From an uncultured Eubacteriales bacterium (lineage in GTDB: Bacteria; Bacillota; Clostridia; Oscillospirales; Ruminococcaceae), in the NCBI GenBank assembly GCA_900314975.1, contig OMXI01000021.1, forward strand, positions 1 through 33,880: a stretch of DNA of 33,880 nt, written 5' to 3'. Position numbers and translations under genes: made by a program. Position 1 is the stretch's first letter. Each line of letters begins with the position of its first letter. Of the stretch, positions 1 through 33,880 are shown one piece after another. The notes beneath the pieces are model-generated. The model did not search any database and was not told the origin of the DNA. It was given only the letters and a program-made list of their open reading frames with translations.

Positions 1-128
1 CTGTTGCTTTTTGTGTCGCAACTTAACTGTAACACAGGTTCATGCTGGTTCGCTATCTTTTTTTCTTAATTTTGTCTCACATCTATTGTAAACCTACACA
101 GCATTTTTCTCAAAATAATAAAAAACAC

Positions 129-157
129 TTGCAATTCAAAAACTAATATGCTATAAT
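129..157 (+). promoter_or_regulatory. Housekeeping (sigma-A type) promoter of tRNA-Arg
   Basis: The -35 box TTGCAA (129-134) and the -10 box TATAAT (152-157) are separated by 17 bp. Transcription would start a few bases before the tRNA at 171, so the leader is very short. Confidence 0.85.
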
Positions 158-170
158 AAATAAGTTAAAT

Positions 171-244
171 GTCTTCGTAGCTCAGCAGGATAGAGCGTTC
201 GCCTCCTAAGCGAAAGGCCGTGGGTTCGAATCCCGCCGAGGACG
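171..244 (+). tRNA. tRNA-Arg, anticodon CCT
   Basis: A full cloverleaf can be folded by eye. The acceptor stem pairs GTCTTCG (171-177) with CGAGGAC (237-243) through one G-T wobble, and the discriminator is G244. The anticodon arm TTCGC/GCGAA closes the loop CTCCTAA with anticodon CCT, which reads the arginine codon AGG. The T arm GTGGG/CCCGC encloses TTCGAAT. The 3' CCA is not encoded (GTG.. follows), so it must be added by the CCA-adding enzyme. The gene has its own promoter and terminator and is a single-gene transcription unit. Confidence 0.97.
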
Positions 245-252
245 TGCATAAT

Positions 253-288
253 AATATCCCCTGTGTAGTTTTGCAGGGGATATTTTTT
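253..288 (+). terminator. Rho-independent terminator of tRNA-Arg
   Basis: A 10-11 bp stem, AATATCCCCTG (253-263) with CAGGGGATATT (274-284), is followed by a run of T. Confidence 0.9.
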
Positions 289-304
289 ATTGAATGAAAA
301 ACTC

Positions 305-333
305 TTGCATTCCTATATGATTTGTAGTATAAT
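305..333 (+). promoter_or_regulatory. Sigma-A type promoter of the HD-domain gene
   Basis: TTGCAT (305-310), a 17-bp spacer and TATAAT (328-333) lie just upstream of a GGAGG ribosome binding site (353-357) and the ATG at 365. Confidence 0.85.
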
Positions 334-364
334 AAGCATATCTTAATAAAACGGAGGAGTAAAA

Positions 365-934
365 ATGCTTACACTTGAAAGAGCAAAGGAACTGAATAAA
401 GACGCAGTTACGCAGGAAAACCTTATAATCCATTCACTTAATGTCTGCTACGCAATGGGCGCTATGGCAAAGCATTTCGGGCAGGACGAGGAGCATTGGC
501 AGGCAGTGGGCTATCTGCACGACTTTGACTATGAAAAGTACCCCGACGAGCATTTGCAGCATACCGAAAAAGAGCTGCTCGAAGCGGGTGTTGACCCTGC
601 TGACGTCAGGGCGATAATGTCGCACGGCTGGGAAATATGTACCGACGTAAAGCCCGAAACAGATATGGAAAAGAGCCTTTATGCTGTTGACGAGCTTACG
701 GGCATAATACAGGCTTGTGCGCGTATGCGTCCAAACGGCATAGCCGACCTTGAGGTCAAGAGTGTTATGAAAAAGTTCAAGGATAAGAAATTCGCTGCCA
801 AGTGCAACCGCGAGGTCATCAAAAAGGGCTGCGAGCTGCTTGGTATGGAGGTCTCCGAGGTAGCAGGCATCTGTATCGAGGGTATGAAGCCTCACGCTGC
901 CGAGATAGGCTTACAAGGCACGAATAACGCATAA
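365..934 (+). CDS. HD-domain protein, HDIG-type predicted phosphohydrolase
   Basis: This is a 189-residue soluble protein with the residues of an HD metal-dependent phosphohydrolase: His23, the doublet His52-Asp53 in GYLHDFDYEKYP, a further His in MSHGWE (His87) and Asp109 in YAVDELTG. Proteins of this shape are annotated as HDIG-domain or HD-superfamily hydrolases, and the physiological substrate is generally not known. The start is supported by GGAGG eight bases upstream. It is monocistronic, with its own consensus promoter and a terminator shared with the convergent gene. The family assignment is confident; any specific substrate (nucleotide or cyclic nucleotide) would be a guess. Confidence 0.85.
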   Translation: MLTLERAKELNKDAVTQENLIIHSLNVCYAMGAMAKHFGQDEEHWQAVGYLHDFDYEKYPDEHLQHTEKELLEAGVDPADVRAIMSHGWEICTDVKPETDMEKSLYAVDELTGIIQACARMRPNGIADLEVKSVMKKFKDKKFAAKCNREVIKKGCELLGMEVSEVAGICIEGMKPHAAEIGLQGTNNA

Positions 935-938
935 AAAA

Positions 939-970
939 CAACGGGAAGTCTTTTCAGGCTTCCCGTTTTG
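939..970. terminator. Bidirectional terminator between convergent genes
   Basis: The stem ACGGGAAG (941-948) pairs with CTTCCCGT (959-966), extended by a T-G wobble and a C-G pair around the loop TTTTCA. Plus-strand transcripts get TTTT after the stem. Minus-strand transcripts get the complement of the A-run at 933-938. It separates the HD gene from the minus-strand gene ending at 975. Confidence 0.85.
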
Positions 971-974
971 TATT

Positions 975-2060
975 TTATGGAATGTACACACACTGCTCGT
1001 TATAGAACCAATTATAAGCATTTGGGAAAGTATCAAGCCCCGAAGCCTTTACGGAGCTTTCATACCCCTGCGGGTGTATCACCTTGCCGTCGGGAGCGAT
1101 AGCATAAGCCATTGCTCCTGCGTAAAGGAAAAGTACTTTCTGCCCTGCGTATTTATTCAGAGCGTTATTGAAAGAATTGAACCAAGGCGCCCCGAATGCG
1201 GGAGTTCCGTATATCAAGCCGTTTTCCTTGACAAGCGTAACTATCGCTACAAGTCTGCCTGCATTGTATACGTGGAAATCCATAAAGTTCTGCTTGACCG
1301 TCAGTCCCGGTTTGCTCTCGTCTGTGTTTCCGTCATAGCTGATATGGCAGTAGCCTTTTTTAAACAGCAGTGATCCTTTGGCACATAATACAGTGCCCAT
1401 AAAGTTGGATTCTGCTCCATCGTACCATATCTCTGCAATTTCCACGCCGCTTGCCGCAAGTGAGCTTTCAAGGCTTGCCGCGTTCTTTGTGAAATAATCC
1501 CGCGCTTCCTCCTCGGTTATCTTTTCGCCGATGACCTGCGTCCTGTTGTTGTTCGGTATCGCTGCTATCATCGGCGATCCGCCCACACGCTCGTTCGGGT
1601 TCAGTTCAGAACTGTCAAGCGCTGAGCTTGACGATTCTGCCTTGCTTTCTGATGAACTGCTCGACGGTGCTTTTGCCTTGCTTTCTGATGAACTGCTCGA
1701 CGGTGCTTTTGCCTCGCTCGTTGATGTAACCGCTGTTACCTCCGCATTGCTCTCGCTGCTGTCGACTACCCAGTAATCGCCTGCGAACACCGGCGAAACG
1801 GAGCCGTCATTACCGATACTCTCTTTTGCTCCGCCTGCAACTGTGTCGTTGCGTGATGTGTCGTCTGAGGTGCTTATGTCATTTCTGCCAAAGCCGTGAA
1901 CCAGCGCAAATGTTCCGACCGCAGCAACCGCCAGCACGGGCAGCACTATCGCCGATGCCTTGCCGAAAGTCCGTACTCTCGCGTGGCTGCTTTCATTGCT
2001 CTGTTCATATTCGTGAACGCGCTTTAATACGCTTTCAGACATTTCCTTATAATCCTTCAT
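975..2060 (-). CDS. Probable membrane anti-sigma factor with Ser-rich repeats
   Basis: This is a 361-residue single-pass membrane protein read directly after an ECF sigma gene. A short charged cytoplasmic N-terminus of about 30 residues precedes one membrane segment (AIVLPVLAVAAVGTFALVHG). A low-complexity Ser/Lys/Ala/Glu stretch with two identical 12-residue repeats follows, then an extracytoplasmic domain of about 200 residues that I do not recognise. The start is ATG 2060, preceded by GGAGG nine bases upstream; a longer frame opens only at a TTG at 2081. The ATG lies inside the sigma gene, giving a 14-base overlap and probable translational coupling. There is no HxxxCxxC zinc anti-sigma motif, so the anti-sigma role is inferred from position and topology. 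Confidence 0.7.
   Translation of the reverse strand: MKDYKEMSESVLKRVHEYEQSNESSHARVRTFGKASAIVLPVLAVAAVGTFALVHGFGRNDISTSDDTSRNDTVAGGAKESIGNDGSVSPVFAGDYWVVDSSESNAEVTAVTSTSEAKAPSSSSSESKAKAPSSSSSESKAESSSSALDSSELNPNERVGGSPMIAAIPNNNRTQVIGEKITEEEARDYFTKNAASLESSLAASGVEIAEIWYDGAESNFMGTVLCAKGSLLFKKGYCHISYDGNTDESKPGLTVKQNFMDFHVYNAGRLVAIVTLVKENGLIYGTPAFGAPWFNSFNNALNKYAGQKVLFLYAGAMAYAIAPDGKVIHPQGYESSVKASGLDTFPNAYNWFYNEQCVYIP
1641..1712 (-). repeat. Two perfect tandem 36-bp repeats in the coding sequence
   Basis: The 36-bp unit occurs twice without a mismatch (1641-1676 and 1677-1712). In protein it is a 12-residue Ser/Glu/Lys/Ala/Pro unit of the linker outside the membrane. The unit is a multiple of three, so copy number can change without breaking the frame. 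Confidence 0.9.
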
Positions 2061-2607
2061 TGTCAATGCCCTCCTTTTCAAGCTGTGCCTTTAGAGCCTT
2101 TCTCGCCCGCGAAGCAAGCACCTCTGTGCCGTGTGCGCTCTTTTTGAGTATCTTGGCTGCCTCTTTCATCGTCATCTGCTCAAAATACTGCAGCCAGATT
2201 ATCTGTCTGTATTCGGGCTTTAGCTTTCTAAGGCTTTTGTGTATCGTTATCTTTTGTTCTTCCCGTATATACGCGTTTTCAAGGTCACATTCGTCATCTG
2301 TTATATCCTGCACCGTGTCAAGCGGCAGCTCTTTGCGCTTTTCGCGCTTTCGCAGATAGTCGATAGCAATATTCCTGCCGATCGTGTAAAGCCACGTCTT
2401 GAAAGAGCTTTTGCCCTTGTCCTTTGGCTTTTTCGTGCCAAGCAAAACGAATGTATCTTCCGCAAGATCCTCCGCGGCGTGAACGTCACCGACAATGCTT
2501 GTCAGATACAGTATCAGCCCGTCCTTGTAATCGCGTATTATCTCGATAAGACCGTTCTCATCGCCGCTGTCACGGAAACGGCGGTAGCTACTTGCACCGT
2601 TGTCCAT
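2047..2607 (-). CDS. ECF-type RNA polymerase sigma-70 factor
   Basis: This 186-residue protein has the two-domain layout of an extracytoplasmic-function sigma factor. Sigma region 2 (about residues 20-90) contains AAEDLAEDTFVLL and the core helix FKTWLYTIGRNIAIDYLRK. Region 4 (about 118-175) contains LKPEYRQIIWLQYFEQMTMKEAAKILKKS, a helix-turn-helix for the -35 element (split here as LKPEYRQIIWLQ and MTMKEAAKILKK). The start ATG 2607 has AAAGGAGG six bases upstream; a longer frame to 2646 lacks such a site. The next gene overlaps its stop and encodes a single-pass membrane protein, the usual sigma/anti-sigma arrangement. The operon promoter is housekeeping type, so I see no evidence of autoregulation. 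Confidence 0.92.
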   Translation of the reverse strand: MDNGASSYRRFRDSGDENGLIEIIRDYKDGLILYLTSIVGDVHAAEDLAEDTFVLLGTKKPKDKGKSSFKTWLYTIGRNIAIDYLRKREKRKELPLDTVQDITDDECDLENAYIREEQKITIHKSLRKLKPEYRQIIWLQYFEQMTMKEAAKILKKSAHGTEVLASRARKALKAQLEKEGIDNEGL

Positions 2608-2683
2608 TGACGTCCTCCTTTCCGCAGGGCTTTTGCTGCCCTTCACCTGTTACACGATGAAAAGACTGCTTTTCTCACACCTT

Positions 2684-2712
2684 ATCATAGCATTTTTGAG
2701 TTTTTCTTTCAA
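2684..2712 (-). promoter_or_regulatory. Sigma-A type promoter of the ECF sigma/anti-sigma operon
   Basis: Read on the minus strand: TTGAAA (2712-2707), a 17-bp spacer and TATGAT (2689-2684), about 75 bases upstream of the sigma start. Confidence 0.8.
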
Positions 2713-2746
2713 TAGCCCGCGATAATCAAAAAATGAATGTTTGTAC

Positions 2747-2775
2747 TTGAAAAATGTATAATATTATGGTATAAT
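2747..2775 (+). promoter_or_regulatory. Sigma-A type promoter of the recJ-rel operon
   Basis: TTGAAA (2747-2752), a 17-bp spacer and TATAAT (2770-2775). This is the only strong promoter I find before the eleven-gene run that ends at 16754. Confidence 0.85.
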
Positions 2776-2812
2776 AAACTGATAAATTATATATTGCGAA
2801 AAGAGTATTTTT

Positions 2813-4837
2813 ATGAAGAAATGGAAAATAAACAAATGTGATGAAACGCTTGCTGATGAGTTTGCCTCAAAGTGCGATATCAACAAGCTTGCGCTCAAGG
2901 TGCTGACTTCAAGGGGAGTTACCGATTTTCAGCAGGTCATTGACTTTTTTGACCCGCCCGAGCTGTCAGACCCTTTTCTGATAAAGGATATGGATAAGGC
3001 AGTCGAGGTCATCAATGAAAAGATAGACAGCTACGAGCTTATCTGTATCTACGGCGATTATGACTGCGACGGTATAACTGCAACGTCTATCCTCTACAAT
3101 TATCTCGAAAGCATGGGCGCAAATGTTATGTATTATATCCCCGAGCGCTCTGACGGCTACGGGCTTAATGCAAATGCTGTTAAAGAGATAGCGCAAAAGG
3201 GCGCTGCCCTTATCATAACCGTTGATAACGGTATCTCCGCGGTAGAGGAGGCAAAGCTGATAAAACAGCTTGGTATGCAGCTGGTCATAACCGACCACCA
3301 CCAAGTTCCCGAAGTGCTGCCCGAGGCAGCCGCTGTTGTCAACCCGCACCGCAGCGACTGTCCCTCGCCGTATAAGGACTTGTCGGGCGTAGGCGTTGCA
3401 TTCAAGCTGTGTGCCGCTATCGATGACGGCAGCTACGATGCCGTGCTGGAGCAGTACGTCGATATCTGCGCAATCGGTACTGTCGCCGACGTTGTTCCGC
3501 TTAACGGTGAGAACCGAACTATCGTCAAGCACGGACTTGAATATCTGAAAAATACCGAAAATCCTGCGCTTTGCAAGCTGTTTGAGCTTTCCTCTCTTGA
3601 AAGGGAGCAGCTTGATGCAGAGAATATTTCGTTCAGAATAGCCCCCGTTATCAATGCGTCGGGCAGATTCGGTACTCCGCTTACAGCAGTAAGAGCCCTT
3701 TTGAGCGAGCAGACGCAGGACGCTGAAGAGTATATCAGCCGGCTGTTTGAGCTTAATACAATGCGCAAGCAGACCGAAACCGAGATAGTCACCGAGATAA
3801 TGGAGCATATCAACAAATACCCGCAGACACTCAACCATTCGGTACTTGTCCTTTGGGGAAAGAACTGGCACGCAGGCGTTATCGGCATAGTCTCATCAAA
3901 AATACTTGAACTGTACGGCAAGCCCAACTTTATTATCTCCATTGATGATGACGGGAATGCAAGAGGCTCTGCGCGCAGCGTACACGGCTTTGACGTGTTT
4001 GAATGTCTTTGCAGGTGCGGTGAGCTTTGCGAAAAATTCGGCGGACACGAGTGCGCTGGCGGTTTTTCTCTCAAAGAGGAGAATATCGGCGCGCTGTGCA
4101 GCAGAATATATGATTATGCGGATTCGCTCGAAAAGCCGCCTGTCAAAGAGATAGAGGCGGATATGGTGCTGATGCCGGGCGATATAACCGTAGAAAACGT
4201 CAGGGGTCTGAAAGCACTCGAACCTTTTGGTCAGTGCAACAGCGTTCCCACCTTTGCCATTCTCGGCGCAAAGGTGCTTGTCATCACACCTCTTTCGCAG
4301 GGCAAGCATACAAGGATAGATTTCAATTACGGCGGATTTAAGGGGCAGGCGCTGTTCTTCTCGCTTTCAGCCGATAAGTGTTGTTTTAAAGTCGGCGATA
4401 AGCTGGATATGATAGTTCGGCTTGACATCAACAGCTTCCGCGGCGCAGAATCCGTTTCGATAATAGTCAAAGACCATAGACTCAGCGGCATCAAGCAGGA
4501 AAGATACTTTGCCGCAAAGCAAAGCTATGAAAAGCTTATGCGCGGCGAAACGCTCCCCGGCGCATATATCCGCAAAATGATACCTTCCCGTGAGGAGCTT
4601 ATAAAAGTCTATAAGTACATAAACAGCGTAAAGACCACAACTGCGGATTATATGTTCATGAACCTTAACGACGACAGTATGAACTACTGTAAGCTGCGTA
4701 TATGTATTGATATTTTCAAAGATAAGGGACTTGTCGAATACAAGCCCGCAACAAGCAGAGTAACCGTTTGCGAGGTCAAGGCAAGAGTTGACCTTGAACA
4801 GTCCGAAACTCTTGTCAGATTAAAACAAATGCTTTAA
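2813..4837 (+). CDS. recJ: Single-stranded-DNA-specific exonuclease RecJ
   Basis: RecJ degrades single-stranded DNA 5' to 3' and acts in RecF-pathway recombination, mismatch repair and base excision repair. The 674 residues show the DHH phosphoesterase core: IYGDYDCDGITAT (Asp82, Asp84, Asp86), VDNG near residue 138, and the name-giving DHH at 161-163. The DHHA1 half follows with WHAGVIGIVSSKI and FGGHECAGG, then a C-terminal OB-like part and an extra tail of about 100 residues that I cannot assign. The length is within the family range. The ribosome binding site is weak (AAAGAG). The gene is first in a long operon with rel sixteen bases downstream; recJ next to rel is a known Firmicutes arrangement. 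Confidence 0.95.
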   Translation: MKKWKINKCDETLADEFASKCDINKLALKVLTSRGVTDFQQVIDFFDPPELSDPFLIKDMDKAVEVINEKIDSYELICIYGDYDCDGITATSILYNYLESMGANVMYYIPERSDGYGLNANAVKEIAQKGAALIITVDNGISAVEEAKLIKQLGMQLVITDHHQVPEVLPEAAAVVNPHRSDCPSPYKDLSGVGVAFKLCAAIDDGSYDAVLEQYVDICAIGTVADVVPLNGENRTIVKHGLEYLKNTENPALCKLFELSSLEREQLDAENISFRIAPVINASGRFGTPLTAVRALLSEQTQDAEEYISRLFELNTMRKQTETEIVTEIMEHINKYPQTLNHSVLVLWGKNWHAGVIGIVSSKILELYGKPNFIISIDDDGNARGSARSVHGFDVFECLCRCGELCEKFGGHECAGGFSLKEENIGALCSRIYDYADSLEKPPVKEIEADMVLMPGDITVENVRGLKALEPFGQCNSVPTFAILGAKVLVITPLSQGKHTRIDFNYGGFKGQALFFSLSADKCCFKVGDKLDMIVRLDINSFRGAESVSIIVKDHRLSGIKQERYFAAKQSYEKLMRGETLPGAYIRKMIPSREELIKVYKYINSVKTTTADYMFMNLNDDSMNYCKLRICIDIFKDKGLVEYKPATSRVTVCEVKARVDLEQSETLVRLKQML

Positions 4838-4853
4838 AGTGAGGTGAGGATAA

Positions 4854-7049
4854 ATGTCTGAACAAAAGTCAATTACCGTCGATGTGTTGATACAAAAGAT
4901 TCTTGGCGGCGAAAAACAGTATGACCTTTCAAAGATAGTTTCGGCATATGAGGTCGCAAACAAATATCACGACGGTCAGAAAAGAGAGTCGGGGGAGCCG
5001 TACATTACCCACCCGCTTGCCGTGGCATATATCCTGCTTGAGCTTGGTATGGATACTGATACTATCTGTGCCGCATTGCTTCACGATGTTGTCGAGGATA
5101 CCGAATGTACTCTGGAGATACTGCAAAAGAAATTCGGCAGCGATGTCGCTATGCTTGTAAACGGCGTTACAAAGCTGAAAAAAGTCGAGACCTTTACAAA
5201 GGACGAGCAGAAAGCGGAGAATATCCGAAAGATCCTGCTTGCTATGAGCGAGGATATAAGAGTCATAATCATCAAGCTCGCAGACAGACTTCACAATATG
5301 CGTACCCTCAATTACTGCCGTGACGAAAAAAGGCGCAACATAGCCCACGAGACTATGAACATCTACGCGCCGATAGCGCACAGACTCGGTATACGCTCCA
5401 TCAAGGACGAGCTTGAAGACCTTTCCTTCAAGTACCTTGACCCTTATGCGTATAACGAGATAGAAAAGCAGATGAATCTGCGCAAGGGCAGCCGCGACCA
5501 GCTTGTTGAAGACCTTAAAGAAAAGATAAAGGAACGCCTTGACAAAGACATTCATCCTGCGCCTGCAATAGAGGGCAGAGTAAAGTCAAATTACGGCATC
5601 TACAAAAAGGTCTACCGCGACGGCAAGGAGATAGACCAGATATACGACCGCTATGCGCTTCGTATAATCGTCAATACAGTTACCGAGTGCTATAACGTGC
5701 TTGGCATCATACACGATATGTTCAGACCTATCCCCAACAGGTTCAAGGACTATATCTCCACACCAAAAGCGAATATGTACCAGTCACTGCACACCACCGT
5801 AATCGGCAGAGAGGGCGTGCCATTTGAGGTGCAGATAAGAACGTGGGATATGCACAAGACCGCAGAATACGGTATCGCAGCCCACTGGAAGTATAAAGAG
5901 GGCGTTGCAGGCGGCGATACCAAAGACGACCGCAGACTTGCCTGGATAAGACAGATAATCGAGTCCCAGCAGGAGTCTGACGATGTCGAGGAGATAGTGC
6001 GTGCTATCAAAAACGACCTCGCACCCGAGGACGTGTTCGCCTTTACACCCAAGGGCGATATGATAACCCTGCCCGTCGGCGCGACTGTTATCGACTTTGC
6101 ATATGCAATACACACCGAGGTCGGTCATAAGATGTGCGGCGCAAAGGTCGATAAGAAAATGGTTTCTTACGACTACCAGATAAAAACGGGCGAGATAATC
6201 GAGATACTCACCTCAAACGTCGCAGGTCACGGACCGAGCAGGTCGTGGCTGAATATCTGCAAGACCAACGAGGCAAAGTCAAAGATACGTCTCTGGTTCA
6301 AGCGCGAAAGACGTGAGGAAAACATATTCGAGGGCAGAAGTGCGCTCGAGCGTGAGTTCAGGCGCAATATGATACGCGTCCCCGAGGAAGAGCTTGAAGA
6401 ATTTCTCAAAATGGATATGAAACGCCATAACTGCGATACCTTGGACGATTTCTTTGCGGCGATAGGCTATGGCGGCGTGCAGCTTTCAAAGCTCATTGCA
6501 AGGCTCAAACTGGAGTATAACAAGAAATACGGCGAAAAGCCCGTTGTTGATACTCCCGAAAAGGAGATCAAATCGCAGACAAGCAACTATTCGGGTATCG
6601 TCGTCGACGGCGTGGAGGACTGCGTCGTAAGGTTTGCGCAGTGCTGTAACCCACTTCCCGGTGACGATATCATAGGCTTTATCACTAAAGGTCACGGCGT
6701 TTCCGTTCACAGAAAGGACTGCGTAAATTACCTCAATCAAAAGGACGACCCCGAGATGAAGGACAGATGGGTGTCCGTCAAGTACGAGGGAACAGGTAAA
6801 AAGCAGGGCTATTTCAAATGTACGCTTGATATAATCGCTGTCGACAGAATAGGTCTGCTTGCTGACGTTTCGTCAGCTCTTGCAATGATAAATATCTATA
6901 TCTACGAATCTACTGCAAGAGAGCTTAAAAACGGCAATGCTATCCTTTCTATCACCGTCAGCATAGCGGGCATGGAACAGCTTAATAACGTGATAAACAG
7001 GCTTAAAAAGATAAAGAATGTCATTTCTGTCGAAAGAAGCGGCAAGTGA
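4854..7049 (+). CDS. relA: Bifunctional (p)ppGpp synthetase/hydrolase Rel
   Basis: This long RSH-family enzyme makes and degrades the alarmone (p)ppGpp and so sets the stringent response. The 731 residues are in canonical order. The hydrolase HD domain has His53 in YITHPLAVAY, His77-Asp78 and Glu81-Asp82 in LLHDVVEDT, and Asp144 in KLADRLHNMR. The synthetase domain contains RVKSNYGIYKK, DRYALRIIV and NMYQSLHTTV. A TGS domain (about 400-460) begins DVFAFTPKGD. A Cys-containing region (RFAQCCNPLPGDDI) and a C-terminal ACT domain (from about 655) complete the protein. The hydrolase residues are intact, so it should be bifunctional. The start has GAGGTGAGG upstream. The adenine phosphoribosyltransferase gene often found between recJ and rel is absent here. 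Confidence 0.96.
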   Translation: MSEQKSITVDVLIQKILGGEKQYDLSKIVSAYEVANKYHDGQKRESGEPYITHPLAVAYILLELGMDTDTICAALLHDVVEDTECTLEILQKKFGSDVAMLVNGVTKLKKVETFTKDEQKAENIRKILLAMSEDIRVIIIKLADRLHNMRTLNYCRDEKRRNIAHETMNIYAPIAHRLGIRSIKDELEDLSFKYLDPYAYNEIEKQMNLRKGSRDQLVEDLKEKIKERLDKDIHPAPAIEGRVKSNYGIYKKVYRDGKEIDQIYDRYALRIIVNTVTECYNVLGIIHDMFRPIPNRFKDYISTPKANMYQSLHTTVIGREGVPFEVQIRTWDMHKTAEYGIAAHWKYKEGVAGGDTKDDRRLAWIRQIIESQQESDDVEEIVRAIKNDLAPEDVFAFTPKGDMITLPVGATVIDFAYAIHTEVGHKMCGAKVDKKMVSYDYQIKTGEIIEILTSNVAGHGPSRSWLNICKTNEAKSKIRLWFKRERREENIFEGRSALEREFRRNMIRVPEEELEEFLKMDMKRHNCDTLDDFFAAIGYGGVQLSKLIARLKLEYNKKYGEKPVVDTPEKEIKSQTSNYSGIVVDGVEDCVVRFAQCCNPLPGDDIIGFITKGHGVSVHRKDCVNYLNQKDDPEMKDRWVSVKYEGTGKKQGYFKCTLDIIAVDRIGLLADVSSALAMINIYIYESTARELKNGNAILSITVSIAGMEQLNNVINRLKKIKNVISVERSGK

Positions 7050-7069
7050 CGCTTTGATATGGAGGATAT

Positions 7070-7699
7070 ATGCGAATTTACAGTCTTAAACCGCTCAGTA
7101 TCTGCGATACTAACAGCTATATCGTAGCAAGCGCGCAGGATAACGCCGTGCTTATTGACGCACCCGCTGATGCGGATTATATTCTTGAACAGATAAAGAT
7201 GTACGGGCTTACGCTAAAAAAGATTTTTTTGACCCACGGTCATTTCGACCATATCGGCGCTGTTGCCGACCTTGTTGAAAAAACAGGCTGTGAGGTGTAT
7301 ATCTGCGCATTTGATAAAAACAAGATATACGACGAGGACAGTATGCTCGTCAATCACTTTATGGTGCGCGGATACAAAAAATATGCAGGCGAGGTCATCA
7401 CCTTTACCGAGAATGACATTCTGACACTTGACGAGCTTGAATTTGACGTAGTCGAGACTCCCGGTCACACAAGCGGCTCTGTATGCTTTATCTGCGGCGA
7501 TGTGATGTTTTCGGGAGATACGCTGTTTGCGCGTTCCTGCGGCAGAACAGACCTTCCCGACGGTGACCCTGCGGCTATGAAACGCTCTATGAAAAAGCTG
7601 TATGACCTCGGCGGCGATTTGAAGGTCTACCCGGGGCATATGCAGTCAACAACGCTTGATACCGAGCGCAAGTACAACCATTATATGCAGGGCTTGTAA
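7070..7699 (+). CDS. Metallo-beta-lactamase-fold hydrolase, glyoxalase II-like
   Basis: This 209-residue soluble protein has the full dinuclear metal set of the MBL fold: THGHFDH (His56, His58, Asp60, His61), ETPGHTSGS (third-motif His), FSGDTLF (bridging Asp) and VYPGHM (last His). The short single-domain form resembles the YqgX/GloB-like hydrolases of Firmicutes, which may cleave thioesters such as S-lactoyl conjugates; the substrate cannot be read from sequence. It starts 20 bases after rel with GGAGGATAT in front of the ATG. An MBL gene downstream of rel is common in Clostridia. Confidence 0.9.
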   Translation: MRIYSLKPLSICDTNSYIVASAQDNAVLIDAPADADYILEQIKMYGLTLKKIFLTHGHFDHIGAVADLVEKTGCEVYICAFDKNKIYDEDSMLVNHFMVRGYKKYAGEVITFTENDILTLDELEFDVVETPGHTSGSVCFICGDVMFSGDTLFARSCGRTDLPDGDPAAMKRSMKKLYDLGGDLKVYPGHMQSTTLDTERKYNHYMQGL

Positions 7700-7726
7700 T
7701 CCAACAAACAACGGACGGACAGAAAA

Positions 7727-9181
7727 ATGACATTAGTTTTCAGCGGAAACGACTATAAATATGAAATTGAGGGCGTAATGAAGCTGTTCATACCCGCAAC
7801 GCTTTTTGATATCGTCTACGGCGACGAAATACCGCCCGGCGACTTTGCGTTTGTGAGAATGAAGCGGTTTGATAATTACGCCCTTTTGTATGTGATATGC
7901 TCATATGGCGGCAAAAAATCAAGAAAGGTATGCAGGTCATCACTTGATGCCGATTTTGAGCTTATCCTTTCGCGCCTGCTTTTCAAGGCTATGTCCGAGA
8001 TAACGGGCGTAGTTCCAAAATGGGGCGTTATCACGGGTATCCGCCCCGTCAAGCAGGTGAACAGATATCTTCATAAGAATATGACCGAGAGCGAAATATT
8101 TGAGGCTTTTCAAAGAGATTACCTTTGCTCTCACGAAAAGTGCGAGATAGCTTTGAAAACCGCCACCGCGCAGAAAAAAATACTTGACGAGCTTGATAAA
8201 AACAGCTTCAGCCTGTATGTTTCGATACCGTTTTGTCCGACACGCTGTTCGTACTGCTCGTTTGTGTCGCAGTCGATAGAGCAGTGTATGGGACAGATAC
8301 CCGAGTACCTTGATAATCTGTGCAAGGAGATAGAGTATACGGGCGCACTTGTGAAAAAGCTCGGACTACAGCTTGATACCGTCTATTTCGGCGGCGGCAC
8401 ACCCACCACGCTTGAAGCGCACCAGCTTGAGCGTCTGATGAAAACCATAGCCGCAAGCTTTTACCTTTCACATCTGCGCGAGTATACAGTCGAGGCGGGC
8501 AGACCCGATACCATAACGCAGGAAAAGCTTGAAACCATAAAGAAAAACGGCTGTACGAGAGTGTCTATCAATCCGCAGACGCTTTCCGACAGCGTACTTG
8601 AAAAGATAGGCAGAAAGCATACAACCGAGCAGTTTTTCAAAGCCTTTGACCTTGCACGCAAGGTAGGCTTTGACAGCATAAACACCGATATCATCGCAGG
8701 ACTGCCTTCCGATACGCCCGATAGCTTTGCAAATACAGTTGATAAGCTTATTCAGCTCGGTGCAGAGAATATCACCGTGCATACCCTTTCGATAAAGCGT
8801 GCGGCGAGACTTAACCGAAACCGCGAACAAGGCGTGCTTGAAAACCCTGCCGATGAAATGGTAAGCTATGCTACCAAACGCCTGCTTGAAAGCGGCTATG
8901 CGCCTTATTACCTTTACAGGCAGAAAAATATGCTTGAAAACCTTGAAAACATAGGCTGGTCAAAGCAGGGAAAGGAAAGTCTGTATAATGTTTACATAAT
9001 GGAAGAGGTACAGACTATCCTTGCCGTAGGTGCGGGCGGCTCGACAAAGCTCGTAGACCTTGACGGTAAGCGGCTTGAGCGTGTTTTCAACTATAAATTC
9101 CCGCTTGAATACAATAAGCATTTTGACCTGATGCTTCAAAAGAAAAACGAGATAGAGGATTTTTATGCTCACAAAGAATGA
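7727..9181 (+). CDS. hemZ: HemZ, radical-SAM coproporphyrinogen dehydrogenase-like protein
   Basis: This 484-residue radical SAM protein is of the HemN/HemZ class. The cluster motif is SIPFCPTRCSYCSF (Cys170, Cys174, Cys177), followed by the SAM-binding FGGGTPTTL and the HemN-like stretch with TVEAGRPDTI, VSINPQT and DIIAGLPSDT. The N-terminal extension of about 165 residues before the radical SAM core is typical of HemZ and distinguishes it from HemN and HemW. HemZ-type proteins are annotated as oxygen-independent coproporphyrinogen III dehydrogenases, but many anaerobes that carry them lack a full heme pathway, so the true substrate is uncertain. The ribosome binding site is poor. The 3' end overlaps rlmD by 17 bases. 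Confidence 0.9.
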   Translation: MTLVFSGNDYKYEIEGVMKLFIPATLFDIVYGDEIPPGDFAFVRMKRFDNYALLYVICSYGGKKSRKVCRSSLDADFELILSRLLFKAMSEITGVVPKWGVITGIRPVKQVNRYLHKNMTESEIFEAFQRDYLCSHEKCEIALKTATAQKKILDELDKNSFSLYVSIPFCPTRCSYCSFVSQSIEQCMGQIPEYLDNLCKEIEYTGALVKKLGLQLDTVYFGGGTPTTLEAHQLERLMKTIAASFYLSHLREYTVEAGRPDTITQEKLETIKKNGCTRVSINPQTLSDSVLEKIGRKHTTEQFFKAFDLARKVGFDSINTDIIAGLPSDTPDSFANTVDKLIQLGAENITVHTLSIKRAARLNRNREQGVLENPADEMVSYATKRLLESGYAPYYLYRQKNMLENLENIGWSKQGKESLYNVYIMEEVQTILAVGAGGSTKLVDLDGKRLERVFNYKFPLEYNKHFDLMLQKKNEIEDFYAHKE

Positions 9182-10523
9182 AGAAATAATTCTTGAGATA
9201 ACGGGTATTACCAACGAGGGCAACGGCGTAGGCAGATACGACGGCGTGGCTGTCTTCGTTGCAGGTACAGCAGTCGGCGACGTTATCGACTGCAAAATAG
9301 TCAAGGTGAACAAAAGCTATTGCTACGGCATAGTCACAGGCTTTGTCACCAAATCACCTTACAGAACGGACGATACCTGCCTTGTTTCGCATACCTGCGG
9401 CGGCTGTTCGTTCAGACATTTTACCTATGAGCAGGAGTGCGCTGTAAAAAACAGTTTTGTCAAAGCGTCTTTTGAGCGCATCGGCAAGCTGTATCCCGAA
9501 TATGAAGCTTTTCTCGGCTGCGATCAAACCTCGCATTACCGCAATAAAGCGCAGTATCCCGTAGGCTTGCAGGACGGCAAAGCTGTCTGCGGCTTTTACG
9601 CAAAGCGTTCGCACCGCATATGCGCGCATACCGACTGTGACCTTCAGCCAACGGTGTTTGCGGATATAGTAAACAACATTATGGATTATGTTAATGAAAA
9701 CCATATCCGGCCCTATGACGAGCAGTCGGGCAGTGGACTTTTGCGCCATATCTATCTGCGAAGAGGTGAACACTCGGGCGAGATAATGCTTTGCCTTGTC
9801 GTTACAAGCATTTTAAAGTCAAAGTGCTTTGACGGACTTATCAGCCGTATAAGCGCGGAGTTCCATGATATTAAGAGCATCGTTTTAAACGAAAATCCGA
9901 TAAATACAAATGTTATCCTCGGTAAAAAGACCGTGACAGTGTTTGGCACAGATACGATAAAAGATACTATGTGCGGCAATACGGTAACTATATCTCCGCA
10001 GTCGTTTTATCAGGTCAATACCTTGCAGGCTGAAAGGCTCTACACAATTGCAAAAGACTACGCACAGCTTGATGAAAACAGTATCCTGCTTGACCTCTAC
10101 TGCGGCGCAGGAACCATAGGACTTTCAATGTGCAAAGGCATTAAAAAGCTTGTCGGCGTCGAGATAATACCGCAGGCGATAGAGAATGCAAAGCTCAACG
10201 CAAAGCTGAATAATATCAGCAATGCCGAGTTTATCTGCGGCGATGCGGGTAAAGTCGCAAAGCTGCTGTACGAGCGCGGCGAAAGACCGAATGTTATCGT
10301 TGCAGACCCCGCACGAAAGGGTTGCGATAGGCAAAGCCTTGAGTATATGGCAAAAATGCAGCCCGACAGGATAGTGATGATATCCTGCAACCACGCCACC
10401 GCCGCAAGAGATTGTGCAGTACTCGGTCAGCTTGGGTATAAGACCGAAAAAGTCAGGGGAGTTGATTTGTTTCCCCGTACTACCCACGTCGAGTGCGTTA
10501 TCCTGCTCACAAAAGGAGATTAG
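9165..10523 (+). CDS. rlmD: RlmD/TrmA-family 23S rRNA (uracil-C5) methyltransferase
   Basis: This family uses SAM to methylate uracil C5 in rRNA or tRNA. The 452-residue protein has an N-terminal TRAM domain (about 1-60), then an iron-sulphur cluster motif Cys72-x5-Cys78-x2-Cys81 with a distal Cys158, as in RlmD. The SAM pocket is LLDLYCGAGTIGL and the catalytic cysteine lies in ISCNHATAARD (Cys408). Two positions are unusual: His follows SCN where Pro is normal, and the DPPR motif reads DPARKG. Position U1939 as the target is presumed, because Gram-positive paralogues such as RlmCD have other specificities. The start overlaps hemZ by 17 bases, which suggests coupling. Confidence 0.9.
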   Translation: MLTKNEEIILEITGITNEGNGVGRYDGVAVFVAGTAVGDVIDCKIVKVNKSYCYGIVTGFVTKSPYRTDDTCLVSHTCGGCSFRHFTYEQECAVKNSFVKASFERIGKLYPEYEAFLGCDQTSHYRNKAQYPVGLQDGKAVCGFYAKRSHRICAHTDCDLQPTVFADIVNNIMDYVNENHIRPYDEQSGSGLLRHIYLRRGEHSGEIMLCLVVTSILKSKCFDGLISRISAEFHDIKSIVLNENPINTNVILGKKTVTVFGTDTIKDTMCGNTVTISPQSFYQVNTLQAERLYTIAKDYAQLDENSILLDLYCGAGTIGLSMCKGIKKLVGVEIIPQAIENAKLNAKLNNISNAEFICGDAGKVAKLLYERGERPNVIVADPARKGCDRQSLEYMAKMQPDRIVMISCNHATAARDCAVLGQLGYKTEKVRGVDLFPRTTHVECVILLTKGD

Positions 10524-10526
10524 AAT

Positions 10527-11105
10527 ATGACCACAGTATATTCTGTCCGCCACGCACAGCCAAGGTATGATTGGGCTGATGACAGGACGCGCCCTCTTAC
10601 CGACGAGGGAATTAAAGATACCGACCTCGTACTCGAAACGCTTAAAGACAAGGGTATTGATGTATTTTATTGCAGTCCCTACAAACGCAGTCTTGATACC
10701 ATAAAAAGCACCGCAGAGTTTTACTGTATGCCTATCACCACAGACGAGAGATTTCGTGAGCGTCGCTGCGGTAAAATAAAAGGAAATATAAAAGAAATGT
10801 TTGAAAAGCGCTGGACAGACCATAGTTTTCACGAGCCTGGCGGAGAGTCGCTTGATATGGTGCAAAAGCGCAATATCGAGGCTCTTGAAGAAATACTTGC
10901 AAAAGAAAGCGAAAAAAACGTAGTTGTCGGTACGCACGGCACAGCGTTAAGCACTATCCTGCATTACTATGACAGCTCATTCGGGCTAGAGGATTTTATG
11001 CGCATCATCGACTGGATGCCGTATATAATCAGACTTGATTTTGACGGCACAAAGCTCGTGAATAAAACCGAAATCGCACATATACATAAAGCATTTAAAG
11101 GATAA
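10527..11105 (+). CDS. Histidine phosphatase family protein (phosphoglycerate mutase-like)
   Basis: This 192-residue member of the branch of the histidine phosphatase superfamily has the phospho-acceptor motif YSVRHAQ (Arg8, His9; RHA instead of the usual RHG). The second arginine is in SPYKRSLDT (Arg54), the acid is in the FRERRCGK region, and the second catalytic His is His137 in VVGTHGTAL. The substrate is not predictable; relatives act on sugar phosphates, nucleotides or cofactor precursors. It starts three bases after rlmD with AAAAGGAGA as ribosome binding site, so it is part of the same operon. Confidence 0.88.
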   Translation: MTTVYSVRHAQPRYDWADDRTRPLTDEGIKDTDLVLETLKDKGIDVFYCSPYKRSLDTIKSTAEFYCMPITTDERFRERRCGKIKGNIKEMFEKRWTDHSFHEPGGESLDMVQKRNIEALEEILAKESEKNVVVGTHGTALSTILHYYDSSFGLEDFMRIIDWMPYIIRLDFDGTKLVNKTEIAHIHKAFKG

Positions 11106-11122
11106 TAAAGGACAACACCATT

Positions 11123-11524
11123 ATGAACAAGGCAACTCAAAACCAAAAACGTGCTCGGCTGATATATGCGGCAGTCTTTGCTGTGCTTTTCGCAGTCGAG
11201 ATTATAATCGGTCTTTATGTCCACGATCAATTCGTACGACCGTACATTGGCGATATGCTTGTCGTTGTATTGCTGTGGGCGCTGGTGCGTATGATAATAC
11301 CTTTCAGGGCTGTATGGCTCTCGGGTGCGATCTATGTGTTTGCCGTGCTTGTCGAGCTTTCGCAGATGATCCCGCTTGTCGATTTTCTGGAGATAGAAAA
11401 CCGCCTGATCCGCGTCCTTATGGGAACATCTTTTGCAGTAGGTGACCTGTTTGCCTATGCCGCAGGGTGCATTGTTACCGCAATTGTTGACATAGCTGTT
11501 TTTCGGCACAGAAAACAGAATTGA
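11123..11524 (+). CDS. DUF2809-like small membrane protein
   Basis: This 133-residue protein has four predicted membrane segments: about 12-30, 43-60, 66-84 and 101-125. The stretch FVRPYIGDMLVVVLLWALV and the later FAVLVELSQMIPLV fit the DUF2809 family of small integral membrane proteins, whose function is unknown. The ribosome binding site AAAGGACAAC precedes the ATG. It sits between a phosphatase gene and an AlkD-like gene in the same operon, which gives no functional clue. The family call rests on motif memory and is moderate. Confidence 0.7.
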   Translation: MNKATQNQKRARLIYAAVFAVLFAVEIIIGLYVHDQFVRPYIGDMLVVVLLWALVRMIIPFRAVWLSGAIYVFAVLVELSQMIPLVDFLEIENRLIRVLMGTSFAVGDLFAYAAGCIVTAIVDIAVFRHRKQN

Positions 11525-11547
11525 TATAGTAAACAAGGGTGAGAAAA

Positions 11548-12246
11548 ATGATAACAGATGAAATAAGAAACAGACTTTTCGAGCTTTCTGACAGCAAGTA
11601 CCGTAATATGCAGATAAAAACCACGCCGTCTGTCGATGCACAAGCCTTTATCGGCGTGCGCACACCGCCCTTGCACCGGCTCGCAAAGGAGCTTGCAAAG
11701 CGCGAGGAGATATCTGCCTTTCTTTCCGACCTTCCGCATAAGTATTTTGACGAGAACCAGCTACACGCCTTTATAATTTCACTTGATAAGGACTATGACA
11801 GCTGCATCTCAAAGGTCGAAGCGTTTTTGCCCTATGTCGATAACTGGGCTACCTGTGACCAGATGAATCCTAAAGTTTTCGCAAAGCATAAGAGTGAACT
11901 TTTAAAACACATCAAGCAGTGGCTGAAATCGGATAAAACGTACACTGTCCGCTTTGGCATAAAAATGCTTATGGATCATTTCCTCGGAAATGAATTTGAC
12001 ATCAGCTATCCAAAAGCTGTTGCAAATATAAAGTCAGAAGAATACTATGTGAAAATGATGCAGGCGTGGTATTTTGCGACTGCGCTTGCAAAGCAGTACG
12101 ACTTGATACTGCCTTTTATTGAGAATAAATCGCTTGATGTATGGACTCATAACAAGGCAATACAAAAATCTGTCGAAAGCTACCGCATAACCGATGAACA
12201 AAAGCAGTATCTCAAAACGCTGAAGATAAAAAGCAAGGAGAAGTAA
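11548..12246 (+). CDS. AlkD-like DNA alkylation repair protein
   Basis: This 232-residue all-helical protein fits the DNA_alkylation (AlkD) family of HEAT-like-repeat DNA glycosylases, which excise N3- and N7-alkylated purines without base flipping. Characteristic pieces are HRLAKEL, YFDENQLHAF, the core VDNWATCDQM and MQAWYFATAL. The Trp and Asp in NWATCD are good candidates for the catalytic pair of AlkD. I chose ATG 11548 because it has AAGGGTGAG correctly spaced; the frame is open back to a GTG at 11539. It stands two bases upstream of an SbcD-like nuclease gene, making a compact DNA-repair block. Confidence 0.85.
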   Translation: MITDEIRNRLFELSDSKYRNMQIKTTPSVDAQAFIGVRTPPLHRLAKELAKREEISAFLSDLPHKYFDENQLHAFIISLDKDYDSCISKVEAFLPYVDNWATCDQMNPKVFAKHKSELLKHIKQWLKSDKTYTVRFGIKMLMDHFLGNEFDISYPKAVANIKSEEYYVKMMQAWYFATALAKQYDLILPFIENKSLDVWTHNKAIQKSVESYRITDEQKQYLKTLKIKSKEK

Positions 12247-12248
12247 AA

Positions 12249-13313
12249 TTGAAAATAATCCATTGTGCCGATATCCACCTTGGTGCAAGACTTGTATCAA
12301 AGTTCCCCAAGGATATTTCCGAAGAAAGAAAATCCGCCCTGCGCACCACATTTCGCAATATGGTCGACTACGCCAAGAATAACGACGTCAAGGTCATCAT
12401 TTTAAGCGGAGATGTCTTTGACAGCGACAAGCCCGCGGTGAAAGATAAAAAGTATTTTTATTCCATAGTAAAGAATAACCCCGATATAGATTTTCTCTAC
12501 CTTAACGGAAATCACGATAAAGAGGGTTCGTATTCCGTCGCAGGCTATGCCAACCTCAAAACATTCGGCAAGGACAATTTTACTTCCTATACATACGCAG
12601 ATGTCGTCATCAGCGGCATACAGACTGATGAAAACAACTGCGAGGGCTTTTATTCCAAGCTCGCGCTTGATGCAAGCAAACTCAATATCGTTATGCTCCA
12701 CGGCGACGTCTCGGCAAGCAGGGGCAAAGACCTTATCAAGATAAGCGACCTTCGCGATAAAGGGATAGATTATCTCGCATTGGGTCATATCCATTCACAC
12801 AAGCAGGGCAAAATTGATGACCGCGGAGTGTGGGTGTTTTCGGGTTGCCTTGAACCGCGCGGCTTTGACGAGTGCGGTGAAAAAGGCTTTGTCCTTCTTG
12901 ATGTCACCGATAAGATACAGTATCATTTCATACCCTTTTCACAGCGCACTATCCACGAACTCGAGGTAGACGTTACCGACGCCGCAGACTTGTTTGAGAT
13001 AGAGCGCAAAGTGTCTGACAGCGCTTTGGCAATAAGCAAAGACGATATCATCCGTGTTGTACTCACAGGCGAACTGCCTGTAGATATCGAAATAAGCGAA
13101 AGTGATATTGAAAACGCGCTGGGGCAGTACTATTACGTCAATGTTAAAAACAAAACAACAGCCAAAATAGATATTGAATCATATAAAAAAGAGAACTCCA
13201 TAATCAGCGAGTTTATCGGCAGGGTAGAGGCAAATACCGATTATGACAGCGAGACTAAAAAAGAGATAATCACCGCAGGGGTAAGGCTTTTGCTTGGCAA
13301 GGAGGCGGAATGA
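12249..13313 (+). CDS. SbcD/YhaO-like metallophosphoesterase (DNA exonuclease subunit)
   Basis: This 354-residue calcineurin-like phosphoesterase has the five metal motifs in order: CADIHLGA (Asp8, His10), LSGDVFD (Asp55), NGNHD (Asn88, His89), MLHGD and LGHIHSHK. This is the Mre11/SbcD class, closest in neighbourhood to B. subtilis YhaO. It is predicted to be the nuclease partner of the ATPase encoded immediately downstream. The start codon is TTG, supported by AAGGAG eight bases upstream and by the perfect N-terminal match MKIIHCADIHLG; there is no ATG alternative. The gene ends directly against the next start. Confidence 0.9.
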   Translation: MKIIHCADIHLGARLVSKFPKDISEERKSALRTTFRNMVDYAKNNDVKVIILSGDVFDSDKPAVKDKKYFYSIVKNNPDIDFLYLNGNHDKEGSYSVAGYANLKTFGKDNFTSYTYADVVISGIQTDENNCEGFYSKLALDASKLNIVMLHGDVSASRGKDLIKISDLRDKGIDYLALGHIHSHKQGKIDDRGVWVFSGCLEPRGFDECGEKGFVLLDVTDKIQYHFIPFSQRTIHELEVDVTDAADLFEIERKVSDSALAISKDDIIRVVLTGELPVDIEISESDIENALGQYYYVNVKNKTTAKIDIESYKKENSIISEFIGRVEANTDYDSETKKEIITAGVRLLLGKEAE

Positions 13314-15869
13314 TTGAAGCTTATCAGTATCCATATCAATAACTACGGAAAGCTGTCTGATTTCGATTTCAATTTCACAGACGGCGTTAATTCGCTGTGC
13401 GAGGATAACGGCTATGGTAAAAGCACCGTAGTTTCCTTTCTTAAAGCAATGTTTTACGGGCTGTCATCTTACAAAAAGAATTCTGTTGAATTTGTGGACA
13501 GAATGCACTTCTACCCGTTCGCCAAAGGGGATTTCGGTGGAAATGTCACCTTTGAGTTTTCGGGCAGGACCTACCGTATAGAGAGGAGTTTCGGCGAAAA
13601 AAGCGATAAGTCCGATACCCTTAAAGTTTACTGTGATTCGACCGCTACCGACGAGCTTGGCGATGTCCCCGGGCTTACCTTGTTCGGTATAAATGCCGAT
13701 AGCTTTGAACGTCTGCTTTGCATAAATGCCGAAAAGATAAAAATTGCATCAACGGGTGATATGAACAAAAAAATAGGCAGCTACGCCTTGAATACCGCTG
13801 ATGATTTCGACATCGATGATATAATGGAAAAACTGAAAAATCAGGATAAAACGTACAAAACCTCAATCGATAAGAAGAAAGAGAATATCAAAAAACTTAA
13901 CAGCGAAATACATAATCTTGAACTTGAGAAAAATGCGCTTGACAGCAAGTATGCTTTGCTTAACGAAGCGCAGTCAAAAGCAGATACCTCAAAGCGTATT
14001 CACAGCGAAGCGTCAGCCAAAGCCGCACTTATAGAGATGTGGAAAAACTACGACGAAAAACTTGCCGAGTGTGAAACGCTCTTAAAGCAGAAAAAAGCGC
14101 TGGAAGCCCGTTACATCAAGGGCGTTCCCGACAAGCAGAAGGCTTGTGATATCCGGCAGATTTGCAATAAACAAAAAGCCGATATACAGACTCTCAAAAT
14201 GTCTGAAATCGATGATACCGTTGTGCAGGAATATGAAAAGCTTTCGCGTGCGTATCCTAAAGGGTTTGCCGATGATGAACAGACCGCAGAGGCAGATGAA
14301 CTGATAGCCGAACTTGAAAATGCGCGGAGAGATTACAAAGCATTGGCAAGCGCGCCGAATAAAAATGACGAGCAAAGCCTTGAATATCATTTCGGTGGAA
14401 AAGCACCGAGCGATGATTTTATCGCACAGCTTGAAAGCGACAAGCAGCGCCGCGATGAGCTTGCCCGCAGCCTGCAAAGCATAAATAAAACCGAATATGA
14501 ATACAATAGCGTTACAGTCACCGAGAAAAAAAGCAACAAAAAGCTCTGCGCTGTCCTTGCGGTAATAGCAGCCGCTGTCTTGCTTTCGGGCATCGCTTTT
14601 GTTTTCAGTTCTGCTGTTGTTGGTGTACTGCTTATCGTGCTTGGCGCTTTGCTGCTTTTGACAGATGCATTTGTGTATCTTAACTTTAAGATAGAAACGC
14701 AGCACGTTGTTGAGAACGAGCCTGTCGAAAAGCCAAATCCCGAGTATGAAAAAACAAAGAACGAGCTTGACAGAATATCCTCAAAAATGCTCACCGACCT
14801 TGCATATTACCGCTACAGCGGCAAAGACCCGTCAGAGCTTTTGTTCGAGCTTAAAAACGACACACGCAAATACAAGGACATCATTTCGCAGAAAGCCGAG
14901 ACCGAAAAAGAGCTTTTGCAGATACAGACTAAAGGCGAGGATATAAAGTCGCAGCTTGACAGGTTCTTTTCTGCGTATGGCGTGGAGAATTCGGATTACC
15001 GTGCCGCACTTGACAAAATGAAAACAGACAAGGTGCGTTTTGAATCTTTGCATAAGCAGATAACAGGCAGTAAGAACAAATGCGAACAGCTTGAAAAAGA
15101 TATACTTGCCTCACAGCAATCCGTGCAGGACTTTATAACACACTACGCGCTCACCGAGCCGTTTGATGCCGATAACGTCATTAAGGACATAGAGGAGCTT
15201 GAACGTCTTGATACACAGCTTTCGCAGCGCGAAAAAGACGCACAAAAGTATAAAGCCGAAAACTCCCTTGATAAAAGACCAAAGACCGCGGGCAGCGATA
15301 TAACAGTGCTTGAGCAGCAAATGCAGCAAAGTATCCGCGAACTTGAAAAGATAACAAGTGATGTCGATGACCTTGAACAGCGTGTAAGTGTCCTTGACGA
15401 TAAAAAAGCAGAGCTTAAGGAGCTGACAGAGCAAAAGGACGAGCTGACCAAAAAGAAAGAACTGCTTTTGCTTGTCAAAAAAGAGATAAGCGAGTCAGAG
15501 CTTTCACTCAAGCGCAAACACGTCAAGCCTATCCTTGATAAGTTCTGCAATTACGCACTTTTGATAGAAGACGCTATCGGTCACAAGGTCGAGATGGATA
15601 AGGACTACAGCGTAAAATACGATATAATGGGGGAGCTGCGCAGCTATCTGCATCTGTCAAGCGGCAATCTCTCTATCTGCGCCCTTTGCTTCAGACTTGC
15701 AATGATAGACAGTATGTTTGAGACCGAGCAGCCTTTTATAATAATGGACGACCCCTTTGTGTACCTTGACAGCGAGCATTTTAACAAGACCAAAGAGCTT
15801 ATCCAAAAGCTCGGCAAAGACAAACAGATAGTATATTTCTGCTGTCACGATAGCAGAAGTCTGAAATAA
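13314..15869 (+). CDS. YhaN/SbcC-like coiled-coil ATPase with central membrane hairpin
   Basis: This 851-residue SMC/Rad50-like protein has an N-terminal ABC half with Walker A EDNGYGKST (about 30-38) and a C-terminal half with signature LSSGNLSICAL (about 781) and Walker B FIIMDDPFVYLD (about 808-819). Two long coiled coils (roughly 180-330 and 480-760) lie between. Between the coiled coils, where Rad50 and SbcC have a zinc hook, there is no CxxC. Instead residues about 410-455 form two hydrophobic segments (LCAVLAVIAAAVLLSGIAFVF and VVGVLLIVLGALLLLTDAFV, each written in part). The start is TTG 13314, directly after the TGA of the nuclease gene, with GGAGG eight bases upstream. It probably works with that nuclease on DNA ends at the membrane; this is inference. 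Confidence 0.88.
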   Translation: MKLISIHINNYGKLSDFDFNFTDGVNSLCEDNGYGKSTVVSFLKAMFYGLSSYKKNSVEFVDRMHFYPFAKGDFGGNVTFEFSGRTYRIERSFGEKSDKSDTLKVYCDSTATDELGDVPGLTLFGINADSFERLLCINAEKIKIASTGDMNKKIGSYALNTADDFDIDDIMEKLKNQDKTYKTSIDKKKENIKKLNSEIHNLELEKNALDSKYALLNEAQSKADTSKRIHSEASAKAALIEMWKNYDEKLAECETLLKQKKALEARYIKGVPDKQKACDIRQICNKQKADIQTLKMSEIDDTVVQEYEKLSRAYPKGFADDEQTAEADELIAELENARRDYKALASAPNKNDEQSLEYHFGGKAPSDDFIAQLESDKQRRDELARSLQSINKTEYEYNSVTVTEKKSNKKLCAVLAVIAAAVLLSGIAFVFSSAVVGVLLIVLGALLLLTDAFVYLNFKIETQHVVENEPVEKPNPEYEKTKNELDRISSKMLTDLAYYRYSGKDPSELLFELKNDTRKYKDIISQKAETEKELLQIQTKGEDIKSQLDRFFSAYGVENSDYRAALDKMKTDKVRFESLHKQITGSKNKCEQLEKDILASQQSVQDFITHYALTEPFDADNVIKDIEELERLDTQLSQREKDAQKYKAENSLDKRPKTAGSDITVLEQQMQQSIRELEKITSDVDDLEQRVSVLDDKKAELKELTEQKDELTKKKELLLLVKKEISESELSLKRKHVKPILDKFCNYALLIEDAIGHKVEMDKDYSVKYDIMGELRSYLHLSSGNLSICALCFRLAMIDSMFETEQPFIIMDDPFVYLDSEHFNKTKELIQKLGKDKQIVYFCCHDSRSLK

Positions 15870-15887
15870 TAAAAGAGGTAGCTGATT

Positions 15888-16754
15888 ATGAATAATGAAG
15901 GTTTCGGCTCGAACGCAAGCAATGGTTTTATCGGCATTGGCGCGGCAATGCGTCAGCAGGAAGCCTGTGGCTCAAAACACGAAAGCACCGATCCGCAGGC
16001 GCCAAAAGAGATCGGTTCAGATGACCTGATAAGCTTTAGTTTTTCAAATAATACCATCAGTGCCTCTTGTGAGCTTAAAGATGACGGACTGCACGTTTTA
16101 GCATCGGGCGGAGACCCGTCAGCAAGAAACGGCACAAGATTCAAGCTCGCTTATATCTCGTGTACGAATTTTCTGCTTGATAAGCTCAACAGTATCATCA
16201 AGCAATATTCTCTTGCAGCAAACAACGGGTACTACTGCCATGTCGATGGACTGCCCGGCGGCTGCGGCGACAGCATAGATGCTGTATATGCAAGCGGCGA
16301 GAGATTACATATGTATTCAAATCAATCCCCGACAGTCAGCTTTGATGCATCAGATGCGATCTGCGATGCGTTCCACGATGATGCTTTGAAAAATGGTTTT
16401 GATTTCAATACCGCAGGTTCTAATGTGCAGATCTACGACGATGCAGACAGACAGTATTTGCAGGGCATATGGAAAGGCAGGCACTTCGGGAACGAAATAA
16501 CCGCCATTTTTACAGGCAATACTGTTAAGATATTTGTTGACGGTAATATGACCGATAATACTGAATATACTGTATTTGAAGGCTTTGTCAGACCTAACAG
16601 GCTGAAAAACGGGATATCCAAAGCCAAGAGCAAGAGTGATTATGAAGAGTTTGAGGGCTGTTCAAGCTTTGCCAAAAGCAATAGCTTTACTTTGACCGCA
16701 TACTTTACGAAATCGTCCTACTCGACCTGTAATCTGTTAAGGCAGAAGAAGTGA
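15888..16754 (+). CDS. Unknown soluble protein, last gene of the recJ run
   Basis: I do not recognise a characterised family in this 288-residue protein. It has no signal peptide or membrane segment. The N-terminus is Gly/Ser/Asn rich (GFGSNASNGFIGIGAAMRQQ). A mixed alpha/beta middle contains seven or so cysteines. The C-terminal part from about residue 180 reads like a small beta-barrel (YLQGIWKGRHFGNEITAIFTGN, cited in part, then VKIFVDG and YTVFEG). The ribosome binding site AGAGG is well placed 19 bases after the ATPase stop. No clear terminator follows; only a weak inverted repeat near 16757-16790 without a T-run is seen. Confidence 0.75.
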   Translation: MNNEGFGSNASNGFIGIGAAMRQQEACGSKHESTDPQAPKEIGSDDLISFSFSNNTISASCELKDDGLHVLASGGDPSARNGTRFKLAYISCTNFLLDKLNSIIKQYSLAANNGYYCHVDGLPGGCGDSIDAVYASGERLHMYSNQSPTVSFDASDAICDAFHDDALKNGFDFNTAGSNVQIYDDADRQYLQGIWKGRHFGNEITAIFTGNTVKIFVDGNMTDNTEYTVFEGFVRPNRLKNGISKAKSKSDYEEFEGCSSFAKSNSFTLTAYFTKSSYSTCNLLRQKK

Positions 16755-16816
16755 TAGTTACAATTCGTAACCATTGTGATGAATTGTGATAAAATGATAA
16801 AATCTTGCGCAGTCAC

Positions 16817-16845
16817 TTGAAATTTCAGACATTGTGTGCTATAAT
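16817..16845 (+). promoter_or_regulatory. Sigma-A type promoter of the NfeD/SPFH operon
   Basis: TTGAAA (16817-16822), a 17-bp spacer and TATAAT (16840-16845), with a GGGGGCG ribosome binding site and ATG 16892 downstream. Confidence 0.85.
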
Positions 16846-16891
16846 GTGCAAAGTAGGCAGATAGCCTGCATAATAATAGGGGGGCGATAAT

Positions 16892-17326
16892 ATGACAGCC
16901 ACGTTCATGATCACATTCTGGGCAGTTGCATTCGTCTTTTTCCTTATTTGCGAGGTTGCGACACTTACATCACTTGTCTCGATATGGTTTGCATTGGGTT
17001 CGCTTGTTTCGCTGTTCCTTGCGATAGCAAAGGTGAACTTCCTTGTGCAGTGTATCGTGTTTGTGGTGTCGTCAGCAGTGTTCCTGGCACTTACAAGACC
17101 TTTTGTAAAAAAGATTCAGGGGAAAAAGTTTGCAACAAACTATGAACTTGACGAGGGCAGAACAGCCGCGGTTATCGAGGATATCGACAACATAGCAAAT
17201 AAAGGCAGAGTCCGCCTGAACGGTACCGACTGGGCAGCACGCAGCGAGAACGGGGAGAATATCCCTGCAGGTCACGCAGTTATTGTTGTCAAGGTCGACG
17301 GCTCAAAGCTCATAGTAAGAGAATAA
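16892..17326 (+). CDS. NfeD-family membrane protein
   Basis: This 144-residue protein has an N-terminal membrane part of two or three helices (about 5-30, 32-48 and 50-68) and a C-terminal soluble OB-fold domain (about 85-144) ending in HAVIVVKVDGSKLIVRE. This is the short NfeD type, without the serine protease domain of long NfeD proteins. Such genes are nearly always followed by an SPFH/flotillin or stomatin gene, as here 21 bases downstream, and the two proteins are thought to act together in membrane microdomains. Confidence 0.92.
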   Translation: MTATFMITFWAVAFVFFLICEVATLTSLVSIWFALGSLVSLFLAIAKVNFLVQCIVFVVSSAVFLALTRPFVKKIQGKKFATNYELDEGRTAAVIEDIDNIANKGRVRLNGTDWAARSENGENIPAGHAVIVVKVDGSKLIVRE

Positions 17327-17347
17327 TACACTTGTGGAGGTATAAGT

Positions 17348-18328
17348 ATGGAAGGAATCTATATTCTGTTAGGGGTACTTGCAGTTATCATACTGCTCAT
17401 TATTTGCAACATTAAGGTAGTACCGCAGGCATATGTTTACGTAATCGAGCGCTTCGGCGCATTTCACGCAGCGTGGGGCACAGGTCTTCACTGGAAGATA
17501 CCGCTTATCGAAAAGGTCGCAAAGAGAGTTTCGATAAAAGAGCAGGTCGTTGATTTCCAGCCGCAGTCGGTTATCACAAAGGATAACGTTACAATGCAGA
17601 TTGACACCGTTGTATTTTTCCAGATAACCAATGCAATGCAGTTCACATACGGCGTTGAAAGACCGATATCCGCAATCGAGAACCTCACCGCTACAACACT
17701 GCGTAACATTGTCGGCGACCTTGACCTTGAAGCAACACTTACCTCAAGAGATATCATCAATACAAGAATCACCGCTATCCTTGACGAAGCTACTGACAGA
17801 TGGGGAATCAAGGTACAGCGCGTTGAGCTTAAGAACATTCTCCCGCCGAGAGAGATTCAGGATGCCATGGAGCGTCAGATGAAAGCCGACCGTGAAAGAC
17901 GTGAAAAGGTCATCCAGGCAGAAGCCGAGAAGAAATCGCAGATACTTGTTGCCGAGGGTGAAAAGGAGTCCAAGATCCTTCGTGCGCAGGCTGATAAGGA
18001 AGCAAAGATTCTTTCCGCAGAGGCTGATAAGCAGTCACTTATCCTTCAGGCAGACGCTATCAGAGAGCAGAAGATACGCGAGGCAGAGGGTGAAGCGCAG
18101 GCAATCAATATGGTACAGCAGGCAATCGCCGACAGTATCGTTAAGTTGAACGAAGCTAACCCGAACGAGCAGGTTATCCAGCTCAAGAGCCTTGAGGCAT
18201 TCGGCAAAGCAGCCGACGGCAGAGCAACAAAAATCATTATTCCAAGTGAGATACAGGGCCTTGCAGGTCTTGCAACTGGCATCAAAGAGGTTGTCGGAAG
18301 CACAGGCAATGCGCAGACTAAACAGTAA
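17348..18328 (+). CDS. SPFH/stomatin-like membrane scaffold protein
   Basis: This 326-residue protein has an N-terminal membrane helix (about 3-21), an SPFH/prohibitin domain (about 25-180: VPQAYVYVIERFGAFH, KDNVTMQIDTVVFFQI, GDLDLEATLTSRDIIN) and an Ala/Glu/Lys-rich coiled coil (about 185-260, heptad-like AEAEKKSQILVAEGEKESKI, cited in part). It is of the stomatin/QmcA type: proteins that oligomerise on the inner membrane face, organise microdomains and can modulate FtsH-type proteolysis. GGAGG lies upstream of the ATG. It shares an operon with the NfeD gene and is followed by a strong terminator. Confidence 0.94.
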   Translation: MEGIYILLGVLAVIILLIICNIKVVPQAYVYVIERFGAFHAAWGTGLHWKIPLIEKVAKRVSIKEQVVDFQPQSVITKDNVTMQIDTVVFFQITNAMQFTYGVERPISAIENLTATTLRNIVGDLDLEATLTSRDIINTRITAILDEATDRWGIKVQRVELKNILPPREIQDAMERQMKADRERREKVIQAEAEKKSQILVAEGEKESKILRAQADKEAKILSAEADKQSLILQADAIREQKIREAEGEAQAINMVQQAIADSIVKLNEANPNEQVIQLKSLEAFGKAADGRATKIIIPSEIQGLAGLATGIKEVVGSTGNAQTKQ

Positions 18329-18338
18329 TAATAACATT

Positions 18339-18367
18339 AAGCACCGCCTTGTGCGGTGCTTTTTTTG
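18339..18367 (+). terminator. Rho-independent terminator of the NfeD/SPFH operon
   Basis: AAGCACCGC (18339-18347) pairs with GCGGTGCTT (18353-18361) around a 5-base loop, followed by a T-run. Confidence 0.95.
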
Positions 18368-18505
18368 CGCCCATATTCTGTAATACTGCACAAATGCAGC
18401 GCTCTTTGTTTGTACAAGCCTACAAAAATGCTTTTTCAATGCACAAATTCAGCCGCCTCATTCGTTATATAAATATAGACGTAACTATTTGTAATTGCAC
18501 TGTAA

Positions 18506-18533
18506 TTGAAATGCTGGCAAATAGTGCTATAAT
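18506..18533 (+). promoter_or_regulatory. Sigma-A type promoter of the unknown membrane-protein operon
   Basis: TTGAAA (18506-18511), a 16-bp spacer and TATAAT (18528-18533). Nothing else is recognisable between the terminator at 18367 and this promoter. Confidence 0.75.
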
Positions 18534-18556
18534 ATGATAATAAAGGCGGCATAAAA

Positions 18557-19441
18557 ATGTTAAACGAAAACAAAGCATTCGGCAAACAAAAGAACCGTAT
18601 CAAAAACGTTGTTTTAAGTGCCTTTCTCGCTGTCGCAGGTGCTGTGTCTGCTGTTATACTCATCAGCCTTGATGACAGAAACAGTCATTTTGTATTTCCG
18701 ATACTCTTTCCGTTCCTGCTCGTAAATATAATATCAGTTCTCTGGGCAGACGATTTTTCACAGCTGTTTACAGGCGACATTTTCTTTGTGTTAGGTTTGC
18801 TGACTGTACTTATAGCGGCATCAAAACAGCATGATACGCAGGAAGTGTTGTATGGGCTTTTATTCTTTATCATTTTCTATGCAGTGCTGCTTTTCACGCA
18901 GATAATTACCTTTGTTTTCTTGCAGCTGATTCAAGGGCGCCATAAAAAGCGGCTTGTCACTTTTAGCTCTGATGAAAACGGCACAGTTACCGTTACCGAC
19001 AACCTCACCTTCGCTAAAAGACTTATGATAGGCACTTTAGTGATAATATATACCTTTTCGGCATTTGTTTGCTGCTTTGGACTTGATATGCCCCGCGGCG
19101 ACCTCTCGGACGTAAAAATCGACATCAGCGGCTCGACCGCATATTCTGATGAAGAGGTCGCACAGGCGGCAAGCGTGCTTGTTGACCGCTTTTTGAACAA
19201 CTGCGAATGTAAGCTGTACACCCTTTACTACCACAGTGACGACGGCAAAGACCCGTCGCTGCTGGCTGAATACGACGAACGCCACCCCGAAAAGAATTAT
19301 ACCCACATCATAATTTTTTCTACCGATTTTGTCGGGCTGACCGATACAGGCTCAACAAGCGCAGGAGACTGTTTTTACTGGACCTGGACAATAGCACGCT
19401 CTGACAACGGTAAATGGGAAATCGTAAACTACGGCTGGTGA
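18557..19441 (+). CDS. Unknown five-helix membrane protein with secreted C-terminal domain
   Basis: This 294-residue protein has five predicted membrane helices (about 14-36, 46-64, 72-90, 98-125 and 153-176). With a cytoplasmic N-terminus this places the last 115 residues outside. That part (SDEEVAQAASVLVDRF, THIIIFSTDF, WTIARSDNGKWEIVNYGW) resembles the small secreted alpha/beta domains of the DUF4829 kind that end in a W-x-I/V-x-x-x-G pattern; this is a resemblance, not a confirmed hit. It is first of five membrane-protein genes. The ribosome binding site AAAGGCGG is well spaced. Confidence 0.75.
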   Translation: MLNENKAFGKQKNRIKNVVLSAFLAVAGAVSAVILISLDDRNSHFVFPILFPFLLVNIISVLWADDFSQLFTGDIFFVLGLLTVLIAASKQHDTQEVLYGLLFFIIFYAVLLFTQIITFVFLQLIQGRHKKRLVTFSSDENGTVTVTDNLTFAKRLMIGTLVIIYTFSAFVCCFGLDMPRGDLSDVKIDISGSTAYSDEEVAQAASVLVDRFLNNCECKLYTLYYHSDDGKDPSLLAEYDERHPEKNYTHIIIFSTDFVGLTDTGSTSAGDCFYWTWTIARSDNGKWEIVNYGW

Positions 19442-19472
19442 GCATTAAGCCCACCCCAAAGGAGTTGATAAA

Positions 19473-20480
19473 ATGAAAAAAACTGTAACGTTTATTCTCA
19501 CAGCGCTTTTGTACGTGTATATGTGTACATTCACAGCCTCGGCTATGCCCAATCCTGATTTGGAGTCGATAGACCTTGTTATCTCAAACATCCCCGATGA
19601 ATGTGCCTACATAGATATCCTCGTAAACATAAGCGAGTCCGATTCATATTATACCGATTACAACAGCGCTAATATGAAAGCCTATGACTTTGACACCACA
19701 GAGCTTAAAGAGTATGAAAATGTCGGTTTTGTCAGCTTTTCCTGCCATTGCAAAGACGCGAAGACAGATATGCATATTAGAGAAAAAATGACTATGACAA
19801 ACCATGAAATAACCAAGCAGCTGATAGCCGACAGAAAGAGAGTTCAGATAGCTGTGCTTGATAAAAACGGTCATATACTGCAAACATCTATGCCGGTACT
19901 TATAAAAGAAGATGATTCCTTCCTTTACGGAAATATCAAATACGACGTCGACGGCAACACGGTCGACCCTGATATCTATGAATCTCCGAATTACAGTGGG
20001 CTTTTAATATTTCTTCTCTTGGTTGGTCTGTTCTTTATTCTTGAGATAGGTCTTCTCTTTTATTCAATAATCAACACCGCAGGAAAGAAGAAAACTGTGC
20101 AGCAGGACGGGGCAGTGGTAGCGACAGATAGCATGAATAACCCTTTTGCAAACACTTTGCTTTTAGCTATCTTGTTTATGACAGTCGCTGCTTTCTTGGG
20201 AGCTATTGACCCGATTGGCAGGGCTATAGGTTTTCTGTCAGTATGCTTTATAGTCGCGCCCGCTATTCTTACCTTAATAGTCGCTGCAATAACAGATAGA
20301 TATCGTCGCCTGATAATACCCGATATTGCATATATTTTTGTGCTTACAGAACTCTTTGGTGATTTGAAAGGGTATCTTATCATTTTACTGCCGATAATGC
20401 TTGCCGTGCAGATATTGATAATTCTTTTAGCTGTAATGATACGAAAGCATAAAAGCAAGAAAAGAGAGGGGAGAGCCTGA
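19473..20480 (+). CDS. Unknown membrane protein with signal peptide and ectodomain
   Basis: This 335-residue protein begins with a signal peptide (1-24, cleavage after TASA likely). An extracytoplasmic domain of about 145 residues follows, rich in Asp and Tyr, that I do not recognise. Then come about five membrane helices (176-200, 226-245, 248-275, 280-297, 300-323) and a basic tail (RKHKSKKREGRA). The start is supported by AAAGGAG nine bases upstream. The stop TGA shares one base with the next ATG, so translation is probably coupled. Confidence 0.72.
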   Translation: MKKTVTFILTALLYVYMCTFTASAMPNPDLESIDLVISNIPDECAYIDILVNISESDSYYTDYNSANMKAYDFDTTELKEYENVGFVSFSCHCKDAKTDMHIREKMTMTNHEITKQLIADRKRVQIAVLDKNGHILQTSMPVLIKEDDSFLYGNIKYDVDGNTVDPDIYESPNYSGLLIFLLLVGLFFILEIGLLFYSIINTAGKKKTVQQDGAVVATDSMNNPFANTLLLAILFMTVAAFLGAIDPIGRAIGFLSVCFIVAPAILTLIVAAITDRYRRLIIPDIAYIFVLTELFGDLKGYLIILLPIMLAVQILIILLAVMIRKHKSKKREGRA

Positions 20481-20722
20481 TGGGTGCGCTGTTTACAGTT
20501 ATTCTGTCCTACGCAGGTATGGCTTTGATAATCGGCGGAACAGTTTTTGTGTTAAGCATCCTGCCGATTATCATAGGTACGGTAATGCTGCACACCACAA
20601 AGCGCAGAAAGCGCGCCTTGCGTATAAGACTGTTCGGGCTTATCGCCTTTGTCCCGTCGCTTATTCTCGGATTTTTCATTGTCGCAAAGATAGTAACAGC
20701 TTTGAGCAATATGAAAGCATAA
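20480..20722 (+). CDS. Unknown small membrane protein (80 residues)
   Basis: Two hydrophobic helices (about 5-33 and 47-73) flank a basic loop (HTTKRRKRALRIR). No family is recognised. The ATG overlaps the preceding stop by one base (TGATG). A ribosome binding site, GAGGGGAG, lies inside the upstream gene. Confidence 0.65.
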   Translation: MGALFTVILSYAGMALIIGGTVFVLSILPIIIGTVMLHTTKRRKRALRIRLFGLIAFVPSLILGFFIVAKIVTALSNMKA

Positions 20723-20742
20723 ATCGACCAAGGTGCTATAAA

Positions 20743-20757
20743 TGACCGAATCGGTCA
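20743..20757. repeat. 15-bp inverted repeat upstream of a membrane-protein gene
   Basis: TGACCGA (20743-20749), one central A, TCGGTCA (20751-20757). The arms are perfect and lie just before the ribosome binding site of the gene at 20780. It could form a small RNA hairpin (5-bp stem, 5-base loop) or serve as a protein site; there is no T-run, so it is not a terminator. Confidence 0.6.
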
Positions 20758-20779
20758 GCACATTGAGGGGGAATAAAAA

Positions 20780-21085
20780 ATGAAAGCTGAAAAAATTTCA
20801 GGGTTAGCAAAACACCTTGCAGTGATGGTTTCAATACAGGTGTTCTGCTTTATTCTCACGCCTTTGCTTTGTCTTTACTGCAATTTTAATATATCACATT
20901 CAAAGTGGCGTATATTTACAGCGCTTTTGCTGCTTCTTTTCAATGGACTTATCATTTTGTACTATAAGTTTGATAAACTAAACAACAAAAAGCAAAAAAT
21001 CATTTTCTGGACTACAACTGCTGTTATTTCACTTTTTCAGTTTTGCTTTTGGGTAATATACTTTTGGAACAAATTATCAGATTGA
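20780..21085 (+). CDS. Unknown small membrane protein (101 residues)
   Basis: Three predicted helices (about 12-33, 41-62, 76-95) are joined by short charged loops, including KFDKLNNKKQKI. The protein has many aromatic residues and no recognised family. The start has a GAGGGGG ribosome binding site. The leader before it shares the string CATTGAGG with the leader of the next gene (20760-20767 and 21109-21116). Confidence 0.65.
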   Translation: MKAEKISGLAKHLAVMVSIQVFCFILTPLLCLYCNFNISHSKWRIFTALLLLLFNGLIILYYKFDKLNNKKQKIIFWTTTAVISLFQFCFWVIYFWNKLSD

Positions 21086-21125
21086 AAAGCTGATCGCAAG
21101 GTCGGTACATTGAGGAGAATGACGA

Positions 21126-21653
21126 ATGAACAATACTCAAAACCACATAGTAGACAAGCTTATGATGCGCTTTTTCATGCCTGCTGCCTTGCTTTTTAAA
21201 TTTGTCGCCCAGGGCTTGTCCAATTCCGCAGGCGGATTTGCGTCAGGCTTGGGAGGATTGCTCTTATCAGCCTTTTTCGGCGCAATAGTCTGTATTATCC
21301 TTATCGCGCATATTACATACTATAAGCCTGATTCCAAGCAAGACCTTGCATTTCACAGCGTGACAGGCAACGTGATACTCTCTGTTATGCTCCTGTTCAA
21401 TCTGTTCGGGTTCAGACCTAAGGCAAGACCGCTTGAGATACTGTTCAGCCCGCTTGGGTTTATAACGCTGATAATGCCCGTCGCATCTTCGCTGATAGTG
21501 CATAATGTAATAGTCCACAGCAAGTGCAAGCGTTTGAGCGAGAGCGTTTCTGATTATGAAAACAGCAAAAGTCTTTATACTGTAATTGCAATTATTTCAG
21601 TCAATGTATTGCTGTTTCTCTGGCTTGTAATAACATTTTTTTGCTTGTTATGA
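21126..21653 (+). CDS. Unknown membrane protein (175 residues), last gene of its cluster
   Basis: Four or five hydrophobic segments are visible (about 14-30, 35-62, 73-92, 105-124 and 148-174), with a Gly/Ser-rich stretch (SNSAGGFASGLGGLLLSAFF) at the start of the second. No family is recognised. The ribosome binding site TTGAGGAGA is well placed. The terminator at 21680 follows on the convergent side. Confidence 0.68.
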   Translation: MNNTQNHIVDKLMMRFFMPAALLFKFVAQGLSNSAGGFASGLGGLLLSAFFGAIVCIILIAHITYYKPDSKQDLAFHSVTGNVILSVMLLFNLFGFRPKARPLEILFSPLGFITLIMPVASSLIVHNVIVHSKCKRLSESVSDYENSKSLYTVIAIISVNVLLFLWLVITFFCLL

Positions 21654-21679
21654 CCCTTTTTATTGGAATATAGCAAAAA

Positions 21680-21714
21680 AAGCCGATGCTGCGCACAAAA
21701 GCAAGCATCGGCAT
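21680..21714. terminator. Terminator between convergent genes, strongest for the minus strand
   Basis: GCCGATGCT (21682-21690) pairs with AGCATCGGC (21704-21712). Read on the minus strand the stem is followed by seven T (complement of the A-run 21675-21681). Read on the plus strand the tail is only ATATATT, so plus-strand termination may be weaker. Confidence 0.85.
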
Positions 21715-21733
21715 ATATTATGTCATTAAAGCG

Positions 21734-21889
21734 TTATTGGATACCGCACTCCTCGTAGTCCTTCCACTTCTCGTAATGTGCCTTCTCCTCACAGTATCTG
21801 TAAACCAGAAGCCCAGTAGAAGCGATAACGAGAATAAGTGCCCCCATCAATGCCCAGAATGATTTTCTCTTTGAGTATTTCCTGTCCAT
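21734..21889 (-). CDS. 51-residue single-pass membrane protein of unknown function
   Basis: The protein has a basic N-terminus (MDRKYSKRKSFW), one helix of about 20 residues (ALMGALILVIASTGLLVY) and an acidic, aromatic C-terminus (EEKAHYEKWKDYEECGIQ, cited whole as 18 residues). Charge distribution predicts N-inside topology. I chose ATG 21889 because AAAGGATG lies upstream; the frame is open further to 21949 but without a good site. The promoter is a perfect consensus and the terminator is strong, so the small gene is very likely real and well expressed. No family is recognised. Confidence 0.75.
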   Translation of the reverse strand: MDRKYSKRKSFWALMGALILVIASTGLLVYRYCEEKAHYEKWKDYEECGIQ

Positions 21890-21920
21890 ACAAAAACATC
21901 CTTTCTCTTTATATGCCATT

Positions 21921-21949
21921 ATTATACTACCTATTTGTGCGCTTGTCAA
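21921..21949 (-). promoter_or_regulatory. Perfect-consensus sigma-A promoter of the 51-residue protein gene
   Basis: On the minus strand: TTGACA (21949-21944), exactly 17 bp, TATAAT (21926-21921). It is the only full 6+6 consensus match with optimal spacing that I found in the window. Confidence 0.92.
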
Positions 21950-21984
21950 TCATTTTGTGTACTTTTTATTGGACTTGCACAGTT

Positions 21985-22581
21985 TCAAATGCCCTTATTT
22001 GTGCTATCTAAATACTTATCCTGATAAAAATCGAGAAATTCCTCAAGGCAAATGCCGTTTTCCCTGATAATGCAGGCACTCTCAACCCCCACATATCTGT
22101 AGTGCCACGGCTCAAATGCAATACCCGTTATATGCTCCTTCAACCTCGGATAGCGCAGTATAAACCCGAATCTGTGTGCGCTTCGTTCAAGCCAGACAGA
22201 CTGCTTGCTTCTGATAAAATCATAGCTTACGTCATCGTCACCCTTTTTACCAAAGTCCACCGCAAGACCTGTCTGGTGTTCGCTTTCGCCTGGCAAAGCA
22301 AGCGTAAGTGCGCACTTTTCTTTTGCCGCCTGATAGTCAAGCCCACACGCCATTTCCTTTGATATTTCCTTTTCCCACAACATCTGCTGATAATCAGCCG
22401 ACCTGTATCCCGAAATGACTTCAAGCCCGCAATTGTCATTTTCAGCCGCTTGCAGCAGACCCTCAAGTGCAGCGCCAGCCTGTTTTTCAAATAGCTTTCC
22501 GCGTACGCTTTTGAAACGGATATTATGCTCAAAGCCCTGCGGCAAAGGCTCAAACCTGTTCACTAAAATAAGATAATCCAT
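21985..22581 (-). CDS. VanY/M15B-type D-alanyl-D-alanine carboxypeptidase homologue without signal peptide
   Basis: This 198-residue protein carries the complete zinc peptidase signature of family M15B: SGYRSADYQ (about 57-65), SEHQTGLAVDFG (His102 and Asp109 as metal ligands) and FEPWHYRYVG (Glu157 as general base, His160 as third ligand). Such enzymes remove the terminal D-Ala from peptidoglycan stem peptides. No signal peptide or membrane helix is visible; the N-terminus starts directly with the domain (MDYLILVNRFEPLPQGF). The ATG has TTGGAGAA in front, and I found no extended signal-peptide start upstream. It is divergent from spoIIP. How it reaches peptidoglycan is unclear. Confidence 0.88.
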   Translation of the reverse strand: MDYLILVNRFEPLPQGFEHNIRFKSVRGKLFEKQAGAALEGLLQAAENDNCGLEVISGYRSADYQQMLWEKEISKEMACGLDYQAAKEKCALTLALPGESEHQTGLAVDFGKKGDDDVSYDFIRSKQSVWLERSAHRFGFILRYPRLKEHITGIAFEPWHYRYVGVESACIIRENGICLEEFLDFYQDKYLDSTNKGI

Positions 22582-22606
22582 TTTCGTTCTCCAATGGTTT
22601 TTATCT

Positions 22607-22636
22607 ATTCTATGCAGGCTTTCATTGTTTTGACAC
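22607..22636 (-). promoter_or_regulatory. Possible promoter of the VanY-type gene
   Basis: On the minus strand GTGTCA (22636-22631), an 18-bp spacer and TAGAAT (22612-22607). The -35 match is weak (four of six). Confidence 0.35.
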
Positions 22637-22654
22637 TTTTTTTACGCGCTTTAG

Positions 22655-22662
22655 CATATAAT
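22655..22662 (+). promoter_or_regulatory. Possible sporulation (sigma-E like) -10 element of spoIIP
   Basis: CATATAAT (22655-22662) matches the sigma-E -10 consensus CATACAAT at seven of eight positions. A TTGACA at 22630-22635 is 21 bp from TATAAT, too far for a normal sigma-A promoter. No good sigma-E -35 element is seen, so the assignment rests on the gene's known sporulation role in B. subtilis. Confidence 0.4.
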
Positions 22663-22683
22663 TATCATCGGGAGGATGATAAT
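22661..22683. repeat. Perfect 9-bp inverted repeat around the spoIIP ribosome binding site
   Basis: ATTATCATC (22661-22669), GGGAG (22670-22674), GATGATAAT (22675-22683). The right arm ends exactly at the base before the ATG, and the ribosome binding site GGGAGG spans the loop and the first base of the right arm. The left arm begins inside the putative -10 element. Confidence 0.8.
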
Positions 22684-23850
22684 ATGAACCTGAAAAGGAC
22701 TTGCCTTTGCGCAGCAACAGTAGTTGCCTTGTGCTTTACAATACCTCTTGGAATGCAGGCTTATTCGTCGCACGCAGATACCATAAACTCGATAGCCGCA
22801 CTTTCTGCCAATCTTACAGTGGGGGAGTACAGGCTTTCCGAGCAAAATCCCTCGAAGCCTGATGAAACCACCGAAACAAAACCGCAGACCGTTTCCGGCG
22901 ATAACATCGTAACTGTCTGCCGAAAGACTCTGTGGGATATCGATATGGCACCCGAGGAGACTCAGCCCGTTATCCAGAGCAGAGAAGTACCTACCGCAAA
23001 GCCGTCAAAGGAAATGCTTGACACCATAAAGTACCCCGAAAAGCTAGAAAACCACGACGGAATTATTGAGAATTTCACCTACCCACATTACACGGGTACC
23101 CAGTATATCGACCTCAAAGGCGGTGGTCAGGTCAGAAACTGCACCGAGCTGCCCAATTCAACGCTCGTCGCAGAAAGCACCAAGGACTTGCCGTTCAAGC
23201 TTGAAAAGAATAGCGATAAGCCGCAGGTGCTGATATACCATACCCATACGACCGAGAGCTTTGAGCCTTACGCACGCAATTTCTATGACAAATCGTTTTA
23301 CAGCAAGACTACCGATGTCACCAAAAACGTCGTAAGTGTCGGCAACAATATCTGCAAGCAGCTTGACAAAGCAGGTATTACATACGTCCATGATACACTC
23401 GTGCACGATTATCCAAGCTACAACGAGGCTTATGCATCAAGCAGAAAAACCGTGCAGGAAATACTCAAGCAGTACCCGTCAATAAAGATTTGCCTTGATA
23501 TCCACCGTGACGGTATACAGCGCGCAGACGGCACAAGGATAGCCCCCGTCACCGATATCGGCGGCAAACAGGCAGCACAGATAATGATAATATCGGGCTG
23601 TGATGACGGTACAATGGGTATGCCCAATTACCTGCTCAATTTCCGTCTTGCATCAAAGCTGCAATCACAGATAGAAAGTGACTGGAAAGGTCTGACCCGT
23701 CCTGTCTTGTTCGATTACAGGCATTATAATCAGGACCTGACAACAGGTTCGCTGCTTATCGAGGTAGGCAGCCACGGCAACTCTATCGAGCAGGCGCAGT
23801 ATTCGGGCGAGCTGATAGGGCAGTCGATAGCAAAGCTGTTTGATAAATAA
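22684..23850 (+). CDS. spoIIP: Stage II sporulation protein P (SpoIIP)
   Basis: SpoIIP is the amidase/endopeptidase that, with SpoIID and SpoIIM, remodels peptidoglycan during engulfment of the forespore. The 388-residue protein has one N-terminal membrane segment (about 5-25), a linker rich in Glu, Thr and Pro, and the SpoIIP domain with its hallmark motifs: VLIYHTHTTESF (about 181-192), ICLDIHRDGI (about 269) and LLIEVGSHGNSIEQA (about 356), which hold the conserved His and Glu residues. I chose ATG 22684 because GGGAGG lies directly upstream and the protein then starts with a proper membrane anchor; the frame is open to 22594. Its presence implies a sporulating lineage. Confidence 0.95.
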   Translation: MNLKRTCLCAATVVALCFTIPLGMQAYSSHADTINSIAALSANLTVGEYRLSEQNPSKPDETTETKPQTVSGDNIVTVCRKTLWDIDMAPEETQPVIQSREVPTAKPSKEMLDTIKYPEKLENHDGIIENFTYPHYTGTQYIDLKGGGQVRNCTELPNSTLVAESTKDLPFKLEKNSDKPQVLIYHTHTTESFEPYARNFYDKSFYSKTTDVTKNVVSVGNNICKQLDKAGITYVHDTLVHDYPSYNEAYASSRKTVQEILKQYPSIKICLDIHRDGIQRADGTRIAPVTDIGGKQAAQIMIISGCDDGTMGMPNYLLNFRLASKLQSQIESDWKGLTRPVLFDYRHYNQDLTTGSLLIEVGSHGNSIEQAQYSGELIGQSIAKLFDK

Positions 23851-23858
23851 AAAGTAAA

Positions 23859-23899
23859 AAGCCGATACCTGTCATTTATGTAATGATAAGTATCGGCTT
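23859..23899. terminator. Bidirectional terminator between spoIIP and the cohesin-like gene
   Basis: AAGCCGATAC (23859-23868) pairs with GTATCGGCTT (23890-23899). An inner CATT/AATG pairing lies within the 21-base loop region. Minus-strand reading gives TTTTTAC after the stem; plus-strand reading gives a weaker tail. Confidence 0.8.
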
Positions 23900-23902
23900 A
23901 TG

Positions 23903-24958
23903 TTATTTCTTCTTTCGGTTGTCTCTGCCGTTCTTGCTGCCCGAAACCTTTATCTTGCTGCGCTGCTTTGTGTTCTTTCTGTCCTGCTCTTTAGAGCCTG
24001 ATGTCTTGCCCTTTATCCATATAATAACAATAACCAGCGCTACAACAAGCACACCGAGTATTATGTAAAGCGCAGGCAAAAGTGTCTGCTTTATATCCTT
24101 GTCCGTGCTTACAGTGACCTTTTCACTGCCGCTGCTGCTGTCAGCAGATGTGTCATTGGGTGCAGCTGCGGTAGCGGCTGTCGTCTCGTCTTTGTCCTTG
24201 TCAAGCCTTGTTACGTTGATAGTGTATGTTGTTGCATTTCCGTTTATATCGGTAACAGTTATGGTTCTTACGTTAAGACCAACCTCGCAGTCCTCGTTTC
24301 CCGTGTACCATATGTGGTCCTGAAGGCTCGCAGTCTTGCCTGTGATCTCAACCTTTGTCACATCATAAGGTACAGTTACCGAATAGTCATGTATGCTGTA
24401 CATAAAAGGCGGAACGAGCTTGCCGTTTACTACCGTAAGGTCAGTTAAAACGCCCTGCGTGGGTACACCGTTGGCATCAGTCGCAGGCGAGGTCTGAGAC
24501 GGCTGTGTCTGCTGCTGCGTAGTCTGGGTCTCATCTGTAACGCTGACCGCCGCAGCCGCGCCCGCAAGCTCGTACTGCTCGTCAAAAGCATCGTAAACAG
24601 CGCAGCTTGTAACACTGATATTGCTGCTGCCCGCTGAAGCAGCTGTAAATGTGAGCGTTATCGTTGCCGATGTGTCAAGCCCGTTGAGCTGTTCTATCTG
24701 AATAACACCGCCAGCGTCCTTTGCACCGCTGCCCGAAACAAATTTCAGTACAGACGAGTCGTAGGAAACGCTCGCGGTAACTCTGCCTACAGGCTTTACT
24801 GCTTTTATATTCATCGTTACCGTAAGCGTGTCGCCCGCGGCAAGCTGACTTTGCGAGGTTTGTAAAACCAGATTCGCAGGTGCGTCGTCAGCCGCAGCGC
24901 CCGCTGCGCAAATGACAGTAAGAGCAAGCAAAATTATAAAACAAATAGTCTTTTTCAT
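23903..24958 (-). CDS. Membrane-anchored protein with cohesin-like and cadherin-like domains
   Basis: This 351-residue surface protein has a signal peptide (about 1-23), a cohesin-type beta-sandwich (about 28-140: QSQLAAGDTLTVTMNI, VTASVSYDSSVLKFVSG, ATITLTFTA), a Thr/Gln/Pro linker, and a cadherin-like beta-sandwich domain (about 165-250: LTDLTVVNGKLVPPF, YSVTVPYDVTKVEI, ATTYTINVTR). A second Ser/Thr linker, one membrane helix (about 290-313) and a basic cytoplasmic tail follow. Cohesins bind dockerins in Ruminococcus and Clostridium cellulosomes, but isolated cohesin-like domains also occur outside cellulosomes, and no dockerin is in this window. The gene has its own promoter with a palindrome at the start site. 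Confidence 0.85.
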   Translation of the reverse strand: MKKTICFIILLALTVICAAGAAADDAPANLVLQTSQSQLAAGDTLTVTMNIKAVKPVGRVTASVSYDSSVLKFVSGSGAKDAGGVIQIEQLNGLDTSATITLTFTAASAGSSNISVTSCAVYDAFDEQYELAGAAAAVSVTDETQTTQQQTQPSQTSPATDANGVPTQGVLTDLTVVNGKLVPPFMYSIHDYSVTVPYDVTKVEITGKTASLQDHIWYTGNEDCEVGLNVRTITVTDINGNATTYTINVTRLDKDKDETTAATAAAPNDTSADSSSGSEKVTVSTDKDIKQTLLPALYIILGVLVVALVIVIIWIKGKTSGSKEQDRKNTKQRSKIKVSGSKNGRDNRKKK

Positions 24959-24984
24959 CTGTTAGTTGTCCTTTCAAGAATAGC

Positions 24985-25000
24985 GTGTACGCCCGTACAC
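24985..25000. repeat. 16-bp palindrome at the predicted transcription start of the cohesin-like gene
   Basis: GTGTACG (24985-24991), CC, CGTACAC (24994-25000): perfect 7-bp arms with a 2-bp centre. It begins about eight bases downstream of the -10 box, a typical repressor-operator position; as RNA its loop would be too small unless inner pairs open. Confidence 0.75.
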
Positions 25001-25007
25001 TCTCACT

Positions 25008-25036
25008 ATTATATACTATTTTTTTTGAAAGGTCAA
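25008..25036 (-). promoter_or_regulatory. Sigma-A type promoter of the cohesin-like gene
   Basis: On the minus strand TTGACC (25036-25031), a 17-bp spacer and TATAAT (25013-25008). Confidence 0.88.
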
Positions 25037-25151
25037 CATTTTACGCGCAAAAAAGGCTCTGTTCTGCATTTATCATATTTTGTTTACATTTTTAAAATAA
25101 AAAACACTTTATTTCACCCGTCATCTGATATATACTGTTAATCGTAGAAGG

Positions 25152-25178
25152 GTGGCTCCAATAGGGGCTGCTTTTTTT
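25152..25178 (+). terminator. Terminator-like hairpin on the plus strand without an upstream gene
   Basis: GTGGCTCC-like arm (25152-25159) pairs with GGGGCTGC (25164-25171) around AATA, using three G-U pairs, and is followed by seven T (25172-25178). Because of the G-U pairs it folds only as plus-strand RNA. No plus-strand gene precedes it; the nearest -10-like sequence is TATACT at 25131. A very short RNA or chance are both possible. The remainder of 24959-25190 shows nothing else. Confidence 0.35.
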
Positions 25179-25190
25179 GCATTTTTTATA

Positions 25191-26015
25191 TTAGCCGAAA
25201 AAGTCGGATATGTCTTTTATTTCAGACCGGTCGTAGCGCTGTATGCGGTATGTATCGGTCTTATTTTTGCCTTTGAGCCTTACGCTCCTGTTCCCAAGTT
25301 CTGCAGCGGCTTTGAACCCAAGATTTTTTACCACCCGTGCGCTGTAATCTGATGCTTTGCCGTTCGGGTAGGTGAATATGTTCGGCTCAAAACCGCAGTT
25401 TTGCTGAAAAAGCATTTGAACCCTGTCAATATCGTTTACTATTCGCGAACGGTACTGCTCGTAGTCCTCACCGCTTTTTTGCTCAAATTCCACGCTGTCC
25501 CACATTGAATATGTACCGTTTGAAAACTCCACAACCCCTGAATCTTCCATTTCCCTTATCTCATCCCAGCGCAGAAAAGCCGCATTGTCGTCTGCACTGT
25601 TCGATGCGTATTCTGTCATTTCTCCGAGAACCGTTACATCCGCCTTGAACCTGTATTTTTTCAGCAGCGGAAAAATTTCGGTGTAATACTGTGCATATCC
25701 GCCGTCAAATGTCAGCACCACCGCCTTTTGCGGCAAATCATTTTCTGTGTTGATACAATCTGCAAGCTCTGACAGAAAAACAGGGGAGTAGCCTTTGTTG
25801 TTAAGGTATATGATGTCATTTTCTACCTGCTGTGCCGTTGCCATTCCTTTTGAATTGCCTATGCTTGTGTAAGCAAGCACCTTTATTGTGTTTTCACTGT
25901 CGTCAAAGCATTTTGCACATATTCCCCGCAGCATCACAAAAGAGCATATCACCGCTGTCAATGCGGCAATAAACCTTATACGCAGCTTGCTGTTGTCAGT
26001 TATCATAATTCGCAT
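25191..26015 (-). CDS. Polysaccharide deacetylase homologue with lost metal ligands
   Basis: This 274-residue protein has an N-terminal membrane anchor or signal segment (about 12-30) and a NodB-type domain (CE4 superfamily). The domain is recognisable from VLAYTSIG, GYSPVFLSEL, KAVVLTFDGGY, LLKKYRFKADVTVL, LRWDEIREMEDSG and TYPNGKASDYS. In active members motif 1 is TFDDGY and motif 2 contains H-(S/T)-x-x-H. Here motif 1 is TFDGGY (Gly105 for the metal-binding Asp) and motif 2 is FSNGTYSMW (165-172 region), with no histidine. The metal site therefore appears absent, and the protein is probably a binding or regulatory pseudoenzyme rather than a deacetylase. GTGAGG precedes the ATG; no strong promoter is evident. 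Confidence 0.82.
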   Translation of the reverse strand: MRIMITDNSKLRIRFIAALTAVICSFVMLRGICAKCFDDSENTIKVLAYTSIGNSKGMATAQQVENDIIYLNNKGYSPVFLSELADCINTENDLPQKAVVLTFDGGYAQYYTEIFPLLKKYRFKADVTVLGEMTEYASNSADDNAAFLRWDEIREMEDSGVVEFSNGTYSMWDSVEFEQKSGEDYEQYRSRIVNDIDRVQMLFQQNCGFEPNIFTYPNGKASDYSARVVKNLGFKAAAELGNRSVRLKGKNKTDTYRIQRYDRSEIKDISDFFG

Positions 26016-26093
26016 AAGTTCGACCTCACTTTGATTTGTTAAATCTTATGATAAACCGATAATAAAAATTACAAAAAAATATTTACGATTCTA

Positions 26094-26122
26094 TTGCAAT
26101 TTTTGTGCAATTATGATATACT
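26094..26122 (+). promoter_or_regulatory. Sigma-A type promoter of the chemoreceptor-phosphofructokinase operon
   Basis: TTGCAA (26094-26099), a 17-bp spacer and TATACT (26117-26122), with a leader of about 50 bases before the GGGGGG ribosome binding site and ATG 26181. Confidence 0.75.
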
Positions 26123-26180
26123 TGAATAAATAATAGCTGATGAATTTGTTTAAATCTAAAATACCAGGGGGGATATTATA

Positions 26181-28469
26181 ATGTGGATGTCCAATACTGT
26201 CAAAATAATCGTAATCATAATTACTGCTTTATTCTTTTTAGCAGCCGCTTTTTTCTCTTTTAAAGGCAACAAGTTCCTTAAATCGCTGAAATCAAAGCTG
26301 ACTGTTGCCGTTATCGTTGTGGCGGTAATTCTTGTAGGTGTACTCACGTTTGTTTCGGTCAGGTTTGTTAACAAGGCATCAGTTGAAACATTGGCTAATA
26401 CCATTATGCCTATTGCAAACAGTACAGCAAGTTATTTTGACCAGTCTGTAGTCCGCCTTGGCGAAACTCTCGATGAAACGCTTCGCAGCACCAAGGTAAA
26501 AAATGTTCATACTCTTTCCGATGCAGTAATAAATGCAAGAAACCAATTCCTTATAAATGTAAATGACCGTTTCGATGTTTCTCTGGGCGATTATTGTGCG
26601 ATTTTTGCATTTGATGAAAACGGCTCTGTGCTTGCATCAAACGGCGATAATACAATAGATGCGAAAACCGTTGTTCAGATTGAGGATGTCAGAGAGGCTC
26701 TTGCATCTGACAAACCTGTAATTACCAAGTGTATCAAAACTGATAATATGATGAGCTTTGCTATACTTATGAAGACCGTTAACCCCGAGAACAGCAAGAA
26801 TATCGTTGTAAGTGCGATATTAAACGGCTACTCACTCTCAACCATACTTGAGAGTACATCGCTTAGTGATATGGGTGAACTTTATCTGGTCGACGATACA
26901 GGCAACATTATCATTCACCCAATAAAAAATCCTTATTTCAAATATGAAAACCCTGTTTCCATAGGCAAGGATGACAGTGATTATAAAGATGCAGGCAAGG
27001 CATTTGAGCAGATCCTTAAATCCAACGACGGATATGTGACATTTGATTATAAGGATAAAGACCTTCTTGCAGGTTATTCCAAGGTAAATGCATTTAATGC
27101 AAAGCTGGTAATGATAAGCAATACCAAGGATTTTACAAAGACTACTATGTCTGCACTTGAAAGCCTGTTCATAGTAAGCATTCTGCTTTTGAGCGCAGCT
27201 ATGATAGCCGCATCACTGTTTGCAAAGAGAATTTCAAAGCCTATCGTCTCCACTACCGACAGAATAAGAGAGCTTGCACAGGGCAACCTTAACGACCCTG
27301 TTGACGTCTGGTACTCAAACGACGAGCTTGGTGTGCTTTCCAACTCACTTGATGAAACGATATTGAGCCTGAGGCAGTACATCAATATCATAACCGTTTC
27401 ACTCACAAAGATTTCAGAGGGTGACCTCAGTCAGAAAATGGAGGGAACCTTCAAGGGTGACTTCTATAAGATAAAGAGTACCTTTAACGACATTTTAAGC
27501 GCACTGTCAGATACCTTTGCCGCTATCAATATGTCGGCAGAGCAGGTTAACTCTGGCGCCGTTCAGGTATCAGATTCCGCGCAGGCGCTTTCACAGGGCT
27601 CAACACAGCAGGCATCCGCTATCGAAGAGCTTTCAGCTACCCTTAATGATGTCTCCAAGCAGACACAGCAAAACTCCATAGACGCAAAGAACGCCTATAA
27701 TATCGTTATGGATAACACAGAGGCTATCAACAGCTGTAACGACGATATGTCCAACATGCTCAATGCTATGAACGAGATCCACGATACATCTGCTGAAATC
27801 GCAAAGATAATCAAGGTAATCGACGAAATTTCCTTCCAGACCAATATCCTCGCTCTGAATGCCGCTGTTGAGGCTGCAAGAGAAGGTTCAAAGGGCTTCG
27901 GCGTTGTTGCAGACGAAGTAAGACGTCTTGCATCAAGGTCAGCAGAGGCTGCTAAACAGACCGCACAGCTTATCGAAAACTCGTCAGCTGCCGTTGATAA
28001 GGGTTCGAGAATTGCTGAAGATACCGCAAACTCACTCGGTCAGATAGTTCAGCGCTCGGAAGAGATAACCAACCTTATGAAGAACATCACCGAGGCTTCC
28101 GAGGCACAGGCTGACGCTATCGTTCAGATAGATACAGGCGTAGACCAGATTTCCGCTGTCGTTTCCAAGAATACATCTACAGCCGTAGGCTTTGCATCTG
28201 CAAGTGAGGAGCTGTCCAGCCAGTCGCTTATACTCAAGAATATGATCGCTCGCTTCAGACTTACCGAAGACACATCTGCATCAAATGAACCCGTGTCCTT
28301 CCAAAAGCCTTCCAATAAGTTTGAGTATACCGTCATCCGTGACGATGAAAGCGAGAACGTTACCAAGCAGACAGCCCCGACAAACCTTGATGTCACCGAT
28401 GAAGAGGTCGGTGCTATCGACCTTTCAGACCTTTCGGAATTTTTGGATGATGACGATGATAAGTATTGA
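26181..28469 (+). CDS. Methyl-accepting chemotaxis protein with extra N-terminal helix
   Basis: This 762-residue chemoreceptor has a ligand-binding ectodomain of the double-Cache kind (about 65-325, with [13 protein letters not shown] and the preceding PAS-like repeats), a membrane helix (about 328-350), a HAMP domain (about 351-405) and a long cytoplasmic signalling domain. The conserved hairpin tip [20 protein letters not shown] starts near residue 549. Unusually there are two helices before the ectodomain (about 7-26 and 41-62), which would put the N-terminus outside. The C-terminus ends in an acidic tail (FLDDDDDKY) with no CheR-docking pentapeptide. No che or flagellar genes are in the window. 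The next gene starts 24 bases downstream. Confidence 0.93.
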
Positions 28470-28493
28470 TTATAAGAAACGGAGGAATAGTTT

Positions 28494-29570
28494 ATGAAAC
28501 GAAGAATAGGTATCCTTACCAGCGGCGGTGACTGCCCGGGACTCAATGCAACTATCAGAGGCGTTGCCAAGGCTTGCTATGAAAGGTTTGGAAACGATGT
28601 CGAGATAATCGGTATAGAGGACGGTTACTTCGGTCTTATGAATAATATGTGCCGTGTAATGAATCAGTCCGACTTTTCGGGAATACTTACAACAGGCGGA
28701 ACTATCTTCGGTACAAAGAGAACTCCGTTCAAGAAAATGCAGATAGTTGAAGATGATAACGTAGATAAAGTAAAGGCAATGAAAGCCACATATAAAACGC
28801 AGAAGCTCGACTGCCTGCTGACTCTGGGCGGAAACGGAACGCATAAGACCGCTAACCTGCTTTCAGAGGAAGGTCTTAACGTTATCGGTCTGCCAAAGAC
28901 GATAGACAACGATATCTGGGGCACAAGCGTTACATTCGGTTTCCATACCGCCGTAAACACCGCTACCGACGTTATCGACAGACTCCACTCAACAGCAAAC
29001 TCTCACGGCAGGATACTTGTTTGCGAGATAATGGGCAATAAAGCTGGCTGGCTTACGCTCTATGCGGGCGTTGCAGGCGGCGCAGATATGATAGTTATCC
29101 CCGAGATCCCTTACGATATCGAAAAGCTCGCAGAGGCTTGTGAAAAGCGTAAGGATAAGAGATTTGCAATTATGGCAGTTGCCGAGGGCGCTTTTGATGT
29201 CAATGAAGCAAAGATGAAGAAGAAAGAGCGTGCCGCATTCAGAGCAGAGCAGGGAATAACCACCGCAACAAGCAGAATCGCAAAGCAGATAGAGCAAATG
29301 ACAGGCAGCGAAGCAAGAGTTTGCGTTCCCGGTCATATGCTGCGCGGCGGAAGCCCTTCGGCTTATGACAGAGTGCTGGCTACAAAGTTCGGCGTTCACG
29401 CTGCAAAGCTTATCTCTAAAGAGAAATACGGCTATGCAGTCGCTATGGTGAAGGACAACGTCACTGAAAATTCGCTTTCAGAAGTTGCAGGAAAAACAAA
29501 ATTCGTTCCCGAAGATGACCAGCTCGTAAAGACCGCAAGAGATATCGGTATTTCCTTCGGCGATAAGTAA
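28494..29570 (+). CDS. pfkA: 6-phosphofructokinase, mixed-substrate (group III-like) type
   Basis: This enzyme phosphorylates fructose 6-phosphate to the 1,6-bisphosphate. The 358 residues contain SGGDCPGLNA, the catalytic PKTIDNDI (Asp138 corresponds to E. coli Asp127) and the sugar-phosphate loop GGADMIVIPE. The phosphoryl-donor site is mixed: Gly115 (E. coli Gly104 position) fits ATP use, while Lys135 (E. coli Gly124 position) is the residue of PPi-dependent and group III enzymes. Asn114 replaces the Mg-binding Asp103 (GGNGT instead of GGDGS). ATP is the more likely donor, but this is inferred. It is co-directional with the chemoreceptor, with AACGGAGG before the ATG and no promoter between them. 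Confidence 0.92.
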   Translation: MKRRIGILTSGGDCPGLNATIRGVAKACYERFGNDVEIIGIEDGYFGLMNNMCRVMNQSDFSGILTTGGTIFGTKRTPFKKMQIVEDDNVDKVKAMKATYKTQKLDCLLTLGGNGTHKTANLLSEEGLNVIGLPKTIDNDIWGTSVTFGFHTAVNTATDVIDRLHSTANSHGRILVCEIMGNKAGWLTLYAGVAGGADMIVIPEIPYDIEKLAEACEKRKDKRFAIMAVAEGAFDVNEAKMKKKERAAFRAEQGITTATSRIAKQIEQMTGSEARVCVPGHMLRGGSPSAYDRVLATKFGVHAAKLISKEKYGYAVAMVKDNVTENSLSEVAGKTKFVPEDDQLVKTARDIGISFGDK

Positions 29571-29584
29571 ATAAAGCTTTGTAC

Positions 29585-29612
29585 ATCCCGGAGGGTCAAT
29601 GCCTTCCGGGAT
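29585..29612 (+). terminator. Terminator-like hairpin after the phosphofructokinase gene
   Basis: ATCCCGGAGGG (29585-29595) pairs with CCTTCCGGGAT (29602-29612) with one G-T wobble. The tail TTGCTTTGATATT is only moderately T-rich, so some read-through into the sigma-permease genes is possible. No convincing sigma-A promoter is visible in 29613-29763; TATATA near 29729-29736 has no -35 partner at normal distance. Confidence 0.7.
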
Positions 29613-29763
29613 TTGCTTTGATATTGCCTCTTGGCAGTTCATCAACTATGCACAAATTATTGCACCGTTTCTTGTTCAATTCGCAGAAATACTCTTTGAT
29701 TTGATAAACAAAGCTCACCGTTTCAGACTATATATACAAAAGACTTGCAGAAAGGGGTATACA

Positions 29764-29910
29764 ATGGAAAAGGAAATGACTAAAACCGATGTAGAGCGTT
29801 TTATCAAATGGATGCTTGACCAGCTTGATACAGGACCCGACCCCAAGCTTGAAGAAAGGATTTATAAAAGGGTATTTGTGAAAGACAAGGTGAATAAAGA
29901 AGATGAATAA
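29764..29910 (+). CDS. 48-residue protein overlapping the sigma-permease gene
   Basis: This small, highly charged soluble protein (MEKEMTKTDVERFIKWML at its start, acidic and basic residues throughout) has no recognised family. ATG 29764 has GAAAGGGG upstream; the frame is open to 29599 but without a comparable site. Its last eight bases overlap the start of the sigma-permease gene, so the two are probably translated together. By position it could be a regulator of the sigma domain, such as an anti-sigma peptide; that is inference only. Confidence 0.65.
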   Translation: MEKEMTKTDVERFIKWMLDQLDTGPDPKLEERIYKRVFVKDKVNKEDE

Positions 29911-32900
29911 TAAAGATATTACCGAATTGACTGCCAAAGCAAAGAGCGGTGATAAAGACGCATTTGAAAAACTGTATAAAGAGTTTTATTCCAAGGTGTA
30001 CTATTTTGTACGGCAAAATACGGGCTGTGACGATGCCGCCGAGGATATCACTGCCGAAACGTTCAGTGCAGCTATGCAAATGCTGCCCACACTGAAAAAT
30101 GAAGAATCTTTTGTCGGCTGGCTTTACTGTATCGCCTACCGAAAATGTGCTGATTTTATCAAGACAAAGCAGCTTGACCGAAAACAGCGTGAAGATTCAG
30201 CACAGCTTGCTTCGCTCAACGAGCCTGTAATGCTTCCCGACGATTATGCGATAAACAAGCAGACCAAGCAGCAGCTTCAAAGTATAATCGATTCACTGCC
30301 TGCTGATATGCGCAGTGCCGTAATTTTTTATTACTATGACGGCTTGTCGCTTACTGAAATCGCGCAGATAATAGGAACCAATAAGAACAATATCGGACAG
30401 AAGCTTTACCGAGCGCGCCAGAAGATTCGCAAGCAGATAGAAAAGCTAAAAGAAAAAGGTGCAATGTTCTCGGCCGTTCCATTCAGCGCCGTGCTTGCAA
30501 ACCTTGAAAGCGCAGGGCTTTTGTCAGGCGTTAGCAGCGTTGCTGCAATAGGTGCGGCGGCAGCCGCAGTCCCAGTCGGGCTTTCCGCATTAAGCGCAGG
30601 CACATCACGCCACCTGCTCGGCTTCACACTAAAGTATTGGCGCAAGCACAAAAAGAGCCTTGCTGCGCTGCTGTTCTCAGGCGTGCTGCTGTGCGCGCTG
30701 ATATGCTGTGCGATGCTGACTTTGCGGCAGGAATATATCAGACAGATAGATAGAATGTACAATATGGAGGGACACTACGAGTTCCTCACCTCGACAAAGC
30801 ACCAGAACATTATCGACATGCTTACGGGCGAGGACACTGTCACGGGGAAAATGAACGTTTACGGTCTGATGGGTGTGGGCAATATCAAGTACGAGTACGG
30901 CTCGCTCGACGACCCCGAAAACCTCGCGCATATCCCAATGGAAACAGGTCGCTTGCCACAGAAAAAAGGCGAGATAGCCATTGACCGACAGGTGCTGACC
31001 AATTTCGGATTTTTCGGCAAGGTCGGAGACGAGATAACTCTTGACAAGGGAACATTCACACTCGTCGGCATCATTTTTGACGACAGGGAAAGTACGGATG
31101 CGTGGTCTATGTCTTACGGCTGGTGCCGTGAAGGCTCGCGCCTGCGTGTCGACGAAAACAAGCAAAACAACTATTATATCGAGGACAAATCGATGTTTGA
31201 CAAGGAATACCTTGTCCCGCTGATATTTGTCAGTCCCGACGAGGAGCAAACGCCCGAATACACGCTTGTTATGATAGATAACATAGCTGGTCTTGACCGA
31301 ATGCCGTATGATTATAACTGGCTTGCAGACGAACCGTTTGAAGACGGCATAGGTGAGTTAGTTGATAAGGTCGCAGATATAAGCGGATACGACAGAGAGA
31401 CTTTTGGCAGAGATTACAGTGGATTCTTCAGAGACCACCGACAACAAGCTATCGACTTTTATTACTCTAAATTCTACGAACAGATATACACAAAATTACT
31501 GCTCTACGGTGCAGCGATTATAATTGCCGTGCTGTCGGTAATCGCCGTTATGCGCAACATTTTCTCCGAGCGTGAAAACACTATCTCAATGCTTCGACGC
31601 ATAGGTGTGTCAAAGCGCAGGATAAGGGTGATGTACACTATCGAGTATATATTCCTCGGTATCCTGCAGGCTGTTATCGGTATCGCTGCTGGCATCGGTG
31701 TGCATATCGGAATTTACGAGTATCAGGTAAATGTGCTTGAAAAGTCGGAGTTCTCGGGCTTTTCGCACAACGAATACGACCGTTTCCTCTGCCCCGACCC
31801 GTTTGTATGGTCAGCGCTTATCGCCGCAGGTGTTCTGCTTGTGGGTTATGTTCTGGCTGCACTTATGCAGCGCTCGCGTGTGCCAAAACTCAAAAGACGA
31901 AAGGCAGGCTCGGTGCGCAGATGCTTTGCAAAGGTGTTCCGCAACCGCGCAGTTACAGTGCTTCAGACTATGTCGCTGACGCTGATAATCTTCGGCACGC
32001 TGTTCGGGTATATGCTGTTCAGACCCACAATAGGCGATTTTGATTATAGAACGGGAGAGTTCCACAGAACGCTTGACACAAAATTCGGCGACCCTTTCAG
32101 TATGACGCAGAGGTTTGATTTCGAGGAAGAAAACGTCAAGGAGTACTACCGCGCGGACAAAACCGTGACAAACGAGGGGAATATGCCTATGCTGATAAAG
32201 CTCGGTCAGACTACAGGCATCGACGACGAAACTGCCGACAAGCTGGGCAAAAGCTATTCAAAAGGCGTTTTGCCGCAGACCGTGATAAGTTCAAAAACCG
32301 AGCTGCCGCGACCTGTTTCGTGGGAATCGCAGGAGGTCAAGGACTATTTCTACAAGATGTCCACCGAGCAGGGCAAAAAGTTCTACGACAATAATGAATC
32401 GCTTTACAGATGCAAGACCGCGCTTGCGGACAAGGCAACGATAGAGAAGATTAAAGACTGTGTGACAAGCGGAGAAATAAACATAGATAAGATAATGTCC
32501 GGCGAGGAAATCATATACGTTTACAGCCACTTTGACTCGTCGCTGAAAGTCGGAGATATAGTGAAGCTTGTCTCCGCGACCACCGAAAACGGCTTTGGCA
32601 TAGACGATGTGACCGAGGCAACTGTGCGGATAGGCGCACTTGTCAAGCTGACTGACGATATGGACAAAATGACAAGATACTCCGTCAGCGCAGGAGACGA
32701 TTTCAATTTGCTCACCACCGTTACGGGCGCAAAAAAGCTTGGCTTGCACGGCGCAAGCTATACCGAGATAATCGCAAGAGAGGAGATAGGCAAGCTGCTG
32801 CCGATGAACACGGGTCTGCGCGTCAAATCTCTTGAGAAGCAAAAGCACGATATCTTCGTGCAGAACGCATCGCTCTACGGCTCACTGGGTCTGCTTATAC

Positions 32901-33436
32901 TCGTGATGTCTCTGCTCGGCTTTGCGGCGTATTTCAACGGCATAGGCATGAAGATACGAATGAAAGAATACCAGATAAGTGTTATGCGAGCCATAGGCAC
33001 ACCGCTGAAAAAGCTGCGCCGCAGGCTTATGCTCGACAGCGTGCGCATACCAATATTTGCGGGTTCCATCGCCTACGGGCTTATCCGCATCACCCAGAGC
33101 GTAATGCTGCACGCCCACGACAAAGCCGAGGGAATAATTCATGATATAGCGGAAAAAGCTGCTGTGTTCCGCCAAGCGCACGAGCAAGGCACGCCTGGCT
33201 ATGATGAGCTGTATAATCAGTTCTATTCCGACTACAACGCTACCCAGAGACAAGCAGGTCGCTTGCAGCACTATTATATGACCGACCTTCAAATGTGGTT
33301 CAACAACGTTTTGATACCCACGCTTATTATCTGCGCTGTTATGTGTATGGTAACCATTCTGCTCACGCGCAAATCGGTCGGCGGCTTCGGCAGCAACATA
33401 GCATACTCGATAAGCAAAGGGAGGAAACGCAGATGA
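29903..33436 (+). CDS. ECF sigma factor fused to an FtsX-type ABC transporter permease
   Basis: One uninterrupted 1177-residue frame encodes two different machines. Residues 1-185 are a complete ECF sigma factor: region 2 with CDDAAEDITAETF and VGWLYCIAYRKCADFI, region 4 with LPADMRSAVIFYYYDGLSLT and EIAQIIGTNKNNIGQKLYRA. Residues 186-236 are a hydrophobic Ala/Ser/Val/Gly linker. From about 238 (LLGFTLKYWRKHKKS) a complete duplicated FtsX/MacB-like permease follows: helix at 252-274, ectodomain to about 520, helices at about 530-553, 583-604 and 634-657, then a second half with a helix at 684-706, an ectodomain and helices at about 992-1015, 1051-1067 and 1136-1157. No ribosome binding site or ATG lies at the junction. 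The ABC ATPase gene overlaps the stop (ATGA). The sigma domain would be cytoplasmic and tethered. Confidence 0.93.
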   Translation: MNNKDITELTAKAKSGDKDAFEKLYKEFYSKVYYFVRQNTGCDDAAEDITAETFSAAMQMLPTLKNEESFVGWLYCIAYRKCADFIKTKQLDRKQREDSAQLASLNEPVMLPDDYAINKQTKQQLQSIIDSLPADMRSAVIFYYYDGLSLTEIAQIIGTNKNNIGQKLYRARQKIRKQIEKLKEKGAMFSAVPFSAVLANLESAGLLSGVSSVAAIGAAAAAVPVGLSALSAGTSRHLLGFTLKYWRKHKKSLAALLFSGVLLCALICCAMLTLRQEYIRQIDRMYNMEGHYEFLTSTKHQNIIDMLTGEDTVTGKMNVYGLMGVGNIKYEYGSLDDPENLAHIPMETGRLPQKKGEIAIDRQVLTNFGFFGKVGDEITLDKGTFTLVGIIFDDRESTDAWSMSYGWCREGSRLRVDENKQNNYYIEDKSMFDKEYLVPLIFVSPDEEQTPEYTLVMIDNIAGLDRMPYDYNWLADEPFEDGIGELVDKVADISGYDRETFGRDYSGFFRDHRQQAIDFYYSKFYEQIYTKLLLYGAAIIIAVLSVIAVMRNIFSERENTISMLRRIGVSKRRIRVMYTIEYIFLGILQAVIGIAAGIGVHIGIYEYQVNVLEKSEFSGFSHNEYDRFLCPDPFVWSALIAAGVLLVGYVLAALMQRSRVPKLKRRKAGSVRRCFAKVFRNRAVTVLQTMSLTLIIFGTLFGYMLFRPTIGDFDYRTGEFHRTLDTKFGDPFSMTQRFDFEEENVKEYYRADKTVTNEGNMPMLIKLGQTTGIDDETADKLGKSYSKGVLPQTVISSKTELPRPVSWESQEVKDYFYKMSTEQGKKFYDNNESLYRCKTALADKATIEKIKDCVTSGEINIDKIMSGEEIIYVYSHFDSSLKVGDIVKLVSATTENGFGIDDVTEATVRIGALVKLTDDMDKMTRYSVSAGDDFNLLTTVTGAKKLGLHGASYTEIIAREEIGKLLPMNTGLRVKSLEKQKHDIFVQNASLYGSLGLLILVMSLLGFAAYFNGIGMKIRMKEYQISVMRAIGTPLKKLRRRLMLDSVRIPIFAGSIAYGLIRITQSVMLHAHDKAEGIIHDIAEKAAVFRQAHEQGTPGYDELYNQFYSDYNATQRQAGRLQHYYMTDLQMWFNNVLIPTLIICAVMCMVTILLTRKSVGGFGSNIAYSISKGRKRR

Positions 33437-33880
33437 TAAAAACGCAAAATCTGACAAAGACTTACGGCAAGGGCGAGGGCAAGGTCACGGCGCTTGCAGG
33501 CGTTGATATAACGATAAAAGACGGCGAAATGGTCGCCATAATCGGCAAGTCGGGCAGCGGAAAAAGCACGCTTTTGAACCTGCTCGGCGGGCTTGACAAA
33601 GCCACCGAGGGAAAAGTGTTTTACGATGACAAAGACCTGAGCACAATGAACGATAGTAAACTCTCCGAGTTCAGACTTAAAAACATAGGCTTTGTGTTCC
33701 AGTTTTTCGACCTTATCCCCGAACTCACTGCCGAGGAAAACGTGATGTTCCCCGCAAAGCTTGCAAAGAAAAAAGAGACCACCGAAAGCGACCTCTATTC
33801 CGCGCTTGATATTGGCGACAGGGTAAAGCACTACCCAGCCGAGCTTTCGGGCGGTCAGCAGCAAAGGGCAGCAATAGCCC
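33433..33880 (+). CDS. ABC transporter ATP-binding protein (partial, runs off the window)
   Basis: The first 149 residues are present. They contain Walker A IIGKSGSGKSTLLNLLGG, the Q-loop GFVFQFFDLIPELTAEENV and the signature LSGGQQQRAAIA, the profile of the LolD/MacB/BceA ATPases that pair with FtsX-type permeases. The Walker B motif lies beyond the window edge. The ATG overlaps the TGA of the sigma-permease gene by four bases, with GGGAGGAAAC upstream, so subunit stoichiometry is probably set by coupling. Confidence 0.93.
   Translation, partial: MIKTQNLTKTYGKGEGKVTALAGVDITIKDGEMVAIIGKSGSGKSTLLNLLGGLDKATEGKVFYDDKDLSTMNDSKLSEFRLKNIGFVFQFFDLIPELTAEENVMFPAKLAKKKETTESDLYSALDIGDRVKHYPAELSGGQQQRAAIA

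Follow-up and report, generated by a model that had tools for sequence, protein, structure and literature searches.

Bacteria usually convert an envelope signal into transcription through several proteins, namely a sensor, a kinase or anti-sigma factor, and proteases. In the BceABS systems transcription responds to a type VII transporter: BceB, a permease of 10 transmembrane (TM) segments and one large ectodomain, signals to a separate histidine kinase. The locus described here, from a 33,880-nucleotide stretch of an uncultured Ruminococcaceae genome (the window), likewise ties a type VII transporter to transcription; but where BceB has a separate kinase as its partner, here the permease itself contains the transcription factor.

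Closer in layout are ECF sigma factors that have membrane extensions fused to them, ECF48, ECF52, ECF53, SCO4117 and IutY of ECF243, which in the excerpted text of PMC8999054 also carry an N-terminal sigma factor and a membrane regulator on one chain. Their extensions are anti-sigma-like (in ECF48/52/53, a zinc finger with one or two TM segments), whereas here the chain continues into an entire ABC permease, for which a dedicated ATPase is encoded. The zinc-binding motif of ECF48/52/53 is absent from the window protein: there is no Cys/His pair after sigma region 4, residues 185-243 contain no Cys and one His (H236), and Pfam gives no such match. ECF41 factors (SigJ and others) have a soluble SnoaL-like domain, whereas the clamp that we propose below is a short strand and helix attached to a membrane protein; a SnoaL-like C-terminal domain of the ECF41/ECF56 kind gave no Pfam match at E 0.1. 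ECF262 (model SFB89493.1, Ruminococcus albus) is listed in Table 2 of PMC8999054 as a Ruminococcus group with a regulatory extension and the mechanism 'Others', and from that listing we would guess that it may include the TM-type relatives of the fusion. Among the papers listed in literature searches, no title or abstract opening recognisably described a sigma-FtsX fusion.

The fusion gene, its permease body and its relatives

An earlier note on this DNA had proposed that a full ECF sigma factor and a full permease share one frame as a genuine gene, not a decayed pair, and the open reading frame indeed runs without a stop through both sigma and FtsX Pfam domains (Table 1). Pfam and NCBIfam together identify the regions 2 and 4 that define an ECF factor, with residues 19-179 matching the NCBIfam sigma70-ECF model (2.8e-27).

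Table 1. Features of the sigma-permease locus (window coordinates).
Feature	Position	Strand	Basis or remark
ECF-type promoter motif TAAAC-N14-CAGACTATA, putative self-recognised promoter	29705..29732	+	Motif search
48-aa micro-ORF, unannotated	29764..29910	+	Overlaps sigma start; conserved upstream counterparts
Sigma-permease fusion gene	29903..33436	+	Single frame, 1177 aa, stop-free
Sigma-70 region 2 (aa 24-90)	29972..30172	+	Pfam PF04542 Sigma70_r2, 2.2e-10
Sigma2-sigma4 linker motif NEPVMLPDDYA (aa 106-116), predicted strand 109-112	30218..30250	+	Alignment, AlphaFold
Sigma-70 region 4 (aa 123-175)	30269..30427	+	Pfam PF08281 Sigma70_r4_2, 1.7e-12
Putative clamp: strand FSAV (189-192), P193, helix 194-203	30467..30511	+	Alignment, AlphaFold
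Ala-rich segment, putative demoted TM (aa 211-231)	30533..30595	+	Alignment, hydropathy, pLDDT
FtsX/MacB-type permease body (aa 241-1177)	30623..33433	+	Pfam, hydropathy, AlphaFold, Foldseek
Cognate ABC ATPase, first 149 codons	33433..33880	+	ATGA overlap with fusion stop; ends at contig end

A stop or frameshift at the junction was looked for in silico and none is present. A separate permease start was rejected by scanning the junction for Shine-Dalgarno (SD)-like words and in-frame starts. In 12 of 13 fusions, the stretch from codon 176 to the N-terminus of the permease lacks any pairing of an in-frame start with one of six SD-like words; the exception is locus L084, with one GTG and GGAGG. 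Met188 of the window protein has no SD-like word.

The permease body consists of TM1 (253-271), a first ectodomain (about 276-530), TM2-5, a second ectodomain (about 705-985) and TM6-8, the TM count being that of hydropathy, in which the seventh peak is weak (1.35) and falls below the cut in some homologues. A hydropathy scale and the 2005 insertion scale were used. Pfam recognises FtsX in two stretches, the best at 535-658 (5.9e-13), and five stand-alone homologues start near the residue-241 boundary. With its FtsX domains, a TM1-ectodomain-TM2-4 unit and a dedicated ATPase, the body is a type VII (MacB/FtsX) permease, sharing fold and layout with YbbAP, MacB and LolCDE. Foldseek ranked YbbAP first (9ge6, E 3.9e-13; its 799-residue chain is presumably YbbP), followed by MacB, with BceB lower. 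YbbP has no sigma domain and, in the available text of PMC12646458, 10 TM segments, as against eight by hydropathy in the fusion body. The earlier assignment to the FtsX/MacB-like permeases stands, whereas a BceB-type topology is rejected on the eight hydropathy peaks and the two large ectodomains, one per half. Residues 401-530 of the first ectodomain are the least conserved of all segments between the window protein and its paralogue (19% amino-acid identity). Nothing in the analysis points to a peptide antibiotic, which the earlier note had suggested as a substrate.

An ATPase homologue overlaps or directly adjoins the 3' end of the fusion in all 13 cases. In the window its start lies inside the fusion stop, as the earlier note had claimed, and its translation contains GKSGSGKST and LSGGQQQR, which we take to be ABC ATPase motifs. 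Reading the translations of the fusion operons by eye revealed no histidine kinase, the window operon being cut off within the ATPase. Outside these operons, a two-component pair lies in the neighbourhood of locus L043, and a kinase-like ORF lies near L044 on the opposite strand.

At least 13 sigma-permease fusions, one with a broken 3' end, occur in nine sampled genomes from three genera. The genome of the window holds a second full-length paralogue, 53% identical to the window protein; four further genomes of the genus sample (29 genomes) and four genomes from other genera in the family sample (297 genomes) also carry fusions. These counts are lower bounds because the whole-protein searches at family, order and class level scored two candidates per genome; one genome (G140) has three copies, all on a single 3.56 Mb contig, the third of which those searches missed. 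A pattern-based search of genome contigs for related loci, with patterns from one query, returned one locus (L039). A plasmid home was rejected: by tblastn, 2 of 72,556 plasmid records matched, both across residues 4-176 only.

This recurrence in relatives bears on whether the fusion is artefactual or non-functional, through an assembly join or decay, which we consider scarcely credible. Within-genome paralogues can have near-identical linkers (a 215-nt exact match in G027) that could mislead a short-read assembly, and decay is seen in L045 and at the 3' end of L044. Set against this are the paralogue, the three fusions on one contig, a longest exact match of no more than 44 nt between the window and its paralogue, and dN/dS values no higher than 0.36 in any segment of the six pairs in which dS was estimable. 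Judged from sequence, these data largely refute both artefact and decay.

Between sigma region 4 and the first membrane helix

The sigma head of the fusion is one member of a wider family of receptor-like sigma factors, each composed of a head, the putative clamp, one TM segment and a varied ectodomain (leucine-rich-repeat-like, lipase-like and more) that follows the single TM. The window protein has the features of this family: the usual upstream micro-ORF, P112 in the sigma2-sigma4 linker and P193 in the clamp, each proline being invariant in 37 of 37 aligned heads. The linker motif is missing from all nine plain ECFs matched in the same genome, one of which, L077, has a near match (IPHED).

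Pairing is predicted between the sigma2-sigma4 linker and the segment that follows region 4. Strands 109-112 and 189-192 are present in both AlphaFold models, which are of the monomer without RNA polymerase, micro-protein or ATPase; their pairing was read from DSSP. The clamp blocks have a mean pLDDT of 70-86, and the sigma block reaches 79-97 in the second model, the first being poorer (57-80). Foldseek placed the head closer to anti-sigma-bound SigW (TMt 0.54-0.56) than to initiation complexes (0.32-0.41), a soft contrast given an rmsd of about 11-19 Å to the anti-sigma-bound forms and a value for NepR-bound RpoE (0.40-0.42) that overlaps those of the initiation complexes. Because the clamp is conserved, restraint of the sigma factor is suggested. 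That the sigma factor is tethered to the transporter, as the earlier note proposed, is the natural reading of the fusion, and the predicted clamp strengthens it.

Residues 211-231 align with the single TM segment of the receptor-type sigmas, and this Ala-rich stretch may thus be the counterpart of a former transmembrane helix, demoted in the fusions. Its Kyte-Doolittle maxima are 1.11-1.88, as against 1.64-2.61 in TM-type heads (the ranges overlap), and its flanking charge is reversed. The linker falls below pLDDT 50 at residues 202-222 in one AlphaFold model and 210-253 in the other. Such a flexible stretch would also fit proteolytic release, in which a rhomboid, site-2 or Clp-type protease cuts the linker upon transporter engagement to yield a soluble sigma factor. 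Further points in favour of cleavage are the frequent G[VI]P-like break in the aligned receptor-type TM and the precedent in the excerpted text of PMC8999054, where proteolysis is described for IutY and expected for ECF48/52/53 and ECF115. The lower hydrophobicity and reversed charge of the fusion segment speak against it, however, since the permease N-terminus must stay cytoplasmic and the segment should then not be the spanning helix that an intramembrane protease would need. The sole protease-like neighbour seen, next to L044 and L045, looks like a secreted papain-type protein, on the wrong side of the membrane. We regard release by cleavage as rather unlikely.

Promoter motif, micro-ORF and exchange of heads

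A relaxed ECF-type motif, TAANN-N14-16-N[GCA][ATC]C[TA]A, lies 184 to 198 bases upstream of the sigma start in all 12 fusions tested (L025, with a short upstream region, and the decayed L045 are omitted, and L084, found afterwards, is outside the 12). Shuffled controls gave a mean of 3.4 and a maximum of 8, which overstates significance because the rows have common ancestry, of which neither the shuffle nor the Mann-Whitney tests take account. An intermediate form occurs in 8 of 12 fusions and the strict form, TAACC-N15/16-CGTC, in one. Across 34 loci the strict form is strand-specific. Strict sites elsewhere (7/7) lie in five loci. Scanning the window's own genome with the promoter pattern revealed no wider regulon: the two fusion operons, whose sites had supplied the pattern, accounted for every perfect match, and two further sites had one mismatch, the reversed-pattern control also giving four matches at one mismatch or fewer.

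A promoter motif of the self type would fit a sigma factor that is constitutively active while tethered, with transporter amount coupled to its own transcription at the membrane. The conservation of the clamp suggests restraint instead, and we hold a constitutive sigma factor to be highly improbable.

The micro-ORF is probably translationally coupled to the sigma gene. A counterpart precedes 12 of 12 fusions and, among TM-type heads, 21 of 25 (19 by the overlap-limited scan, plus L003 and L024, in which it is present beyond the overlap limit). L016, L030 and the first gene of L035 lack convincing copies, and the L005 candidate looks non-homologous. Most pairs are under purifying selection, with dN/dS below 0.3 in 9 of 12. 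The micro-protein family has no convincing match in Pfam, NCBIfam or the PDB (the lowest E values were 0.0067 for Pfam, seen in 2 of 17 members, and 0.14 for the PDB).

The promoter motif, micro-ORF, sigma factor and linker travel between transporter bodies as a cassette, as sequence identity and AU tests show, the clades for the latter having been picked after the trees were inspected. Two operons of G140 are 98-99% identical in nucleotides across sigma and alike at 197 of 200 upstream bases, with bodies only 44-60% identical.

The conservation of the micro-ORF and its movement with the head would suit a micro-protein that itself regulates, a small helical anti-sigma factor or co-factor setting sigma activity while the fusion only localises sigma at the membrane. 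Yet it matches no known anti-sigma family, four TM-type heads lack a convincing copy, and the micro-ORF may be merely a coupling leader peptide; moreover, such a regulator would leave the fusion of heads to sensors unexplained. We judge this role improbable.

The paralogue, the receptor-like family, the micro-ORF, the promoter motif, the demoted segment and the reassortment of heads and bodies were not covered by the earlier note.

A proposed switch and its implications

We propose a one-protein sensor, transporter and transcription switch in which a clamped sigma factor is freed by the working transporter, a reading we consider about equally likely to be right or wrong. The N-terminal ECF sigma would be held compact and inactive by an intramolecular clamp, the strand after region 4 pairing with a strand in the sigma2-sigma4 linker, and the Ala-rich flexible segment would tie this clamp to TM1 of the type VII permease. 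Engagement of a substrate by the two ectodomains, together with ATP cycling, would move TM1 and the stalk, loosening or stripping the clamp. The freed sigma factor would guide RNA polymerase to its own promoter, ahead of the micro-ORF, fusion and ATPase, so that more transporter would be made. None of our observations connects motion of the body to the clamp.

A more specific version is possible, although we lean against it: the conformational cycle would unclamp the attached sigma without proteolysis, making it a flux-sensing sigma factor on a cassette swapped among ABC pumps, with sister pumps sharing sigma specificity.

Since related genomes carry the fusion as well, together with a promoter-like site of its own, the pump may directly control its own expression. 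Sensor, pump and sigma factor appear from their sequence to be one polypeptide with its own promoter, and the locus offers a compact system for asking how transporter motion can control transcription. The proposed switch predicts cross-talk among pumps bearing near-identical heads, and the fusion draws attention to the larger family of receptor-like sigma factors, apparently little studied, with its orphan micro-protein.

One polypeptide and where it occurs

The earlier note read a sigma factor and an ABC permease in one polypeptide, and translation bears this out: the frame stays open over 1177 codons. As claimed, the N-terminus carries a full ECF sigma factor (NCBIfam ECF sigma model, 2.8e-27; regions 2 and 4 by Pfam), and the body that follows belongs to the FtsX-type permeases: Pfam marks two FtsX stretches, and there are eight hydropathy peaks, one of them weak, and two large ectodomains. 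The ATPase gene does overlap the fusion's end, the stop being shared as ATGA, and then leaves the contig. Foldseek placed E. coli YbbAP as the top match of the full window model, with MacB, BceAB, LolCDE and YtrEF as further permease matches and anti-sigma-bound SigW as the best sigma match. In this genome (G000), the contigs G000:C71 (right end) and G000:C61 (left end) both stop within ATPase genes; across 149 aa these are 97% identical, which points to a repeat-induced break in the assembly as the probable cause.

Coordinates of the features discussed (nucleotides, or residues of the window protein)
Feature	Sequence	Position	Strand
Sigma–permease fusion gene	window	29903-33436	+
Micro-ORF, 48 aa	window	29764-29910	+
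Plain ECF sigma without extension, distant relative of the head	window	~2074-2571	-
Secreted papain-like protein, ~1240 aa	L045	955-4668	-
Stand-alone permease and ATPase near Agr-like genes	L040	~3585-10552	
TM-type sigma gene in pieces	L060 left end (G140:C2)	187-958	
ECF sigma model match	window protein	19-179	
Clamp strands	window protein	109-112; 189-192	
Ala-rich segment	window protein	211-231	
Start of permease body	window protein	~241	
Most variable ectodomain segment	window protein	401-530	

A second full-length fusion in the same genome is 53% identical to the window protein. The arrangement is kept in relatives: 5 of 29 genus-sample genomes carry it (two copies each in G000 and G027, one each in G020, G021 and G022), the G020 copy being broken at its 3' end and the G022 copy belonging to the record uncultured Ruminococcus sp. 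isolate RUG13311. An internally deleted, decayed copy in G028 was excluded from the count. Fusions occur in 5 of 297 family-sample genomes (G000, G098, G140, G274 and G306), and a head-profile search recovered a third in G140. In total there are 13 fusions in nine genomes and three genera (codes g1, g71, g113); at the thresholds used, searches of 394 order-sample and 391 class-sample genomes added none. An ATPase homologue lies directly 3' of all 13, two of these genes being cut by contig ends, and dN/dS is at most 0.36 in every fusion segment permitting an estimate. The broken and decayed copies adjoin papain-like ORFs (L045, with a matching ORF near L044), whose secreted product has C-terminal cell-wall-binding-like repeats.

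Heads exchanged between bodies

The head is common to many sigma factors of these genomes that have one transmembrane (TM) segment and an ectodomain in place of the permease; three such TM-type heads are in the window's own genome. At 1e-40, a profile search found TM-type heads in other families, in 17 of 295 order and 9 of 291 class genomes, counts that both include the own genome and, for the order, two short sigmas. Read by eye, the ectodomains include leucine-rich-repeat-like and lipase-like forms. In L083 (G029), L100 and L101 (G580) and L103 (G531), apparent receptor sigma factors, heads are joined via a TM segment to large leucine-rich-repeat-like ectodomains, the resemblance being clearest in the first three. 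L102 (G361:C17), whose sigma head is truncated where the contig begins, has a lipase-like ectodomain bearing a GHSLGG motif, and a hydrophobic segment at the C-terminus. The broken TM-type gene of L060 lies close to a fusion operon.

All 12 fused heads group together in a 35-row sigma tree (90/83, branch not starred), with TM-type L068 next to them, and in the permease tree stand-alone and fused bodies are intermixed. Body data make the window's fusion and L039 sisters (100/99), yet head data reject that pairing (p 5e-5); the head tree joins the window's fusion weakly with L042 (74/78) and L039 firmly with L044 (100/99), pairings that body data reject (p 2e-6 and 1.6e-50), all these AU-test clades having been chosen once the trees had been seen. 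Two G140 operons match at 197 of 200 positions upstream and are 98-99% identical in nucleotides across the sigma, but identity drops after TM1, to 44-60% in the body. Judged by these trees and alignments, heads move between bodies. Paralogue linkers are unusually alike within G000 (82-94% nt) and G027 (97-100% nt), which suggests conversion or exchange there; the linkers of L039 and L044, from different genomes, are 86-90% alike.

Five permease relatives lack a sigma head (L040, L062, L064, L065 and L067) and start just before KYWRKH, where fused bodies also start, L067 doing so only if its translation begins at an inner Met. An ATPase adjoins three of the five. The Agr-like genes at L040, read by eye from translations, are AgrB-like, a GHKL kinase and a LytTR regulator.

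Promoter motif and micro-ORF

The strict motif TAACC-N15/16-CGTC stands upstream of 12 of 23 TM-type heads (shuffle mean 0.013) and 1 of 12 fusions. Over 34 loci it lies upstream in 13, with seven further copies on the same strand in 214 kb, all in L021, L023, L036, L037 and L038, and none on the opposite strand; in L036-L038, two or more tandem copies of TAACC-N15-CGTC precede the micro-ORF. An intermediate form occurs at 8 of 12 fusions (shuffle mean 0.8, maximum 4) and 13 of 23 TM-type heads (2.0, maximum 7). The relaxed form, TAANN-N14-16-N[GCA][ATC]C[TA]A, is upstream of all 12 fusions (3.4, maximum 8), one copy always at -184 to -198 from the sigma start; at TM-type loci its 12 of 23 equals the shuffle extreme (6.6, maximum 12). 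The fusion-type motif, searched across the genome of the window, matches perfectly only at its two source sites, both fusion operons, and at up to one mismatch it and a reversed control give four matches each.

The stretch from motif to sigma holds a micro-ORF, 35-51 codons long overall and 46-48 at fusions; it is present at 21 of 25 TM-type heads, and at 12 of 12 fusions it overlaps the start of the sigma gene. Of 12 pairs compared, nine give it a dN/dS below 0.3, one gives 0.56 and two give no defined value; no fitting family was found among Pfam, NCBIfam and PDB.

A predicted clamp and its proposed working

Across 37 aligned heads two prolines are invariant: P112, within the linker NEPVMLPDDYA between sigma2 and sigma4, and P193, directly after the FSAV strand. 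Both AlphaFold models place strands at 109-112 and 189-192, which are predicted to pair on a reading of the DSSP assignment; the model with 37 rows has mean pLDDT of 79-97 in sigma blocks, 70-86 in clamp blocks and below 50 at residues 210-253. The linker motif is absent from 9/9 plain ECFs matched in the same genome, with a near match, IPHED, in L077. Foldseek TMt is 0.54-0.56 for SigW-RsiW versus 0.32-0.41 for initiation complexes, a hint of a restrained sigma and only that, because rmsd to anti-sigma-bound forms is ~11-19 A and anti-sigma-bound RpoE-NepR scores just 0.40-0.42. By analogy with ECF41, whose extension contacts the linker according to PMC8999054, the predicted clamp may likewise restrain the sigma.

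The Ala-rich segment aligns with the single TM of TM-type heads. Its best hydropathy is 1.11-1.88 in 12 fusions versus 1.64-2.61 in 23 TM-type heads (p 6e-5; p 0.001 with more overlap on a second scale; both tests ignore ancestry). Flanking charge in TM-type heads is mostly positive before the segment and mostly neutral or negative after, whereas in fusions the side before it carries zero or negative charge and the side after it positive charge. By alignment, hydropathy and charge, the segment in the fusions is a transmembrane helix that has been demoted to a linker. Because a spanning helix there would invert the permease, the segment is most likely cytoplasmic. The main rival to a conformational switch is proteolytic release of the sigma; a cytoplasmic segment counts against simple intramembrane cleavage in fusions, and such cleavage is possible in TM-type relatives.

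Fused regulatory extensions are already known among ECF sigmas from the review PMC8999054, which also lists ECF262 with a member from Ruminococcus. Here, in contrast, the extension is a complete ABC permease, for which the open-access literature searched, the main ECF classification paper lying outside it, gave no precedent.

One ectodomain segment is the most variable between the window protein and its paralogue (19% aa), a pattern that would fit pumps each sensing a ligand of their own. In the conformational reading, the clamp would inhibit the sigma until movement of the transporter's TM1 and stalk relaxed it. Once freed or exposed, the sigma would fire its own putative promoter, a feedback loop that would yield more pumps.
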